NCBI GenBank assembly: GCA_947493215.1
Contig: CANLQE010000004.1
Coordinates: 186,001 to 250,000 of the forward strand
Length of the DNA: 64,000 nucleotides
Reading direction: 5' to 3'
DNA from: an uncultured Sphingomonadaceae bacterium
GTDB taxonomy: Bacteria; Pseudomonadota; Alphaproteobacteria; Sphingomonadales; Sphingomonadaceae
Position 1 is the stretch's first letter, and each line of letters starts with the position of its first letter. Positions 1-64,000 of the stretch are shown piece by piece. Made by a program: the position numbers and the translations under genes. Under the pieces are notes generated by a model. That model ran no database searches and was not told the origin of the DNA. It worked only from the letters and a program-made list of their open reading frames with translations.

Positions 1-102
1 ACTAAATTACAAAAGCAATAGTGTCGTGCCGCAATGCGCAATTGCATTGCCCGTCATATTGCGCCTATCACGGCCTCAATTACAGAGGTTTACCACCATT
101 CA

Positions 103-1050
103 ATGCGTCCCATGACAACTGATGTTTTAGATAGAGCGCCCAAAGAAGAACCAGTTCTAGGGCAAAATCGGCCCATGGCTGGCATCCTGACACGGCTCGC
201 GGCGATGTTGTCGCTCGCGATCATGTTCGCCTTTGTGAAATTGGCAGGACAGGATGGCGTACATGTCACCGAAAGCCTCTTTTACCGGCAACTGACGGCG
301 ATGCCGCTGATATGCTTCTTGATTTGGCGTAGCGAAGCGGGATGGCCAGCCATCAAATCGAACAAGCATGTGCTACACATATTGCGGTCGATATTGGGCA
401 TTTTCGCCATGGGTCTCAATTTCTGGGCGATGACGCTCTTACCTCTGGCCGATGCCACAACGATTAGCTTCACTGTCCCGATTTTCGCAACGCTGTTCGC
501 CGCGATCGTCTTGCGCGAAAAGGTAGGTATCCGGCGCTGGTCGGCCATTCTCATCGGCTTTATCGGCGTACTCATTGTCATCCAGCCGGGTGGTAGTTTG
601 ATCCCGGCCTTTGGCGCAACCGTGGCGCTTATCGGCGCCTTGGTAACCGCTTCGGTCACGCTGGTCATACGAATGTTGGGCCGGACAGAAACCAGCATCG
701 TCACGATTTTCTGGTTCTCGGTCTATACCTTACCAGCCCTAGCGGTCTGCGCTTATGTCTACGGCGGCGGGCATGATGCTAGAACTTGGGGCTATCTGCT
801 CGGCGTCGGCATATTCGGCGCGATCGGGCAATTGACCATTACACAATCGCTGCGTCTGGCTCCTGTCTCCACCGTCATGCCGATGGATTATAGCGCTCTT
901 GTCTGGGCGACGATCATCGGCATTTTGGTCTTCAGCCAATGGCCCGGCTTGTCGATCCTGCTGGGTGCGCCGATCATTATCGGGTCCGGCCTGTTCATTG
1001 CGTGGCGAGAACATGTGAAGGCTGTTAGGGATTCCGCCGAGACGCCTTAA
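103..1050 (+). CDS. DMT-family (EamA) transporter
   Basis: Inner-membrane carrier of the drug/metabolite transporter superfamily; the substrate cannot be read from sequence. The protein of about 315 residues has a short hydrophilic N-terminus followed by about ten hydrophobic helices arranged as two EamA repeats, the usual size for the family. The open frame extends upstream to base 34, but the ATG at 103 is preferred because AGAGG lies at 84-88, a usable though slightly long spacing; the ATG at 112 is the alternative. It converges on the next gene, and the two stop codons share the bases TTAA at 1047-1050. The family assignment is firm, the substrate unknown. Confidence 0.85.
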   Translation: MRPMTTDVLDRAPKEEPVLGQNRPMAGILTRLAAMLSLAIMFAFVKLAGQDGVHVTESLFYRQLTAMPLICFLIWRSEAGWPAIKSNKHVLHILRSILGIFAMGLNFWAMTLLPLADATTISFTVPIFATLFAAIVLREKVGIRRWSAILIGFIGVLIVIQPGGSLIPAFGATVALIGALVTASVTLVIRMLGRTETSIVTIFWFSVYTLPALAVCAYVYGGGHDARTWGYLLGVGIFGAIGQLTITQSLRLAPVSTVMPMDYSALVWATIIGILVFSQWPGLSILLGAPIIIGSGLFIAWREHVKAVRDSAETP

Positions 1051-1529
1051 CCGCCAAAACGCTTCCGGATGGTTTCGCACTCGGCATAATGGTCACGCAC
1101 AAAACTGGGCACCTGCCCCTTATCCATCGCCGCATCATGCTCGTCATTCATGAATCTGCGGCGGTAATCCGTGTCACCCTCGCTAAATTCAATCGCCCGG
1201 CCATTTCTGTCGGCCCGAACATAGACAGCCCCGTTGATCGAACCCCAGAAACGCATAGCCGGCATGGCGGATTGGTTGACACCACCAACGCCAGCGCCGT
1301 CTTGCATGATGTAAGATGCCGAACTCAAGCAATCACGGGCCAGTTGTGCCACGGTCGGCCGATCACCGTTCTTCAGGGTCATGTTGCCCATCTTCGAGAC
1401 AATGCGCTGCGCCCTGCTCTGCGGCATCACAAAAGGCTCCGACACATATTGCATTTGTTCTGCCTGACCGCCGGCGGGCAACCCCATAGCGAGTGATCCC
1501 AACGCCAGTTTTATCAGTGCATATTTCAT
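1047..1529 (-). CDS. Exported protein of unknown function
   Basis: I do not recognise this family. The product is about 160 residues. Starting at the internal methionine (MKYALIKLALG) gives a clean signal peptide ending near AGGQA, so it is probably periplasmic. The mature part contains only two cysteines, which could form a disulfide, and no recognisable catalytic motif. A longer reading from 1580 adds 17 residues that would spoil the signal peptide, so the shorter start is preferred. It diverges from the amidohydrolase gene and converges on the EamA transporter. It has ordinary codon use and is probably a real gene. Confidence 0.6.
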   Translation of the reverse strand: MKYALIKLALGSLAMGLPAGGQAEQMQYVSEPFVMPQSRAQRIVSKMGNMTLKNGDRPTVAQLARDCLSSASYIMQDGAGVGGVNQSAMPAMRFWGSINGAVYVRADRNGRAIEFSEGDTDYRRRFMNDEHDAAMDKGQVPSFVRDHYAECETIRKRFGG

Positions 1530-1623
1530 AGAATCGGGCGCCTTTTCAAATAGGCTAGCATGCAAATAGCGCTTGCCCAACCCGTCATCAGAGGCTTAGT
1601 CTTTGAAAAAAGGGGAGGTTCTA

Positions 1624-3366
1624 GTGAAGATGTTCTTTCGTGGCGTCATCGCCATCGCAGCGGCTATCGGGTTCAGCGTATCGGTTAGCGCTTCAGAACC
1701 CTCGGAAACCGTTACATATCCTGAAGTCACGGTCTACGAAGCCGCCAAGATCATAACCATGGAACCGGGCTATCCTGAAGCGCGCTTTGTCGCGACTTCG
1801 GAAGGAATCATCCTCGGCCTTGGTCAATCGCTCGAGGATCTGGACGCCTGGACCAATGGCCGTGATGTCAACATCGACCAGCGCTTTGCCAAGAACATCC
1901 TGATGCCCGGTTTTGTCGAACCGCATATTCACCCAATGCAGACGATCATGATGCTGCCCATCCCGTTTATCAGCCCTGAAGACTGGGCACTTCCCGGCAA
2001 GACCTACCCGGCGACGCGCGGCAAGGCGGATTATGAAAAACGGCTCAAAGAGGAGCTGGCGAAAAGCGATGACAAGCTGTTCATCACATGGGGCCATCAC
2101 CACTTGTTCCATGGCGATATGGATCGCGCCTTGCTCGACCAGATTGCGCCGGATCGTCCTGTGGTCATCTGGCAGCGCAGCTTTCACGAGATCATCGTCA
2201 ATAGCAAAGGCCTGGATTTGCTGGGCATCGGTACGAAGGCAGAGTTTGAGAAGCAGTTTGACAAACCTCAGATAACCCCGGGACATGCCGATTATGCCAG
2301 TGGGATCATTCATGAAACCGCTCTATTCAATGGCATCGACAAACTCCGCCCCTATCTCTTCTCCCCTGAAAAAATACAGCAAGGCCTCGCTGATATGCGC
2401 CAGATGATGCTGGAAAACGGCGTGACGACCAGCGCTGACTTGGCATTTGGCGGCTTTGGCGGGCCTGAGATGGAATCGAAGCTGTTCAAGAGCCTCTATG
2501 ATCAACCGACCATGCCGTCCCGTATCCTCGCGATACCGGTTGCGCCGCTGGTTACGGGCGATCCGAATGTCTGGCTGAAAGATATGAAAGCCAAATATGA
2601 GAGTGATAAATTCTTCTTCTCCAACCGTGTAAAGCTGTTCGCCGACGGCGCGTTTTTCGCCCAATATATGCAAATGAACCCGCCCGGTTATAGCGATGGT
2701 CATGAAGGTAAGTGGCTAACCGAACCAGAAGAATTGCTGAAGCAAACCAATCGCTTCTGGGAGGCCGGTTGGAACCTTCATACCCATGTGAATGGCGACA
2801 AAGGGCTGGATGTCGTGCTCGGCATTACCGAAAAACTGGCGCCCAAAAACGGCCAGAATATCATCATGGAGCATCTCGGTTATTCCACCGAAGCGCAGAA
2901 CCGGCGGATTGGCGAAATGGGTATCTATGTTTCCGCCCAGCCCAATTATATCCGCATCCTTGGTGACACTTATGCCAAGACTGGCCTCGGTCCCGACCGT
3001 GCCGCCCAGATGAGCCGACTCGGTTCGCTGGAGCGCAAGGGCGTGCCGCTTGGTTTGCATAGTGACTTTAATATGGCCCCGATTAATCCGCTCTATCTCG
3101 CATGGGTCGCGAGCAACCGGATCACGCTGGACGGTAACGCCAAAGCCCCGGCCGAACGCCTGTCGCTCGATAAGGCCCTGCGCGCCATTACTATAGAGGC
3201 AGCGCAGGTCATCGGTCTGGACGCGATGGTCGGCTCCATTGCCACGGGTAAGAAAGCCGATTTCACCGTGTTGGACCGCAATCCTTATGATGGCGGCGCG
3301 GCGAAATTGCAGGAGGTGCAGGTCCAAGGCGTGGTGTTTGAAGGCCGGTGGTTTCCGGCGGAATAG
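1624..3366 (+). CDS. Exported amidohydrolase (YtcJ-like)
   Basis: Metal-dependent hydrolase of the amidohydrolase superfamily, YtcJ/amidohydrolase-3 type, which hydrolyses C-N bonds of amide-like substrates. An N-terminal hydrophobic stretch ending SVSASEP looks like a signal peptide, so the enzyme is probably periplasmic. The barrel's first metal motif is GFVEPHIHP; further candidate ligands are in HTHVNGDKG, the EHLGY segment and LHSDFN. About 580 residues is normal for the family. The start is taken as GTG at 1624, with AGGGGAGG at 1611-1618 just upstream; ATG at 1630 is possible, whereas the TTG at 1603 precedes the ribosome site. The substrate is unknown. Confidence 0.8.
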   Translation: MKMFFRGVIAIAAAIGFSVSVSASEPSETVTYPEVTVYEAAKIITMEPGYPEARFVATSEGIILGLGQSLEDLDAWTNGRDVNIDQRFAKNILMPGFVEPHIHPMQTIMMLPIPFISPEDWALPGKTYPATRGKADYEKRLKEELAKSDDKLFITWGHHHLFHGDMDRALLDQIAPDRPVVIWQRSFHEIIVNSKGLDLLGIGTKAEFEKQFDKPQITPGHADYASGIIHETALFNGIDKLRPYLFSPEKIQQGLADMRQMMLENGVTTSADLAFGGFGGPEMESKLFKSLYDQPTMPSRILAIPVAPLVTGDPNVWLKDMKAKYESDKFFFSNRVKLFADGAFFAQYMQMNPPGYSDGHEGKWLTEPEELLKQTNRFWEAGWNLHTHVNGDKGLDVVLGITEKLAPKNGQNIIMEHLGYSTEAQNRRIGEMGIYVSAQPNYIRILGDTYAKTGLGPDRAAQMSRLGSLERKGVPLGLHSDFNMAPINPLYLAWVASNRITLDGNAKAPAERLSLDKALRAITIEAAQVIGLDAMVGSIATGKKADFTVLDRNPYDGGAAKLQEVQVQGVVFEGRWFPAE

Positions 3367-3556
3367 GGCCTAACTTCACTAACTTCACACCAAGGAAGCG
3401 CAGAAATGCGTTTGGAGCGGCATTATAATACCCATTGATACTACAGATGTGCAGACAATATTCCGAACGGGGCCGACAATCTGTTTCTGGTTGCAAAATA
3501 CCAACGAGCCAAATCCGATATAGATCATCAGAGGACCTGTAGGAAAACAGATATTG

Positions 3557-3832
3557 CTAGCGCTTCATCTTCTCAAAAAGATCCACCAGTTCGCTGAATT
3601 TCTCTTTCTGATCCTGTTCATCGCCGGAAGATATCGCCTCGGCCACACAGCATGCCGCATGGTCTTTCAGGATCTGGCTTTCGACCTTGGACAAGGCCGA
3701 TTTGACAGCCTGCATCTGGGTGAGGATATCCATGCAATAGCGGTCCTCTTCGATCATTTTCGCAATACCTCGCACTTGCCCTTCGATGCGGTTCAGCCGG
3801 TTCAGCTTCGCGGTATTTTTATCCTCGCCCAT
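3557..3832 (-). CDS. csoR: CsoR-type copper-sensing repressor
   Basis: Small all-helical DNA-binding repressor of the CsoR/RcnR/FrmR family, 91 residues. Cys33, His58 and Cys62 reproduce the C-x24-H-x3-C spacing of the Cu(I) ligands of mycobacterial CsoR (36/61/65), which favours copper over nickel or formaldehyde as the signal. The start is unambiguous. It lies 39 bases downstream of the glutaredoxin-MauE gene on the same strand and is probably co-transcribed with it, so it is likely autoregulated through the palindrome between that gene and copA. Copper binding releases such repressors from DNA. The family is certain; metal choice is inferred from the ligand pattern and the copA/copB neighbours. 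Confidence 0.88.
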   Translation of the reverse strand: MGEDKNTAKLNRLNRIEGQVRGIAKMIEEDRYCMDILTQMQAVKSALSKVESQILKDHAACCVAEAISSGDEQDQKEKFSELVDLFEKMKR

Positions 3833-3871
3833 CAGTCACTTTTCCTTACATTCCAGAATAAAAGCCTGCCA

Positions 3872-4624
3872 CTAAGCACTTAGCAGCTTGAAACTCATCC
3901 ATAAAGCCATGCCGATCATGAACAGATTTTCGGTCAACGAAACAAAGCCCAGTGGCACATTGCTGTCGCCGCCAACACAAGCGCATTTCAGCTCGCGTTT
4001 TTGAATATAGACGGCATAGAAAACCGATATAGCGCCAACTGTGCCGATAAAGAGCGCCACTGGAATGGCCAGCCACATTGCCACACCCGCAATCATCAGT
4101 ACGCCCGCCAGTCCTTCGCCAAAGGGATAGAGATAACCATAGCGCACCCAGCGCTTGGCCAGCAGATCATAGTTCAGGAACATCGTTGAGAAGCGTTCGA
4201 TATCACGGAGCTTTAAATAGGCGAGCAGACACATTGAAAAAGCGACAAACCACTCTGCTGTCTTGATCGACACCCACGATCCAGTCGCAACAAAGGCGGC
4301 GGCGAGTGCCATGAGAAAAGTCATCCCGAACAGGGCGATGACTGGCTGATAGCTGGTGTCATCCTGCTCCTCCTTCGGCTTGGCCTTGCCAAAATATATC
4401 CGCAGGGCATCATGACCGCCGATCCGCTCACCACCAATAAACGTCTGGGGTGTTGTTTTGACGCCATGTTTTTCCTTGAAAGCATCAGCCTCTTCCTGCG
4501 TGGTTAGATTATGGTCCTCCACCTTGAAGCCCTCCCGCTCCAGCAGGTCTTTAGATTTCAATCCGTAGGGACAGATGTGATCATCCATGACCATTCTGCG
4601 CAATACGGCCTTTCTATTTTCCAT
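3872..4624 (-). CDS. Glutaredoxin-MauE/DoxX membrane fusion protein
   Basis: Fusion protein of 250 residues. Residues about 8-80 form a glutaredoxin fold with Cys18 in CPYG and a TTPQTFIGG segment supplying the cis-proline; the second active-site cysteine is replaced by glycine, so it would be monothiol. Residues about 95-250 contain four to five hydrophobic helices resembling MauE, ending with the CACVGG...VPLGFVSLTEN signature. A role in thiol or copper handling at the membrane is inferred only from context: upstream of csoR and divergent from copA. The frame runs on to 4804, but that would cross the promoter and the copA start, so the ATG at 4624 is preferred. Confidence 0.75.
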   Translation of the reverse strand: MENRKAVLRRMVMDDHICPYGLKSKDLLEREGFKVEDHNLTTQEEADAFKEKHGVKTTPQTFIGGERIGGHDALRIYFGKAKPKEEQDDTSYQPVIALFGMTFLMALAAAFVATGSWVSIKTAEWFVAFSMCLLAYLKLRDIERFSTMFLNYDLLAKRWVRYGYLYPFGEGLAGVLMIAGVAMWLAIPVALFIGTVGAISVFYAVYIQKRELKCACVGGDSNVPLGFVSLTENLFMIGMALWMSFKLLSA

Positions 4625-4645
4625 AGTATCGATCCATGTTGTAAT

Positions 4646-4662
4646 ATACCTATTAGGGGTAT
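4646..4662. promoter_or_regulatory. Probable CsoR operator
   Basis: An imperfect inverted repeat, ATACC-N7-GGTAT, lies in the 49-base gap between the divergent glutaredoxin-MauE and copA genes. AT-rich arms around a G-rich centre resemble known CsoR/FrmR operators. A further GGGTATA at 4664-4670 may be a second half-site. It sits 12 bases from the copA start codon, where bound repressor could block both promoters. Confidence 0.55.
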
Positions 4663-4673
4663 AGGGTATATAG

Positions 4674-6476
4674 ATGATAAAAAGCAACCTAACCCTGTCC
4701 CGCCGCAAAATGATTGGCAGTCTCGCAGCGCTGGCCGGTACTGCCGCTTTACCAATGCCTGCTTGGGCCATGGGCAAAATGAAGGAGCCGATTCGCAACG
4801 GCATGGATCAGCTATCCGGACCCGAAGTGGACCTGCACATCAGCAGTGGTCTTTTTAAAACCGGCGCGCGATCTGGTCATGCTATCGCGGTGAACGGAAC
4901 AGTTCCCGGCCCCCTCATCCGTCTGCGCGAAGGACAGAATGTCCGCCTGAATGTGCACAATATGCTGAATGAAGACAGCTCCGTGCATTGGCATGGCCTG
5001 TTGCTGCCGTTCCAGTTTGATGGTGTTCCCGGATTGAGCTTCCCCGGTATAAAGCCCGGCTATCATTTTACCGCTCCGTTCACCGTCCGGCAGCATGGCA
5101 CCTATTGGTGGCATAGCCATAGTGGATTGCAGGAACAAATGGGGCATTACGGACCGCTGATCATTGATCCTGCCGGCGAAGATCCAATTGCCTATGACCG
5201 CGAGCATGTTATCCTGTTGAGCGAATTTGCCGCGATGCACCCGCACGAGATCATGAAGAAACTGAAGGTCTCGGAAGGTTATTTCAGTCAGCAAAAAACC
5301 ACGGCAAGCGATGACTATGATTTCAGTGGTGAGGATCGACGCATGTGGGGAGGAATGCGGATGATGCCGACCGATATTGCCGACGTATCTGCTCCAACTT
5401 ACACCTATATGATCAATGGCCACGGCCCGGACGACGATCTGGAGCTGCCGTTCCAACCTGGCGAGCGCGTCAGGTTGCGGATCATCAATGGCAGCGCGAT
5501 GACTTTCTTCAACGTCCGCCTGCCCGGCTTGCCAATGACGGTGGTTCAGGCGGATGGTCAGAATGTGCAGCCCGTTGAGGTTGACGAGCTGCAAATTGGC
5601 GTAGCGGAAACATATGATGTGATCGTCCAGTCGAACAAAGACGGCACGTTTGCCATTGCGGCGGAAGCGATGGACCGCAGCGGAATGGCGCAGGCAACAC
5701 TAACCTCGCGTCCGGGCGAGCGGGCTGAATTCCCGGCACTGCGTGCCCCGCCGCTGCTCAGCATGACCGATATGGGTCATGGCGGCATGGATGACGGAGA
5801 TATGGACCATGGCAACGAGCCAGTGGCAGCGATGGATCATTCCAAAATGGAACATCGCCAGATGGACCATAGCGAAACGCAAACTGCGGCCCCGATGGCG
5901 GGGCATGATATGGGTGCTATGGATATGCGCGATACCAGCTTGTTGCCTGATACAGTCAAGGTCGGCCCGGGCATCGACATGGTAGCGATGAACCCTCAGG
6001 ACCGCACCGGCTTTCCGGGCCTTGGTCTGGACACTGTACCGCACCGGGTGCTCAATTACCGGATGCTGCGGTCAATCGACATGGACCATGACAAGCGCCA
6101 GCCCGACCGCGAAATGCAATTGCATCTGACCGGTAATATGGAACGCTATATGTGGTCGTTCGATGGCAAGAAGTTCAGCGCTGTCGGTGATGATCCGATC
6201 CGATTTGGCTATGACGAGCGGGTGCGGGTCAAGCTGGTCAATGATACGATGATGGCCCATCCCATCCACCTCCACGGTATGTTTTTCGAAGTCGTGAATG
6301 GACAGGGCCATCACCAGCCGAAAAAACACACCGTGATCGTGCAGCCGGGCAGCAGCGCCACCTTTGACGTGACCACTGATGAACCGGGCGACTGGGCTTT
6401 TCATTGCCATCTACTCTACCATATGCACGCTGGCATGATGCAGACGGTCAGCGTCGAATTTCCCAAGGCCGCATGA
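4674..6476 (+). CDS. copA: Copper resistance multicopper oxidase CopA
   Basis: Periplasmic multicopper oxidase that oxidises Cu(I) to less toxic Cu(II). The N-terminus carries a twin-arginine signal (SRRKMIGSLAA, residues 9-19) for folded export. Copper-site motifs are visible in order: HWHG near residue 105, HSH at 147-149, HPIHLHG near 530 and HCHLLYHMHAGM near the end; together they supply the T1 and trinuclear sites. Between about residues 365 and 425 lies a methionine/histidine-rich insert with repeated MDH-type motifs, typical of CopA and likely to bind Cu(I). The 600-residue length is normal. It overlaps copB by four bases, so the two are translationally coupled. Confidence 0.93.
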   Translation: MIKSNLTLSRRKMIGSLAALAGTAALPMPAWAMGKMKEPIRNGMDQLSGPEVDLHISSGLFKTGARSGHAIAVNGTVPGPLIRLREGQNVRLNVHNMLNEDSSVHWHGLLLPFQFDGVPGLSFPGIKPGYHFTAPFTVRQHGTYWWHSHSGLQEQMGHYGPLIIDPAGEDPIAYDREHVILLSEFAAMHPHEIMKKLKVSEGYFSQQKTTASDDYDFSGEDRRMWGGMRMMPTDIADVSAPTYTYMINGHGPDDDLELPFQPGERVRLRIINGSAMTFFNVRLPGLPMTVVQADGQNVQPVEVDELQIGVAETYDVIVQSNKDGTFAIAAEAMDRSGMAQATLTSRPGERAEFPALRAPPLLSMTDMGHGGMDDGDMDHGNEPVAAMDHSKMEHRQMDHSETQTAAPMAGHDMGAMDMRDTSLLPDTVKVGPGIDMVAMNPQDRTGFPGLGLDTVPHRVLNYRMLRSIDMDHDKRQPDREMQLHLTGNMERYMWSFDGKKFSAVGDDPIRFGYDERVRVKLVNDTMMAHPIHLHGMFFEVVNGQGHHQPKKHTVIVQPGSSATFDVTTDEPGDWAFHCHLLYHMHAGMMQTVSVEFPKAA

Positions 6477-7378
6477 TGTATCGGATCATTACAGCCACAT
6501 TGGTGTTATCAACCGCAACAACGCCGCTCATGGCTCAGCATGTCGATCATGGCGCGCACCAGATGCCCGGCAGCCCGCCAGCGGAATCCAAGCCGGTTGA
6601 TCACAGCCAGATGGATCACAGCACAGGCGATGCGCCTGCGCCAACATCCAGTCCCGTTGACCAATCCGGCCCACCGAGAGCCGCCGATGCGATCTGGGGG
6701 GCCGAAGCGATGCGCGCATCCCGTAAGGCGCTATATGACGAGCATGGCGAAATGGCGCTGTTCTGGTTTCAGGGTGACCGCGCAGAATATCGCGTCCGCG
6801 ACGGTGATGACGGCTATCTGTGGGACGTACAGGGCTATTATGGCGGTGATATCGACAAATTCTGGTTCAAGAGCGAAGGCGAAGGCAGTTTCGATGCGCC
6901 CATTGAGGACGCCGAAATTCAAGCGCTTTACAGCCGCGCAATCGCGCCCTTCTTTGACCTTCAGGCTGGCATTCGTCAGGACCTAACCGGCCCGGCCCGC
7001 ACCCATGCTGTGGTCGGGATACAAGGCCTGCTCCCCTATATGTTCGAGCTGGATGCCGCGGCATTTCTGTCTGACAAAGGCGATCTGACCGCACGCATCG
7101 AAGCAGAATATGACCAGCGCATCACCCAGCGATTGATTCTGCAACCCCGCGCCGAAATCAACCTGTCAGCGCAGGACATTCCTGAACTGGGCATTGGTGC
7201 CGGTATCGATAATCTCGAACTCGGTCTGCGCCTGCGCTATGAAATCATTCCGGAATTCGCACCCTATATCGGCGTCGAGCAGGAATGGAAGCTAGGCGGC
7301 AGTCAGGATTTCGCGCGGACCGACGGAGAAGACCCCAGTGTCACCAACTATGTGATCGGCGTTCGCTTCTGGTTTTAG
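6473..7378 (+). CDS. copB: Copper resistance protein B (outer membrane)
   Basis: Outer-membrane protein of the CopB/PcoB family, partner of CopA in periplasmic copper tolerance. The product of about 301 residues starts MMYRIITATLVL, a signal peptide ending near LMAQ, followed by a histidine/methionine-rich segment (HVDHGAH, DHSQMDHS) and a beta-rich body with alternating aromatic and charged residues ending in VRFWF, a typical C-terminal outer-membrane signal. ATG at 6473 is chosen because it overlaps the copA stop; earlier in-frame codons lie inside copA. Size is typical. It converges on the DHFR-like gene with 23 bases between stops and no clear terminator. Confidence 0.9.
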   Translation: MMYRIITATLVLSTATTPLMAQHVDHGAHQMPGSPPAESKPVDHSQMDHSTGDAPAPTSSPVDQSGPPRAADAIWGAEAMRASRKALYDEHGEMALFWFQGDRAEYRVRDGDDGYLWDVQGYYGGDIDKFWFKSEGEGSFDAPIEDAEIQALYSRAIAPFFDLQAGIRQDLTGPARTHAVVGIQGLLPYMFELDAAAFLSDKGDLTARIEAEYDQRITQRLILQPRAEINLSAQDIPELGIGAGIDNLELGLRLRYEIIPEFAPYIGVEQEWKLGGSQDFARTDGEDPSVTNYVIGVRFWF

Positions 7379-7401
7379 AGCGGTATTACGCAATCATCTT
7401 T

Positions 7402-7971
7402 TTAACCCGCAACCTGGCCCGGCTTTCGATAAATGCTCATGATAGCACCATTGCCGGTCGGGGCTGTCTTTAACAGTTTGAGCTTCCTTGTTCCGAAATC
7501 GTTATCGAACAATCGCTTACCGGCACCAACAATCACTGGGGATGTCCACAACCGAAATTCATCGATCAAGCCAGCGGACAATAAGGTTTGTATCAACTGC
7601 CAACTGCCGTGAATTTGCAGCAACGGGCCGTCCTGCTTTTTGAGCTTGCTAACCTCCGACACCACGTCGCCTGACAACAGTGTTACATTATCCCATTTCA
7701 GGTCAGTCAACCCAGATGACACGACATAGACATGGCCATTGTTCATGCTGCTATCCTGATGACCAGAAAACAGCTCATAGGTTTTCCGGCCGAGCAGCAT
7801 GTCATAAGGTTTGGCCATGGCCTCGCGTTGCACTTGCTCCATGACGGGGTCCCAATAATCTGCCGCCCAGCCGCCGGCCGTAAACCCGCCCGAGACATCT
7901 TCCTCCGGCAGGCTCACAGCCTGCATGACCCCATCGAGGGTTATGAAAGTCAGCGCCGCAATTTCTCTCAT
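7402..7971 (-). CDS. DHFR/RibD C-terminal-like family protein
   Basis: Product of 190 residues with the dihydrofolate-reductase-like fold shared with the RibD C-terminal domain (YyaP/YwjB group). Recognisable parts are the N-terminal SLDG-like segment (FITLDGVMQ), DMLLGRKTYE, and the C-terminal LIDEFRLWTSPVIVGAGKRLF block. Such proteins are usually predicted NADPH-dependent reductases with unknown substrates. The start at 7971 overlaps the preceding gene's stop by four bases, indicating coupling; the longer frame to 8067 lies inside that gene. Last gene of a three-gene operon divergent from the TetR regulator. Confidence 0.8.
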   Translation of the reverse strand: MREIAALTFITLDGVMQAVSLPEEDVSGGFTAGGWAADYWDPVMEQVQREAMAKPYDMLLGRKTYELFSGHQDSSMNNGHVYVVSSGLTDLKWDNVTLLSGDVVSEVSKLKKQDGPLLQIHGSWQLIQTLLSAGLIDEFRLWTSPVIVGAGKRLFDNDFGTRKLKLLKTAPTGNGAIMSIYRKPGQVAG

Positions 7972-8375
7972 GCCCGAGCTTTCGTCAAACGTTGGTGAAT
8001 AAACCCTAGCATAAAACCGAACAGGACAAATTGGATCATGCTCGCGAGTCCTTCTGTCATTATCCAAGCCGGAATCGACGGCGCGGCATATTTGGCTGGC
8101 TCCGCGAAAGCGATATAGAAACCCAAAAACAATCCGAAACTCAGGGACACCATCAGCCCGTCCTTTATCCTCGCGCCCAGCGGAACAATATGGCCGAGCG
8201 CGAGGGTCAATATGGCGCCTTGTACGATCATCGTCAGAAAGCCCAAGGCCATGACAGGTTCCGGCCGAGCGAAATCGATACCCTCATAATATTCAGCGTT
8301 GATCACAAAGTGATTCAACCCCTGAACAGCGAAAGAAACGATTATGAAAGCGATGACCGACAAGATATGTTTCAT
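7968..8375 (-). CDS. Small integral membrane protein, unknown function
   Basis: Product of 135 residues with four hydrophobic segments (near residues 3-22, 41-64, 73-92 and 105-127) and short polar loops, so an inner-membrane protein. No catalytic motif is visible and I cannot name a family. It is translationally coupled to the downstream DHFR-like gene and lies nine bases after the YCII-like gene, so the three genes very probably share a transcript and a regulator. Function is not assignable from sequence. Confidence 0.65.
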   Translation of the reverse strand: MKHILSVIAFIIVSFAVQGLNHFVINAEYYEGIDFARPEPVMALGFLTMIVQGAILTLALGHIVPLGARIKDGLMVSLSFGLFLGFYIAFAEPAKYAAPSIPAWIMTEGLASMIQFVLFGFMLGFIHQRLTKARA

Positions 8376-8384
8376 GATCTCACC

Positions 8385-8702
8385 CTACATTGGCATGTCC
8401 ATCGCCGGGGCCAACTCAATAGTCCCACCAATGTCGAGATGCGGTGATTTTTTCGTCATGGCGATTGCCGCATCCTGATTTTCCGCTTGAATGATCGTGA
8501 TACCAGATAACGGGTTGGAACCACCGTCTTCCGTCACGCCTTCAGAACTGACTGTTATCGATTGGCCAACAGGAAGACCGCGATCTAAGACTGCATCGCC
8601 AAGACCATCCATCCATGCCATCCATTTTTGCATGTGTTGCTGCCCTTCTTCGGGTGTCATCGACGTTTTTCCGCCATGATAGGCCAAGATGAATTTCTGC
8701 AT
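8385..8702 (-). CDS. YCII-related domain protein
   Basis: Soluble protein of 105 residues of the YCII-related (DGPF) superfamily, a small ferredoxin-like fold often encoded beside sigma factors, reductases or DHFR-like proteins. Seen here: the N-terminal MQKFILAYHGG strand, the central helix KWMAWMDGLGDAV, and a final strand with H-L-D-I-G-G-T-I-E-L. In this family conserved His and Asp residues suggest an enzyme, but no reaction is established for this type. First gene of the operon; a GGAGAA ribosome site precedes its ATG. Probably repressed by the divergent TetR protein. Confidence 0.78.
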   Translation of the reverse strand: MQKFILAYHGGKTSMTPEEGQQHMQKWMAWMDGLGDAVLDRGLPVGQSITVSSEGVTEDGGSNPLSGITIIQAENQDAAIAMTKKSPHLDIGGTIELAPAMDMPM

Positions 8703-8763
8703 TTTCTTCTCCTTTGGGGGGTTTTATTGCTGTGGAAGAGCCCCTTATTGCGGCGATCTAAAT

Positions 8764-8777
8764 ATGTTAAAGAACAT
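8764..8777. promoter_or_regulatory. Candidate TetR-family operator
   Basis: An exact inverted repeat, ATGTT-AAAG-AACAT, lies in the 118-base divergent region between the YCII operon (start 8702) and the TetR gene (start 8821). Flanking AA/TT extend the symmetry with one mismatch. TetR regulators commonly bind such palindromes between themselves and the genes they control. Assignment rests on symmetry and location only. Confidence 0.45.
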
Positions 8778-8820
8778 TTTTAGAAATCTTCTATGATACC
8801 GTGACACGGAGAAAATATAG

Positions 8821-9408
8821 ATGCCTTACAGCGCCGAACATAAGCAGCAGACACGTGCAAAGATTGTCGAATCTGCCAGAATTCTATTCAACCGGCACGG
8901 CTTTCAGGATGTCACCATCGACATGGTAATGGAAAATGCGGGGCTGACCCGTGGCGGGTTCTACAATCATTTCAAAACGAAAGAGCAGCTCCATCACGCT
9001 GCGGTATCCAGTTTTTTGCATGGCCGCGGCGCTGAGTGGCGCAAAGATGCTGGGGTTGATCCTCGTTTGCCCGGGGAAGACATGGTCCGCCAAATGATAT
9101 TGGGATATCTGTCCTCTGACCATTTAGGCGATATCGATGGACAATGTCCGATGATTGCGCTGCCTTCCGACATAGCGCGGTCCAATCCGCAGGTGCAGAC
9201 ATCCTATTCGGAATTGCTGCAGGCGATGGTAGGATTATTTGAGAACGGCATCGGCAAGAGAGGTCGCGAGGCTCGGCAGCAAGCCCTGTCGATGGCCGCA
9301 TTATGCGTGGGCGGCATGGTTATTGCCAAATCGCTGCCCGATTCAGAATTGGCCGAAGAAGTTCGGGACGCGGCGCAAAGCTTCGCATTGAGTCAGTTGG
9401 CCCACTAG
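8821..9408 (+). CDS. TetR/AcrR-family transcriptional regulator
   Basis: Regulator of 195 residues. The N-terminal TetR DNA-binding domain is clear: ARILFNRHGFQDVTIDMV, then MENAGLTRGGFYNHFKTKEQL with the recognition helix and the diagnostic FYNHF. The remaining about 140 residues form the helical ligand-binding domain, including CPMIALPSDIARSNPQVQ, seen in a subgroup often controlling reductase or detoxification genes. A GGAGAA site lies just before the ATG. It is divergent from the YCII/membrane/DHFR-like operon, its most likely target, and probably autoregulates through the palindrome at 8764-8777. The inducer is unknown. Confidence 0.88.
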   Translation: MPYSAEHKQQTRAKIVESARILFNRHGFQDVTIDMVMENAGLTRGGFYNHFKTKEQLHHAAVSSFLHGRGAEWRKDAGVDPRLPGEDMVRQMILGYLSSDHLGDIDGQCPMIALPSDIARSNPQVQTSYSELLQAMVGLFENGIGKRGREARQQALSMAALCVGGMVIAKSLPDSELAEEVRDAAQSFALSQLAH

Positions 9409-9428
9409 GAAATCAAACCGGCGCTTTG

Positions 9429-11015
9429 CTAGTTCACTCCGCGCTCTTTGCCTTCCCAATAGGGGTCACGCAATTCCCGCCGTAATATCTTGCCGCTGGC
9501 GTTACGGGGTAGTTCCGCGATGACGTCGACCGTCTTTGGTACCTTGAACCCGGCAATGCGTTCTCTGGCCCAAGCGATGACGCTGTCGGCGTCAATCTCG
9601 CCAGCGTCCGGTTTGGGGGAGACGACCGCTTTCACCGCTTCGCCCCACTTATCGTCGGGGATGCCGATGACGGCGACTTCATTGACTTGCGGGTGGCCGA
9701 AGATCGCGTTTTCGACCTCTGCCGGATAGACATTTTCGCCACCGGAGATGATCATGTCCTTGACCCGGTCCTTGATATAGAAATAGCCGTCCTCATCCAT
9801 GATCGCAGCATCACCGGTATAGAGCCAGCCATCAGAGTCCACAGTCTCAGCCGTCTTGTCCGGATTATTGAAATAATGCAGCATGTTAAGGCCGGATCGT
9901 GTGGCGATTTCTCCGATGGTGTTGGGTGGCACTTCGTTATGTTGCTCATCCACAATGCGTATTTCGACGCCGGGCAGCGGCACGCCAATACCGCGCATCC
10001 GCTCGTTGCCCGCCGGATCATGATCCTCAGGCGGCAAGATGCAGACAGTGCCTGTGGTTTCGGTCATGCCATATTGCTGACAGAATAAAGCCTGCGGCAT
10101 GGTCTGGATACACTGACGCAGCAGTTCGAGCGGGATTGGCGCAGCACCATAGGTCACAGAGCGTATGCTGGAAAAATCCGTTTTCTTTGCACGCGGCCAG
10201 TTGACCAGCATTTGCAATGCAGTTGGCACAAGGAAAAACTGGTTCAGCCCCTTTTCTACGCAATCGAGCACGCTGTCAGGATGAAATTCAGGAATGACCA
10301 TCATCTTGGCGCCATTGTAAAAAGCAATCGGGCCAATACCGGCTCCGGCAATATGCGCGCATGGCATGACCGCCAGTGTGCTGTCGTCCGGGCCAATATC
10401 AATCCATGCATGCTCCGGCTTATTCTCGACCAGCGGGCGCATTTTGAACATATTGTCATTGGTGAGCACAGCGCCCTTGGGGTTGCCGGTCGTACCAGAG
10501 GTATAGAGTTGCAACACGCCCTCTGCCGGGTCGGTTTGCGGCAAGTCTCCTGGGGGGGTTTTAGTCAGCCATTCGTCGAGTGATTGCAGGCCATCGACCT
10601 CTCCGGCCACCAATATGGTTTTGACCGTGCCGGCCTCTGCCGCGGCTTGCTGAGCCGTTTCGGCAAATCCCGGCTCACAGATGACCAGCGGGGCCTGCGT
10701 ATCTTTGAGCACATAGGCAACTTCCGGGGCGGCCAATCGCCAGCCAATGGGCGAAATAACAACACCCGCGCGGCTGGCTGCGGCAAACAGGGTGAAAAAC
10801 AGTCCGCTATTCTTGCCAAGCCAGCAGACCCGGTCGCCTTTTTTGAGGCCAGCGCCGATAAAGGCCCGCGCATAGTCGGTTACGATCCGGTCTAGTTCGG
10901 CATAAGTCACCAGACCCGCCGCATCGTCGAGCGCGATATTATCCGGCAGACGCTCTGCCCAATAGGCGATCGCTGATCCCATGCACCGGCGAATCTCTGG
11001 CGTTTCGTTTGACAT
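9429..11015 (-). CDS. AMP-forming acyl-CoA ligase
   Basis: Member of the ANL adenylating superfamily, 528 residues, expected to activate a carboxylic acid with ATP and join it to CoA. Motifs in order: the P-loop LYTSGTTGNPKG near residue 170, YGMTETTG, the GWLYTGDA hinge segment, KDMIISGGENVYPAEVE, and the catalytic lysine in PRNASGKILRREL near the C-terminus. These fit a medium- or long-chain fatty-acid or similar acyl ligase; the exact acid is not evident. The ATG at 11015 is chosen because GAGGAG stands five bases before it; the GTG at 11021 touches that site. It converges on the TetR gene with 20 bases between. Confidence 0.88.
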   Translation of the reverse strand: MSNETPEIRRCMGSAIAYWAERLPDNIALDDAAGLVTYAELDRIVTDYARAFIGAGLKKGDRVCWLGKNSGLFFTLFAAASRAGVVISPIGWRLAAPEVAYVLKDTQAPLVICEPGFAETAQQAAAEAGTVKTILVAGEVDGLQSLDEWLTKTPPGDLPQTDPAEGVLQLYTSGTTGNPKGAVLTNDNMFKMRPLVENKPEHAWIDIGPDDSTLAVMPCAHIAGAGIGPIAFYNGAKMMVIPEFHPDSVLDCVEKGLNQFFLVPTALQMLVNWPRAKKTDFSSIRSVTYGAAPIPLELLRQCIQTMPQALFCQQYGMTETTGTVCILPPEDHDPAGNERMRGIGVPLPGVEIRIVDEQHNEVPPNTIGEIATRSGLNMLHYFNNPDKTAETVDSDGWLYTGDAAIMDEDGYFYIKDRVKDMIISGGENVYPAEVENAIFGHPQVNEVAVIGIPDDKWGEAVKAVVSPKPDAGEIDADSVIAWARERIAGFKVPKTVDVIAELPRNASGKILRRELRDPYWEGKERGVN

Positions 11016-11081
11016 GCCCACTCCTCACTTTATTTTTGGCGATGGTAAGCGGTCGCTTAAATCAAGGCAAGGGGATTGGCG

Positions 11082-11732
11082 CTATGTCCGGCGATAGAGA
11101 AGTGACAGATTATTGGCTGGCATTTCAACCAGATCGGTGCGGGTGAAACCGTTTTTCTCGGCGAGCGCGTCCATGTCATCAACCTCGCGGATGCCCCAGC
11201 GCAGGTCGCGGCTCTTAAGGCTGCGGTCAAAGTCGAGATTGCCCTGCGCCGTCGGGGCGTCACCGCGAAAATAAGGGCCGTAGAGAAAGAAAGTGCTGCC
11301 GGGTTCAAGCAGCTTGGCAGCTTTGTCGAACAGTCCGATGGAGGCTTCCCACGGCGCGATATGAACCATGTTGATGCACAGGATCGCGGCGGGCTTTGCA
11401 ATATCCCAACTGGAGGCAAGCGCATCAAGCTGCATCGGCGGCAGGACATTGCTGGCCCCTGCCCGCTTGGTCCATGCAGCGATGGAGCGACAACCGTCAG
11501 GATCAGGGTCGCTGGGCTGCCATGTCAGGTTTAAGAACTTCTCGCCGAAATAGACGACATGCTCGCCGGTGCCGCTGGCAATTTCGAGCACTGTGCCGGT
11601 GTCGGGTAAGACGCCCCGCAACAGCGCGACGATGGCGTCCCGGTTGCGCAAGGTGGCAGGCGCATGTTTCTCATCCTCCGGACCGGCCCGGTGGCGGAAC
11701 CATGGGGTGGAATCACCTTCCCTCGTCATCAT
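11082..11732 (-). CDS. DUF938-family SAM-dependent methyltransferase-like protein
   Basis: Protein of about 216 residues matching the DUF938 pattern: an N-terminal KHAPATLRNRDAI segment, the SAM-binding loop LEIASGTGEH, then LTWQPSDPD, ICINMVHIAPW and a LYGPY strand. The fold is that of class I methyltransferases; no substrate is known to me. The start is the first of two adjacent ATGs at 11732, with GAGGAG four bases upstream; the TTG at 11744 overlaps that site. It overlaps the end of the upstream symporter gene by about 20 bases, so the two are co-transcribed. Confidence 0.82.
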   Translation of the reverse strand: MMTREGDSTPWFRHRAGPEDEKHAPATLRNRDAIVALLRGVLPDTGTVLEIASGTGEHVVYFGEKFLNLTWQPSDPDPDGCRSIAAWTKRAGASNVLPPMQLDALASSWDIAKPAAILCINMVHIAPWEASIGLFDKAAKLLEPGSTFFLYGPYFRGDAPTAQGNLDFDRSLKSRDLRWGIREVDDMDALAEKNGFTRTDLVEMPANNLSLLYRRT

Positions 11733-12705
11733 GACTCTCCTCAATGGGTTGCCGCCGCCAAACCGCGGCTAGAAAACTGCCGATCACCACATGATAGACC
11801 GCCGAGATCGCGCTGGGAACCGGGGCGAGAGCCGCCTGCATCGGCGTTGCAAATTGCGCGGCGAAGGCCGGTGTGGATGCGAGGCTGGAACCCAGGCCGC
11901 TATTTTGCATGCCGACCTCTATACTGATCGTCCGGCGCTCGCCAGTACCGAACCCCAGTGCCTTGGTCAGGAGATAGCCCAGCCCAAAGCCGAAGACGTG
12001 GAGCAGCAGCACCGCCAGCATCAAGATACCGAAATGCTCTTCTATAAGCGCTTTCGAGTTTGCAATAATGGCACCCACAATCAGGACAACCACGATCACC
12101 GAAGCGAGCGGCGACACAATCGCGATCTTCTCGGTCGCTTTGGGAAAATAGCGGTTGAGCAACACGCCCGCGATCACTGGCAATAGTACGATAGAGACCA
12201 TATTGATAAACAGGTTCCACTGATCAATCTCGACATATTTTCCGGCGAGCAAGCCAGTGAGCAGCGGCGTCGCGACAACGGCGACCAGCGTCGAAGCCAT
12301 GGTCATCGTCACCGATAGCGCCAGATTAGCATTGGCGAGATAGGCGACCACATTGGACGCCGTGCCGCCCGGACAACAGGACACGAGGATCAGCCCCACC
12401 GCCAGTCCGGTTTCCAGATTGGTCAGCATCGCAATGCCAATTCCCGCCAGCGGCATGACGGTGAACTGCAAGACCACGCCTGCTGCGATACATTTCGGAA
12501 TGCGGGCGATCCGTTTGAAATCATCAAAGGATAGCGTCAGGCCCATGCCAAGCATGATAAGCCCCAGCATCACGCTGATCAGCGGTTGACCCAGCGGACG
12601 GAACCGCCCGTCGACAACCCACAGAAAATGTTCTGGAATAAACCAGGCCCAAGCTGTGCCGAGGACCGTCCACAGCGCAAACAGATTTGTTAAGCGCTGG
12701 ATCAT
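11713..12705 (-). CDS. Bile-acid:sodium symporter family protein (SBF)
   Basis: Inner-membrane transporter of 330 residues with nine to ten hydrophobic helices. Family marks include the GMGLTLSFDDF segment, VSCCPGGTASNVVAYLANAN, and EVGMQNSGLGSSLA, the regions that form the sodium and substrate sites in the bile-acid symporter family. In bacteria outside the gut these carry varied organic anions, so the name does not imply bile acids. It begins 20 bases after the stop of gcvPB on the same strand, so read-through from the glycine cleavage operon is possible. Confidence 0.85.
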   Translation of the reverse strand: MIQRLTNLFALWTVLGTAWAWFIPEHFLWVVDGRFRPLGQPLISVMLGLIMLGMGLTLSFDDFKRIARIPKCIAAGVVLQFTVMPLAGIGIAMLTNLETGLAVGLILVSCCPGGTASNVVAYLANANLALSVTMTMASTLVAVVATPLLTGLLAGKYVEIDQWNLFINMVSIVLLPVIAGVLLNRYFPKATEKIAIVSPLASVIVVVLIVGAIIANSKALIEEHFGILMLAVLLLHVFGFGLGYLLTKALGFGTGERRTISIEVGMQNSGLGSSLASTPAFAAQFATPMQAALAPVPSAISAVYHVVIGSFLAAVWRRQPIEESHDDEGR

Positions 12706-12725
12706 TATGCCCCCTCAATCAGCCT

Positions 12726-14309
12726 TCACTCGGCTGCTTCAGCATATTCCTCCGGTTCTTGCCAGACCAAAATCGGTTTACGCGCGGCCTGTGTTTCGTC
12801 GAGACGCCTGCGCGGGGCAAAATGCGGAGCTGATTTGAGCAACTCATCGCCAGCCTTCGCTCGCTCTGCCACCGACCGGAGCGCGCCGATAAACTGGTCA
12901 ATCGCCGCCCTGCTTTCCGTTTCGGTCGGCTCCACCAGCATCGCGCCATGAACGACGAGCGGGAAATACATGGTCATCGGGTGATAGCCCTCATCGATCA
13001 GACCTTTAGCAAGATCCAGCGTCGTCAGCCCATTGGTAAAGCCATTGTCCGAGAATAAAGCCTCATGCATGCAAGGTCCCGATTTCGCGAAGGGCGCGTC
13101 GAGCACATCTTCCAGACTGCGCAAGACATAATTGGCGTTTAGCACAGCGTCCTCGGAGACCTGTTTCAACCCGTCGGCTCCGTGGCTCAACATATAAGTC
13201 AAAGCCCGCGTAAACATGCCCATCTGCCCGTGAAAGGCGACCATGCGGCCAAAGCTGCTTTCGTGATGGTCTTCGGCGGTTTCTTCTTCAACCAAGTGGA
13301 AATGGCCGTCTTCGGTTTTCTCCACAAAAGGCAGCGGCGCAAAAGGCGCCAGCGCTTCGGAAAAGACCACCGGGCCGGAACCCGGACCGCCGCCGCCATG
13401 TGGCGTCGAAAAGGTTTTGTGCAAATTAATATGCATCGCATCAATGCCCAGATCGCCCGGCCGTACCCGCCCCACAATCGCATTGAAGTTCGCACCGTCG
13501 CAATAGACCAGACCGCCTGCATCATGCACCGCATCGGAAATGGCTTTCATATCCGGTTCAAACAGCCCGCAGGTGTTGGGATTGGTGATCATCACGCCAG
13601 CCACATCAGGGCCGAGGCGCGCTTTCAATGCATCAAGATCGACGCGGCCATCAGCATTGGCGGGAATATCTTCGACCTTATAGCCGGCAAAAGCGGCGGT
13701 CGCAGGGTTCGTGCCGTGCGCGCTTTCAGGCACCAGTATAACTTCCCGGGCATCGCCGCGCGCTTCGAGCGCAGAGCGGATGGCGAGGATACCGCATAAT
13801 TCCCCATGCGCGCCTGCCTTCGGGCTCATCGCCACAGCCGGCATGCCCGTCAACGTTTTGAGCCAGGTAGCAAGCTCATCAATAAGACCAAGCGCGCCTT
13901 GAACACTGTCCACGGGTTGCAACGGATGAATGTCGGAAAAACCCTTCAGACGCGCCATTTTCTCGTTGAGCCGCGGGTTATGCTTCATGGTGCAGCTGCC
14001 CAAGGGAAACAGGCCTACATCAATCGCATAATTCTGACGGCTGAGCCGCGTGTAGTGGCGGACCATTTCCGCTTCGGATAGACCCGGTATGCTGATCGGT
14101 TCATCGCGATCGAGACCACCCAAGCGGCTCTCCACAGATGGCGCTTCGGGGAGATCCACGCCGCTACGATCCGGTGATCCGGTTTCAAAAATCAAGGGCT
14201 CATCGACCATCAGCGCGCGATTGCCGGTGTGGGTTTTCAGCGCGCCTTGATCGGGCACAGCAAGATTTTCGTCCTGTTTGGTCGGGCGGCCTTCGGTCAA
14301 CATGTTCAT
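12726..14309 (-). CDS. gcvPB: Glycine dehydrogenase (decarboxylating) subunit 2
   Basis: PLP-binding half of the split P-protein of the glycine cleavage system, which decarboxylates glycine and passes the aminomethyl group to the lipoyl arm of GcvH. Visible: SCTMKHNPRLNEK, ESAHGTNPATA, and the PLP-lysine region NLHKTFSTPHGGGGPGSGP with Lys298. The 527-residue length fits subunit 2 of the two-subunit form; subunit 1 is directly upstream and overlaps by four bases, so the alpha2-beta2 type enzyme is expected in the cytosol. Control is through the glycine riboswitch at the head of the operon. Confidence 0.95.
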   Translation of the reverse strand: MNMLTEGRPTKQDENLAVPDQGALKTHTGNRALMVDEPLIFETGSPDRSGVDLPEAPSVESRLGGLDRDEPISIPGLSEAEMVRHYTRLSRQNYAIDVGLFPLGSCTMKHNPRLNEKMARLKGFSDIHPLQPVDSVQGALGLIDELATWLKTLTGMPAVAMSPKAGAHGELCGILAIRSALEARGDAREVILVPESAHGTNPATAAFAGYKVEDIPANADGRVDLDALKARLGPDVAGVMITNPNTCGLFEPDMKAISDAVHDAGGLVYCDGANFNAIVGRVRPGDLGIDAMHINLHKTFSTPHGGGGPGSGPVVFSEALAPFAPLPFVEKTEDGHFHLVEEETAEDHHESSFGRMVAFHGQMGMFTRALTYMLSHGADGLKQVSEDAVLNANYVLRSLEDVLDAPFAKSGPCMHEALFSDNGFTNGLTTLDLAKGLIDEGYHPMTMYFPLVVHGAMLVEPTETESRAAIDQFIGALRSVAERAKAGDELLKSAPHFAPRRRLDETQAARKPILVWQEPEEYAEAAE

Positions 14310-15664
14310 GCCAATTCTCCTTCCAGAGCGGTCGCCAGAGCTTCGACATCCTCGTCGCTACTTGTCTCGGTCACCGCGACGATTAAGCCGTGAGCCAAGG
14401 CGCCTTCCTCTGGATAGAGTCGGCCAAGAGACACACCGGCGAGGATTTTCTGGTCCGCCAGCTTACGCACAATCGGCCGCGTATCTTTATCAAGTACCAG
14501 CGTGAACTCATTGAAAAAGCTCTCATTCAAGAGAGAAACGCCATCTATTGATGCCAAACGATCTGCTGCGACCACCGCCTTTTTGTGGTTGAGCATCGCA
14601 AGCTCTCGCAAGCCCTTTTCACCCAGCAATGTCATATGGGCGGTAAAGGCGAGCGCGCATAATCCGCTATTGGTGCAGATGTTCGAGGTCGCTTTCTCCC
14701 GCCGGATATGCTGTTCGCGTGTCGACAGGGTAAGCACGAAGCCACGCTTGCCTTCGGAGTCCATAGTCTCTCCGCAAAGCCGTCCCGGCATCTGGCGGAC
14801 ATATTTTTGCTTGCAGCCGAATAGGCCGACATAAGGCCCGCCAAATTGCAGACCAACGCCTAAAGATTGTCCTTCGCCGACAACAATATCCGCGCCCATT
14901 TGACCGGGAGATTTTATCGCGCCCAAGGCAACAGGTTCGGTAACAACAGCGATTAGTAAAGCTTTGTGACTATGCGCTTTTTCGGCCAGGGCGGACATGT
15001 CACCAATGCGTCCCAAAATATCGGGATATTGCACCACAACACAGCTGGTATCGTCATCAATCTGGTCGAGTAAATCGGCACCATCGGTTGCCGCTTCCAA
15101 TGTTGGGGCTTCACTCACCAGCTGGTCTTTGGTGAAGCGCGCCATCGTCTTCGCCACCGACACATAATGCGGATGTAGTCCCGAAGAGAGAACCGCCTTG
15201 CCGCGCTTGGTAATCCGCCGCGCCATGACAATCGCTTCCCAGCAGGCGGTAGAACCATCGTACATCGAGGCATTGGCGACATCGACGCCGAACAGGCGCG
15301 CCACCTGTGTCTGGAATTCAAACAAGGTCTGCAACGTGCCCTGCGCAATTTCCGGCTGATAGGGCGTATAAGCGGTCAGGAATTCCCCGCGCTGGATGAT
15401 ATGATCAACGCTGGCAGGCACATGGTGGCGATAGGCCCCTGCCCCAAGGAAGAATGGCATATCGCCGGCGGCCGAGTTATTCTTGGCCAGCTTCTTCATA
15501 TGCGCTTCAACCGCCATTTCCCCGGCATGCATCGGCAGATCGCGGATAGGACCATCCAGCCGCGCATCCTCTGGCACATCCACAAATAGCTCATCGATGC
15601 TGTTGGCACCAATTGTCGCCAGCATATCCTGACGGTCATTTGGGGTTAGCGGTAAATAGCGCAT
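14306..15664 (-). CDS. gcvPA: Glycine dehydrogenase (decarboxylating) subunit 1
   Basis: First half of the split P-protein, 452 residues. It begins MRYLPLTPNDRQDML, typical of this subunit, and contains FLGAGAYRHHVP, YTPYQPEIAQGTLQTLFEFQT, MYDGSTA and the GLCALAFTAHMTLLGEKGL region. It lacks the PLP lysine motif, which resides on subunit 2; together they match one long GcvP chain. It lies 16 bases after gcvH and overlaps gcvPB by four bases, so stoichiometric translation is likely. Confidence 0.95.
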   Translation of the reverse strand: MRYLPLTPNDRQDMLATIGANSIDELFVDVPEDARLDGPIRDLPMHAGEMAVEAHMKKLAKNNSAAGDMPFFLGAGAYRHHVPASVDHIIQRGEFLTAYTPYQPEIAQGTLQTLFEFQTQVARLFGVDVANASMYDGSTACWEAIVMARRITKRGKAVLSSGLHPHYVSVAKTMARFTKDQLVSEAPTLEAATDGADLLDQIDDDTSCVVVQYPDILGRIGDMSALAEKAHSHKALLIAVVTEPVALGAIKSPGQMGADIVVGEGQSLGVGLQFGGPYVGLFGCKQKYVRQMPGRLCGETMDSEGKRGFVLTLSTREQHIRREKATSNICTNSGLCALAFTAHMTLLGEKGLRELAMLNHKKAVVAADRLASIDGVSLLNESFFNEFTLVLDKDTRPIVRKLADQKILAGVSLGRLYPEEGALAHGLIVAVTETSSDEDVEALATALEGELA

Positions 15665-15680
15665 TTTCTATTCCTTAGTT

Positions 15681-16052
15681 TTAAAGTCCGTCGACAAACG
15701 CTTTATAAGCTTTCTCATCCATCAGATCGTCGAGCTCGGATTTGTCTGAGAGAGTCAGGCGGAAAAACCATCCATCTTCTTCGGCGGAATTATTCACGAG
15801 CGCCGGTTCATCTTCCAGAGCGTCGTTCACTTCGACCACAGTCCCGGAAACGGCGGCATAGACATCGGATGCCGCTTTTACCGACTCAACCACAGCGGCA
15901 TCATCGCCCTGAGAGAGTTCCGCGCCGGCTTCAGGCGTTTCCACAAATACGATATCGCCCAGTTGTTCCTGCGCATAATCGGTAATGCCGACCGTGGCGG
16001 TTTCGCCCTCAACGTCGACCCACTCATGTTCATCGGTAAAATATCGGCTCAT
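15681..16052 (-). CDS. gcvH: Glycine cleavage system H protein
   Basis: Lipoyl carrier protein of 123 residues that shuttles the aminomethyl intermediate between the P, T and L proteins. The lipoylation site is Lys59 in [15 protein letters not shown], and the N-terminal YFTDEHEWV and [12 protein letters not shown] blocks are typical. Length is normal. It stands 27 bases after gcvT and 16 before gcvPA. The L-protein (dihydrolipoamide dehydrogenase) is not in the window and is presumably shared with other dehydrogenases. Confidence 0.96.
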
Positions 16053-16079
16053 AGTCTCGTCCTCTTCCCTCGTTTACGT

Positions 16080-17225
16080 CTATAATTTAGGTTTGCGATG
16101 ATAGTTATGTGGCACAAAGGGCATGTCGGCGACCGTACAAGCGATCGGTTTGCCGCGTTGTTCCACGATAATTTCAGTCCCGGTTTCAGCGAGCGCCATT
16201 GGCACATAAGCCATGGCAATCGGCTTTTGCAATGTGGGCGAGAAACCGCCACTGGTCACCGCGCCGACTGCATTTCCATCAGCATCGACCACGCTTGCGC
16301 CCTCGCGTATGGGCTGACGGCCGTTGATGAATAGTCCGATGCGTTTTTTCTCGGCCTTCCTTGGATATTGCGCCAACACCCGTTCGGCCCCGGCAAAGTT
16401 CGCTTCCTCACGCCGCGCTTTGGACAAGGCAAAATTCAAATTGGCTTCGACCGGCAAGACGCCTGCATCCATATCATGGCCATAAAGTGGTAGCCCGGCT
16501 TCGAGCCTCAAACTATCGCGTGCACCAAGGCCAATGGGTTTTACTTCATCCAGCGCACATAAGGCCGCCGCCAGTGTCTCGGTATGTTCTGCCGGAACGC
16601 TGATCTCATAACCATCTTCGCCCGTATAGCCGGAGCGACTAATGCCCAAGGGAATATCACCCCACATAAAGGGTCCGGCTTCCATGAAGTAAAGGTCCGC
16701 TGGTACCGGCCAATCGGGCTGCATCGGGCTGATTTCCAGCTTTGCCAATGCAGCAGCAGCCTTAGGCCCCTGCAAGGCGAGCAGCCCATGGCCTTCCAAA
16801 TGGCTGAGCGTGACATGCGATGGTAACTGCGCCTTGAAATAAGCAATGTCATCATGCTTGGTCGCGCCGTTCACCACCAGATAGAGATTGCGGCCGGTAT
16901 TGGTGACCATCAGGTCGTCCAATATGCCTCCATCCTGCGCCAGCAATAAAGTATAGCGAATTTTGCCTACGCCCAGAGCCGAGATATTGCCCGGAACAAT
17001 CGCTTCCAGCGCTTCAGCAGCGCCGTCACCAACCAATTGGACCTGTCCCATATGGCTAACATCAAACAGCCCGGCATTTTCGCGGGTCCACAGATGTTCG
17101 GCCATCACGCCTTCATATTGCACGGGCATTTCATAGCCAGCAAACGGCACCATGCGCCCGCCAAGGCTGCGGTGCCAGCTATCAAGCGGCAGTTTCTTCA
17201 ATGTCTCGGTTTTATCATCACTCAT
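16080..17225 (-). CDS. gcvT: Aminomethyltransferase (glycine cleavage T protein)
   Basis: Tetrahydrofolate-dependent T protein, about 381 residues, releasing ammonia and forming methylene-THF from the GcvH-bound intermediate. The N-terminal HRSLGGRMVPFAGYEMPVQY, LFDVSHMGQ, the SRSGYTGEDGYEI block and the C-terminal VTSGGFSPTL segment are characteristic. The ATG at 17225 is preferred to the TTG one codon earlier. First gene of gcvT-H-PA-PB; its 5' leader contains a tandem glycine riboswitch, so expression should rise when glycine is abundant. Confidence 0.95.
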   Translation of the reverse strand: MSDDKTETLKKLPLDSWHRSLGGRMVPFAGYEMPVQYEGVMAEHLWTRENAGLFDVSHMGQVQLVGDGAAEALEAIVPGNISALGVGKIRYTLLLAQDGGILDDLMVTNTGRNLYLVVNGATKHDDIAYFKAQLPSHVTLSHLEGHGLLALQGPKAAAALAKLEISPMQPDWPVPADLYFMEAGPFMWGDIPLGISRSGYTGEDGYEISVPAEHTETLAAALCALDEVKPIGLGARDSLRLEAGLPLYGHDMDAGVLPVEANLNFALSKARREEANFAGAERVLAQYPRKAEKKRIGLFINGRQPIREGASVVDADGNAVGAVTSGGFSPTLQKPIAMAYVPMALAETGTEIIVEQRGKPIACTVADMPFVPHNYHRKPKL

Positions 17226-17277
17226 CAAAAATTCCGTTGGTCACAAGGGTACAGCTCACAGCAAAAGCCTGTAAAAC

Positions 17278-17490
17278 TGCCCCCTCTGTCACGGAACCTG
17301 AGAGTTTCATGGCGCTTTGTCAGCGACCATTTACCCCTTCGGTGGAGCGACGCTTTCCTGTCGGGAAGCTCACTCTCTTTCCAGAGTGCTTGTGAAGCTT
17401 ATGCGGTCCATCGGCCTGAGAGTTTCCGGGGCGGTTGCTCCTTCGGCGGTTTGCAATCATTTTAGGATCGCAAACGCTCTCCCGCACAGC
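17278..17490 (-). ncRNA. Tandem glycine riboswitch
   Basis: Cis-acting RNA leader of the gcv operon, read on the minus strand. Two aptamers are present. The upstream one (about 17400-17490) has the core CCGAAGGAGCAA at 17446-17435 and AAACTCTCAGG at 17425-17415 followed by GGAC. The downstream one (about 17278-17390) has CCGAAGGGGTAA at 17342-17331 and GAAACTCTCAGG at 17308-17297. These paired cores are diagnostic of the two-aptamer glycine riboswitch. About 50 bases separate aptamer 2 from the gcvT start. In known examples glycine binding switches the gcv operon on. Confidence 0.93.
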
Positions 17491-17593
17491 TTCGTGATCC
17501 GTGCCTATAAGGCGGCGATCAAAAGCAGCCTTAGGAGTGAATGACCGTGCTGTGGGAGTCAATGATTCGATGTTCGTCGGGCCTGTAAAAAGT

Positions 17594-18268
17594 TCAGGCG
17601 GTCTCGCGGTCGGCCCATTTCCATATCGCGTCATTTTCGTAGATGGTCGCGCCTGGCTTTGCTTGGCCAAGCAAAGCCGCAATGGCCGATGCCACTTCCC
17701 GCCCATCGATAGAGCGATAGCGCCGCAACGAACCGTGCAGCAGCCTGTCCATCAACGGACTGGCTATAATGGCGAGGCTCTCGCCAAACCGCGCATCTCC
17801 CGACCGCTCCCCGCGCAACAATCCGGGGCGAATAATATCGAGTCGATTGAAATTCTCTCCGCGCAACAAATGCTCCGCCTGCCCTTTGACTTTCAGGTAA
17901 AATCCCGACGCCTCAGCATTGGCCATGGTCGAAGAGACAGTGATAAACTGCTCTGCACCCGCCGCCTTTGCCGCCTTGCCCACAGTACCGACCAAATCGC
18001 GATCAACTGCAGCAAAAGCCTCTTTTGATCCCGCCTTTTTCATCGTCGAGCCAAGGCAGGACACGGCCCGCTGCGCCTTTATAGATGCAATGATCCCGGG
18101 CCATTGCTCTGTCGGTGCGACATGAATTGATGCCGCTCCATAGTCACCGTCTAAAGGTTTGCGTACCAAGAGATGCAGCCCCTCGTCGCGCCCATCAGCG
18201 ATCAATTTACGGACCAGCAGACTGCCAATCAATCCTGTGGCGCCGACTATTAATATTGTCTCAGCCAT
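17594..18268 (-). CDS. NAD(P)-binding Rossmann protein, SDR-like
   Basis: Protein of about 224 residues with the dinucleotide-binding motif VGATGLIGS at its N-terminus, LVRKPLD at the second strand, and [25 protein letters not shown] with a YxxxK-like pair, followed by [11 protein letters not shown]. This is the atypical short-chain dehydrogenase / NmrA-like pattern related to HTATIP2-type proteins. Catalysis is not certain. The start at 18268 is preferred over 18307 because it gives the Rossmann strand immediately and overlaps the dgt stop by eight bases. The gcv riboswitch leader starts about 100 bases downstream of its stop. Confidence 0.78.
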
Positions 18269-19427
18269 TGCGTTTCCCAAAAATTGCTGCGTGACAAGTG
18301 CTAGCATAACGGTCCGTCATGCCCGCCATGAAATCGGCAATATGCCGGATGCGGTCAGGCTCTTCCGATGGCAGTGTTGCCGCCCAACTTTCGGGCATCA
18401 ACTCCGGTTTATCGCGATAGGCTTTGACCAAATCAGCAACGACAATCCGCGCCTCGTCGGCCGCTTCCATTTGCTCGGGATGATTATAAAGATTGGTATA
18501 CATAAATTTTTTCAGCGTCCGTTCTTTCCCAGCCATATCGTCGGAAAAACCGCCAATCATCAGGCCTGCGCTGCGCACATCATCCGCCGTTTCCACGCCG
18601 GTATCCTGGATCCGCTTTACCGTGGTTTCAATGACATTATTGACCATCACCCCAATTTGATCGCGGATCAATTCCGGGATCAGACGGTCTCGTTCAATGT
18701 CCGGGAAGCGGGTGCATATATCGACCCAGCGTTCCGCGACAAAGGGCAGTGTCAGCAGCTGGTCAATGCTCAGCAGCCCTGCCCTGATACCGTCATCAAT
18801 ATCGTGATTATCATAGGCAATATCATCCGCCACTGCCGCAATCTGGGCTTCAAGAGACGGCCAGCGCCCCAAATCAAGGTCCATCGGCGCATTGGCTTCG
18901 GCCAAAGCCCATGTCGGCTCGGAAACCGGTCCATTATGCTTCGCCAGCCCCTCTAACATTTCCCATGTCAGGTTTAGTCCATCCCAGCGTGGATAGGGCC
19001 GTTCTAATTTGGTCAGTGTCCGGATTGTTTGTGCATTATGGTCAAAACCGCCAAAATCGGCGAGTCCTTCTTCCAATGCATCTTCTCCGGCATGGCCAAA
19101 AGGCGGATGACCAATGTCATGGGCTAGACACAAAGCCTCGGTCAGATCTTCGTTGAGCCCTAGCGACCGGGCAATCGTCCGGCCGATTTGTGCTACTTCC
19201 AGACTATGGGTGAGACGTACTCTAAAATGATCGCCATCGGGCGATACAAAAACCTGCGTTTTATGGCGCAGGCGGCGGAAAGATATCGAGTGGATGATCC
19301 GGTCGCGGTCACGTTGAAAATCATCGCGCGGCCCCCGAACACTGCCGCCATTTTCCGCGCGTCCTTCGTCATGGAGCCGCCCACGGCTTGCGCGCGGGTC
19401 GCTGGCATAGCGGGCCATCTCCGCCAT
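18261..19427 (-). CDS. dgt: dGTP triphosphohydrolase-like HD protein
   Basis: Cytosolic HD-domain phosphohydrolase of 388 residues, expected to convert dGTP (or other dNTPs) to the nucleoside and triphosphate. Metal-site motifs: HSLEV (first His), [17 protein letters not shown] with the HD pair, and [13 protein letters not shown] further on. The [12 protein letters not shown] segment near the N-terminus is typical of the dgt type 2 subgroup common in alphaproteobacteria. Its ATG overlaps the stop of the TPR-SPOR gene by one base, so the two are coupled. Confidence 0.88.
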
Positions 19428-21226
19428 TAGTTCAGCTTGTTCACTTCCGTGCCATTCGCACTGACCCAGGCAAAGCCGTCCCCACCATCCTTGCGAAAGC
19501 CAGCCTCAAATTTTTTCGCGCTATCGAAATTATCAAAAGGCCCGACCACTAACCGCTTTGTTTTCCCCCAAGGCGAGGTCCAGCCGTTGGTATCAGAAAA
19601 CAAATCCGCATTTTTCTTAGACATCCGGCGATAGTCATATTTGAGCGCCTTGAGATCAGAGCCAGTCGCTATCTGCACCCAATAGCGTTTAGGATGTGCC
19701 GGTGGCTTCGGTTTGGCTTCTTCTTTTTTAACGACCGGCTTCTCGGATACTGGCTTTGGTTTTGCCGGCGTTATCGCGGCCAAATCTACCGGCACGACAG
19801 ATTGTTTTTTCTCTGCGTCCGGAATTGCTATGGAGCCTATTATTGCTGACAGTGGCCGCCTCTGCTCCGTTGCCGGAGCGGCTTCTGACGAGATAATCGG
19901 TGACGGTCCTGATGACCCTGCATCTGCAAGGTCGAAAGTGACCAACTGCACGGGCTGTTTGGATGGTTTCTGTTCAGCCTCCGCCGGTGCTTTGACGCCA
20001 CCGATTTCAACTTTTCTGGTCACAGTTTCGGAAACCAACGGTGGTGCAGCGGCACTGATATTTGCCGCAGATGCTGCAATTTGCTTTTCAGATTTTTTGT
20101 CAGCGCCGCCTACCGCAGTCTCAAACCCGGGCGTTGGAGCCGGTTTTTCGGCATTTTTAGCCCCTTGCGTCACTGGATCATCCGGCCGGCTAACCGAGGG
20201 CTTCACCAATGGCCTTGCACTCTTGGGTACCGGCAGTGAGCGAAGCGCCAACGGCATTTTCCCGTTTGTTGTCGGACGCGCTGTGGTTCGCTTCTTTTTC
20301 TTGTCGCGCGTGCTTGAACCGGGTCGTCGCCGCGGAGAGGTGTCAGGCATCGCTAAAACTTTTGGTTTCTCAACGTCCTGCCCCAATGGCTCACCCATGG
20401 GGATTAATCCCGCGTCCGCGCCATCACCGCCGCGCACAGCATTTTGGGATGCAAAGCGGACAGACGCCACATCGACACCGATATTTTCACTGGCCGGGAA
20501 ATGCCCAAAATGGACGGCCGCAGCCTTTTGCGCTGCTGTTAACTTCGGCATGCGGTCGAAAAACGGCTTGATCGCCTTTGCCATTTGTTTTCGCATGGTC
20601 TGACGCGCAATTTTATTCGCCTCTTTCTCCTGACCGTTCATGGCCAAGATAAAAGCACGGTTGCGCCACGCATCTCGATCGCTCTTTTGCAAAAGCGGAT
20701 TCAATTGCGTTTCCGCGCCCGCAACATCGCCACTAATCCCCAATGAAATCGCATAGCGTTTCAACAACAAATCACTCTGACCATGGTTTAACGCCAGCCT
20801 GTAGTCTTTTTGCGCATCCTCGTTACGTCCGATCAGATCATAAGCCAGGCCGCGATCAACCGCTATGTCCTTGGCAGAAATACCATTGGCGATAGCTTCA
20901 TCAAAATAGCGGATCGCGCCAAAGGGATTTTGTTCGAGTAACAAAGCCCGCGCCAGCCCGGCTTTCACACGACCACTGCGCGGATATATCTCGTCCGCCT
21001 TTGCTAGAAAGCCGATCGCAGCGCGCGTATCGCCGAGCGTAAGCGCCGCCAACCCGGCATCAGCAAGAGCCGAAGAATCGTTCGAGTTACGCGCAATACG
21101 CCGCAGCGCATCCTGCAAACCGGAGCTCGCGGATTTAGCGCTGGTTTGCGCCTGAACGGGAATTGCCGACACGGTTAAACCCAGAGGCAAGCTTGCCAAA
21201 AGCAAATATTTTGAAATCGTTTTCAC
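19427..21226 (-). CDS. Exported TPR and SPOR-domain protein
   Basis: Probable periplasmic peptidoglycan-associated protein. Starting at the GTG at 21226 gives a standard signal peptide ([17 protein letters not shown] ... VQAQ); the ATG at 21265 is an alternative that lengthens it by 13 residues. About 200 residues of tetratricopeptide-like repeats follow ([27 protein letters not shown]-type helices), then a long low-complexity linker rich in Pro, Lys, Ala and Ser, and a C-terminal SPOR domain of about 80 residues beginning [18 protein letters not shown] domains bind denuded glycan at the division septum, which fits its place next to ftsZ. Function is inferred. Confidence 0.72.
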
Positions 21227-21360
21227 GCTGTTAGTAAACGGAGCTGAACAACCGAAATCAAGCATTATCAAAAATTCCAAGATCAGTTGCCCTTGCCGAA
21301 AGACAAGGGTCCGGACATCGTATAAAATCTATGTCTAGCAACCGATCGATGGCCGCATCC

Positions 21361-22887
21361 TTACTGGTTATTTTGACGATTCAGAAACCTTGGAATGTCG
21401 AGTGGATCACTTGATCCTTCGTCGTCTTCCTCACCATCTTCATCGGCTTTGTTACCGCCGCGAGTGAGGTTAGACATACGCTCAAACAAAGTACCGCCGC
21501 CGCTTGCAACGCGTGGAGCAGGTTCTGCAGATGCAGGTGCATCTTCTGCTGCCGGTTGCATCGTATCACCGCCGAGTACCAATTCATCCTCTTCTGGCTC
21601 ATCGTCCGTCACCATACCAGGTGTCAGGGATGCAAAGGATGGCGCTGCGGCGGCTTCGTCTTCCAGATCATCATCGTCTGAATAAGTTGCCGTTGGCGTT
21701 GGCGCAGCCTCTGGTTCAGGAGTAGGCTCTGACTCAACAACCATTTCCGCTTCCGATGTTTCGAGGCTTTCCGCCATATCGAGAACAGGTTCTTCGTCTT
21801 GCTCTTCGGCTTCCAGTTCCGGTTCTGGTTCCGCTGGTATACTAGCCGCAAAAGATGGCGGCGCCGGGGTTGGATTGCTCATTGCAAATGATGAGCTTGC
21901 CGCTGGTGCGGCCACAGAGCCATCACTATCAATGCCGGTGGCTACGACAGACACGCGAATGCGGCCATCGAGGTTTTCGTTAAACGCGCTGCCCCAGATG
22001 ATATTCGCATCGGGATCAACCAGCTCGCGAATATGGTTTGCTGCTTCATCAACTTCCATCAGACGCATATCTTCACCGCCAGTGATAGATACAATCACGC
22101 CTTTTGCGCCCTGCATCGACACGCCATCGAGCAGCGGATTGGCAATCGCTTTTTCAGCCGCTTCAAGAGCGCGTCCGTCGCCTTCGGCTTCGCCGGTACC
22201 CATCATCGCCTTGCCCATTTCGTGCATTACGGAACGCACGTCCGCAAAATCGAGATTGATCAGGCCGGGCATCACCATCAGATCGGTAATACCGCGCACG
22301 CCTTGTTGCAGCACTTCATCGGCCAGCAAGAAAGCTTCTTTGAAAGTCGTATTAGGGTTAGCAACGAGGAACAGGTTCTGATTGGGGATAATGATCAGAG
22401 TGTCGACGTTCTTCTGCAACTCTTCGATACCGGCATTGGCAGACTTCATCCGCCGCGTGCCTTCAAACGTAAATGGCTTGGTGACAACACCAACCGTCAA
22501 TATGCCTCTGTCGCGTGCCGCTTTGGCAATAACCGGAGCAGCACCTGTACCAGTGCCGCCGCCCATGCCCGCAGCGATAAAGCACATATGCGCGCCATCG
22601 AGTGCCTTCTCGACAAGCTCCAGCGTTTCTTCCGCTGCTGCGCGTCCGACTTCGGGACGTGAGCCAGCACCAAGACCCTGAGTAATCTCTGGTCCAAGCT
22701 GAATACGCTGTTCTGCAGGAGAGCTGTTGAGCGATTGCGCGTCCGTGTTGCTGACGATGAAGTCAACGCCCTCAACCTTTGCCGCAATCATATTTGCGAT
22801 CGCGTTTCCGCCAGCCCCACCGACGCCGATAACCGCGATGCGTGGTTTTAATTCTTCCACTTCAGGTGGGCCAATATTGATACTCAT
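21361..22887 (-). CDS. ftsZ: Cell division GTPase FtsZ
   Basis: Tubulin-like GTPase that forms the division ring. The nucleotide-binding glycine-rich loop is [10 protein letters not shown] at residues 109-118, and the T7 synergy loop NLDFADVRS lies near residue 212. After the two globular domains (to about residue 318) comes an intrinsically disordered, strongly acidic linker of about 175 residues, then the conserved C-terminal peptide IPRFLNRQ that binds FtsA and other partners. The 508-residue length reflects the long linker, normal in alphaproteobacteria. It lies 104 bases after ftsA, the widest gap in the cluster, where an additional promoter is plausible. Confidence 0.97.
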
Positions 22888-22991
22888 TCTACTGTCTCCC
22901 CAGACATAAATTCTATGTGTAACATTTGGGTAACGCTTTGCACAAATTTGGCGCGGGAATCACCCCAAAAGTTAATTTATTTCGTAAATTC

Positions 22992-24251
22992 TTAAAAATT
23001 CCCCCGGATTGCCGACATCAACCGCCCAATTACCGCAGAACCAGCATATTTCTGGACGTTTTGATGGCTACTGGAAAGCGATCTGAGATCGACGGGTTCT
23101 TTCGCCGCATAAAGCGCGAGACCAGCCAGTCCGGCAAAGGCGGGGCCGCTGTGGGCATCGGGCAAAGCGGTTAAGCCAGTCGGCCGACCAATCCGTACCG
23201 TTTGCCCCAAAGCGGACTGCGCATAATCCGCAATACCTTTGAGTTCCGCGCCGCCTCCGGTGAGAACAACTTGCCGTCCCACCGGACCGGTAAAGCCCAG
23301 CGTTTTGAGCGTCTGACCAATTTCGCCGATCAGATGATCGAGCCGTTGGCGAATAACGCCGATAAGCTGCGCCTTGGTGATACGCCCTTCTTCATCTGTT
23401 TCCGGTCCCGTTTCGTCCAATTGCAGGTCAATCACATCATGATTATCCCGCGGACTGGTTGTGGCTGACCCATGGAAGCATTTTATCCGCTCGGCCTGCG
23501 CGCGCCGCAAACCAAAGGACGAGGCGATATCATCGGTAACATCCGCTGCGCCATAAGGCAGCGTGGCGAGACCGACCAACATACCGCCAACAAATAGCGA
23601 GACATTGGTTACCTCTGCGCCCAACTCGACCATGGCGACGCCCAGTTCGCGTTCTTCCTTGGAAAGACAGGCGGTACCGGCAGCAATGGGCGAAGCAATG
23701 ATCGACTTCACATTAAGATGCGCGCCGCGCACACTCATGTCGATATTCCGCACGGGCGATGCATCGGCAAGGATTACGTGGATATCGACACCCAGTCGGT
23801 CAGCATGAAGACCCTTGGGCTTTTTAACACCAGCCAAACCGTCAATTGTATAGAGCGCTGGCTGCGCATGCAGGACCATCTTGCCCTGCGGATCAATGCT
23901 GTTGCGTCCTGCTTTTAGCAAATGATCAATATCGTCTTGCTCAATCCGGTGACCGCCAAGCTCAGTCTCAACCGAGGTCAACATGCTGGTCAGGCCGCCA
24001 GCCGAAAAACTCACCCAGACGTCGTCAATATTGGTGCCGGCAATCCGCTCGGCTTGCTCCACCGCATCACGGACATCCAGCTCGGTTCGCTCGGTATCGG
24101 CAATATAGCCGCGCTTCACGCCTTTGCTGGCGCGCTGCCCGGTTCCCAGCACAGTGATATCACCATTGTCCATCCGGCCAGCGATCATCGCTGTAATCTT
24201 GGACGATCCGATATCCAAAGCGGTAAAAATCTTTTCTACCCGTGCTGTCAT
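22992..24251 (-). CDS. ftsA: Cell division protein FtsA
   Basis: Actin-like ATPase that tethers FtsZ to the membrane, 419 residues. Marks: the phosphate-1 loop ALDIGSSKITAMI, the 1C-subdomain region AEVTNVSLFVGGMLVG, the second nucleotide loop VVLTGGGAELKGI, and a C-terminal amphipathic helix VIGRLMSAIRGNF that should anchor to the membrane. Located between ftsQ (60-base gap) and ftsZ, its usual place. Confidence 0.96.
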   Translation of the reverse strand: MTARVEKIFTALDIGSSKITAMIAGRMDNGDITVLGTGQRASKGVKRGYIADTERTELDVRDAVEQAERIAGTNIDDVWVSFSAGGLTSMLTSVETELGGHRIEQDDIDHLLKAGRNSIDPQGKMVLHAQPALYTIDGLAGVKKPKGLHADRLGVDIHVILADASPVRNIDMSVRGAHLNVKSIIASPIAAGTACLSKEERELGVAMVELGAEVTNVSLFVGGMLVGLATLPYGAADVTDDIASSFGLRRAQAERIKCFHGSATTSPRDNHDVIDLQLDETGPETDEEGRITKAQLIGVIRQRLDHLIGEIGQTLKTLGFTGPVGRQVVLTGGGAELKGIADYAQSALGQTVRIGRPTGLTALPDAHSGPAFAGLAGLALYAAKEPVDLRSLSSSHQNVQKYAGSAVIGRLMSAIRGNF

Positions 24252-24311
24252 TTACCTATTCCCTTATGTCCTTCTTGCTGCCTCATGGTGCCCCCAATCG
24301 ATAGCGTATGT

Positions 24312-25199
24312 TTAACTCTCTGGTGCTGGTGATGTTTCAACCTTAGGTGGCATCCGCAAATAAGCACGCTCTGAATCGCGCAAATCAAAATGAACTACGC
24401 CACGGCCGAGTAAACGGTTGACCCCGTCCATCCGCGCAAAGTTCAGCAGTGCCGCTGCGGCTGTCTCTTCCCCTTCCGGCAAGGCCAGCGTTTCGCCGCT
24501 GTCAAATTCCAGATTCCATCGCCGGTTACCGATCCAGGTTGCGCCGGTGACCATCGGGCTAAGCGCTGGTGCAACGTTGAGCAATTTGGTGAGCTCCGGT
24601 ACGCGTTCATTGGCTTTCTTGCCGACAATGACGGGGAGGTCAGGAATTTCTTCCTTCTGAATTTGTTGCAGCGGATATCCGGTGCTATCGATCAACGATA
24701 ATTTGCCATCGCGTTGCCATACTGCCGCCGGTTCGCGTTCGATAATCTCGACCACCAATGTGTCCGGCAAACGCCGTGAAATCCGCGCGTCCTTTATCCA
24801 GCCATTGCCCATCAAATCGTCTCGCACCTGATCAATATCGACCAGCATCATAGAACGATCTTTTTGGGCCAGCGTGATCTCATAGACTTTCAGTTCGTCA
24901 ATCCGGTTGACGCCGGTGACTTCCACCCGTTTCACTTCAAAACCTGCAGCACCAACTGTCGTTGCAATCTGGCTGCTAACCCGCTCGGTAATGCCGGTAT
25001 AATGCGCGACACTATAAGCGCCCAGCACAAACACGCCGACTAAGCCCCAAGTCAGGCCCTTTTGTATCTGCGCCTCAGTAACCGGCATAGCGCGCAGGAT
25101 TTTGTCGAAAACGGAGACCTGACGCACCTTGCTCTTGTTCACCTTGCGCGGCTTGCCTTTGGATTTTTTGTTCGTTCGTCTGACCGATGCTGATGTCAT
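24312..25199 (-). CDS. ftsQ: Cell division protein FtsQ
   Basis: Bitopic division protein of 295 residues that links early and late divisome parts. A basic cytosolic N-terminus of about 40 residues (RRTNKKSKGKPRK) precedes one membrane helix near residues 50-68, then a periplasmic POTRA domain (GFEVKRVEVTGVNRIDELKVYE) and the beta domain (KLSLIDSTGYPLQ, LLGRGVVHFDLRDSERAYLR). It overlaps ddl by four bases. Length is typical. Confidence 0.94.
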   Translation of the reverse strand: MTSASVRRTNKKSKGKPRKVNKSKVRQVSVFDKILRAMPVTEAQIQKGLTWGLVGVFVLGAYSVAHYTGITERVSSQIATTVGAAGFEVKRVEVTGVNRIDELKVYEITLAQKDRSMMLVDIDQVRDDLMGNGWIKDARISRRLPDTLVVEIIEREPAAVWQRDGKLSLIDSTGYPLQQIQKEEIPDLPVIVGKKANERVPELTKLLNVAPALSPMVTGATWIGNRRWNLEFDSGETLALPEGEETAAAALLNFARMDGVNRLLGRGVVHFDLRDSERAYLRMPPKVETSPAPES

Positions 25200-26116
25200 A
25201 GCGCTTCCCTCACGATCATTTCGACCAGTTCCTCATAGCTTATCCCCATTTGCTTAGCCTGTTCCGGTACAAGGCTGAGCGGTGTCATGCCCGGTTGCGT
25301 ATTGGTTTCCAATACAAACAAGCCGTCCGCTCCCAATTCGTCATCCCAACGGTAATCCGTCCGGGACGTTCCTTTGCAACCCAAAACCTGATGGGCGCGC
25401 AGCGCATAGTCGAGGCAGAGCCTTTCAATCTCCGCCGGGATATCCGCCGGGCAGACATGCTCTGTCAGGCCTTCAGTATATTTAGCGTCATAGTCATAGA
25501 AACCGGCTTTGGTTTTCAGCTCAGTCACACAAAGCGCCTTGCCGCCGATCACGGCAGTGGTGAGCTCGCGGCCCTTAATAAAGGGCTCGGCCAGCAACTC
25601 GTCAAATTCCTGCCAAGGGCCGGTTACGTCACGGCCTATGGGATTGCCGTAATTGCCTTGATCCGTAACGATAGCCACACCAACCGATGACCCTTCGTTG
25701 ACCGGTTTCAACACATAAGGCCGAGGCAATGGATCGGCTTCAAAAATCTCTGCGCTTTTGACCATTTTGCCTTCGGGCATTGGAATACCAGCCGGAACCA
25801 GTTGCTGTTTGGTAAGCTCTTTATCGATTGCGATGACCGATGTCGCCAACCCGCTGTGGGTATAGGGGATCTGCATCAAATCGAGCATGCCCTGCACGGT
25901 GCCATCTTCGCCGGGGCAGCCGTGGAGCGCGTTGAACACAACATCGGGCCTAGCCGCATCCAGTACCATCGCAACATTGCGATCCATATCGATCCGGGTG
26001 ACCTGATGGCCGTTTTTCTCAAGCGCGACGGCGATGTCGTTGCCGCTCATAAGAGAGACTTCGCGTTCGGCCGACCATCCGCCCATAAGAACGGCTATGT
26101 GGAGTTTGTCGGTCAT
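25196..26116 (-). CDS. ddlB: D-alanine--D-alanine ligase
   Basis: Cytosolic ATP-grasp ligase of about 306 residues that joins two D-alanines for the peptidoglycan stem. Visible: VLMGGWSAEREVSLMSG at the N-terminus, ALHGCPGEDGTVQGML, the ATP-binding KPVNEGSSVGV, and the metal/ligand region LETNTQPGMTPLSLVPEQA. The ATG at 26116 is preferred over 26146 because it overlaps the murB stop by four bases and directly begins the first strand. A normal member of the dcw cluster. Confidence 0.95.
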   Translation of the reverse strand: MTDKLHIAVLMGGWSAEREVSLMSGNDIAVALEKNGHQVTRIDMDRNVAMVLDAARPDVVFNALHGCPGEDGTVQGMLDLMQIPYTHSGLATSVIAIDKELTKQQLVPAGIPMPEGKMVKSAEIFEADPLPRPYVLKPVNEGSSVGVAIVTDQGNYGNPIGRDVTGPWQEFDELLAEPFIKGRELTTAVIGGKALCVTELKTKAGFYDYDAKYTEGLTEHVCPADIPAEIERLCLDYALRAHQVLGCKGTSRTDYRWDDELGADGLFVLETNTQPGMTPLSLVPEQAKQMGISYEELVEMIVREAL

Positions 26117-27018
26117 GCTTCTTTCCCCACGCGCTGTATCTCCCATTGCAGTTCGACACCGCTATGTTCTTTCACCCGTCGACGGACTTCATCACCCAGG
26201 GCTTCGATATCCGCTGACGTGGCTCCGCCGAGGTTGAGCAAAAAATTACAATGCTTTTCAGAGACCTGCGCTTGCCCCATCTGCAAACCACGACAACCCG
26301 CTTCGTCGACCAGCTGCCATGCCTTATGGCCGTCGGGGTTTTTAAATGTCGAACCGCCTGTCTTGGTGCGTAGCGGTTGGGAGGCCTCGCGCTCGTCCGC
26401 TATGCGTTTCATTTCCGCCGTGATCGCATCTTTGTCGCCGGGTGTCCCGCGCAGCGTTGCCGCAACAACGATAGCGCCTTCCGGTAAGCCCGAATGGCGA
26501 TAGCTATATTCCATATCGTCCAGTGAGAAGGTCTGAAGACTACCATCGCGCAACACAACGTCCGCGCTCACCAATATGTTGCACATCTCCCGGCCATAAG
26601 CGCCCGCATTCATCCGCACCGCGCCGCCGACCGTGCCGGGAATGCCCCGCAGGAATTCGGTTCCAGCCAACGCATTGTCGCGCGCGAAGCTGGCTGCCGA
26701 TATACCGGGAGCGCCGGCGCCGCAGACAATGACTTCAGGATCGTCGCTCTGAAGCGCGATGCCCGCAAAGGCTTTGCCCAAGCGCACAGTCACGCCGCGT
26801 TTGCCGCCATCGCGGATGATCAGGTTGGAACCAAGGCCCAGTGGCCAAACGGTAAGGCCCGCTGGCAGGTCACTGAGAAAATTCTGCAAGTCATTCACGT
26901 CTTTGGGCTCAAATAGCCACTCAGCTGATCCGCCACTTTTGAACCATACGAGCGGTGCCAATGGGGCATCAGCGGTCAGCTTACCGCGCGTTTCGGGGAG
27001 GGTCGCAGCGGCCATCAT
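26113..27018 (-). CDS. murB: UDP-N-acetylenolpyruvoylglucosamine reductase
   Basis: FAD/NADPH enzyme completing UDP-MurNAc synthesis; about 301 residues. The FAD-binding PCMH fold is shown by [15 protein letters not shown] and [21 protein letters not shown], the catalytic serine by the [10 protein letters not shown] segment, and the end by [15 protein letters not shown], which marks a type II MurB lacking the long insert of the E. coli enzyme. The ATG at 27018 overlaps the murC stop by four bases; the upstream frame runs into murC. Confidence 0.95.
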
Positions 27019-28421
27019 GAACGAGCAGCCTTGATCCCATCGGCCAAACCAGCGGCCCATTTGGTGATATCGCCCGCGCCTAGACAGACGATCATGTCTT
27101 TATCTTCAGCGACTTCCGCCAGCCGCGCCGTCAAATCCGCTTCATCCTCTACGGTCTCTGCAACACGGTGGCCGCGCCTTCTGAGACCAGCGGCGAGCGC
27201 TTCACTGTCTACGCCGTCAATGGGTTCTTCGCCCGCGACAAACACTGGCGTTACATAGACCATATCGGCATCGTTAAACGCTTGCTGGAAATCTTCCATA
27301 TGATCGCGCAGTCGGGTGAAACGGTGCGGTTGGACTACGGCGATCACGCGGCCTTCTGCGCCTTCACGCGCGGCAGAAAGCACGGCACGAATTTCCACCG
27401 GGTGATGACCATAGTCGTCGATAATTGAAACACCATCGACTTCACCCACTTTGGTGAAGCGGCGTTTGACGCCGCCAAAATGATCAAAACCGCTGGCAAT
27501 CTGCTCGTCGGTCATGCCCATTTCCAGACCAACGGCGACCGCTGCTATCGCGTTTTCGACGTTGTGGCGCCCGGGCATAGGAAGCGTGATGCCTTCTATG
27601 GTGCGTGTCTCACCATCGCGATCGCGCACGACTACGTCAAAGCGATTGCCGCCTGCGATTGGTGTCACATTGACGCCCTTCACATCGGCTTGGGCGGAGA
27701 AACCATAAGTGATCAGCCGCCGGTCACGAATGCGCGGCAGGATCGCCTGCACTTCAGGATGATCGAGGCACAGGATTGCTGCGCCATAAAAGGGCACATT
27801 CTCGATAAACTCAACGAAGCTGTCTTTGATCTTGTCGAAACTGCCATAATGATCAAGATGCTCTGGATCGATGTTAGTGACCACCGCAATCGTGCCATCG
27901 AGGCGCAGGAAGCTGCCATCGCTCTCGTCGGCCTCAACCACCATCCATTCACTGTCGCCGAGCCGGGCGTTGGAACCATAGCTGTTGATGATGCCGCCGT
28001 TGATGACCGTTGGATCAATCCCGCCAGCATCCAACATAGCCGCGACCATCGAGGTGGTGGTCGTCTTGCCATGGGTTCCGGCGATCGCAATCGTGCTTTT
28101 CAGCCGCATCAATTCTGCGAGCATCTCTGCACGCCGGACCAAAGGAATGCGATCTTCGAGGGCTTTTTCGACTTCGGGATTACCGCGCTTCACGGCGGTG
28201 GATGTTACCACAACCGCAGTGCCAACAACATTCTCACCATTTTGGCCGATCATAACCTTAATGCCTTTGGCGCGCAGGCCCTCGACAATATAGCTATCTG
28301 CTATGTCCGAACCCTGCACCTGATAGCCGAGATTGTGCATCACTTCGGCAATGCCCGACATGCCGATGCCGCCGATACCGACAAAGTGGATCGTGCCAAT
28401 ATCGGTGCCGACGCCCTTCAT
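27015..28421 (-). CDS. murC: UDP-N-acetylmuramate--L-alanine ligase
   Basis: First amino-acid-adding Mur ligase, 468 residues, cytosolic. N-terminal UDP-binding loop [16 protein letters not shown], the ATP P-loop [34 protein letters not shown] and the C-terminal [10 protein letters not shown] are all present and in order. It overlaps murG and murB at its two ends by four bases, as in other alphaproteobacterial dcw clusters. Confidence 0.96.
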
Positions 28422-29602
28422 TGTGCGGTTTCTTTCGCCAGCGCTGGACGTTGATTAGGCAAAATTTGTGATTTTTCCTTTTTCACCCTCAACGCCTTTG
28501 ACAACGGCGACGTACCGATGCTCTCGACCAGATCGGCCAGATCGCTAACCGCATCAGGACGGCCACATTTCTTCGCAAAGCGTGCCGCATTTTCCAGCGC
28601 GTCAGGACCAAGTGCCATTTTCTGCATCTGTTTTGCGAGTTCTTTGGCGGTAAATTGCGGCTGCGCAATGGCACGTGCACCGCCCGCAGCGACCATCTCG
28701 CGGACATTTTGTGTCTGATGGTCATCGGTCGCAATGGGCAGCGGTATAAGGATCGCGGGACGACCCGCTGTGGTCAGTTCAGCAATAGTCGAGGCACCTG
28801 CTCGCCCGATCACCAGATGCGACCAACCCAGACGCTCTGGCAGGTCTGGCAAATAGGTCGCTAGTTCAGCGGGAATATCATGTTCAGCATATTTCTCACG
28901 GACCCGTTCAATGTCCTGCTCGCGGCACTGCTGTGTCACCTGCAACCGTCGGCGCAGATGCATCGGTAGTAGGGCAAGGCCATCGGGAACAACATCGGAC
29001 AGGATAGTCGCGCCCTGACTACCGCCGGTTACCAACACGCGGAAAATACCTTCTTCCGTAAGCGGTGGATAGGGTTCTTCGCGCAGAGCGATGACCTCTT
29101 CACGCACCGGATTACCGACGAGATGCACCTTTTCCTTGTGCTTTGGTTTCAGCTTCAGGATATCAGGATAGGATGTCGCAATCGCATTGACCGAGCGAGC
29201 CGCCAGCCGATTGACACGGCCCAGCACAGCATTTTGTTCGTGGATAATTGTCGGGATATTTTTCCGGTTCGCCGCCAACAAAGCCGGAAAAGCCGGATAA
29301 CCACCAAAGCCAATAACCGCAGAGGGCTCGAACGTGTCATAAAGCTGCATCGCCATCTTGCGACCCTTTAGAATCGCACGCGCACCCGATAGCCAACCGC
29401 GCGGGTCTTTCGTGATCCGACCAGCGGGCAAGACATGCACCTGACCATCATCAACCATACCGGGAATTTTTTCGCCCCGCTCGTCGGTTATCAAAGCAAC
29501 GCGGTGACCGCGCTGCACCAGTTCCTTGCCCAGCGCATAGGCCGGAATCATATGGCCGCCCGTGCCTCCGGCAGCGAGGACATAATGTTTCGTAAAACTC
29601 AT
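28418..29602 (-). CDS. murG: MurG lipid II glycosyltransferase
   Basis: Peripheral inner-membrane GT28 enzyme, 394 residues, adding GlcNAc to lipid I. The N-terminal loop [44 protein letters not shown], the LVTGGSQGA loop and the UDP-GlcNAc site [12 protein letters not shown] are intact. It has a C-terminal tail of about 30 polar residues beyond the usual end. Four-base overlaps with ftsW and murC. Confidence 0.96.
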
Positions 29603-30837
29603 TTGGTCACCATCCCATTTGTGACATAAAGTGAGCGATCCAAATAGGGGTTTCTGCGCGTAAAGGCCAGCAAGAGTCCAACACCAATCGACAAAGCCAG
29701 GATCGATGATCCGCCATAGCTGATAAACGGCAATGTCATGCCCTTGGAAGGAAAGAGTTGCAGGTTCACCGCCATGTTGATCAACGCCTGTCCGCCAAAT
29801 TGTGCGGTCAGACCAGCCACGGCGAGAATGATAAAATTATCTTCTTCGTCAAGGAGGCGCAGAAAGACGCGGACAACGATAGCGAGGTAAACAAGCGCAA
29901 TCGCGACACAGGCGAGCAACCCGAATTCTTCACCAATCACAGAGAAAATATAGTCGGTATGCGCCTCTGGCAATTTGAACTTGGCGGTGCCAAGACCCGG
30001 CCCCGTGCCCAGCAGGCCGCCACCCGTCAGCGCCTTGTGCGCGAGCATCACTTGATCAAATTCATCGCCGCCGAATAGCCACGCGTTAATCCGCTGGGTT
30101 GCCACCGGATAAAAGAAATAGGACGCCACTAGACCGCCAACCCCGACCACACCCATGCCAGCAATAAGTCGCGCAGAGAGGCCAGAGATCATCATCAGTA
30201 CAAACCAGATGCCGCAAAATATGATCGTCTGCCCAAGATTGGGCTGCATCATCAGCAACACGGCAACCACACCCGTCAAAACGAACGATAACGATATCAC
30301 CGGCAGCGAGGGGTCTTTCACTCGCAACGACAACAACCACGCGAGCGATACCGCATAAAAGGGTTTCAGAAACTCACCAGGCTGGATCGTTGCAAAACCA
30401 TAGCCAATCCAGCGCTGTGCGCCGTTGACCGACTTACCCAGTACCGGAACCAGAAACAGCAATGCAAAGGCTGCTATGGCGGCGATAATGGCGAAACGGC
30501 GCGCCTGTTCTTTGGGCAGCATCGACACCACCAACATGATGGGAATACCAACAATCACCCAACCCAGCTGGCGATAAAAATAATAAAGCGGGTCGAGCGA
30601 TACTGCTGATGTGCTGTGTTTTAGCGCCGATACCGGGGACGCAGCCGCCACCGCAATCAGGCCGATGGCGAGCAAGGTCAGCATCAGAGCCAGTAAAACC
30701 CGGTCCAGCTCCCAGAACCAAACCGCCAATGGCGAACGGTCGCTGCGACCCAAACGCGATTCCAACTGGAACCGCTTTCTCTTCAGACCTGCCGAAATTT
30801 CCGGCAAAGCTCCCTGCGATGTTGTTCCATCGGTCAT
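29599..30837 (-). CDS. ftsW: SEDS glycosyltransferase FtsW
   Basis: Polytopic inner-membrane peptidoglycan polymerase of the divisome, 412 residues, working with the class B PBP FtsI. After a hydrophilic N-terminal extension of about 45 residues there are about ten membrane helices. Conserved pieces include PLYYFYRQLGW, IQPGEFLKPF, MMQPNLGQT with the region around the catalytic aspartate equivalent, the HTDYIFSVIGEEFGL loop and the LPFISYGGSS end. Four-base overlaps on both sides. Confidence 0.95.
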   Translation of the reverse strand: MTDGTTSQGALPEISAGLKRKRFQLESRLGRSDRSPLAVWFWELDRVLLALMLTLLAIGLIAVAAASPVSALKHSTSAVSLDPLYYFYRQLGWVIVGIPIMLVVSMLPKEQARRFAIIAAIAAFALLFLVPVLGKSVNGAQRWIGYGFATIQPGEFLKPFYAVSLAWLLSLRVKDPSLPVISLSFVLTGVVAVLLMMQPNLGQTIIFCGIWFVLMMISGLSARLIAGMGVVGVGGLVASYFFYPVATQRINAWLFGGDEFDQVMLAHKALTGGGLLGTGPGLGTAKFKLPEAHTDYIFSVIGEEFGLLACVAIALVYLAIVVRVFLRLLDEEDNFIILAVAGLTAQFGGQALINMAVNLQLFPSKGMTLPFISYGGSSILALSIGVGLLLAFTRRNPYLDRSLYVTNGMVTK

Positions 30838-32168
30838 GATACTGAGCCCCCAGTTGCCGTTCCGATTAAGTTATTTTCGATAACACTATTCACCGCGCTG
30901 CGGAAACAATCGCCGCGCGCTTCAAAATCTTTAAACTGATCGAAAGAAGCGCAGGCTGGCGATAGCAAGACTACCTCGCCGGGCTTGGCATTGGCAGCGG
31001 CATGCTGCACCGCTGTCAACATCATTTCGCACGAATCGACCGGCATATGCGGCTCCAGCAACTTACCAAATACCGGCGCAGCATCACCAATAGTATATGC
31101 CTTTACGACATTACCGAAATAGGGTTCACATTCTTTCAGATCGTCGCTCTTAGGTAGTCCGCCGACGATCCAGTGAGTCTTTGGATAAGCGCCAAGCGCC
31201 GGACCGGTCGATGCCGGGTTGGTCGCTTTGCTGTCATTCACAAACAATACGCCGCTTGACTCAGCCATGCGTTCCATACGGTGAGGCAGACCTTTAAAGC
31301 TTTGCAGCGCCGGCCGCCATTGATGCTCCTGCAAGCCCAAGGCTTCGGCAGCGACCACGGCGGCAATGGCATTTTGCAGATTATGCGGTCCCTGTAGAGA
31401 CGGCCATTCTGCTTGCCCCTCCAAAACCACTGCGCTTGCATCTAGGATGTTTTGAACCCGCCCTTCTGCGCGCATCAGCTGTAGCGCGAGCCGGGTCTTT
31501 TCATCGGCGCCGCCAAAAATTGCGACATGGTCGGATCCCATCATATCGAACAGGCGCACTTTGGCTGCCGCATAAGCATCGAAACTGTCATAGCGATCCA
31601 GATGATCCGGGCTGATATTCAACAGCATCGCCACATCACAATCGAGGCCATAGGTCAGATCAATCTGATAGCTGGATAATTCCAGCACATATATACCGCC
31701 AGCGGCCAATGGCTCCTGCGAGAGGATCGGCAAACCGATATTGCCGCCCATATGCGTCGGCAGTGCGGCGCTTTGGATGATATGGTGGATCAGCGCGGTA
31801 GTGGTGGATTTCCCATTGGTACCAGTAATTCCAACTACCCGGTGCGGCGGCAATGACCGCCTTGCCTGCGCGAATAACTCAATATCACCGATAATAGGCA
31901 CGCCGTCATCGGCGGCCTTGTCGCGGATAGGGTGGGTGTTGAGCGGTACGCCGGGCGATACGATAACGGCGTCATAATCGCTTAGATCGGTTTCCAGCGG
32001 GTCGGCGATAATCGCCTTGTCTTTCGCCGCTTCACGCAAATCTTCCCGCGCATCCCAAGCCAATATTCTCGCGCCGCTCGCATGCAAAGCATCCAGTGTC
32101 GCCATGCCCGATCGCGCCAAGCCCAAAATGGCATAGCTTTTATTGGCAAAGGCGGACGAACGCATCAT
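30834..32168 (-). CDS. murD: UDP-N-acetylmuramoylalanine--D-glutamate ligase
   Basis: Mur ligase adding D-glutamate; 444 residues, cytosolic. Motifs: [17 protein letters not shown] at the N-terminus, VSPGVPLN, the ATP loop [36 protein letters not shown] and [21 protein letters not shown] at the end. The ATG at 32168 (or the adjacent one at 32165) overlaps the mraY stop. Confidence 0.95.
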
Positions 32169-33235
32169 CTCAATTTGAGTGTCGCCAGACCAGCCAGCGC
32201 GAGAATCAGGCTGATAATCCAGAAGCGAATTACGATCGTTGATTCAGACCAGCCAAGCTGTTCAAAGTGGTGATGGATCGGGGCCATCCGAAACACCCGC
32301 CTGCCGGTACGTTTGAAGAAGAAGACTTGCACGATGACCGACACAGCCTCGAGAACGAAAAGCCCGCCGACAATGGCGAGGACGATTTCATGGTGAATGG
32401 AAACGGCAATCGCGCCAAGCGCACCGCCCAGGGCAAGACTGCCGGTATCGCCCATAAACACCGCCGCTGGCGGCGCATTAAACCACAGAAAAGCCAGACA
32501 GGCCCCGATGATACAGGCGCAGAAGATGGCAAGCTCGCCCGCGCCTGCGACAAAGGGAATACCCAGATATTCCGAAAATACCGCATTGCCTGAAAGGTAA
32601 ACGAGTATCAGGAAGGTCGCACTGGCGATGACAACCGGCATGGTCGCGAGACCATCGAGACCGTCGGTCAGGTTAACCGCATTGCCCGAACCAACAATGA
32701 CAAACATAGCGAAGGGAAAATAAAACCACCCGAGGTTGATCTGCACGTCATTGAAAAACGGCACATAGAGATTGGTTCCGACTTGCTGGACGATGATCCA
32801 TGTCGCAAAACCAGCAACAACAAATTCCATCAACAATCGTATGCGACCAGGAACGCCTTTATGGCTCGCTTTGCTGACTTTATCATAGTCATCCATGAAG
32901 CCGATCGCGCCGAAACCCAGAGTTACAAAGATACAGGCCCACACAAAAATATTGGATAGGTCCATCCACAGCAACACCGAAATGACCAATGAGATCAAAA
33001 TCATCAGTCCGCCCATGGTCGGCGTGCCTGCTTTTTTAAGATGGGTTATCGGCCCGTCCTCACGGATCGGTTGCCCCTTCCCCTGTTTCATCCGCAGCAT
33101 GTTGATGAACCGTGGCCCAATCAGCATGCCGATAAACAAGGCGGTCGCAATGGCCGCACCAGAGCGAAAACTCAAATAGCGAAAGACATTGAAAATGCCT
33201 TCGAATTCAAGCCATTGTGCTAATAGATAAAACAT
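32165..33235 (-). CDS. mraY: MraY phospho-MurNAc-pentapeptide transferase
   Basis: Inner-membrane transferase of 356 residues that forms lipid I on undecaprenyl phosphate. About ten helices are seen, with the conserved GRPTMGG-like segment [12 protein letters not shown], the catalytic aspartate region [22 protein letters not shown] and [13 protein letters not shown]. Length is normal. The gene abuts murF by one base and overlaps murD by four. Confidence 0.97.
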
Positions 33236-34641
33236 TAATACTCCCCGCGCACCAAAGCCGTTACGACTTTGGCGAGCCCCAGATAATTTGACCCCTTGAT
33301 AAGAAGAATGTCTGCGTCGCCAATTCCCCCAGCGACTGCAGCCAATGCCTCAGCAGAGCCAGCGACATGAGATATTTCAGGGGCGTGATCAAGTTTTTCC
33401 GAAACTAATTCGGCCAGCTTAGCGGATGTATAAGCCATTTCATCGCCAACTAATATGACGGCCTGTGCGCCGGACGTGATTATGTCGTCCGCCAGCGCTT
33501 CATGATAAGCTTGAGCCTTGTCCCCCAATTCCCCCATCGCGCCGAGCAAAACGATTTTCTTGCCGCTACAAACTTCGCTTTCCAATTGACTCAAAGTCGC
33601 TTTCATCGACACAGGATTGGCGTTGTAGCTTTCATCGATCAACAGCGCTTGGCCGCCGTCTTTGAGTTCGATTTGATGTCTTCTGCCGCGGCCATCTAGA
33701 CCTTTAAGTTCCGCCAATGCCAGACCCGCTGCGGCAAGATCACCGCCAACGGCACGCACAGCAGCCAATATCGCCAGCGCATTCGAAACCCAATGCTTCC
33801 CCGACTCCGCGACCGTAAAACACAGGCTGCGATCGCCCAGACTGGCGGTGACTAAAGAACCGCCACCTTGTGCCGGAACAATATCAATCGCGCGGACATC
33901 TGCCTGTTCATCAAACCCGAAAGTGACTATCTTTTTCGTAGATCGCAATGCTGACTTACGAAGCCGCTCATAATGGGGGCTATCATAAGGGATGATTGCC
34001 GTGCCTTCATGGGTCAGACCCTGAAAAATCTCTGCCTTGGCGTCGGCAATCGCTTCAACGCCTGAAAAATGGCCAATGTGAGCCGGAGCGATGGCGGTGA
34101 TGATCGCAACGTCTGGGCGGACCAAACGGGTGAGCTGCGCCAGCTCACCGGCATGGTTCATGCCCATTTCAAAAATTCCATATTGGCATTCCGCCGGCAT
34201 ACGCGACAGGCTCAGCGGAACGCCAACATGGTTATTGTAGCTTTTCACCGACCGATGGGACTTTCCCATGGACGCACGGTTCAAAGCTGCAAAAAGGGCT
34301 TCTTTGGTGCCGGTTTTACCGACGGATCCGGTAACACCGATAATCTTGGCTTCTGTTCTGGCGCGTGACGCAATGGCCAATTGGTTCAGAGCTTCGGTCG
34401 TGTCCGACACCAATACATGAGGACCATCAACCGGTTGGCTAACGACAGCGCCAGCACCACCGGCAGCGTAGATATTGTCGACATACAGGTGCCCATCGCT
34501 CTGCTCACCTTTTAAAGCAAAGAACAGGTCACCAGGACCGATTTCACGGGAGTCAAAGGCAACGCCATTGACGTTAAAGTCTTCGCTGGCCTTGCCTTGT
34601 ACCGCTTGGGCGATGGCAGAGGATGTCCAGAGATCGGTCAT
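33235..34641 (-). CDS. murF: MurF tripeptide--D-Ala-D-Ala ligase
   Basis: Last cytosolic Mur ligase, 468 residues, adding D-Ala-D-Ala made by Ddl. The ATP loop is [15 protein letters not shown], followed by [24 protein letters not shown], the HIGHFSG region and [15 protein letters not shown], a signature that separates MurF from the other Mur ligases. Four-base overlap with murE. Confidence 0.96.
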
Positions 34642-36116
34642 GCAGCAGCCTCCGGTTCAGACGCGCTACTGGCTTCGCGGGTACATTCCCGGGCAACTTC
34701 CACATCGTCAAAGGGGATGACCCGGTCGCCAATAATCTGACCTTGCTCATGCCCCTTGCCAGCGAGAAGGATGATATCGTCCGCGCCTGCAAGATTGATT
34801 GCATGGGAAATGGCAGCACGGCGATCACCAACTTCTTTCGCGCTCGGAGCTCCCGCCATAATGTCAGCACGAATGGTCGATGGATCCTCACTACGGGGGT
34901 TATCATCAGTGACGATAGCAATATCGGAAAGTTCCACCGCGACCTTGCCCATTTCAGGGCGCTTGCCTTTGTCCCGGTCGCCGCCTGCGCCGAAAATCGT
35001 AATCAACTTGCCTTTGACATGCGGGCGCAGTGCATCAATCGCTGCGCGCAGGCCATCCGGAGTATGTGCATAATCAACATAGACCGGCGCGCCGACTTTG
35101 GTGATAACAGCGCGCTCAAGACGCCCGCGAACCGGTTGCAAACGCTGGAGATGGTCAAACACGTCTTCCAGCTCTCCGCCAGTGGCCAGTACAGCGCCCG
35201 CTGCGCAAAGCACATTTGCAGCCTGATAAGCGCCGATTAGTGGTAATGATATCCTATGTGTGTTCCCCTGCGCTTTCACCATTAGCACCTGACCCAATTG
35301 CGTGGGCGTGCGGGATAGTAGGCGCAGGGATGAGCCCTGCTCACCGACGGTAAAAAGATTTAATCCGCGATCCATGGCACGCTTGATGACGGCACTGGAC
35401 GATTCATCATCAGCCCAGACAACCGCAGTTCCGGCATCCTCGACCACTTCGTCAAATAACCGCATTTTGGCTTCGAAATAACTGTCCATATCACCGTGGT
35501 AATCAAGATGGTCGCGGCTGAGATTGGTGAACACACCGACGTGCACCGGCAGACCTTCTGTCCGATATTGCGAAAGACCATGGCTCGACGCTTCGAAAAT
35601 GGCGTGGCTAACCCCTTCCCGGGCAAGACCAGACATGTTGGACAAAAAGGTCACAATGTCTGGCGTGGTCAAACCTGTCTTAACCTGCTCGCTCGCGGTA
35701 GTGACACCCAATGTGCCGATAGAAGCACTGTTCAATCCCGCCATACGCCAGAGCTGGCGTGTCATTTCTGCCGTCGAAGTTTTGCCGTTGGTGCCAGTGA
35801 CCGCTGCGACATATTGGGGTGTCGGCGTAAAATAGCGTGCGGCCATTAAAGCAAAAACGCGCCGCGGTTCGTCATCCGAAATATGGACGGCGCCTTCGAC
35901 CTCTGCTTCAGGACGAGCAACAACCGCAATCGCGCCAGCGGCAATAGCCGCTTCGATAAAATCCTCACCGTTGACTTGCGTGCCCTGGAAGGCACCAAAA
36001 ATATTGCCCGGCGCGATCTTGCGATGATCAATGGCAAAGCCGGTGGCATGCGCTTCACCGGAATCACTGTCCAACGCCGCATCATTCAACCCAGCAATAA
36101 GCGCACATAATTTCAT
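34638..36116 (-). CDS. murE: MurE meso-diaminopimelate ligase
   Basis: Mur ligase adding the third residue of the stem peptide; 492 residues. ATP loop AVTGTNGKTSTAEM, FEASSHGLSQYR, NLSRDHLDYHGDMDSYF and VDYAHTPDGLRAAI are present. The substrate motif DNPR (VTDDNPRSEDP) marks meso-diaminopimelate rather than lysine as substrate, which fits a Gram-negative wall. It starts three bases after the ftsI stop. Confidence 0.96.
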   Translation of the reverse strand: MKLCALIAGLNDAALDSDSGEAHATGFAIDHRKIAPGNIFGAFQGTQVNGEDFIEAAIAAGAIAVVARPEAEVEGAVHISDDEPRRVFALMAARYFTPTPQYVAAVTGTNGKTSTAEMTRQLWRMAGLNSASIGTLGVTTASEQVKTGLTTPDIVTFLSNMSGLAREGVSHAIFEASSHGLSQYRTEGLPVHVGVFTNLSRDHLDYHGDMDSYFEAKMRLFDEVVEDAGTAVVWADDESSSAVIKRAMDRGLNLFTVGEQGSSLRLLSRTPTQLGQVLMVKAQGNTHRISLPLIGAYQAANVLCAAGAVLATGGELEDVFDHLQRLQPVRGRLERAVITKVGAPVYVDYAHTPDGLRAAIDALRPHVKGKLITIFGAGGDRDKGKRPEMGKVAVELSDIAIVTDDNPRSEDPSTIRADIMAGAPSAKEVGDRRAAISHAINLAGADDIILLAGKGHEQGQIIGDRVIPFDDVEVARECTREASSASEPEAAA

Positions 36117-36119
36117 CGC

Positions 36120-37808
36120 CTATCCTTTCGGCGACCAGAGCAGCGGGGTTAGCTCCGACACATCAACATCACGGTGCTCATCAGGCACAACCCCCAGCAT
36201 CGGTCCAACCCGCGGTACAACCTTACGCACGACCGGAGCAGCAGTCCAACCGGCGGTCCGCTGAAAGCCGGTTTCCGCATTGCCTTTGGGTTCATCAAGC
36301 ATCGCAATGACAACATAGCGCGGGTTATCCATCGGGAAAGCCGCGGCAAAGGTCGAAACCAACGATGTCTTATTGTAGCCGCCATTGGATGGCTTTTCGG
36401 CAGACCCTGTCTTCCCGCCAATCCGGTAACCCGGCGCGTCAGCTTTCCGTCCCGTGCCGTTAGACACAATCATCCGCAGCAATTGGCGCATCCGCGCACT
36501 AGTTGCCGCCTTAAACACACGGCGCCCTTCTGCCTCCTCACCAGGCTCAACCTTAAGCAAAGTGGCCGGACGCCAGATGCCGCCATTGACCAAAGCGGCA
36601 TAAGCGCTGGCCAAATGAAGCGGCGTAACCGCGATACCGTGACCATAAGCGACCGTCATGTTCGTAACACGGCCCCAGCTTTGCGGCCAAAGCGGTCTGC
36701 CACGCTCAGCCAGCTCAATATGCGGACGCTCGTCAAAGCCAAGCCGCCGGATCATATGCTCCATGCCCTCTATACCGAGATTATCGGCCAGTCGGGCCGT
36801 AACGATATTGGAACTATGGACCAGTGTTTCGGGGACGTTGAGGTAGCGGTTCTGACCATGATCATCTTTGATCGTGAAACCGCCGACCTTGATCGGCTCC
36901 GTCGCGTTATATCGTACCGCGAGATCAGTTACCGTGCCGGCATCGAGCGCCGCTGCCACGGTGAGCGGCTTGAAAGTAGACCCCAGCTCAAACACACTTT
37001 GGGTCACTTCATTGGTTTGATATTTCATTGTCGCTTTGCGAATCTTATTCGGATCAAACACCGGCAACGACGCAAGCGCCATCACTTCGCCTGTGTGAAC
37101 ATCCAAGATAATACCAGCAGCACCGCGCGCTTCATGCGCGGTCATTGCAACCATCAATTCACTTTCGAGCGCGGCTTGTACGCGGCTATCAATCGACAAT
37201 GTTGCCGGCGCCCCGCGAAGACTTTCATCTTTCAGGCGATCATTGAGCGCCCGCTCCATGCCCATCACGCCTTCACTATCCGCATCGACATAACCCAAGA
37301 CATGAGCGGCCAGATCACGTTGCGGATAGAGCCGTTCATTTTCTCGTGGAAATTCGATCCCAATCTCGCCCAGCGCGTGGACTTGCTTGACTTCATTGGG
37401 CAATGCGCGGCGACGCAAATAGGTCGGACGAGGCCCGTTGAGCTTGGCCAGAAATTCTGCAGCGGTCGTATCGGGGAATAAATCAGCCAGTTGGCGCGCC
37501 AGCAGGTCTTTGTCACCCAAAACCCGTTCCGGTACCACTCGAATGGCATAGCCCTTCATCGTTCGCGCCAAAGGAACACCGTTACGATCCAAAATATCGC
37601 CGCGCGCTGGCACAAAGACCGAGCTCGACATGCGCGCCGGTTTTGCATCTTCCAATATGCTGAAGCTGATCAAGCGTCCTACTATGACCGTGAAGATGGC
37701 CAAAAATACCAACAGTAAAACCATCAATCGAAAGTGGGCGCTTGCTGCTATTTCCTTATGCTTGCCGGAAAACTGCATCTTTCTGCTGTTTGCCAGAAGG
37801 GTCGTCAT
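36120..37808 (-). CDS. ftsI: Class B penicillin-binding protein FtsI (PBP3)
   Basis: Septal transpeptidase of 562 residues. A cytosolic N-terminus and one membrane helix (residues about 28-48) precede the PBP dimerisation domain (RGDILDRNGVPLARTMKGYA) and the transpeptidase domain with STFK (in FELGSTFKPLTV), SSN (in HSSNIV) and KTG (in IGGKTGSAEK). All three catalytic motifs are intact. It is located after ftsL with a four-base overlap, as expected. Confidence 0.96.
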   Translation of the reverse strand: MTTLLANSRKMQFSGKHKEIAASAHFRLMVLLLVFLAIFTVIVGRLISFSILEDAKPARMSSSVFVPARGDILDRNGVPLARTMKGYAIRVVPERVLGDKDLLARQLADLFPDTTAAEFLAKLNGPRPTYLRRRALPNEVKQVHALGEIGIEFPRENERLYPQRDLAAHVLGYVDADSEGVMGMERALNDRLKDESLRGAPATLSIDSRVQAALESELMVAMTAHEARGAAGIILDVHTGEVMALASLPVFDPNKIRKATMKYQTNEVTQSVFELGSTFKPLTVAAALDAGTVTDLAVRYNATEPIKVGGFTIKDDHGQNRYLNVPETLVHSSNIVTARLADNLGIEGMEHMIRRLGFDERPHIELAERGRPLWPQSWGRVTNMTVAYGHGIAVTPLHLASAYAALVNGGIWRPATLLKVEPGEEAEGRRVFKAATSARMRQLLRMIVSNGTGRKADAPGYRIGGKTGSAEKPSNGGYNKTSLVSTFAAAFPMDNPRYVVIAMLDEPKGNAETGFQRTAGWTAAPVVRKVVPRVGPMLGVVPDEHRDVDVSELTPLLWSPKG

Positions 37809-38407
37809 TGGGCCCGGCTCCCCGCCTGCTCGCTATCAGCCCTTGCCGCGAGCTGTTTGATCAACCCGTCGTCGAGCAACTTGTCTTCCATATCAGCAAC
37901 CCGCGCCGTTTTAGTTTCGCGCAATTGAGCCGCGGTGGGTTCGTCTCCGTCTTCGGTATTTTCGTCTGTGATATTGAACGATGCTGTATCACTATCATCG
38001 GTATTCCGCGCCTTTGCAGAGGCCGTCGGAAAGACCGAACCGATAATACCAGCGGGCGGAACTTTATCCATGGTGCTAATCACCGCCACCTTGACCGGCT
38101 TGCGCAAATCTTTGCCGCCAAGATTGGCAAGTGCCCGCTCCCCATCAAGATATTGAGCGGCATTGGGCGATACGTAGCCATATTCGAGCTTGTTCCAATG
38201 CTCCAACTGACGCAAATTGGCGCGCGCGCTAAATTCTGTTTCCAGATAGCGGATTTCTTTTTTGACGGACACGATTTTACTATCGGTGCGCGTCAAATCG
38301 CTGCGCAAGGTCGCGACGCTCAGGGACAAGGGATAAAGAAGGATCGCCACCAGGAAAACCAGTGCGAGCCATCCAATGCCTTCAAGGCGCTTCACTGCCA
38401 GTTTCAT
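37805..38407 (-). CDS. ftsL: FtsL-like division protein with extended C-terminus
   Basis: Bitopic protein of 200 residues in the ftsL position between rsmH and ftsI. A short cytosolic N-terminus ([12 protein letters not shown]) is followed by one membrane helix (residues about 13-32) and a heptad-rich coiled-coil segment ([23 protein letters not shown], shown in part), the FtsL/FtsB hallmark, then [21 protein letters not shown]. About 100 further residues are acidic, low-complexity and probably disordered, making it much longer than usual for FtsL. Assignment rests on topology and synteny because FtsL is poorly conserved. Confidence 0.75.
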
Positions 38408-39372
38408 TGGACGCCTCCTATCGCTGCTTGACTGGGCGCGTCAGAACGCACCGCTGATCTCAGGGTGGCGGAGCGGGCTCGGGGATTAGAGACCTGCTCC
38501 GCCCCGGCCGGGCGCACCATTTTGGCTGGTTTATGAAAGGTGGGCGCCGGCCGTTTCTCGGAAACTTGAGGTAGATGGCGTGAACCAGCGGACTTTTGGC
38601 CGCTGCGATCACGCAGAAAATTTTTGACGATACGATCTTCAAGGCTGTGAAAGGTTACGATGGCCAGGCGACCACCAGGTTTCAACATGCGCTCCGCCGC
38701 GATCAGACCATCTTCCAATTCACCGAGCTCGCGGTTGATATGGATACGGATCGCTTGAAACGTGCGCGTCGCGGGATCTTTTTTATCGCCAGGCCTCTGA
38801 CCCAATGTTTTACGAACAACATTGGCCAGTTCAGATGTACGGGTTAGCGGGCGCGCATTGACAATGGCTTTGGCAATTTTACGCGAACGCCGTTCTTCAC
38901 CATAGCGATAGATGACGTCGGCAATATCTTCTTCTTCCGCTTCATTGAGGAAGTCGGCCGCACTGGGACCATCCTGAGACATGCGCATATCGAGCGGACC
39001 GTCTTTCTGAAACGAAAACCCGCGCTCTGCTTGGTCGAGATGCATTGATGAAACGCCAATATCCAGCGCGACGCCGTCAATAGCTTCATCGTTCAGCACA
39101 TCCGCCATTTGCGAATAAAAGGCATGGTGCAGGACAAGCTTGCCATCCGCGGCCTCGACCAACGCTTCGCCGCTGGCAATAGCATCCGGGTCCTGATCAA
39201 AACCATGGACCTTCGCCCCGGCAGCGATCATAGCCATACTATAGCCGCCCGCGCCGAATGTGCCATCGACATGCGTCTCGCCCGGGGTAATGGCAAGCGC
39301 GTCAATGACTTCATCGAGCAAGACTGGGATATGGGGACGAGACGGGGCTGCAGTTGCTTCATCGGGGGTCAT
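38404..39372 (-). CDS. rsmH: 16S rRNA (cytosine-1402-N4)-methyltransferase
   Basis: SAM-dependent methyltransferase (MraW/RsmH), 322 residues, modifying C1402 of 16S rRNA. The N-terminal [13 protein letters not shown], the SAM loop [40 protein letters not shown], and [13 protein letters not shown] with [19 protein letters not shown] at the end are diagnostic. It overlaps mraZ and ftsL by four bases at its two ends. Confidence 0.97.
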
Positions 39373-39857
39373 TTTTTCTTCCCCAATTCGCTGAGATGAA
39401 ATTCCACCAGGCGCTTGTCGACAGGCACATCATCGGTTGTGTCGAGCAATGCTTGCGGCGCCCATAGACAGAATGTCTTGCCGATACCGTGAAAGATGAC
39501 ATTGTCTTTCAAACCGCTAATCGCTTGCAGCATGGGCGGCAGGACAAAGCGGCCGCTGGCGTCAAAGCTAAGGTCTTGCAAGGACGAGAATTTGCGAGCA
39601 CCGGCAGCATCACGGTCATAGCGTTCCGACCGCGCAATCGCGATTTCTTCTTCTTTATCGATTTCCGTGAGCATGTCGATTTTGCGGCTGAGGCCAAAAC
39701 CGACAAGGCAATCCCATTTTTCATGTTTACCGAGACAGAGGACGCGGCCTTCGCTGCTGGCGATGAGATCCTTACGCAGAAATGCAGGAACGGACAGACG
39801 GCCTTTATCGTCTATCGCGGAAATTCCCGATCCTGAATAAGCGTAATTGCCTGACAC
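39369..39857 (-). CDS. mraZ: Transcriptional regulator MraZ
   Basis: AbrB-fold DNA-binding protein of 162 residues that heads the dcw cluster and, where studied, forms a ring-shaped oligomer binding a series of short G-rich boxes before its own promoter. Two SpoVT/AbrB-like halves are visible: [18 protein letters not shown] and [17 protein letters not shown]. It uses a GTG start, with GAGGG about nine bases upstream. Likely autoregulatory through the phased box array at 39971-40035. Confidence 0.94.
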
Positions 39858-39970
39858 AGCCTCAATCCCTCAACTTTATCGGAGGCATATCTTCCCTGCT
39901 TGGAGAAGCGCGCAATGCACCGCTCCCGAAACACCAGAATCCCGGACAGGAAATTTACCCCGATAACGCA

Positions 39971-40035
39971 ATAGGGTTAACAGGGGAGAGCTAGGGATGG
40001 AAGGGGATTTTACGGGATTTTGCGGGATTTTACGG
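39971..40035. promoter_or_regulatory. Phased GGG box array, likely MraZ binding sites
   Basis: GGG starts at 39974, 39984, 39994, 40004, 40014 and 40024, exactly every 10 bases, with a seventh degenerate copy (GGA) at 40034. The three best copies are CGGGATTTT-like with identical spacers. MraZ of E. coli recognises G-rich pentamers separated by five bases, the same 10-base period, so this array 114-178 bases upstream of mraZ is the expected operator. The rest of the 315-base gap (39858-40172) is AT-rich and must hold the dcw promoter; I could not fix -35/-10 boxes. Confidence 0.7.
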
Positions 40036-40172
40036 ATGAAATTGCTTATCTCACTGATTTAATTATCTTTTATTTTCCACGCTATTCGACCGATGTCACC
40101 TAAATTAGGATTAGTTGTTGGAAACATAGCAAATAAATAGATTTTCGAGCGGTAGAAACACCGATACAAGCT

Positions 40173-40943
40173 TCATTTCCGCATATCAGCGATAAAATCA
40201 TCCATCAATCTCCGCGCATCCCCGTGATCGGTTCCGGCTTGATCGGCCCATAAAGCGTCGTTTAAAAAATCAGCGTCGGCCAGAAGAATCGCATGACCAT
40301 CACCCACTTCGCATCGGGCGATGACGTTCGCTACACTGAAAGCGCAATCCGCGTGGCTGTGTTCTTCCGGTACGATAGATTGGAACGCCCCGATCCCAAC
40401 CGTCGTAATCGTTACACCGGGAAACGCTAGTTCGACTCCGCCTGTTTCTGCTTTGGAGGGTAATTGCAATTCCAGACCCCAATAGTCGAGCAAGGGCGAC
40501 AATAGGCCAGAGGCCAGCGGCCTGCGCTTATCGCCAAGGGGAAGCGAGGTCGGCCAGACCAGCATCGGGTCGGTCAGAATAATCGCCTTGCCGCCTGCCC
40601 GCACCCATGCATCGACGGCTGCTATATCGGCTGGGTCCATCGCCGGCGGCTGGGCCAGCAGAACCATATCCGTATCGGAATTGGCTAACCTTTCGAAACT
40701 GTCGACCGCCGAAATATCATATTGCTGCTGCCAATAAGCATAGATCGCGGCGGGCGTGGCTTTTCCCGACAGAATATCCTCCATCGCCCCCCGCTCGCCC
40801 CAGATAATCGGCAAGCTGGTCATCAACTGGATTTTAACAGGTGGGATCTTCTCAGCCGGTTCGCTCGTCGATGCCGGACTGCACTGCAAAAGCAGCCCCA
40901 TCATAACCATAAGAACCAACGTCAGAGCGGCAAAGCGCAGCAA
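40173..40943 (-). CDS. GldG/ABC_transp_aux-like exported protein
   Basis: Product of 256 residues. One hydrophobic segment at residues 4-19 is followed by a cysteine (LLLQCSP), a poor lipobox, so it is exported or membrane-anchored. The body resembles the auxiliary domain of gliding/ABC-type proteins: a stretch DTDMVLLAQPPAMDPADIAA, then GGKAIILTDP and a LLDYWGLELQL segment. No transporter partner is next to it. Its TTG start lies four bases after the stop of the preceding gene, with AGGAG about ten bases upstream. Function unknown; the family match is by eye. Confidence 0.55.
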   Translation of the reverse strand: MLRFAALTLVLMVMMGLLLQCSPASTSEPAEKIPPVKIQLMTSLPIIWGERGAMEDILSGKATPAAIYAYWQQQYDISAVDSFERLANSDTDMVLLAQPPAMDPADIAAVDAWVRAGGKAIILTDPMLVWPTSLPLGDKRRPLASGLLSPLLDYWGLELQLPSKAETGGVELAFPGVTITTVGIGAFQSIVPEEHSHADCAFSVANVIARCEVGDGHAILLADADFLNDALWADQAGTDHGDARRLMDDFIADMRK

Positions 40944-40946
40944 CGA

Positions 40947-41321
40947 TTATCGCTCCTGGTCCATCGGTGCTTCCAGCTTCGGATCAGGCTCAAGATCGGG
41001 AACTACTTGCGACCGTTTGCCCGGCACAACTGGCACCGGCTGCACTACCTCGTCCTCTGCCACCGGCGCTGGCGTAATGCCAAGTTCAGCCAAAGGCTCC
41101 GCTGGCGCAGGCGCAGGAGTGCTGTCCTTGACCAGCTCCCTGGCGCTGCCAGCCGCCTCGGCCTGAATTTCTTCTAACGCAGATTGCTCATCGCTGGCGC
41201 GCTGCAAAACAAAATTGGCGACGCTAACCAGCAATAACACAGCCACCAGTCCAACAACGCCGACCTGTATCCGCTGTATCGTGTCCTGACGATTGCCCGT
41301 ATCCTTTGGTCCTTCAATCAT
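40947..41321 (-). CDS. Single-pass membrane protein, Pro/Ala-rich, unknown
   Basis: I do not recognise a family. The product of about 124 residues has a polar N-terminus of some 20 residues, one membrane helix (VGVVGLVAVLLLVSVANFVL), then an acidic and proline-rich tail presumably in the periplasm. It overlaps the end of the cysteine synthase gene by eight bases and is followed by the GldG-like gene four bases on, so these three are co-transcribed. Possibly a partner of the GldG-like protein. Confidence 0.6.
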   Translation of the reverse strand: MIEGPKDTGNRQDTIQRIQVGVVGLVAVLLLVSVANFVLQRASDEQSALEEIQAEAAGSARELVKDSTPAPAPAEPLAELGITPAPVAEDEVVQPVPVVPGKRSQVVPDLEPDPKLEAPMDQER

Positions 41322-42309
41322 GATCTGCAAGCCAGGGGAAAACTGGCAGTCCTTTCTCTTTCAGCCACGCTGCGTTGTAGAGCGAAGACAAATAACGAAA
41401 GCCCGTATCACACAGGATCGTCGCAACCTTGCTTCCGGGGCCTAGCTCTTTGCCCAAGGCAATAGCACCAGCTACATTAATCCCGGATGAGAGGCCGAGA
41501 CAAAGCCCTTCCTCCTGCAGCAACCGCTCTACCCATCGCAGACCTTCTTCGTCGCTGATGCGATATTGGGTATCAATCGGGGCTTCTTCCAGATTGCCAG
41601 TGATCCGGCCCTGGCCGATCCCTTCGGCAACGCTGCTGCCTTCGGATTTCAGCTCGCCATGCGCGTAGTAGTTGTACAAAGCCGCACCGTGCGGATCGGC
41701 CAAACCGATCTTCACCTTTTCATTTTTGGCTTTTAATCCCATGCCGACACCGGCGATTGTGCCGCCAGTACCGGCTGCGCAAACAAAGCCGTCGACTTGT
41801 CCGTCGAGCTGTGTCCAGATTTCTTCGGCCGTCGTTTCAATATGTGCACGGCGATTGGCGACATTATCAAATTGATTGGCCCAGACCGCACCCTCTGTTT
41901 CTTCCGCCATGCGGCGGCTGGTGTGCACAAAATGGCCTGGATTGGCATAAGGAGCCGCCGGAACCAGAACCAGCTTCGCGCCAAGCGCGCGCAGCGTATC
42001 CATTTTTTCCCTGCTCTGAGTCTCGGGCATAACGATGGTTGTCTTATAGCCCTTGGCATTGGCAACCAGCGCAATCCCGATCCCGGTGTTGCCAGCCGTT
42101 CCTTCAACAATCATACCGCCGGGCTTCAACAACCCTCGCTCTTCGGCATCCTGCACGATGAACAAAGCGGCGCGATCTTTTACCGAAGCGCCGGGATTGG
42201 CAAATTCGCATTTGCCATAAATATCACATCCTGCCTCTGCACTAGGGCCAGCGAGACGAACGAGTGGGGTGTTGCCAATAAGGTCGAGCGTGTCATTCAC
42301 AATATTCAT
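41314..42309 (-). CDS. cysK: Cysteine synthase family protein (CysK-type)
   Basis: PLP-dependent beta-substitution enzyme, about 331 residues, expected to make cysteine from O-acetylserine and sulfide in the cytosol. The PLP lysine is Lys44 in NPGASVKDRA; the PLP phosphate loop is EGTAGNTGIGIAL-like, the asparagine loop includes GTGGTIAGV, and the C-terminus has SSGINVAGA. The ATG at 42309 begins the conserved DTLDLIGNTPLVRL closely; longer starts are possible. It lies 96 bases after the cpdA-like gene. Confidence 0.9.
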   Translation of the reverse strand: MNIVNDTLDLIGNTPLVRLAGPSAEAGCDIYGKCEFANPGASVKDRAALFIVQDAEERGLLKPGGMIVEGTAGNTGIGIALVANAKGYKTTIVMPETQSREKMDTLRALGAKLVLVPAAPYANPGHFVHTSRRMAEETEGAVWANQFDNVANRRAHIETTAEEIWTQLDGQVDGFVCAAGTGGTIAGVGMGLKAKNEKVKIGLADPHGAALYNYYAHGELKSEGSSVAEGIGQGRITGNLEEAPIDTQYRISDEEGLRWVERLLQEEGLCLGLSSGINVAGAIALGKELGPGSKVATILCDTGFRYLSSLYNAAWLKEKGLPVFPWLADHD

Positions 42310-42405
42310 GACCCTTCTCATAGTCGGCGTTATCAAAGCCGACAAGCGGGGACAATTTGGCAGGGCAAAAGAGGAACTTTAGTGAAACACACCAAAAACT
42401 TGTGA

Positions 42406-43254
42406 TTAGCCTGGCCGTTCTGCCAAAAGCGCGCGTACCAATGGCTGTAAGTTTTCATCATAGCGCGCGAGCATCACATGCTCCTCCGCAGTTTCAAAAT
42501 GGGTTACAAGCTGTTTACCGTTCCACAAATGTAAAGCAATAGCCGGTGGATCAGCAACAATCATGTTGCGCCCATCGGGATTTTCTGGATCAATTGGCTC
42601 TAAATCAAACGCCACTTGCGGGGCAGTAGAGGCGCAGATGGATAGGTTTGTGCCCTCAAAAGATGTTGAGATATTGCGGTGCAAGTGACCAGTGATCATA
42701 CCTTTTATCTGATCATGACCAGCCATCGTATCGGCCAGCGTAGATACCCATGGCTCGCGCGGATCCGTGTTCATCCATGCAATGCCAGATTCAACCGGCG
42801 GATGATGCAATATCAGGAGCGTCGGTTTGTCCGGCTTCTCCGCCAGCCGTTCCGCCAACCAATTGGCGCGGACATCACAAAACGAACCGCCATGGCGGCC
42901 TTCTTCGAGCGTATCGAGAAATAACAACCGCAATGGCCCGTCATCAATTTCATATTGGACAAAGCCATCTGCCGACGGAACATTAGGAAATTGTTTTTGA
43001 AATGGGCCGCGCAAATCATGATTGCCAAGACACATATAGACTGGGAACGGCAGGCCTGAAAAAGCCTCTTCGAGCTGCCGATAACTATATTGATCCCCGC
43101 GATCCACCAGATCACCGGTGGCAAGCAGCACATCGGGACGCGGGGTCATGTCGCACAAAGTTTTGAGCGCCTGGTCGAGGCGCTTGCGGTTAAATTCTGT
43201 CGGATTATCCGGATCAAAACCCAGATGAATATCCGTTACCTGCGCCAGAATCAT
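42406..43254 (-). CDS. cpdA: Class III cyclic-nucleotide phosphodiesterase-like (CpdA family)
   Basis: Calcineurin-like metallophosphoesterase of about 282 residues. The dinuclear metal motifs are in order: TDIHLG, ATGDLVDRGD, LGNHD, LHHPPV and GHLHRN. This spacing and the early DIH match the CpdA (cAMP phosphodiesterase) group, which hydrolyses 3',5'-cyclic nucleotides; other phosphodiester substrates remain possible. The ATG at 43254 is chosen because GAGGAAG lies five bases before it. It stands 54 bases after the FHA-decaheme cytochrome gene on the same strand, placing a probable cyclic-nucleotide hydrolase beside a protein with two cyclic-nucleotide-binding domains. Confidence 0.83.
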   Translation of the reverse strand: MILAQVTDIHLGFDPDNPTEFNRKRLDQALKTLCDMTPRPDVLLATGDLVDRGDQYSYRQLEEAFSGLPFPVYMCLGNHDLRGPFQKQFPNVPSADGFVQYEIDDGPLRLLFLDTLEEGRHGGSFCDVRANWLAERLAEKPDKPTLLILHHPPVESGIAWMNTDPREPWVSTLADTMAGHDQIKGMITGHLHRNISTSFEGTNLSICASTAPQVAFDLEPIDPENPDGRNMIVADPPAIALHLWNGKQLVTHFETAEEHVMLARYDENLQPLVRALLAERPG

Positions 43255-43308
43255 GGGCGCTTCCTCTCTTTTGCGTCGCATTTGGCGACTATCATCCAAA
43301 TCTCGCCT

Positions 43309-45177
43309 CTAACGACTGGCAATTTTCTGCTTTCGTATCTTAACCGTCAACTTATCAGAAGGCTTGAGCGCTTCATTGTCATTTGCCATCTTATCTGGCT
43401 TTTTCTGTTTGTCCTTTTGCTGCTCCTTGATCAACCAAGGCGCACCGTCGTCAGCATGATAGTCATGACACATAGCGCATGTCGAGGGCACATCCGACGT
43501 TTCTTGGAATTCACCGCCATGGCATTCGCGGCAGGTTTTGATTCCCGGGAGCAACAAATCCCGCGCATCGTTGGACTTGGTCGCGGCATGACAGCTGGTA
43601 CAATCCTCTTGCGTGTGCGCTTCATGGCTGAACCAGCCTTTGTGCATATAGCGGTCCGTTTGTGTCACTGGCTTGATGCCATAATCAACCCGTCCGCGCG
43701 CCGTCGGCGGGGTAACGCCATGGCAATCGAAACAAGCGCCGCCGCGCGAGAATACTTGTTGGATGGCAAGGTTCGCTCGGCTTGGCCGGAACTGAACCGC
43801 ACGGGCATAGTCGCTGGCAACACGATTATCATTTTGGGCACCGGGCCGCCGCCGCTTCATGCCGCCAAGATTAATCGGTCGTGATGGGCCGGTGGAACGA
43901 TAATAGGCACGCAGATCAGCGCGCACCATATCGGGCTCGCCATGACGCAATGTCCGCACCGTATTGCCAATTTCTTCAAAAGCAAGACTGTGGCACATGC
44001 TGCAATCTTCTTTCATATCGACCGGTTCAAACCGTACACCGTTGGAATCTGGCGTATGACAATCAGCGCAAGCGAGCGAGTCGCCAAAATCATATTTGGC
44101 CGACAGCCGCCGACCCATTTGAGCCACGCCGCCAGTTTTCGACATATGAACATCATGTGGAAACTTCAGGCCATTATATTCGCTGGGCTTCTCATCAAGC
44201 GAGACCCTCTTGCGCAGCGGATTCTTGCCACCTGGCTCAACCAACAGCGCAGGACGAAACTGTGGGTGTGAAATCCCGAAGTCAGCCGCATTTTCAAGCT
44301 TTGTATCCGTCAAGCGCCCGTCCATTCCCTCATGGCAATCCGCGCAGAATTTTTGCGCTGTCGGCTGCATAGCACCCTCACCTTCATGCTCGGTGTGACA
44401 TTCGACACACCTGCCCGGTGGTTTGTTAAAAGCAGAGGCAAAAGCCGCGCCTACTTTTTCAAATCCTTCTGGCTCACCCACGGCGGTTAGCAGACGGTCT
44501 TTCTTGGCATGGTCATGCGCGTCATCTTCGTGGCAGGTCATGCAGGTTTTGTCGGTAACCGTAACAAAGGCATCAACATGGCAGGCCTGACAATCTCCTT
44601 CGAGGCTGTGATGCGCCTCGCTCAGCTTGCCAGACGACCACATGGTATCAGCGTGAAAGCCGTCAGGTCGCTCTTCGATCCCCTTATAAGTCGCCCATGT
44701 ATAAATCGGCCAAACGAGGAAAGCGGCAAGCACAAGGCCGATAAAGCTCCAGGCGCTCATCCGCTTGCCAGGCAATAACCCTTTCAGCGTGTATAGCGCG
44801 CCCTCTTCGCGGTCTTCGGCGGAATCGGACAGAGCCTCGACCCGCTTAACGGTGAGGACAACGCCTTCGGCGTCTTCGCTGACCGTTATGACATGCCCAC
44901 CAAACCCGATTTCCGCTCCTTGGGCGGGATCAATCGTCGCGGACAATTTTTCTCGACCATCTACCGAGAATTTCTGACCCGAGATGCTCTCGACCTCAAT
45001 CTTACCATTATCCAGTTTTCGGATTACGGCATGGTCAGGATTAACCGCAAGGTCCGGCAAATGAATAGCGTTTCTAGAGTTACGGCCAACCCCGATTTGC
45101 GGCTCCGCAAACGGATTAGCGCGGATAATCTCACGGCCATCGGCAGTGACAGCAATTTGGCGAACGATAAATGTCAT
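43309..45177 (-). CDS. FHA-domain decaheme cytochrome c fusion
   Basis: Product of 622 residues with three parts. Residues 1-113 are an FHA domain: IGVGRNSRNAIHLPDLAV with Arg32 and Ser34, and His49 in NPDHA; the usual SRxH loop is NPDH here. Residues about 143-163 are one membrane helix. The rest contains ten CxxCH haem-binding motifs, starting at Cys196, 212, 257, 278, 370, 392, 482, 526, 549 and 567, with many extra His as distal ligands. The haem region must be periplasmic, leaving FHA in the cytosol. The tail is Lys-rich. It probably carries electrons from the membrane partner encoded just upstream. Confidence 0.9.
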   Translation of the reverse strand: MTFIVRQIAVTADGREIIRANPFAEPQIGVGRNSRNAIHLPDLAVNPDHAVIRKLDNGKIEVESISGQKFSVDGREKLSATIDPAQGAEIGFGGHVITVSEDAEGVVLTVKRVEALSDSAEDREEGALYTLKGLLPGKRMSAWSFIGLVLAAFLVWPIYTWATYKGIEERPDGFHADTMWSSGKLSEAHHSLEGDCQACHVDAFVTVTDKTCMTCHEDDAHDHAKKDRLLTAVGEPEGFEKVGAAFASAFNKPPGRCVECHTEHEGEGAMQPTAQKFCADCHEGMDGRLTDTKLENAADFGISHPQFRPALLVEPGGKNPLRKRVSLDEKPSEYNGLKFPHDVHMSKTGGVAQMGRRLSAKYDFGDSLACADCHTPDSNGVRFEPVDMKEDCSMCHSLAFEEIGNTVRTLRHGEPDMVRADLRAYYRSTGPSRPINLGGMKRRRPGAQNDNRVASDYARAVQFRPSRANLAIQQVFSRGGACFDCHGVTPPTARGRVDYGIKPVTQTDRYMHKGWFSHEAHTQEDCTSCHAATKSNDARDLLLPGIKTCRECHGGEFQETSDVPSTCAMCHDYHADDGAPWLIKEQQKDKQKKPDKMANDNEALKPSDKLTVKIRKQKIASR

Positions 45178-45192
45178 GCTTCTATCTCCCGC

Positions 45193-46074
45193 CTACCAGT
45201 AAAAGAAAACGCTGATGATATGCGCCGACAGCGACGCGATCAGGGCAAAAGTCATAGGCACATGAATGAACAACCAGACCTGCAAAAGGGCTTTCAGTTT
45301 GAGATGGCGACGCACCCGGCCGAGTGTCGCCTCCTTTTTCTCAAGCAATGCGTCTACCTTATCGAGCGGGTCGTCACCTCCCATGCGAGGCTGATAGGCG
45401 CGTTCTCGCCGCAAATCAGCCTGCGCAGCGCGGGTAGCGCAATTGGGATATTTTCCGGACACGCGTTTGAGGAACCCGCCGCCGAAAGGATCTTGTTCCA
45501 GCGATTGCAAGACCAACGCCGCATGTTCCGCCGACAAAGGCTGCGCTGCTTCATGCAGTTGCCGGTCGAGCGAGCGCAGGCTTTCCAGCATCTGCGTTTC
45601 GGTCATTTCGTCGCGGTTGTTGGACAAGGCTTGCGGGATAGTCGCGTAGAAATAAATCCCGAATATACCCGAAATTATTACAAACATCATGAACGCATAG
45701 GCCGCCGTGTGGATATTCCAGCCGAACTGAAAACCCGTATGCAAGGTGCCAATTACGATCAAACTGAGACCGAGATAGATATGGGCAGAAGTCCACGCCT
45801 TGAGCGACCATTTCCCCGGCGTCATCGCACGTTTGCGGACACCCAACATGGTCAGCCACAGGATCAGTCCCGCTCCGATAGTGCCGAGCGTATAGCCATA
45901 CCAGCTGCCGCCGTTATGGCGCGGCGACACATCGATGAAGAGATAGCTGACAATGCAAACCAGCATGATGAACGAAGCGATTTTCAGCCAGCGATAGCCA
46001 GCATGTTTGAGGAAGCCATCATGCATCGCAACTTTCTTTTTCGAGGCACCCCCGGGGACAGGAACAGAAGCCAT
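45193..46074 (-). CDS. Transmembrane di-heme b-type cytochrome
   Basis: Inner-membrane protein of 293 residues with five hydrophobic segments (about 31-49, 60-78, 94-115, 122-146, 264-290). Two of them carry the HX13H pattern: His98/His112 and His271/His285, the ligand arrangement by which ferric reductases and related cytochromes stack two haems across the bilayer. A charged cytosolic stretch of about 100 residues separates the last helix. It starts at the stop of the 816-residue gene (one-base overlap) and ends 15 bases before the cytochrome c gene, so it plausibly joins the cytosolic and periplasmic partners. Haem binding is inferred from the histidines. Confidence 0.78.
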   Translation of the reverse strand: MASVPVPGGASKKKVAMHDGFLKHAGYRWLKIASFIMLVCIVSYLFIDVSPRHNGGSWYGYTLGTIGAGLILWLTMLGVRKRAMTPGKWSLKAWTSAHIYLGLSLIVIGTLHTGFQFGWNIHTAAYAFMMFVIISGIFGIYFYATIPQALSNNRDEMTETQMLESLRSLDRQLHEAAQPLSAEHAALVLQSLEQDPFGGGFLKRVSGKYPNCATRAAQADLRRERAYQPRMGGDDPLDKVDALLEKKEATLGRVRRHLKLKALLQVWLFIHVPMTFALIASLSAHIISVFFYW

Positions 46075-48524
46075 TATGCCTCCTCCTGCTCAAGCTTGGC
46101 GACCGTGAGAAACTCCTCTGGAGCCACGCGAATGGCGGCTCCTGTGGGACAGGCGCGAACACAGGCAGGTCCGCCGTTTATGCCGGCACACATATCGCAT
46201 TTAATCGCCTTTTTGGGTTTCTCGACCTCTGGATCGCTATTGTCAGACACCCATTTCTTGTCCGGCTCACCAGGACCAGGACCAAAGCCAAAGAGCAGCC
46301 AGTTAAGAATGCCCGGTTTTTTCGGTGGCACTTTATCCATGCGGATGACGCCATAGGGGCAATAGCGCTGGCAGTTGCCGCAACCAATGCAGGTGTCGTC
46401 GATAAACACTTCGCCATCAGGACCACGATGAATCGCATCAGGCGGGCAGTCGGACATACAGTGTGGATGCTCGCAATGGCGACAGCTTGTCGGGACATGA
46501 AGATGCGCATAGGTACGCCCCGCTTCCCGATCGAGACGCGACAGGCCTTCATGGCTGTCAGCGCAGGCCTTTTCACAATTGTCGCACCCAACGCAGAGAT
46601 TTTCATCGATCAACAAAACATCGGTTGCTTCACCGATGCCATTGTCGACAAGAAAATTGGCGACGCCGGAATAATAGTCGACCACTCCAGAAAAACTGTC
46701 TTTCTTGGCTTCGACAAAGGCGTTGATATCCTGACGCGCCGCCATATCTTTTTTGGCACGGCGGAGCAGATCAGGATGCGCGTCGAGTACCTTCTTGAAA
46801 GCGTCCCCTTGAATTTTTATCACTTCGGACTTGATTGCAGCCTTCACCGTTGCCGTGCGCATTCCGCCGGCAATCAATGTCATTTCGCCAACATAGGAGC
46901 CAGCCGGCAGATAGGACAGGAATACCGGCTTTCCGCCAATTTCCTTTTCAACGACCATCGATCCGACGCGGATCACATAAATGTCATTGCCGTCATCGCC
47001 TTCGCTGATAATCGTCTCACCCGCGCGGACGTTGACAATCTCGCTACTCTCAACCGCTTCGGCAATATCTTCTTTGGTCAATCCAGACCCGAACATTTGC
47101 AGCAATTGCCGCTCGGTCGATATGCGGGTGATCGCGCGCTTGGCCGCTGGCACGGAGGCCTGCAATTTCAGTGCTGCTGTTCGCGATACTTCAATCGCAA
47201 TCATATCTTCAGCCGCCCGAACGGTTGCGCCGCGACGCCGACCAGAGATCAAGCCCACTTCGCCAAAGATAGAACCTTCTTCGATTGGAATGACGATTGA
47301 GCTATCGGTCGGATTTACCTCAACAAGCACAGAACCCTGGGCAATTGTGAACAATGATGATCCGGGATCGTTACGCTCAAATATTGTTTCGCCGCTGCGA
47401 TAAGCAATCGGCTCACTGTCGAGCATGAACTCACGCATCTGCAATGGCGAGAGATCGTTGAGGATCGTCACTTTCTCCCGGAAAAACTCCAGCCACTCGT
47501 CGACCGACTTGCCGCCGGGAAGTCCCGCGAATTTCTTCTCAAGAATGGGCTCATCGGCAGGTTTCAGGTCTGTGTTGCCGTTGATAAATTCAATGACATC
47601 ATAGCCCTGGTTCATGCAGTGCTTAATCAGCGGATAGCCGGCCAGCGCACCAATGACATAAATACCCTTTTTGGTGCTTTCAAAGGCAGGGGTCAGTTTA
47701 GGATAGGCTTCGCGATCTTCGCTGGTGAACTCGATCCCGCATTCTTCGACAAATTTACGCGGTGGAGCAGAGCCCATACGCGCAATGATGCGATTGCAGG
47801 GAATTGTTTCCTGACCGTCACGGGTTTCGAGGATCAGCTCGCCATCTTTAACTTCCGCCGGCGTGGTCTCGTTGCGGATCATGACTTTGCCCTGCTCGCC
47901 CGCTTCCATCAGCAGCTTCACATTGGCTTTCTTCGCACGGGCAAATTCCGCTGAACGGTTCAGGATCGTAACAATATTATTCTGCGCCGCATCCGCCGCC
48001 AGACCGAGCGCGTTTTCTATCCCTGCATCACCAGAACCGATAACCGTAATATGCTCATCATAATATTCGCCGGGATCATCCAGCTGATATTGCACCAGCT
48101 TGTTATCACCGCCGGGGCAGCGCATGAGATTGGGATTGCCCTGCGTTCCAATCGCCATGACGATGGTCTCTGCGAGAACCGTATCGCCATTTTTCAGGGT
48201 GATAGTGAAGTTTCCTTCTTCCCCTTCGATCTTCACCGGTTCTGCATTATACTGGACATTAACTCCGCAAACTTCTGTTTGCTTGTCCCAGGTGCCAAGG
48301 ATTGCCTCGCGCTTACCCGCGTCAAAATCCATATCCGAGCGCAGCACCAGCTGACTCGGCGTGGCCATGACGTGCTTGCCCTTTTGATATTTATAGATCG
48401 TATCGGAAAGATGATCGGTCTTTTCCAATAACACATGCTTCAATTTTAATTGCGCAGCACGGCCAGCGGCACTCATGCCTGCTGGTCCCGATCCGACGAT
48501 CACTACTCGAAACTTGTCCGCCAC
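46074..48524 (-). CDS. FAD/NAD(P)-cNMP-[4Fe-4S] fusion oxidoreductase
   Basis: Cytosolic protein of 816 residues. Residues 1-320 resemble thioredoxin reductase-like flavoproteins: FAD loop G11-S-G13-P-A-G16 and NAD(P) loop G163-S-G165-D-A-G168, but no CxxC redox pair. Residues about 358-470 and 480-595 are two cyclic-nucleotide-binding domains with cassettes GEVGLISGRRRGATV (421-435) and GEMTLIAGGMRTATV (546-560), both keeping the Glu and an Arg. The C-terminus has four [4Fe-4S] motifs: Cys644/647/650/654, 681/684/689/693, 712/715/718/722 and 776/779/788/792, as in DmsB/HybA-type subunits. GTG start. First gene of the redox operon. Confidence 0.88.
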   Translation of the reverse strand: MADKFRVVIVGSGPAGMSAAGRAAQLKLKHVLLEKTDHLSDTIYKYQKGKHVMATPSQLVLRSDMDFDAGKREAILGTWDKQTEVCGVNVQYNAEPVKIEGEEGNFTITLKNGDTVLAETIVMAIGTQGNPNLMRCPGGDNKLVQYQLDDPGEYYDEHITVIGSGDAGIENALGLAADAAQNNIVTILNRSAEFARAKKANVKLLMEAGEQGKVMIRNETTPAEVKDGELILETRDGQETIPCNRIIARMGSAPPRKFVEECGIEFTSEDREAYPKLTPAFESTKKGIYVIGALAGYPLIKHCMNQGYDVIEFINGNTDLKPADEPILEKKFAGLPGGKSVDEWLEFFREKVTILNDLSPLQMREFMLDSEPIAYRSGETIFERNDPGSSLFTIAQGSVLVEVNPTDSSIVIPIEEGSIFGEVGLISGRRRGATVRAAEDMIAIEVSRTAALKLQASVPAAKRAITRISTERQLLQMFGSGLTKEDIAEAVESSEIVNVRAGETIISEGDDGNDIYVIRVGSMVVEKEIGGKPVFLSYLPAGSYVGEMTLIAGGMRTATVKAAIKSEVIKIQGDAFKKVLDAHPDLLRRAKKDMAARQDINAFVEAKKDSFSGVVDYYSGVANFLVDNGIGEATDVLLIDENLCVGCDNCEKACADSHEGLSRLDREAGRTYAHLHVPTSCRHCEHPHCMSDCPPDAIHRGPDGEVFIDDTCIGCGNCQRYCPYGVIRMDKVPPKKPGILNWLLFGFGPGPGEPDKKWVSDNSDPEVEKPKKAIKCDMCAGINGGPACVRACPTGAAIRVAPEEFLTVAKLEQEEA

Positions 48525-48641
48525 GCGCTATCTTCCCCCTTTTACCGTCCCGGTTCAACGCACCCTCATGCGTTATGCGAACCAATACAGCAATTTCTTC
48601 GGCTTAAGCGCGACCCCAAAAGACTTAACTTACCAGCATCT

Positions 48642-48660
48642 TATCAAAAAGCTTTTGATA
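48642..48660. promoter_or_regulatory. Palindromic site in the redox operon promoter region
   Basis: Perfect inverted repeat with 8-base arms TATCAAAA / TTTTGATA around AGC. TACCAG occurs on both sides, at 48631 and 48661, exactly 30 bases apart. It lies 118-136 bases before the fusion oxidoreductase start and 139 bases before the CcmI-like start. Likely an operator for an unidentified regulator; it is not an FNR site, because the half-sites face outward. Confidence 0.45.
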
Positions 48661-48692
48661 TACCAGTGGAAAATATCACAGTTTCATCCGGT

Positions 48693-48706
48693 TTGATCTT
48701 TATCGA
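48693..48706. promoter_or_regulatory. FNR/CRP-family-like box
   Basis: TTGAT-N4-ATCGA matches the FNR consensus TTGAT-N4-ATCAA in nine of ten positions. It sits in the 274-base divergent region between the fusion oxidoreductase (48524) and the CcmI-like gene (48799), 93 bases from the latter. A second FNR-like box lies before ompW at 50706, which suggests shared oxygen control. Confidence 0.45.
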
Positions 48707-48798
48707 CGTTACGCAACAAAATACTTGTCAAACCATTGCGCTTCGCGACAATGCAACCAATCAACCGGGTCGCACCAGTCGAGAAACGAGTTTTATCA

Positions 48799-49794
48799 AT
48801 GACCGAACCAGAACAAGCAGCAAAACCTACGAAAAAGACCGGCGGTAATATCAGCCGTATCGCGCTGATCTTTGCCGCTATTTTAGCTATTGGCGCGGTC
48901 GGGGTGCAGGTATATCGGACAATGGACACCGAGAGCGCGGATAGCGCGACGGGCGCGACAGTAGCAGGCAGCGGGGCCGAAGAGGCACCCAGTGTTGACG
49001 AAGTCATAGCCGGATTAGAGAAAAAGCTGCAAGATGATCCCAAAGACGCCGAGAGTTGGCGGATGCTGGGCTGGAGTTATTTTGAAACCCAGAAATTCGC
49101 CGAATCTGCCACTGCAATGAAACGCGCTACGACGCTCGATCCGAAGAACCCCGAATATTGGTCGATGCTTGGTGAGGCACTGGTGATGTCCAGCGATGGG
49201 CAGCAAGTCCCCGCCGATGCCGCTGACGCATTTAAAAAGGCACTCGCGCTCGACAAAACTGATCCCCGTGCGCGCTATTTCCTAGCGGTGCAGAAAGATA
49301 TTTCCGGCGATCACAAGGGCGCGATTGATGACTGGTTCGCGTTACTCAAAGATACGCCCGCCGACGCCCCTTATGCCGGAGATATTCGCCGGGTCATCGG
49401 GCAGGTCGCGGAAAAAGAAAATATCGACGTCGCGGCAAGGCTTGCGCAGATCACCCCTGCAGCTCCCACAGGTGGCATGTCAACCAACGGACCCGACGTC
49501 GCGACCGCTGCGATTCCCGGACCCAGCCGCCAACAAATGCAGGAGGCAGCTGCCCTGCCCGCTGGCCAGCAGGAAGCGATGATCGCGAATATGGTAGAGG
49601 GCCTCGACAACAGGCTGCAATCTAACCCGAATGACGCCAATGGCTGGATCATGCTGATGCGCAGTCGGTCCCAGTTAGGCCAAACGGTACAGGCTAAAAA
49701 GGCGCTGGCCGACGGACTGGCAGCGTTTAAAAATGATGGCGCAGAGTCAAAGCGGATCCGCGAAGCTGCTATGGCACTGGGTATTGAGGGTTAG
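48799..49794 (+). CDS. CcmI/CycH-like TPR protein
   Basis: Protein of 331 residues: a polar N-terminus, one membrane helix (about residues 20-38, IALIFAAILAIGAVGVQVY), then tetratricopeptide repeats (DPKDAESWRMLGWSYFETQ, DPKNPEYWSMLGEAL, DKTDPRARYFLA) and a C-terminal repeat NPNDANGWIMLMRSRSQLGQ. The repeats resemble the periplasmic part of CcmI/CycH, which delivers apocytochrome c to the haem ligation machinery. The N-terminal two-helix part of classical CcmI and the other ccm genes are not here. Divergent from the operon encoding the ten-haem cytochrome, which needs such maturation. The ATG at 48799 is preferred to 48736. Confidence 0.72.
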   Translation: MTEPEQAAKPTKKTGGNISRIALIFAAILAIGAVGVQVYRTMDTESADSATGATVAGSGAEEAPSVDEVIAGLEKKLQDDPKDAESWRMLGWSYFETQKFAESATAMKRATTLDPKNPEYWSMLGEALVMSSDGQQVPADAADAFKKALALDKTDPRARYFLAVQKDISGDHKGAIDDWFALLKDTPADAPYAGDIRRVIGQVAEKENIDVAARLAQITPAAPTGGMSTNGPDVATAAIPGPSRQQMQEAAALPAGQQEAMIANMVEGLDNRLQSNPNDANGWIMLMRSRSQLGQTVQAKKALADGLAAFKNDGAESKRIREAAMALGIEG

Positions 49795-49954
49795 CTTTGG
49801 CGGTGTGGGCGCCGGTTACCCGAGGATATCCCAGTTTTTGAGTGAGATGATGACAAGATAATCACGGGAAGACACATAGCTGCCAGGTTGTCCCTCCCCA
49901 ACCGCTTTGCATCTTCCCATGATCCTCTCCCGAAACTCCAGCGCTAGTTCATCC

Positions 49955-50623
49955 CTACAGTTTAATTCCCAAGCCTACGCCAATCACAACCGGGTCCAAA
50001 TTAATCCGAACCCGCTGCGTGCCAGCATCCGTCGTGCGTAAGGTCGCCGTGGTATCAACATCGAGATATTTCACATCAAAGTTCAGGACCATCCGGTCAC
50101 TGATCGGAATATCCACACCCGCCTGCAGCGCATAACCAAAGCTGCTTTTCAAGCTCACATCCGTCTCGCCAACGGCTGCTTCCAATGCATCGGTCGCATT
50201 TTCGTTATAGAAAATCGTGTAGTTAATCCCTGCCCCGACATAAGGACGGATCGCCGCATCGGGTGCAAAATGATATTGCGCCGTCAGGGTCGGCGGCAGC
50301 ACCCAGGTGGATGCCAGCCGGCCGATAGTGCCGGTCGTGCCCGAGACACCGCTGGCGCTATGTTTGGTGGTCGCGGCGATCAGCTCAAAACCGAGATTGT
50401 TGGTCGCCATATAGGTGATATCGACTTCCGGCGCAGGGCTGTTATCGACGCTGACCTGCTCGCCGGGAAAAGCGGGCAGAATTGAACCACTTTCTTCGCT
50501 TGGCATCACGTTGATCGCTCGAACGCGAACCAATATGTCACCCTTTTCTGCAAAGGCGGGTGCCGATGTGATGGCCATGCCTGACGCTGCCGCCAGAGCC
50601 AAAAGTTTTGCTGTTTTACGCAT
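49955..50623 (-). CDS. ompW: OmpW-family outer membrane protein
   Basis: Small outer-membrane beta-barrel, 222 residues. A signal peptide (MRKTAKLLALAAASGMAI, cleavage after AFA) is followed by GDILVRVRAINVMP, TYMATNNLGFELIAAT, LPPTLTAQYHFAP, RPYVGAGINYTIFYNE and the ending VDTTATLR ... IGVGLGIKL, all typical OmpW strands. The barrel forms a narrow hydrophobic channel. In enterobacteria OmpW responds to oxygen through FNR, which agrees with the FNR-like boxes upstream here. Monocistronic. Confidence 0.9.
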   Translation of the reverse strand: MRKTAKLLALAAASGMAITSAPAFAEKGDILVRVRAINVMPSEESGSILPAFPGEQVSVDNSPAPEVDITYMATNNLGFELIAATTKHSASGVSGTTGTIGRLASTWVLPPTLTAQYHFAPDAAIRPYVGAGINYTIFYNENATDALEAAVGETDVSLKSSFGYALQAGVDIPISDRMVLNFDVKYLDVDTTATLRTTDAGTQRVRINLDPVVIGVGLGIKL

Positions 50624-50683
50624 TGGAAAAATCCTTCTTACTTAGTCCCCAATGGTGGTTAGGGAGGGCAAGAAGAGGCCGCA

Positions 50684-50697
50684 TTGATCCAGCGCAA
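50684..50697. promoter_or_regulatory. Second, degenerate FNR-like site before ompW
   Basis: TTGAT-N4-CGCAA: one good half-site and one poor one, nine bases from the stronger box at 50706-50719. Possibly an auxiliary site; weak on its own. Confidence 0.25.
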
Positions 50698-50705
50698 GAA
50701 TCCGG

Positions 50706-50719
50706 TTGATCTAGGTCAA
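50706..50719. promoter_or_regulatory. FNR-like box upstream of ompW
   Basis: TTGAT-CTAG-GTCAA differs from the FNR consensus TTGAT-N4-ATCAA at one base. It lies 83-96 bases before the ompW start on the minus strand, a suitable distance for an activator site. The nearest other gene on this side is the end of amn, so ompW is the probable target. Confidence 0.55.
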
Positions 50720-50743
50720 CAGCACAAATCTCTGGGCATGGCC

Positions 50744-50768
50744 ATCCTCTCCCCTTGAGGGAGAGGAT
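50744..50768. terminator. Hairpin after amn (possible terminator)
   Basis: Perfect 10-base inverted repeat ATCCTCTCCC / GGGAGAGGAT with a 5-base loop, seven bases after the amn stop. No run of T follows in the amn direction, so it may be a rho-dependent end, a 3' stabilising hairpin, or a copy of the short CCTCTCCC-type intergenic repeats common in bacteria. Confidence 0.45.
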
Positions 50769-50775
50769 TTAGGGT

Positions 50776-52233
50776 TTACCGGAACAAAGGCTCACCAAAG
50801 CTACGCAGTTTTCGGCTGTGCAACGTCCCCGCGTCCGCTTCTTTGGCCAGCAGATCAATCGTTCGTAAGCCAATCGCCAAATGCTGTCCGACGCGTTCTT
50901 GATAAAAGGCATCGGCCATGCCGGGCAGCTTAATCTCACCATGTAGCGGCTTGTCCGACGCACATAGCAATGTTCCGTACGGCACTCGGTAACGATAGCC
51001 GTTGGCAGCTACAGTCGCGGACTCCATATCAATCGCAATGGCGCGGGACTGATTCAGCCGCTTGGCAATTTGTTCAAAGCGTAGTTCCCAGTTGCGGTCA
51101 CCTGTGGTGACCACTGTGCCTGTGCGCAAATGCTGTTTGAGCTCTGACTGATCAATGCCGGTTTCTTCCTGTACCGCTTTGGTAAGCGCCAATTGCACTT
51201 CGGCAATGGTCGGCAAGGGAATGCTCGGTGGCAGAACATCGTCCAGCACATTGTCGTCACGCAGATAGGCGTGGGCGAGAACATAGTCCCCCAACCGCTG
51301 CGTCCGGCGCAGTGCACCGCAGTGGCCGATCATCAGCCAGACATGTGGGCGCAAGACGGCCAAGTGATCGGTAATCGTCTTCGCATTGGACGGGCCAACA
51401 CCCATATTGACCAGCGTAACACCGGGGCTGCCATCTTTACGGACGAGATGATAGGCTGGCATTTGCGGTGGCTTGGCGATGGGCGGGCATGATGGATTTC
51501 CATCCGTGCCAGTAACTCGATTGCCCGGTTCAACCAGCATTTCTGCCTTGCCGGATTTGACTTCTTCCAGACCAAATTCAATAAATTCGTCAACATAGCG
51601 CTGATAATTTGTGAACAGGATGAAGGGTTGGAAATATTCCGGATCAGTCGCGCAATAGTGGCGGATACGGTGCAGCGAATAATCGACCCGCTCGGCAGTG
51701 AATAGCGACAGCGCGCTATCGACATCATCCTGAAAAATCTGACCGCCATCGACAATCTCGTCGTTGGTTTTGACCAGATTGGGGGTGTGAAAATGATTGG
51801 GCAGCGCGTCCTTGCGCTCCCGGTCGAGACCACCAGCGGCATTTTCGATCGCAAAGGCGAGCGGGATGGGGGTGTCTGACAGTCCAACATGGATTTTCGC
51901 AGTGAAGATGCGGTTGATCCGCTCCAGTTGATCGAGCAAATAGCTACGATAGAGCGTAGGTTGGGTGATCGTGGTGCTGTAGCAGTTAATGTCCGAAATC
52001 CGGCCCGACGCCAGATTGCTGGTTTCGGTGGCCTGAGCAGCAGGAATTTCCACCGAAATCACCGGGTAGACGCCCTGTTCGCGGTCACCGACGGCCAAAT
52101 CGCCCTTTGCATAACGGGCAAAGCGTTCGGTGATCAGATCAATTTGTTCTTTGTAGAGTTTTTCGAGAAGAGCGACGGCCTCTGCCGGGCTGTCGCATAG
52201 CGCCAAAGATTGGCGTGGGGAAGAAGTTGTCAT
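50776..52233 (-). CDS. amn: AMP nucleosidase
   Basis: Cytosolic enzyme of 485 residues splitting AMP into adenine and ribose 5-phosphate, affecting adenylate balance. N-terminal domain features include YPVISVEIPAA and the RISDINCYSTTITQPTLYR segment; the C-terminal phosphorylase-like catalytic domain has VNMGVGPSNAKTITDHLA, MIGHCGALRRTQRLGDYVLA, TGDRNWELR and AIDMESATVAANGYRYRVPYGTLL with the catalytic glutamate/aspartate region. Length is typical. It follows the ATP12 gene by 56 bases. Confidence 0.94.
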   Translation of the reverse strand: MTTSSPRQSLALCDSPAEAVALLEKLYKEQIDLITERFARYAKGDLAVGDREQGVYPVISVEIPAAQATETSNLASGRISDINCYSTTITQPTLYRSYLLDQLERINRIFTAKIHVGLSDTPIPLAFAIENAAGGLDRERKDALPNHFHTPNLVKTNDEIVDGGQIFQDDVDSALSLFTAERVDYSLHRIRHYCATDPEYFQPFILFTNYQRYVDEFIEFGLEEVKSGKAEMLVEPGNRVTGTDGNPSCPPIAKPPQMPAYHLVRKDGSPGVTLVNMGVGPSNAKTITDHLAVLRPHVWLMIGHCGALRRTQRLGDYVLAHAYLRDDNVLDDVLPPSIPLPTIAEVQLALTKAVQEETGIDQSELKQHLRTGTVVTTGDRNWELRFEQIAKRLNQSRAIAIDMESATVAANGYRYRVPYGTLLCASDKPLHGEIKLPGMADAFYQERVGQHLAIGLRTIDLLAKEADAGTLHSRKLRSFGEPLFR

Positions 52234-52289
52234 GTAGTCTCCGTTTACAGTTGAAGGTCTGTAGCGGAAAATGCGTCAAAAGGGAAAAA

Positions 52290-52988
52290 CTAACTGCGGG
52301 ACAGCACAAGAAATTGCACGGCAGCGTCAAATTCTGCCTGTTTGATCTCGCGGGTGGCGACTGCCAAATCATCCCGGCCCCATTGCTCTTCCTGCCAAAG
52401 TTCTTCCAAGTTCATCAACGGCCAAAGCGTATCGGCGTCATAGGCGCCTTCGATAAGCGCCAATATCGCTACTAAAGATCCCGCAAGCCCGACCAGCGAA
52501 AGCATAGCAGCGACGGTAAAATCATCTTGTGTTTCGACCGCTTCGGACAGACGGGCGATGGTTTGCTCTGACTGCGATTGGTGCATAATACCGTGGGTCA
52601 GAGTGAAGCTGACATCATAGCGCGTACGGGCCCAATCCAGCAGCGGGTCCCATTGTTCCGCTTGATGATCAGCCAAGGCTTGCTGACTTTCATCGCCGCG
52701 GTAGTAGAGCATATCGCTATCGGAAAATGCCGCGATACGCCCAATGATCCGTTCTCGCTCGTTCACTACTTGATCGAGCGCGCCTTGCGCCAAAGCGGTG
52801 AGCGGCATTGTAGCCGGATCAATATCCTCCCCCTGTGCGGCCCATTCTGCAGCAATTGCCTCAGTTAGTTGTAATGTTGGCAGATTCAGCGGGTTTCGCG
52901 CTGGTGTTTTGATCGGCCTCCCGTCCAGCTCAATCGCGAAACCGTTGTCCGTCGATACGCAAGCGGTCTGCTTATAAAATCTTTTCAT
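52290..52988 (-). CDS. ATP12-family F1-ATPase assembly chaperone
   Basis: Protein of about 232 residues matching ATP12, the chaperone that binds the alpha subunit of F1-ATPase; in bacteria it is essentially an alphaproteobacterial gene. MKRFYKQ at the start, FAIELDGRPIKTPARNPL, IAAEWAAQGEDIDPATMPLT, the DMLYYRGDESQQALADHQAEQWDPLL segment (shown in part) and HGIMHQSQ are typical. The ATG at 52988 overlaps the upstream gene by 17 bases; the frame from 53033 is less likely. Confidence 0.9.
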   Translation of the reverse strand: MKRFYKQTACVSTDNGFAIELDGRPIKTPARNPLNLPTLQLTEAIAAEWAAQGEDIDPATMPLTALAQGALDQVVNERERIIGRIAAFSDSDMLYYRGDESQQALADHQAEQWDPLLDWARTRYDVSFTLTHGIMHQSQSEQTIARLSEAVETQDDFTVAAMLSLVGLAGSLVAILALIEGAYDADTLWPLMNLEELWQEEQWGRDDLAVATREIKQAEFDAAVQFLVLSRS

Positions 52989-53277
52989 CAGCAGCTTCTT
53001 TTTCGGTCTGTTCAAGAACCTGTCGTTTGACAAACGACCGGACCATCACGAGAGGGATGACCCAGGTTTGTGCCAGACCGATTACGACCAAAACATAACC
53101 GACAGCCGCAGGAATGCTGGCCAACCGCCCCAAGGCAATGGCAATGCCCAGCATGAGTATCGCAATGCCCAGAAGTCGGATGATACTGACCATGAAATGC
53201 AGCTGCTTTGCCTGCTTTTCCTTTTCCGGATCAGCAACATAAATGGGATCGTCAGAGGGTTCCAGCGGCTTGGTCAT
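52972..53277 (-). CDS. Small membrane protein with two helices
   Basis: Product of 101 residues. A charged N-terminus (EPSDDPIYVADPEKEKQAKQ) precedes two hydrophobic helices (about 28-48 and 55-78) and a charged C-terminal tail. No family recognised. It overlaps the HAD gene by four bases and the ATP12 gene by 17, so it belongs to that operon; a role near the membrane ATP synthase is only a guess from its neighbour. Confidence 0.65.
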   Translation of the reverse strand: MTKPLEPSDDPIYVADPEKEKQAKQLHFMVSIIRLLGIAILMLGIAIALGRLASIPAAVGYVLVVIGLAQTWVIPLVMVRSFVKRQVLEQTEKEAADEKIL

Positions 53278-53927
53278 TGGTTCAGGGTCTCATATAGTTC
53301 GTTCATTGTTACCGCGACGATTTGCGCGCCTGCTGAGAGCAACTCATGGCTGTCATGATAGCCCCAATCGACCCCAATTGCACGCACCCCGGCGTTAACC
53401 CCCATTTCCATATCGAAGGTCGTATCGCCGATCATCGCTGTGGTTTCGACGGCAGCACCGGCTTCGGTTATCGCCAGTTGCACCATCGCGGGATGCGGCT
53501 TGGAAGGATGGCGATCAGCGGTCTGCAAGGTAACAAACCGATTGGTCAGGCCATGGATTTCGAGAACATGATTGAGCCCGCGATCAGACTTTCCAGTAGC
53601 GACACCAAGCACCCAGCCATCGCTTTCCAGCCGGTCAATCAAATCAAGCAAACCATCATAAAGCGGTTCGTGCACTCCGCCTTGCTGACGCATTTCGAAG
53701 AAGCCGTCACGGTACGACTGGGTCACAGCAGTAACCAATGGTTCTTCCTCGCCTGGCAACAGCTGACGCACCGCTTCCTGCAGACTGAGGCCGACGATCC
53801 GTCGGGTCTTGTGATGATCGGGCGGGGTTAGACCATGGGCGACAAAAGCCTGATCCATCGAAGCGCAGATATTGGCTTGGCTATCGACCATCGTGCCATC
53901 GCAATCAAACAGAGCGAGTTTGTTCAT
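53274..53927 (-). CDS. HAD-superfamily phosphatase (Gph-like)
   Basis: Cytosolic HAD phosphatase, 217 residues. Motif I FDCDGTMVDSQ, motif II VATGKS, motif III lysine in SKPHPAMV, and motif IV MIGDTTFDMEMG are complete, and the alpha-helical cap is of the subfamily I type found in phosphoglycolate phosphatase and pyrophosphatase relatives. Substrate uncertain. Overlaps the PaiB-like gene by four bases and the following membrane protein by four. Confidence 0.87.
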   Translation of the reverse strand: MNKLALFDCDGTMVDSQANICASMDQAFVAHGLTPPDHHKTRRIVGLSLQEAVRQLLPGEEEPLVTAVTQSYRDGFFEMRQQGGVHEPLYDGLLDLIDRLESDGWVLGVATGKSDRGLNHVLEIHGLTNRFVTLQTADRHPSKPHPAMVQLAITEAGAAVETTAMIGDTTFDMEMGVNAGVRAIGVDWGYHDSHELLSAGAQIVAVTMNELYETLNQ

Positions 53928-54559
53928 TTTGGACTAAACTCCCGCATCATATGAGCGATTGCCCGGCGGCCAATAGCATCCAGCGCATCCGCGGCATTGT
54001 CACGCGCAACGGCGGGTTTGTTCTGACTAAGCTTGGCGGTGGACCGCCATGCTTTAATTTCCATCTCAAAACCGACTATAGCATCGACCATCTTGTTGAA
54101 TTTACCGGCATCCATCTTGTCGCGGTGCCATGGTGTCTTGGGCGCGAGCTTCGCTTCATTCTGTTCCGCTAAATCATCCAGCAGAGCGATAAGGCCTTCC
54201 CGTTCCATTTCACGGACTGTGCCTTCCAGTTCCAGCGTGAGATAATTCCATGTCGGAACCTGATCATCGATCCCATACCAGTCCGGGCTGATATAGGCTT
54301 CCGGTCCATTGATCACACAAAGCGCTGTTAGGCCAACTAAGGATTTGGTCAGCGCGTTACCGCGCGACAAATGAAATTGGAGCGCGCCATCGCCGGTGGA
54401 AAAGACCGGAACATGGGCGACACGGGGGCCGTCTGGCGTGGTGGCGAAAATCATGCCGAAGCCGATTTGGGCGATCAGCGCCTCGAGCGCAGCCCGTTCA
54501 TCGGCATCATTATGGTCATTGCCCGACTTGGGCCATCTAAACGCGGGATCGGGATGCAT
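53924..54559 (-). CDS. FMN-binding PaiB-like protein
   Basis: Protein of 211 residues of the PaiB (FMN-binding negative transcriptional regulator) family. Visible marks: HVPVFSTGDGALQFHLSRGNAL, VINGPEAYISPDWYG, VPTWNYLTLELEGTV and a C-terminal helical part with WRSTAKLSQNKPA. The split-barrel fold binds FMN; DNA binding has been proposed for the Bacillus protein, but many bacterial homologues may be oxidoreductases. Its ATG overlaps the rluC stop. Confidence 0.85.
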   Translation of the reverse strand: MHPDPAFRWPKSGNDHNDADERAALEALIAQIGFGMIFATTPDGPRVAHVPVFSTGDGALQFHLSRGNALTKSLVGLTALCVINGPEAYISPDWYGIDDQVPTWNYLTLELEGTVREMEREGLIALLDDLAEQNEAKLAPKTPWHRDKMDAGKFNKMVDAIVGFEMEIKAWRSTAKLSQNKPAVARDNAADALDAIGRRAIAHMMREFSPK

Positions 54560-55842
54560 TAACGGCTCTTTTGTTTGACTTTGGCTTTGTGCGGCATGTT
54601 TTTCTTGTGCGTCGCTTTTCCGGCATTGGGGCGTTCCCGCTTGGTCGGTTTGCCCGCTTTGGTCGGCTTACCCTCCGTCTCACCACGTCCCCGGCGTTCG
54701 CCGCGTTTGTCTTTGCGGACTTGTTTGGCATGGGCGCGGCCCTGCTGTTTGCGCACCGCTTTGCCACCGGGCTTTTTCTCATCGAGCGGAAGATCGCCCA
54801 AGCTGAGGTCAAGACCCAGATTTTCGACCGTCTCGGCAAAATGCTTGGGAAGCTCTGCCTTTACATCCAGATTATGTCCATCAGGATGTTCGATTTTCAA
54901 GCGGCGCGCGTGCAGATGCATTTTCCGACTGATTGATCCCGTCAAAAACGCTTCTTTACCGCCATATTTGCCGTCACCCAATATCGGGTGACCGATGGCT
55001 GCCATGTGCACACGCAGCTGATGGGTCCGTCCGGTAAACGGCTGTAGTTCAACCCAGCACGCCCGATTGCCAGCACGTTCGATAATCCGGTAGCGCGATT
55101 TTGCAGACTGCCCGTTTTCCTCATCGACATGCATTTTTTCGCCGCCGGAACCGGGTTGTTTGGAAAGCGGCAAGTCAATCATGCCATCCGCAATTTCCGG
55201 CACACCCATGACAAGCGCCCAGTAAACTTTGCGCGCTGTGCGTCCAGAAAAACGTTTTGAGAAAAAGGAAGCTGCTCCAGGCGACCGCGCCAACAGGATC
55301 GCGCCACTGGTATCCTTGTCGAGCCGGTGCACCAGCTTAGGCCGACCTTTCGCATCATAGGTAAGCGCGTCGAGCAGCCCGTCCAGATGGGTGGTGGTCT
55401 TACTGCCGCCCTGCGTTGCCAATCCCGGTGGTTTGTTGACCACAATGGCGGATTTATCTTTGTGAATCACCAGCTCTTTGGCAAAATTAATCTGATCTTG
55501 TGACAGTTCGGTGCGCGGCTTAGCAACCCGGCCCGGGCGTTCGATCTCAGCAGGTGGTACGCGAATGACCTGCCCTTCTTTGATCCGGTCCCCGGGACTG
55601 ATCCGTTTACCATCCAGCCGCAATTGACCGGTCCGTGACCAGCGTGACACAACATTAAACGGCACATCTTCCATGTGACGTTTGAACCAGCGGTCCAGCC
55701 GGATATCATCATCGTCAGCCGACACGGTAAATTGCCGTACATCAAGCACTTTGAGCGCCTGCTTCTGATCTTTCAGCGTGCCCTGACCCTCTGGCTTTTC
55801 AGCCTCTGAGCCGCTTTCGGCAGTGGGATCGAATGTCGTCAT
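54559..55842 (-). CDS. rluC: RluC-type 23S rRNA pseudouridine synthase
   Basis: Cytosolic RluA-family enzyme of about 427 residues. An S4 RNA-binding domain (RLDRWFKRHMEDVPFNVVSRW in part, RLDGKRI) is followed by the synthase domain: VVNKPPGLATQGG, the catalytic LVHRLDKDTSGAIL with its aspartate, LQPFTGRTHQLRVHM and HARRLKIEHPDG. The last about 80 residues are a Lys/Arg-rich tail not seen in the E. coli protein, probably for RNA contact. The ATG at 55842 overlaps the crcB stop by four bases. Confidence 0.87.
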   Translation of the reverse strand: MTTFDPTAESGSEAEKPEGQGTLKDQKQALKVLDVRQFTVSADDDDIRLDRWFKRHMEDVPFNVVSRWSRTGQLRLDGKRISPGDRIKEGQVIRVPPAEIERPGRVAKPRTELSQDQINFAKELVIHKDKSAIVVNKPPGLATQGGSKTTTHLDGLLDALTYDAKGRPKLVHRLDKDTSGAILLARSPGAASFFSKRFSGRTARKVYWALVMGVPEIADGMIDLPLSKQPGSGGEKMHVDEENGQSAKSRYRIIERAGNRACWVELQPFTGRTHQLRVHMAAIGHPILGDGKYGGKEAFLTGSISRKMHLHARRLKIEHPDGHNLDVKAELPKHFAETVENLGLDLSLGDLPLDEKKPGGKAVRKQQGRAHAKQVRKDKRGERRGRGETEGKPTKAGKPTKRERPNAGKATHKKNMPHKAKVKQKSR

Positions 55843-56216
55843 GCTATTGCCCTTATGGCCATTAAGCCCGCAAATAGCGCGAGCACCGAACCGATAACGG
55901 ATAGTAACGCATAGCCCAAAGCCATGCCCCAATTTCCGCGCTCAATCATATTTAAAACTTCCAAACTAAAAGCTGAAAAGGTCGTAAAACCGCCCAGCAA
56001 ACCGACGCCAAGCAGTAACCGCCATGGCTCGTCGACAAAATCACTGCGCGCCAGCACACCGGCCAGCACGCCCATTAACAACCCGCCCAGTAAATTGGCG
56101 ATCAACGTGCCAAAAGGAAGGCCGGTTCCGCCCCAATGAAAAACTAGCCGCCCGAGATTATAGCGTGCTGCTGCACCAACCGCGCCGCCAGCCATGACAA
56201 GAAGGGTTGCGTTCAT
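55839..56216 (-). CDS. crcB: Fluoride channel CrcB/Fluc
   Basis: Inner-membrane protein of 125 residues with four helices, exporting fluoride as a dual-topology dimer. GGAVGAAARYNLGRL, GTLIANLLGG and GLLGGFTTFSAFSLE, with the fluoride-path Phe and Asn positions, are conserved. No fluoride riboswitch was recognised upstream, and it sits within the rluC operon. Confidence 0.93.
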   Translation of the reverse strand: MNATLLVMAGGAVGAAARYNLGRLVFHWGGTGLPFGTLIANLLGGLLMGVLAGVLARSDFVDEPWRLLLGVGLLGGFTTFSAFSLEVLNMIERGNWGMALGYALLSVIGSVLALFAGLMAIRAIA

Positions 56217-56225
56217 GAGGCTGCC

Positions 56226-56489
56226 TTAGTCCGCTTGAACGGAATTTCCAAGCAGATCATGCGTCAACCATAACCGGATCGCCGTTGCCAACCCCGGAGG
56301 TTCATCTGCATCGAGCCGCTTTACATCAATCTGTGCCACCAACGCGTTGACCGGCAGCTCCTGTCTTTCGGCAGCTTCCCGGAGCAATTTCCAAAATAGC
56401 GGCTCCAGCGTGATTGAGGTCTGATGTCCCGCAATCGTGATACTGCGTTTCACCGGCGGATGGAAAATATCTTCCGGGCTTAAATCCAT
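56226..56489 (-). CDS. Ribbon-helix-helix domain protein
   Basis: Protein of 87 residues. VKRSITIAGHQTSITLEPLFWKLLREAAE reads as a beta strand followed by two helices (quoted here only in outline), the pattern of the RHH_4 family common in alphaproteobacteria. These are predicted DNA-binding proteins without known targets. It overlaps the hemH end by ten bases and precedes crcB by nine. Confidence 0.75.
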   Translation of the reverse strand: MDLSPEDIFHPPVKRSITIAGHQTSITLEPLFWKLLREAAERQELPVNALVAQIDVKRLDADEPPGLATAIRLWLTHDLLGNSVQAD

Positions 56490-57496
56490 CCGGCCAGTTC
56501 CCGGCGCACCAGATTATCGAGCAGGTTGATGCCTATACCACTGTCATTGAGGCACGGGATATAGGCAAAGCGCTCCCCGCCGGCGGCTTCAAAATCTTCT
56601 TTGCCGCGTATTGCCAACTCTTCGCACGTTTCCAGGCAATCGCTGACAAACCCCGGCGCAAATATCGCGACCTTTTTCTTGCCCTCTTGCGCCAGCTTCT
56701 CGAGTGTCAAATCCGTGGCCGGTTCTAGCCATTTGGCAGGCCCAAAGCGCGACTGAAAAGCAATGGTCAGCTCCCGCCCCATCGCTTCCGACAAAAGCCG
56801 CGCGGTTTTCTGACAATGGCAATGATAGGGATCACCCAATTCCAATGTCCGTTTGGGCATGCCGTGAAAGCTGGCAATGACGGCATCCGGTTCAAAGTCC
56901 AGCCCAGCCAAGCCGGTTTCGACGCTGGTTTTCAAGGCATTTATGTAATCCGCATCATCATGATAGGCTGGCAGCATACGAATCGCTGGTTGCCAGCGCA
57001 TCGCCTTGACCGCATCAAAAACCGCGTCATGTACACTAGCAGTCGTTGCGCCACTATATTGGGGATAAAGCGGAACGACCAATATCCGCTCGCAACCAGC
57101 ATCTTTCAAAGCCTGCATTTTGCTGCTCACACTGGGATTACCATAGCGCATCGCCCAGTCGACATGAACATCATCACCATAATTGCCCGCCAAAGCCTCT
57201 GCCTGACGCCTTGTATAAACGGCAAGTGGTGACCCTTCCTCAGTCCAAACCAGACCATAAGCATGGGCCGATTTTTTGGGCCGAGTGTTCAATATGATCC
57301 CGCGCAATATCGGCTGCCAGAGGATATCCGGTATCTCGACCACGCGTTTGTCAGATAAAAATTCTTTCAAATAGCGCTTCACAGCCTTTTTTGTTGGCGC
57401 ATCGGGTGTCCCGAGATTGACCAGCAACAAGCCAACCTTTCCGGTTGCCACCGGCGGGTGCCCGGCGGGCAAGTGATCAAGCGTCTGCATATTCAC
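56480..57496 (-). CDS. hemH: Ferrochelatase
   Basis: Inserts ferrous iron into protoporphyrin IX, the last step of haem synthesis; 338 residues, membrane-associated. VGLLLVNLGTPDAPT, the MRYGNPSV block, VVPLYPQYSGATTASV, ASFHGMPKRTLELGDPYHCHCQKTA with the catalytic His, and the FAPGFVSDCLETCEEL signature are intact. The GTG start at 57496 overlaps the previous stop; ATG at 57490 is equally possible. Confidence 0.95.
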   Translation of the reverse strand: MNMQTLDHLPAGHPPVATGKVGLLLVNLGTPDAPTKKAVKRYLKEFLSDKRVVEIPDILWQPILRGIILNTRPKKSAHAYGLVWTEEGSPLAVYTRRQAEALAGNYGDDVHVDWAMRYGNPSVSSKMQALKDAGCERILVVPLYPQYSGATTASVHDAVFDAVKAMRWQPAIRMLPAYHDDADYINALKTSVETGLAGLDFEPDAVIASFHGMPKRTLELGDPYHCHCQKTARLLSEAMGRELTIAFQSRFGPAKWLEPATDLTLEKLAQEGKKKVAIFAPGFVSDCLETCEELAIRGKEDFEAAGGERFAYIPCLNDSGIGINLLDNLVRRELAGWI

Positions 57497-59793
57497 GATG
57501 CCTCTGCAAAAAGCGGTAGCTGGCGAAAACGAATTCCCGTTGCGGAAAACAACGCGTTGGCAATGGCGGGGGCAATAGCAGGTACGCCAATTTCTTCAAC
57601 ACCCACTGGTTCCTCTTCACTGCGTATGAACTCGACTTGTATTGCAGGAATTTCTGCCAGTCTTGGCAAGGCCAGATCTCCCAATCGCCGGGCGTTAGCA
57701 ATACCGCCGTTAAACCGTGTTGACGATCCTAGAGCCATTGCAAGACCATATATAATACCGCCCTCAATCTGCTGCCGAGCAATATCAGGGTGAATTATCC
57801 GCCCGACATCAACCGTTGCGGAAATCCGGCGCACTCTTAATCCGTTGTTGCCGCGATTGGCGCTCGCAATAATAGCGATATGGCCGCCGCGCATAGAATG
57901 GCAGGCCAATCCCTGACCGCTACCATCGAGACCGCCGTCCCACCCCGCCATTGCCGCAACGCCGGTTATACAGCGCGCCAGACGCGGACGGCCGGACATC
58001 ATCTGCATCCGATAGGACAAGGGTTCGATTTTCGCTCTCGCGGCAAGTTCATCGATAAAGGATTCAACAAAAAAAGCGTTATAGCTATGGGCATTACTGC
58101 GCCAATTGCCGGTTGGCATGCCGACATAGGCAGGATGATGATCGAGAGAGAAGTTGGGAATATTATAGTGCACATCTGCGCCTTCGACAGCTTTTGCATC
58201 CGCTTCATCAATCGACGCGCGCATGGCGGCAATTTCATCCATCCCGCGAACCACACGTTTACTTTGCTCGCGCGCGGCCGCAGGCGCTGCGACCTTGATC
58301 TGAAGCGCCTTTATGCGACCGGCTTTGTCGGTAGCCGCATCCATCCGCGCTATAGCAGGAGCACGATAATGGTCGTGCATCATCTCTTCGGCGCGCGACC
58401 ACATTAGCTGCACCGGTCTACCAATTTTTTCTGTAATAATGGCGACTTGTGCGGCGATCTTACTATCAAGATTGCGGCCGAACGATCCACCGGCAAGCAT
58501 GGGGTACAGCGTAACGCTATCCGCACTGATGCCGATGGCCTTAGCCGCCGCTTGTACAGCCGCAGCTGGGGATTGCGTTGCTAGCCAAAGCTCCAAACGC
58601 CCATTCTTATAATCTGCTGCGGCCGTGCGAGTTTCAATCGGTGCATGCAGCGCAGCACCGGCCTGATAACGGGCACGGACATTTTTATGTTCGTCAAAAG
58701 CGGGCTTGGTGTCACCGCGGCTTGCAAACCGGGTGCCCGGACCTTCCTCCAAAGCTTTTTCCAGCGCTGCATCGATTTTTTCGCTGTTCGGCAATAGCCC
58801 GGTCGTTTCAAACATCGGGCTCATTTTATCCAGCGCGTCATTGGCCGCCCACCAATTGGTTGCAACTGCGGCAATCCAGCGATCATGATCCACCACATCA
58901 ACCAAGCCGATAATTTTATTCGCCCCTTCCCGGTTAAACGATTTCAATCGCGTTGCGCCAATTGGCCCCTGACGGATCGATGCATAGACCATATCGGGCA
59001 AGCGAATATCACCAGCGAAATTGGCCGAACCGTCGAGCTTTGACGGCATATCCAGTCGAGCAACATCTTGACCAACCAGATTATTTTCTGGGCTTGAACG
59101 GAGCGGCACAGGATCTGGCAAATCCTGTTTCAACGCATCGGCAATCAGCTCACCAAAGCGCGCCTTGTTATCACCATTGGACACCAGACCATTTGCAACC
59201 GTGCAAGCTTCCCATTCAATATCCCATTTGGCGGCCGCCGCCTTACTGAGCAATATCCTGGCGGCCGCGCCAGCTTCCCTAAAACTATCGGAATAGGCGG
59301 GAACCGATGACGAATCCGCAGTGACAATAAAATCGTTGCGGGTCGCAATATTCTTTGCGGCCCAATTGGCTACCTCCTCGTCGGTCAATTTTTCGGCGCC
59401 GGATGGCAGTAAAGTCTCTGCCCATTGCTGCGCCAGCAGGTTATTTGCGTAAAGCGGATTAATTGGCGCGGGTTCCACCGCAATCGTGCGCCAATCTGCG
59501 CCCAGTTCATCGGCCAATATTTGCGGTAGGACAGTGTAGACCCCTTGCCCCATCTCGCTTTGGGGAACAACAACAGTGACTTGCCCCTCTTTGGATATTT
59601 TAAGATAGGCACCGAAAACTTCTTCATTCTCGGTCGCGCTGATATTGGGCTCATAAGCACGGGGCCACAGGGCCCAAGCAACCACTAGGCCGGTCGCCGC
59701 GCTGCCGCCAATCAGAAAGTTCCGACGCGTCAAAAGCTTTGTGCTTTTCTTGCTTTCTTCTGGTTCTAAATCTGTTGCCGGATCAGTTGGCAT
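57493..59793 (-). CDS. Molybdopterin hydroxylase large subunit (IorB-like)
   Basis: Product of 766 residues of the xanthine-oxidase family, closest by eye to isoquinoline 1-oxidoreductase beta subunit. A twin-arginine-like signal (LTRRNFLIGGSAATG, from about residue 22) suggests export of the folded enzyme. Marks: VVVPQSEMGQGVYTVLPQILADELG in part, the LAGGSFGRNLDSK cofactor loop and VDVGRIIHPDIARQQIEGG. It would hydroxylate an N-heterocycle or aldehyde, but the small [2Fe-2S] subunit that IorB needs is not adjacent. The stop overlaps hemH; the start overlaps the CoA-binding gene. Confidence 0.84.
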   Translation of the reverse strand: MPTDPATDLEPEESKKSTKLLTRRNFLIGGSAATGLVVAWALWPRAYEPNISATENEEVFGAYLKISKEGQVTVVVPQSEMGQGVYTVLPQILADELGADWRTIAVEPAPINPLYANNLLAQQWAETLLPSGAEKLTDEEVANWAAKNIATRNDFIVTADSSSVPAYSDSFREAGAAARILLSKAAAAKWDIEWEACTVANGLVSNGDNKARFGELIADALKQDLPDPVPLRSSPENNLVGQDVARLDMPSKLDGSANFAGDIRLPDMVYASIRQGPIGATRLKSFNREGANKIIGLVDVVDHDRWIAAVATNWWAANDALDKMSPMFETTGLLPNSEKIDAALEKALEEGPGTRFASRGDTKPAFDEHKNVRARYQAGAALHAPIETRTAAADYKNGRLELWLATQSPAAAVQAAAKAIGISADSVTLYPMLAGGSFGRNLDSKIAAQVAIITEKIGRPVQLMWSRAEEMMHDHYRAPAIARMDAATDKAGRIKALQIKVAAPAAAREQSKRVVRGMDEIAAMRASIDEADAKAVEGADVHYNIPNFSLDHHPAYVGMPTGNWRSNAHSYNAFFVESFIDELAARAKIEPLSYRMQMMSGRPRLARCITGVAAMAGWDGGLDGSGQGLACHSMRGGHIAIIASANRGNNGLRVRRISATVDVGRIIHPDIARQQIEGGIIYGLAMALGSSTRFNGGIANARRLGDLALPRLAEIPAIQVEFIRSEEEPVGVEEIGVPAIAPAIANALFSATGIRFRQLPLFAEAS

Positions 59794-60220
59794 TTTTGGT
59801 CTTCATCAAGCCCAGCCGTGGAATTTCGATTTTAGGGCAACGATCCATGACCACATCAAGCCCGGCCTCTTCGGCCCGTTCAACAGCAGGCCGATTAATG
59901 ACGCCCAACTGCATCCATATTGATTTCGCACCGATCGCTATGGCTTCATCGGCGACGCCGCCAGCGTCTGCAGAATTGCGAAAAATATCGACCATATCAA
60001 TCTGGCCATCAATTGCGTCGAGTGAGGATACAACCTCAACGCCATGTAGTGCCTGTCCGGTCAACCCGGGATTGACCGGAACCACATCATAACCCTGATC
60101 GATCATGAATTTCAGGATGCGGTTGCTGGCGCGCTCTGGTTTGGCAGAAGCGCCGACGAGGGCAATGCGTTTGGTTTCAGTCAGCAGACGGGCAATATCC
60201 TGATCAGTTTCCAAAGGCAT
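59783..60220 (-). CDS. CoA-binding domain protein
   Basis: Protein of 145 residues with a Rossmann-type CoA-binding fold (YccU-like): IALVGASAKPERASNRILKFM in outline, GYDVVPVNPGLTGQALHG and IWMQLGVINRPAVERAEEAGLDVV. This is the stand-alone form related to the succinyl-CoA synthetase alpha subunit; its role is unknown. Encoded between the Mrp ATPase (26-base gap) and the molybdenum hydroxylase. Confidence 0.88.
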   Translation of the reverse strand: MPLETDQDIARLLTETKRIALVGASAKPERASNRILKFMIDQGYDVVPVNPGLTGQALHGVEVVSSLDAIDGQIDMVDIFRNSADAGGVADEAIAIGAKSIWMQLGVINRPAVERAEEAGLDVVMDRCPKIEIPRLGLMKTKNAN

Positions 60221-60246
60221 AGCAGGTTTCCCCTCCTGTAATTGAC

Positions 60247-61209
60247 TTACTGGTTATCCAACCATGTCGCGAGCCGTTTGGCAATATCATGGAATGCCTT
60301 TCCTTGCAGGCTATCGTTATAAGCTGGCGGAACGCCGCCATCGCTAGACTTACGAATTTCGATGTCGAGCGGCACCCTTCCAAGGAACGGCATATTCATT
60401 GTTTTTGCTGCTGCTTCAGCCCCGCCAGCGCCAAAGGGGTCGCTTACCTCGCCGCAATGGGGACAAATATAGCCCGCCATATTCTCAACCATACCAATGA
60501 GCGGAATTTTCGCCTGTTCAAACAAGTCCACTGCCCGCACGGCGTCCATCAACGCCAGATCTTGCGGCGTGGATACGATCAATGCTCCGACAGGCTTGTG
60601 GTTTTGCATCATCGACAATTGGACATCGCCAGTACCCGGCGGCATATCGACAATGAGAAGTTCGGTTTCTCCCCAATGCGCATCGATCAACTGTTCCAGC
60701 GCTTTGCCAGCCATGGGGCCACGCCAAGCAATTGCCTGCCCTGGTTTCGCTAGATGCCCCATGGACAAGACCGGGATATCATATTCGTTCTGCACAGGGA
60801 TAAGCTGCTTGCCTTCGGCTTCTGGGCGGCGGCCTTCGCAGTTTAACAGACGTGGCTGCGAGGGGCCGTAGATATCAGCATCGACCATGCCGACTTTGTG
60901 GCCCAAGGCTTTGAGTGCAATCGCCAAGTTTGTGGATAAAGTAGATTTGCCAACGCCGCCCTTGCCGCTACCGACAGCAATCAAGCGACGCTCAATTTTT
61001 TCGGCCGTCATTACGACATCAACTTTTTCAATCGCATCAAGTTCGAGCAGCTTGCCCTTCACGGCAATTTCAATCTGCCCCCGGTCGCGAACATCAAGCC
61101 CGCTCACATTCAACACCAAAGACACACGCCCATCATCAAGACGAACAGCACTGAATCTTCCGCTTGCGACCTCTTCAAGAGCCGCTTCAATCATAGAAAT
61201 ATCGGTCAT
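60247..61209 (-). CDS. mrp: Mrp/NBP35-type iron-sulfur carrier ATPase
   Basis: Cytosolic P-loop ATPase of 320 residues thought to carry and transfer [4Fe-4S] clusters. The deviant Walker A GKGGVGKSTLSTNLA, VDADIYGPSQPRLL, DMPPGTGDVQLSM, and the CPHC cluster motif (IC-PHCGEV) are all present. An N-terminal domain of about 85 residues of the MIP18 type precedes the ATPase core. Divergent from hflK across 71 bases. Confidence 0.94.
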   Translation of the reverse strand: MTDISMIEAALEEVASGRFSAVRLDDGRVSLVLNVSGLDVRDRGQIEIAVKGKLLELDAIEKVDVVMTAEKIERRLIAVGSGKGGVGKSTLSTNLAIALKALGHKVGMVDADIYGPSQPRLLNCEGRRPEAEGKQLIPVQNEYDIPVLSMGHLAKPGQAIAWRGPMAGKALEQLIDAHWGETELLIVDMPPGTGDVQLSMMQNHKPVGALIVSTPQDLALMDAVRAVDLFEQAKIPLIGMVENMAGYICPHCGEVSDPFGAGGAEAAAKTMNMPFLGRVPLDIEIRKSSDGGVPPAYNDSLQGKAFHDIAKRLATWLDNQ

Positions 61210-61268
61210 TTGGACCGCATAGTTACACTTTTATCGGATTGACACTGTTTTTCTGACGTCGCGCTACC

Positions 61269-61274
61269 TATAAT
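61269..61274 (+). promoter_or_regulatory. Possible -10 box of hflK
   Basis: TATAAT exactly matches the -10 consensus, but no good -35 is found at 16-18 bases. A transcript from here would begin close to 61281, giving a leader of about 60 bases if hflK starts at 61341. Confidence 0.35.
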
Positions 61275-61340
61275 GGATTTATGAATAAAAAAATTGATGG
61301 GCAGACGTCCCGAAAAACCCTCTTAGGATCGATATTAAAT

Positions 61341-62372
61341 ATGAGCAGTCCTTGGGGCAATGGCGGCGGAGACGATGGTAACGGCGGTGGTCCGCGCAAT
61401 CCTTGGGGCAATCCTTCTGGAGGATCTTCCGGGGGCGGCAAAGGCGGCGCGACTTCGCTGGAAGAACTGTTTAAAAAAGGAACCGGCGGCGGCTTTAAGG
61501 GTGGCATACCCAAACGGCCTGGCGGTCGTCCTTGGTGGCCCATCCTTTTAATTGGTTTCGTCATCCTTTGGGTTTTGCTGACATCTATACACCGGGTCAG
61601 TCCGCAAGAGCGCGGTGTTGTGACGACGCTTGGTGCCTATTCCCGTACAATGGGAACCGGACTGCATTTTTCTGCGCCCTCCCCGTTTCAGCAGGTCCAG
61701 AAATTGGACGTTGAAGAAATTCGTACAATCGACATCCCAACCGGTGACACAGAAAAACTAATTTTGACCGGTGACCAAAATATTGTCGATCTCGCTTACT
61801 CGGTGCGTTGGAATATCAAAGCTCCCGAGCTATTCCTTTTCCAGTTGGCCGACCCGGAAGAATCGATCAAGGAAGTTGCTGAATCAGCCATGCGGGCTGC
61901 TGTTGCAAACTTTACGCTCGACGACACTATCGGTTCTGAGCGGACAGAAATTGAACAACAGGTTGAACAAAATATGCAAGCCTTGCTCGACGGCTATCGC
62001 GCTGGCGTGGTCATCAAAGGTGTTGCGATTAAAAAGGCTGATCCACCCGCGGCTGTGAACGATGCGTTTAAAGAAGTGTCCGCCGCGCAGCAGACGGCCC
62101 AGACATATTTGAACGAAGCGCGCGCTTATGCCCAGCAATTGACGGCGCAAGCCCAAGGTGAGTCAGCGGCGTTTGACAAGGTTTATGAGGAATATCGCCT
62201 CGCACCGCGGGTCACAAAACGGCGCATGTATTATGAAACAATGGAGCGCGTATTGTCGCAAGTGGATAAAACGATCATCGAAGCGGAGGGCGTGACGCCT
62301 TATCTGCCGCTACCCGAAATCAAGAAACGGTCGCAAGCCCCCGTGGTAGTTGAGTCAGGAGCAGCGAAATGA
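61341..62372 (+). CDS. hflK: HflK membrane protease modulator
   Basis: SPFH/band-7 protein, about 343 residues, forming with HflC a cage around the FtsH protease in the inner membrane. A Gly-rich N-terminus (SSPWGNGGG...) precedes one membrane helix, then the band-7 domain (VSPQERGVVTTLGAY, TGDQNIVDLAYSVRW) and a long helix rich in Ala, Glu and Gln (YLNEARAYAQQLTAQAQGESAAF). The ATG at 61341 starts the typical N-terminus; a frame from 61281 adds 20 residues. Overlaps hflC by four bases. Confidence 0.94.
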   Translation: MSSPWGNGGGDDGNGGGPRNPWGNPSGGSSGGGKGGATSLEELFKKGTGGGFKGGIPKRPGGRPWWPILLIGFVILWVLLTSIHRVSPQERGVVTTLGAYSRTMGTGLHFSAPSPFQQVQKLDVEEIRTIDIPTGDTEKLILTGDQNIVDLAYSVRWNIKAPELFLFQLADPEESIKEVAESAMRAAVANFTLDDTIGSERTEIEQQVEQNMQALLDGYRAGVVIKGVAIKKADPPAAVNDAFKEVSAAQQTAQTYLNEARAYAQQLTAQAQGESAAFDKVYEEYRLAPRVTKRRMYYETMERVLSQVDKTIIEAEGVTPYLPLPEIKKRSQAPVVVESGAAK

Positions 62373-63223
62373 TCGGTCGTATTTTCCAAAGCCCGGTTGC
62401 ACTCGGCATCATCGTCATTGGCGCGCTGCTGGTCCTTGCAAACACACTTGTTATCGTGCCGGAGACCCGACAAGGCGTCGTCGTACGCTTTGGTGAGCCT
62501 GTGCGGATCGTCAACCGCTACCAAGCAGGTCAGGAATTTGGTCAGACCGGCGCTGGCCTAGTCCCTAAAATTCCGTTTGCTGAACAGCTTGTATGGATCG
62601 ACAAACGTATCCTTGACGTTGAGATGGAACAACAGCAAGTGCTGTCCACCGATCAGCTGCGCCTGCAAGTCGACGCTTTTGCGCGCTTTCGGATTACCGA
62701 TCCGCTACGTATGTTCATTGCTGCTGGCAATGAAGCACGGGTTGCCGATGAACTTCGCCCGATCCTCGGTTCGGCTCTACGGAACGAACTAGGTAAGCGC
62801 CCCTTCGCGGCTCTCTTGAGCCCAGAGCGCGGTCAGGTGATGGACAATATTAAAACTGGCCTGAACCGGGTTGCCCGCCAATATGGCGCAGAAATTGTCG
62901 ACGTGCGGATCAAGCGCGCTGATTTGCCGGATGGCACACCGTTGGAGAGCGCCTATCAACGGATGCGGACTGCGCGTGAACAGGAAGCCCGGACGATTAA
63001 GGCCCAAGGCGCGAAACAAGCCCAGATCATCCGTGCAGAAGCCGATGCCAGTGCGGCTCGGACCTATGCGGAAAGCTTTGGCAAAGATGCGGATTTCTAT
63101 GATTTCTACCGCGCCATGAAAAGCTATGAAACGACATTCCGTCGAGGCCAGGAAGGTGATCCAACATCATCATTCGTATTGTCGCCTGACAATCAATATC
63201 TGCGGCAGTTTCAGGGCCGATAA
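62369..63223 (+). CDS. hflC: HflC membrane protease modulator
   Basis: Partner of HflK, 284 residues. One N-terminal membrane helix (ALGIIVIGALLVLANTLVIV), then the SPFH domain with TRQGVVVRFGEPVRI and LPDGTPLESAYQRMRTAREQEA in outline, and AESFGKDADFYDFYRAMKSYE. Together they modulate FtsH proteolysis. Length is typical. Confidence 0.94.
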   Translation: MIGRIFQSPVALGIIVIGALLVLANTLVIVPETRQGVVVRFGEPVRIVNRYQAGQEFGQTGAGLVPKIPFAEQLVWIDKRILDVEMEQQQVLSTDQLRLQVDAFARFRITDPLRMFIAAGNEARVADELRPILGSALRNELGKRPFAALLSPERGQVMDNIKTGLNRVARQYGAEIVDVRIKRADLPDGTPLESAYQRMRTAREQEARTIKAQGAKQAQIIRAEADASAARTYAESFGKDADFYDFYRAMKSYETTFRRGQEGDPTSSFVLSPDNQYLRQFQGR

Positions 63224-63229
63224 CCAGCA

Positions 63230-63670
63230 TTGGCAACCCATGCGGCCATTATAGATGCTTATTATCAAGCGCTGGCGACACTGGACGTCGCCGCGTTTGA
63301 AGCGCTTCATCATCCAGATGTGGTCTATCATGTGTCTGGCAACACGATCATTTCTGGCCGCTATGATAGCTTCGAAGCACTGAAAGCCGTCTTGCCGCTG
63401 ATTTTTGATGCCCTCGACTTTGAGCAGTTTCAGTTTGCCGATAACTGGAAGATCATGAACGAAGGCGTCGACGGGGCTACGGCGATCATGGAAGCCAAGG
63501 GCGTAGCAAAAAATGGTAAGCGCTATGATCAGCGCTACGCTCATATTTTTACGTTTCGCGATGGAAAAATTGCGAGCGTGCATGAATTTTTTGATACGCA
63601 GCTGGCCAATGAATCGCTTGGCTTTACTGGCAAAGCGCCCTGCGAGACCGATGGTGTTTTCACGTTGTAA
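63230..63670 (+). CDS. NTF2/SnoaL-like fold protein
   Basis: Protein of 146 residues of the NTF2-like (SnoaL) superfamily: IIDAYYQALATLDVAAFEALHHPDVVYHV and AHIFTFRDGKIASVHEFFDT are the cone-shaped fold's signatures. Enzyme activity is possible but unproven. It uses a TTG start seven bases after hflC stops and therefore is co-transcribed with hflKC. A role in the HflKC complex is not known. Confidence 0.78.
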   Translation: MATHAAIIDAYYQALATLDVAAFEALHHPDVVYHVSGNTIISGRYDSFEALKAVLPLIFDALDFEQFQFADNWKIMNEGVDGATAIMEAKGVAKNGKRYDQRYAHIFTFRDGKIASVHEFFDTQLANESLGFTGKAPCETDGVFTL

Positions 63671-63970
63671 TCACAAATTACGGGCGGGAATGCCGACGGG
63701 ACCGCACGCTAACGACTACATTTGTCGTCTTTTCTACCGAAGCGCGATTTTTTTCGACAAATCAGGGATTTTTGGGTTGCGAATGCCCTTTGTCACACCC
63801 AAATCATCTAAAGACAGATTAAAAACACCTACCTTATAGCTGATCTTAACGATTGACTGTGGTAACATTCAAATTCGGTTCATAAATTCTGCGCCAATGA
63901 TTTATGTAACCTGAAGGAATTTGGCATCGAATAGAAACTGTCGATGCCGACAAATTGAGAGGAATATATT
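63671..63970. other. 300-base intergenic region
   Basis: No gene seen. It holds a weak 5-base stem ACGAC/GTCGT at 63712-63728 followed by CTTTT, which might terminate the hflKC transcript, an AT-rich middle with no convincing -35/-10 pair, and the inverted repeat described separately at 63923-63948. Confidence 0.5.
63923..63948. repeat. 8-base inverted repeat before the last gene
   Basis: GGCATCGA and TCGATGCC form perfect arms around a 10-base spacer, 22 bases before the GTG start at 63971. As RNA it would form an 8-pair hairpin in the leader; as DNA it could be an operator. Confidence 0.5.
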
Positions 63971-64000
63971 GTGCGTTACGCTTACGGAATTTCAGCAGCT
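63971..64000 (+). CDS. Start of a protein cut by the window edge
   Basis: A GTG codon preceded by AGAGGA starts an open frame reading (M)RYAYGISAA up to the edge. Ten residues cannot establish identity. In sphingomonads hflK-hflC is often followed by a Do/DegQ-type periplasmic serine protease beginning with a similar short basic signal peptide, so that is the best guess from synteny. Confidence 0.4.
   Translation, partial: MRYAYGISAA

Follow-up and report, generated by a model that had tools for sequence, protein, structure and literature searches.

In NADPH oxidases and ferric reductases, electrons pass from NAD(P)H by way of FAD to two b haems on paired-His helices, and so to the outside. 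In the porin-cytochrome conduits (Mtr, Pio, Mto and those of Geobacter), multihaem c cytochromes stand beside an outer-membrane-type beta-barrel and provide a trans-envelope path. In Geobacter, the selenite/tellurite cluster extHIJKLMNOPQS encodes a porin, a b-type cytochrome and an Fe-S protein along with the pentahaem ExtKL and the 12-haem ExtM; in the excerpts of PMC5877670 used here, Ext includes a Rieske protein (ExtO) and a bc-type cytochrome b (ExtP), and cyclic nucleotides are not mentioned.

Here we describe three neighbouring genes, called FLV, TMB and CYT, in a window of 64,000 nucleotides from an uncultured Sphingomonadaceae bacterium (contig CANLQE010000004.1, positions 186,001 to 250,000). 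Together with matching outer-membrane parts found in relatives, the module hints at an unstudied way of exporting electrons in these bacteria. Full-text searches of an open-licence library found no description of such a system, and one paper that they turned up deals with FnrN/FixK regulons instead; subscription papers and preprints were outside the scope of this search, and an earlier description is possible.

Organisation and conservation of the module

The three open reading frames of the preliminary description were recovered on the minus strand, almost without gaps. FLV (46074..48524; 816 residues, GTG start) comes first and fuses a flavoprotein to two cNMP-binding domains and four [4Fe-4S] clusters' worth of ligands. 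Its stop codon overlaps the start of TMB by one base (TAATG behind GGAGGAGG). TMB (45193..46074) encodes a five-helix membrane protein and is followed after 15 bases by CYT (43309..45177; 622 residues), which joins an FHA-like head, a transmembrane helix and a decahaem c domain. A fourth minus-strand gene (42406..43254), encoding a CpdA/SpdA-like metallophosphoesterase, begins with its ATG at 43254, 54 bases past CYT. On the plus strand, a divergent gene (48736..49794) conserved beside the module encodes a TPR protein matching TPR_CcmH_CycH, a cytochrome c maturation family. The preliminary description had overlooked both neighbours, as well as a beta-barrel and decahaem-propeller cytochrome pair lying nearby in many relatives. 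Long open reading frames without recognised content (c10) are probably antisense frames and were set aside.

Named loci were dropped from a count when the flank was too short, with thresholds of 3, 4.5 and 9.5 kb downstream and 2.5 kb upstream. The order FLV-TMB-CYT was kept in 71/71 eligible loci (at least 3 kb downstream) of the 80 named, the phosphodiesterase-like gene lay 3' of the module in 66 of 68, and the CcmH/CycH-type gene diverged upstream in 73 of 74. A single open reading frame spans FLV and TMB in L182 and L183, which come from two genomes of the same genus. Because of this natural fusion and the conserved order, FLV, TMB and CYT are, judging from gene arrangement, one functional unit, as had first been proposed. 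Nor are the homologues routinely unlinked: in a draw of genomes from the class, FLV and TMB were less than 300 bp apart in 23 of the 26 genomes with FLV. In two genomes (G120, G178) FLV lies on a different contig from TMB-CYT, in a third (G274) it lies 9 kb away, and two loci (L187, L200) have TMB-CYT without FLV within the stretch read. The module is not rare, since FLV was present in 26/289 genomes of the class draw and TMB in 71/199 of a family draw. The class draw gave 14 weak TMB matches, of which the neighbourhoods of four (L087-L089, L191) were examined, as were those of 20 of the 37 phylum matches.

Predicted redox path and cyclic-nucleotide input

In Pfam, FLV matched Pyr_redox_3 (3.6e-29), cNMP_binding over two stretches (3.1e-31) and Fer4 dicluster families. 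The FAD/NAD(P)-binding domain (47571..48515, about residues 4-318) contains GSGPAG and GxGDAG motifs, and the FAD/NAD motifs were present in 81/81 proteins of the named set. This domain resembles the YpdA/thioredoxin-reductase family, both by its Pyr_redox_3 match and by a TIGR04018 score of 117.9 bits, which is under the cut-off of 339.9. While YpdA/TrxR disulfide reductases carry a catalytic cysteine, FLV has Ala at this site in 81/81 of the named set, and among 20 wider relatives L052 alone has Cys. In FLV this domain is also fused to cNMP and Fe-S domains. The C-terminal domain (46125..46616, about residues 637-800) has four groups of four Cys, all 16 invariant in 20/20 relatives and predicted to bind four [4Fe-4S] clusters.

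The five predicted helices of TMB include four conserved His, two per helix and spaced across the membrane (H98/H112 and H271/H285, with 13 residues between the members of each pair, HX13H), which were invariant in 20/20 and 49/49 sequences. TMB thus has the ligand pattern of a two-haem b membrane cytochrome, and haem b is predicted. The window protein matched the Ni_hydr_CYTB/b561 family (PF01292) at 7.1e-4 and 19.8 bits, below the curated cut-off of 30.1, and 16 of 20 relatives matched b561/Ni-hydrogenase cytochrome b at E<=0.1 (best 2.6e-5). A fold search with the TMB model gave no similar solved structure (best E 0.2), and its profile gave no meaningful match among PDB sequences (best E 0.27).

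CYT matched Cytochrome_C7 and Cytochrom_c3_2. Its ten CXXCH motifs (43456..44592, residues 196-574) were invariant in 74/74 aligned sequences, comprising the window and 73 named CYT of more than 500 residues; three CYT cut short by contig ends (<500 residues) were excluded. A single transmembrane helix (44704..44760, about residues 140-158) separates the presumably periplasmic haem domain from the cytoplasmic head (44872..45114, about residues 22-102). The inner-membrane path first described, from flavin through four [4Fe-4S] clusters and two b haems to ten c haems, is supported, as a prediction, by conserved ligands for these cofactors.

The head of CYT had been taken for a phospho-peptide reader. 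Its FHA match fell just below the cut-off (6.7e-4; 20.5 vs 20.7 bits), and its profile matched FHA sequences of the solved structures GarA/OdhI at about 2e-8; at E<=0.1, the FHA model matched 15 of 18 members and a T3SS YscD-type model 17 of 18. FHA domains contact phospho-threonine through GR ... S..H ... N. GR was found in 18/18 members, Ser in 2/18, His in 11/18 and Asn in 8/18; in the named set, the counts were 74/74, 2/74, 74/74 and 15/74. In a sister variant, a Cys-rich head replaces the FHA-like one. As the Ser is lost in 16/18 members and 72/74 of the named set and the head is exchanged in the sister variant, a phospho-peptide reader is unsupported and was rejected. Most likely, the head docks FLV instead.

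The cyclic-nucleotide input fared better. The phosphate cassette of cNMP-binding domains has the consensus Gly-Glu ... Arg, and the corresponding pairs in cNMP domain A (47160..47462, about residues 355-455; E422/R431) and domain B (46755..47087, about residues 480-590; E547/R556) were invariant in 81/81 of the named set and kept in 20/20 wider relatives. The adjoining metallophosphoesterase contains all five metal motifs of class III cyclic-nucleotide phosphodiesterases of the CpdA/SpdA kind (D-x-H, GD, GNHD, HH and GHxH). It scored 133.5 bits with the SpdA model (cut-off 400) and 85.5 with the CpdA model (cut-off 225), and by these motifs is a CpdA/SpdA superfamily member and predicted phosphodiesterase. 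Three adenylate/guanylate cyclase-family matches occur in the window's own genome. With both pockets intact and the phosphodiesterase-like gene adjoining, nucleotide input to FLV is credible.

In the sister variant, FLV is short, with no flavin domain; at all 11 short-FLV loci examined (L087-L089, L188-L194, L201), the cluster includes a stand-alone Fer2/FAD/NAD reductase gene (c14). With NAD(P)H as the input, such an exchange of flavin domain and c14 would be expected. The strict cNMP-cassette pattern was found in only 2/11 short FLV proteins, so nucleotide binding by FLV-type proteins may not be general across variants.

Regulatory sites upstream of FLV were also scanned. CRP-like sites occurred in 17/78 sequences (shuffle mean 5.4, max 13) and FNR-like sites in 9/78 (mean 4.3, max 9), against 23 for RegR-like sites (20 in shuffles, max 27) and none for ArcA-like ones; these matches were given no weight because they are common to close relatives. 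Scans for sigma-70 promoters and terminators gave no more than shuffled sequences did.

Candidate outer-membrane partners and alternative readings

In many relatives, a beta-barrel (c3) and a cytochrome with an LVIVD beta-propeller (c4) lie near the module. In the window's own genome, the genes c9-c5-c3-c4 are on contig C1, separate from that of the module, and c4 has ten haem motifs there and in most relatives with a complete c4. All 20 genomes with c3 in the class draw (20/289) are among the 26 with FLV. Of the six others, three have a barrel (c12) and a pentahaem cytochrome (c11), the pair seen in other lineages; one contig stops in c5, and for two the stretch read contains c9 alone. Since a barrel and a decahaem-propeller cytochrome accompany CYT, the electron chain probably continues past it, and the path as first drawn is incomplete.

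The c3 model was all-beta with 18 strands and poor confidence (pLDDT 48.6), and its best fold matches were AlgE/OprD-type porins. This weak model suggests an outer-membrane-type beta-barrel, and nothing narrower. An MtrB-type barrel was rejected: c3 of L053 matched no Pfam family at E 0.01, hence neither MtrB nor PioB, and MtrB was absent among the fold matches listed (50 of 632). The c3 profile had no match in PDB sequences.

We think it probable that FLV, TMB and CYT form an inner-membrane complex exporting electrons from NAD(P)H to a decahaem cytochrome, with an outer-membrane unit downstream and tuning by cyclic nucleotide. The three proteins would assemble as a single complex, in which NAD(P)H would be oxidised at the FAD domain of FLV. 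The electrons would cross the four [4Fe-4S] clusters of FLV and then the two stacked b haems of TMB, and so arrive at the ten c haems that CYT, anchored in the membrane, would carry in the periplasm. From there, they would reach c3 with c4, or c12 with c11 in other lineages, and a final acceptor at or beyond the outer membrane. Binding of cAMP or a nucleotide like it to the two cNMP domains, which sit between the flavin and Fe-S domains, would gate the input or bring about its assembly, and the adjoining phosphodiesterase would remove this nucleotide. Some observations count against an export conduit: the c3 model is poor and substrate-porin-like, so that threading of a cytochrome through the barrel is no more than a possibility; TMB scores under the b561 cut-off and resembles no solved fold; the outer-membrane genes do not adjoin the module here, with c3 missing from 6/26 FLV genomes; and electron flow could run inward.

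The module might instead supply a specific periplasmic or surface reductase, for selenite, tellurite or another oxyanion, with c3 or c12 as a substrate porin and not a cytochrome sheath. The c3 model resembles such porins, c4 and c11 match Geobacter models far below cut-off (69.9 bits for ExtM, with 800 needed; 56.1 for ExtKL, with 250), and deletion of extI in Geobacter impairs selenite and tellurite reduction, according to the excerpts used of PMC6148476 and PMC5877670. However, the best-matched stretches span just 50-80 residues that contain haem motifs, and c4 and c11 showed no recognisable catalytic domain; we consider a dedicated reductase unlikely.

The same parts could also work inward, with an outside or periplasmic donor feeding c4/c3, CYT, TMB and FLV to make NAD(P)H; Pio- and Mto-type decahaem-porin pairs do conduct in that direction (PMC10654088). 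Nothing in the sequence fixes the direction. However, the usual extracellular donors, Fe(II) among them, have potentials so high that energy must be spent before they can reduce NAD(P)+, and pyridine-nucleotide reductase domains like that of FLV usually oxidise NAD(P)H, which makes uptake distinctly improbable. We give equally little credence to a quinone-linked route, in which TMB would trade electrons with the quinone pool, FLV being the branch from NAD(P)H to quinone and CYT the branch fed by quinol. TMB is remotely similar to b561/hydrogenase cytochromes b, some of which react with quinone, and the own genome gave no match to the NapC/NirT family (PF03264), a search whose control matched in 1/14 known genomes; yet the FLV-TMB fusion and strict three-gene unit suggest direct transfer. 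That the cNMP and FHA-like domains merely report envelope redox state, with no respiratory flux, is very hard to credit: signal-type domains on both partners and the adjoining phosphodiesterase-like gene favour it, but Pfam shows no output domain (kinase, cyclase or DNA-binding) in FLV, TMB or CYT, the FHA pocket is degenerate, and so many haems, with a cytochrome-maturation gene alongside, suggest flux.

Going beyond the export complex, we tentatively propose that sphingomonads and relatives possess a cyclic-nucleotide-gated, NAD(P)H-driven wire from the cytoplasm to the exterior. It would be a new inner-membrane complex through which electrons enter extracellular transfer; the phosphodiesterase would partly set cAMP, and lineages would exchange, as modules, both the input (a fused flavoprotein in some, a separate ferredoxin-type reductase in others) and the docking head, which is FHA-like or Cys-rich. 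This is possible rather than probable. If true, bacteria known mostly as aerobes would hold an electron-export route with built-in second-messenger control, opened or closed by a cAMP level that the co-encoded phosphodiesterase partly sets, and how cells decide on spending NAD(P)H outside would become testable. It would also add a type of inner-membrane entry without a quinol dehydrogenase.

Comparison with known systems

Compared with Geobacter ExtIJKLMNOP, the model scores are far under the cut-offs, and no Rieske match was found in FLV, TMB or CYT (Pfam). With the porin-cytochrome conduits, the system shares multihaem c cytochromes (CYT and c4, both presumably periplasmic), a putative outer-membrane-type barrel encoded next to them and a candidate trans-envelope path. 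It differs in that the own genome gave no match to a NapC/CymA-type entry, which was rejected on this ground, c3 has no MtrB/PioB Pfam match, c4 bears an LVIVD beta-propeller, and the entry would consist of a flavoprotein-cNMP-FeS protein, a two-haem b cytochrome and a membrane-anchored decahaem cytochrome. The predicted order of NAD(P)H, FAD, two b haems on paired-His helices and the outside recalls NADPH oxidases and ferric reductases; unlike in these, Fe-S clusters would stand between flavin and haem b, flavin and haem b would belong to bacterial proteins that are either separate or fused, and electrons would leave through a decahaem cytochrome.

Gene order and the case for a single unit

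Three adjacent genes on the minus strand were found in the window at the positions assigned to them by the preliminary description. By Pfam, FLV (46074-48524) combines an FAD/NAD(P) domain of the Pyr_redox_3 type with a pair of cNMP_binding domains and a ferredoxin-type domain for four clusters. TMB (45193-46074) gave only a weak b561/hydrogenase-cytochrome match, and CYT (43309-45177) a borderline FHA domain together with Cytochrome_C7/c3 domains. The FLV and TMB reading frames share a single base, which lies behind GGAGGAGG. By a hydropathy scan TMB has five membrane segments, the windows of the first two overlapping, whereas CYT has one and FLV none; the predicted TMB structure was all-helical (pLDDT 82). 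The nearest named relatives of FLV were an uncultured Sphingomonadaceae record (98% identity) and Parasphingorhabdus flavimaris (92%), which identifies the genome as that of a sphingomonad. Imperfect CRP-like and FNR-like palindromes lie upstream of FLV (48525-48735), their enrichment in relatives being weak overall and driven by close kin.

The distribution of the three genes was followed in a draw of 289 genomes from the class. FLV was present in 26 (E<=1e-60), TMB in 41 (27 with E<1e-50) and CYT in 28, with TMB and CYT found in every one of the 26 FLV genomes. FLV and TMB lay within 300 bp of each other in 23 of these 26, 9 kb apart in G274 and on different contigs in G178 and G120; the two G178 contigs look like the ends of a single cluster, cut inside the gene for a predicted beta-barrel, c3. 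TMB was also detected in 71 of 199 genomes of the family draw. Among 530 relatives at E<=1e-3, the full architecture was checked for the best 80 (the named loci), and the three genes occurred in order in all 71 with 3 kb or more of downstream sequence. Outside the class, two genomes belonging to the same genus encode FLV and TMB as a single ORF of 1123 or 1118 aa (L182:3052-6423 and L183:6850-10206), in which the FLV profile ends at residue 793-794 and the TMB profile starts at 805-809; a CYT with nine CXXCH motifs follows directly in L182 and about 800 bases downstream in L183. The conserved order, the short FLV-TMB distance and the natural fusion support the earlier proposal of a single unit, and sequence evidence indicates that FLV, TMB and CYT are one.

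Conserved core and exchangeable parts

The FAD and NAD motifs of FLV and the Glu/Arg pairs of both its cNMP domains were invariant in 81/81 sequences, as were its 16 Fe-S cysteines in 20/20. The four TMB histidines were invariant in 20/20 (three of the 20 distant) and 49/49, and the ten haem motifs of CYT were kept in 74/74. The CYT head matched FHA sequences at a profile value of about 2e-8, the FHA model matching 15 of 18 members and a T3SS YscD-type model 17. In FHA domains a serine contacts the phospho-threonine; this residue was present in only 2/18 CYT heads of one set and 2/74 of the other. A phospho-peptide reader, as first suggested for CYT, was thus rejected, and the head is read as a probable docking fold.

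In a phylum draw, TMB matches were obtained in 37 of 398 genomes, and the stretches around 20 TMB relatives were read. The full set was present in seven of these, twice in the fused form; a short FLV was seen in eight, and TMB-CYT with no FLV in the stretch in two (L187, L200). In the other three, TMB lies beside cytochromes with many CXXCH motifs (24 and 19 in L195, 21 in L198, 34 in L199). With three loci from the class draw, the short-FLV set comprised 11 loci (L087-L089, L188-L194, L201). Their FLV is 553-615 aa long and misses the flavin domain, and in all 11 stretches there are genes for a Fer2/FAD/NAD reductase (c14) and for a c554-type protein (c13). A strict cNMP-cassette pattern matched only 2/11 short FLV, which counts against general nucleotide control.

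None of nine scanned decahaem cytochromes of short-FLV loci (including L089) gave an FHA match at E 0.01. At L087-L089, L187-L192, L194 and L201 the decahaem cytochrome carries, at the N-terminal position of the FHA-like head in the window's CYT, a Cys-rich head with a pattern like YERPxxxWxCG...GDRWxCxRPxxxGGPC and up to eight conserved cysteines; the L200 cytochrome is without it. Alignment of 12 variant heads (L187 and L200 included) revealed eight Cys columns before the TM helix, every one of them conserved in 10 or 11 heads. The Cys-rich head is predicted to be cytoplasmic, and a Pfam scan of nine members recognised no family over it at E 0.01. It appears that the input and the head can be swapped around a constant core of two-haem membrane protein and decahaem domain, as predicted by an NAD(P)H-fed transfer complex.

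Proposed outer-membrane partners and flanking genes

The gene c4 encodes a decahaem cytochrome whose C-terminal part is an LVIVD propeller. It was in the stretch at 43 of 66 loci having at least 9.5 kb downstream, mostly downstream and convergent, and upstream in L139 and L154. Complete members of this family (e.g. L050:1494-5600) are about 1320-1460 aa long; in the open-licence literature, no paper was found combining 'LVIVD' with 'multiheme cytochrome'. Where the stretch reaches that far, c4 is accompanied by c3 (39/80 loci), an HbpS-like gene, c5 (16/80), and a tetrahaem c554-type gene, c9 (3/80). The window's own genome holds c9-c5-c3-c4 consecutively on another contig (C1), its c4 being 73% identical to that of L050.

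In the class draw, c3 was detected in 20 genomes out of 289, and each of these is one of the 26 that have FLV; the nominal hypergeometric P of 7e-26 is inflated by kinship. Six FLV genomes had no detected c3: G060, G105 and G120 encode c11, a pentahaem cytochrome, together with c12, a further beta-barrel-like protein; the G025 contig ends in c5, and only c9 was seen in G052 and G258. The predicted c3 structure was all-beta with 18 strands, and this poor model (pLDDT 48.6) matched porins of the AlgE/OprD type, with E values down to 9e-9 and a TM of about 0.3-0.4, MtrB being absent from the 50 structure matches listed for it. c3 could be a substrate porin; as part of a conduit it is plausible.

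CYT is followed by a metallophosphoesterase gene in 66 of the 68 named loci that were eligible (all but L126 and L146); the window's copy has five of five class III motifs, and its SpdA/CpdA matches were below cut-off. A divergent gene for a TPR_CcmH_CycH protein lies upstream of the module in 73/74. An OmpW-like outer-membrane protein is encoded two genes from FLV (49955-50623; 148.9 bits vs 287); in the neighbourhood comparison only L078 shares it.

Plasmid pMSHV of Sphingobium herbicidovorans (L205, NZ_CP020539.1), typed conjugative, carries the module, the predicted phosphodiesterase (the metallophosphoesterase above) and a c4-like cytochrome; 12 Sphingobium plasmid records carry TMB. Public annotation of a plasmid copy reads 'cyclic nucleotide-binding domain-containing protein', 'hypothetical protein' and 'cytochrome c3 family protein'.

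Proposed function and known systems

Most likely, the module would act as an inner-membrane NAD(P)H:decahaem oxidoreductase, passing electrons on to a cytochrome/porin unit of the outer membrane, with a cyclic nucleotide tuning its activity; we infer the direction of electron flow, the acceptor and the gating. Three cyclase-family matches in the window's own genome, and the lack of any NapC/NirT-family match there, fit this proposal. No description of such a module was found in the open-licence literature searched, covered in part as listings or passages. Matches of c4 to the ExtM model and of c11 to the ExtKL model were far below cut-off. The Geobacter ext cluster is reported to have a Rieske protein and a bc-type cytochrome b in place of the entry proteins described here.
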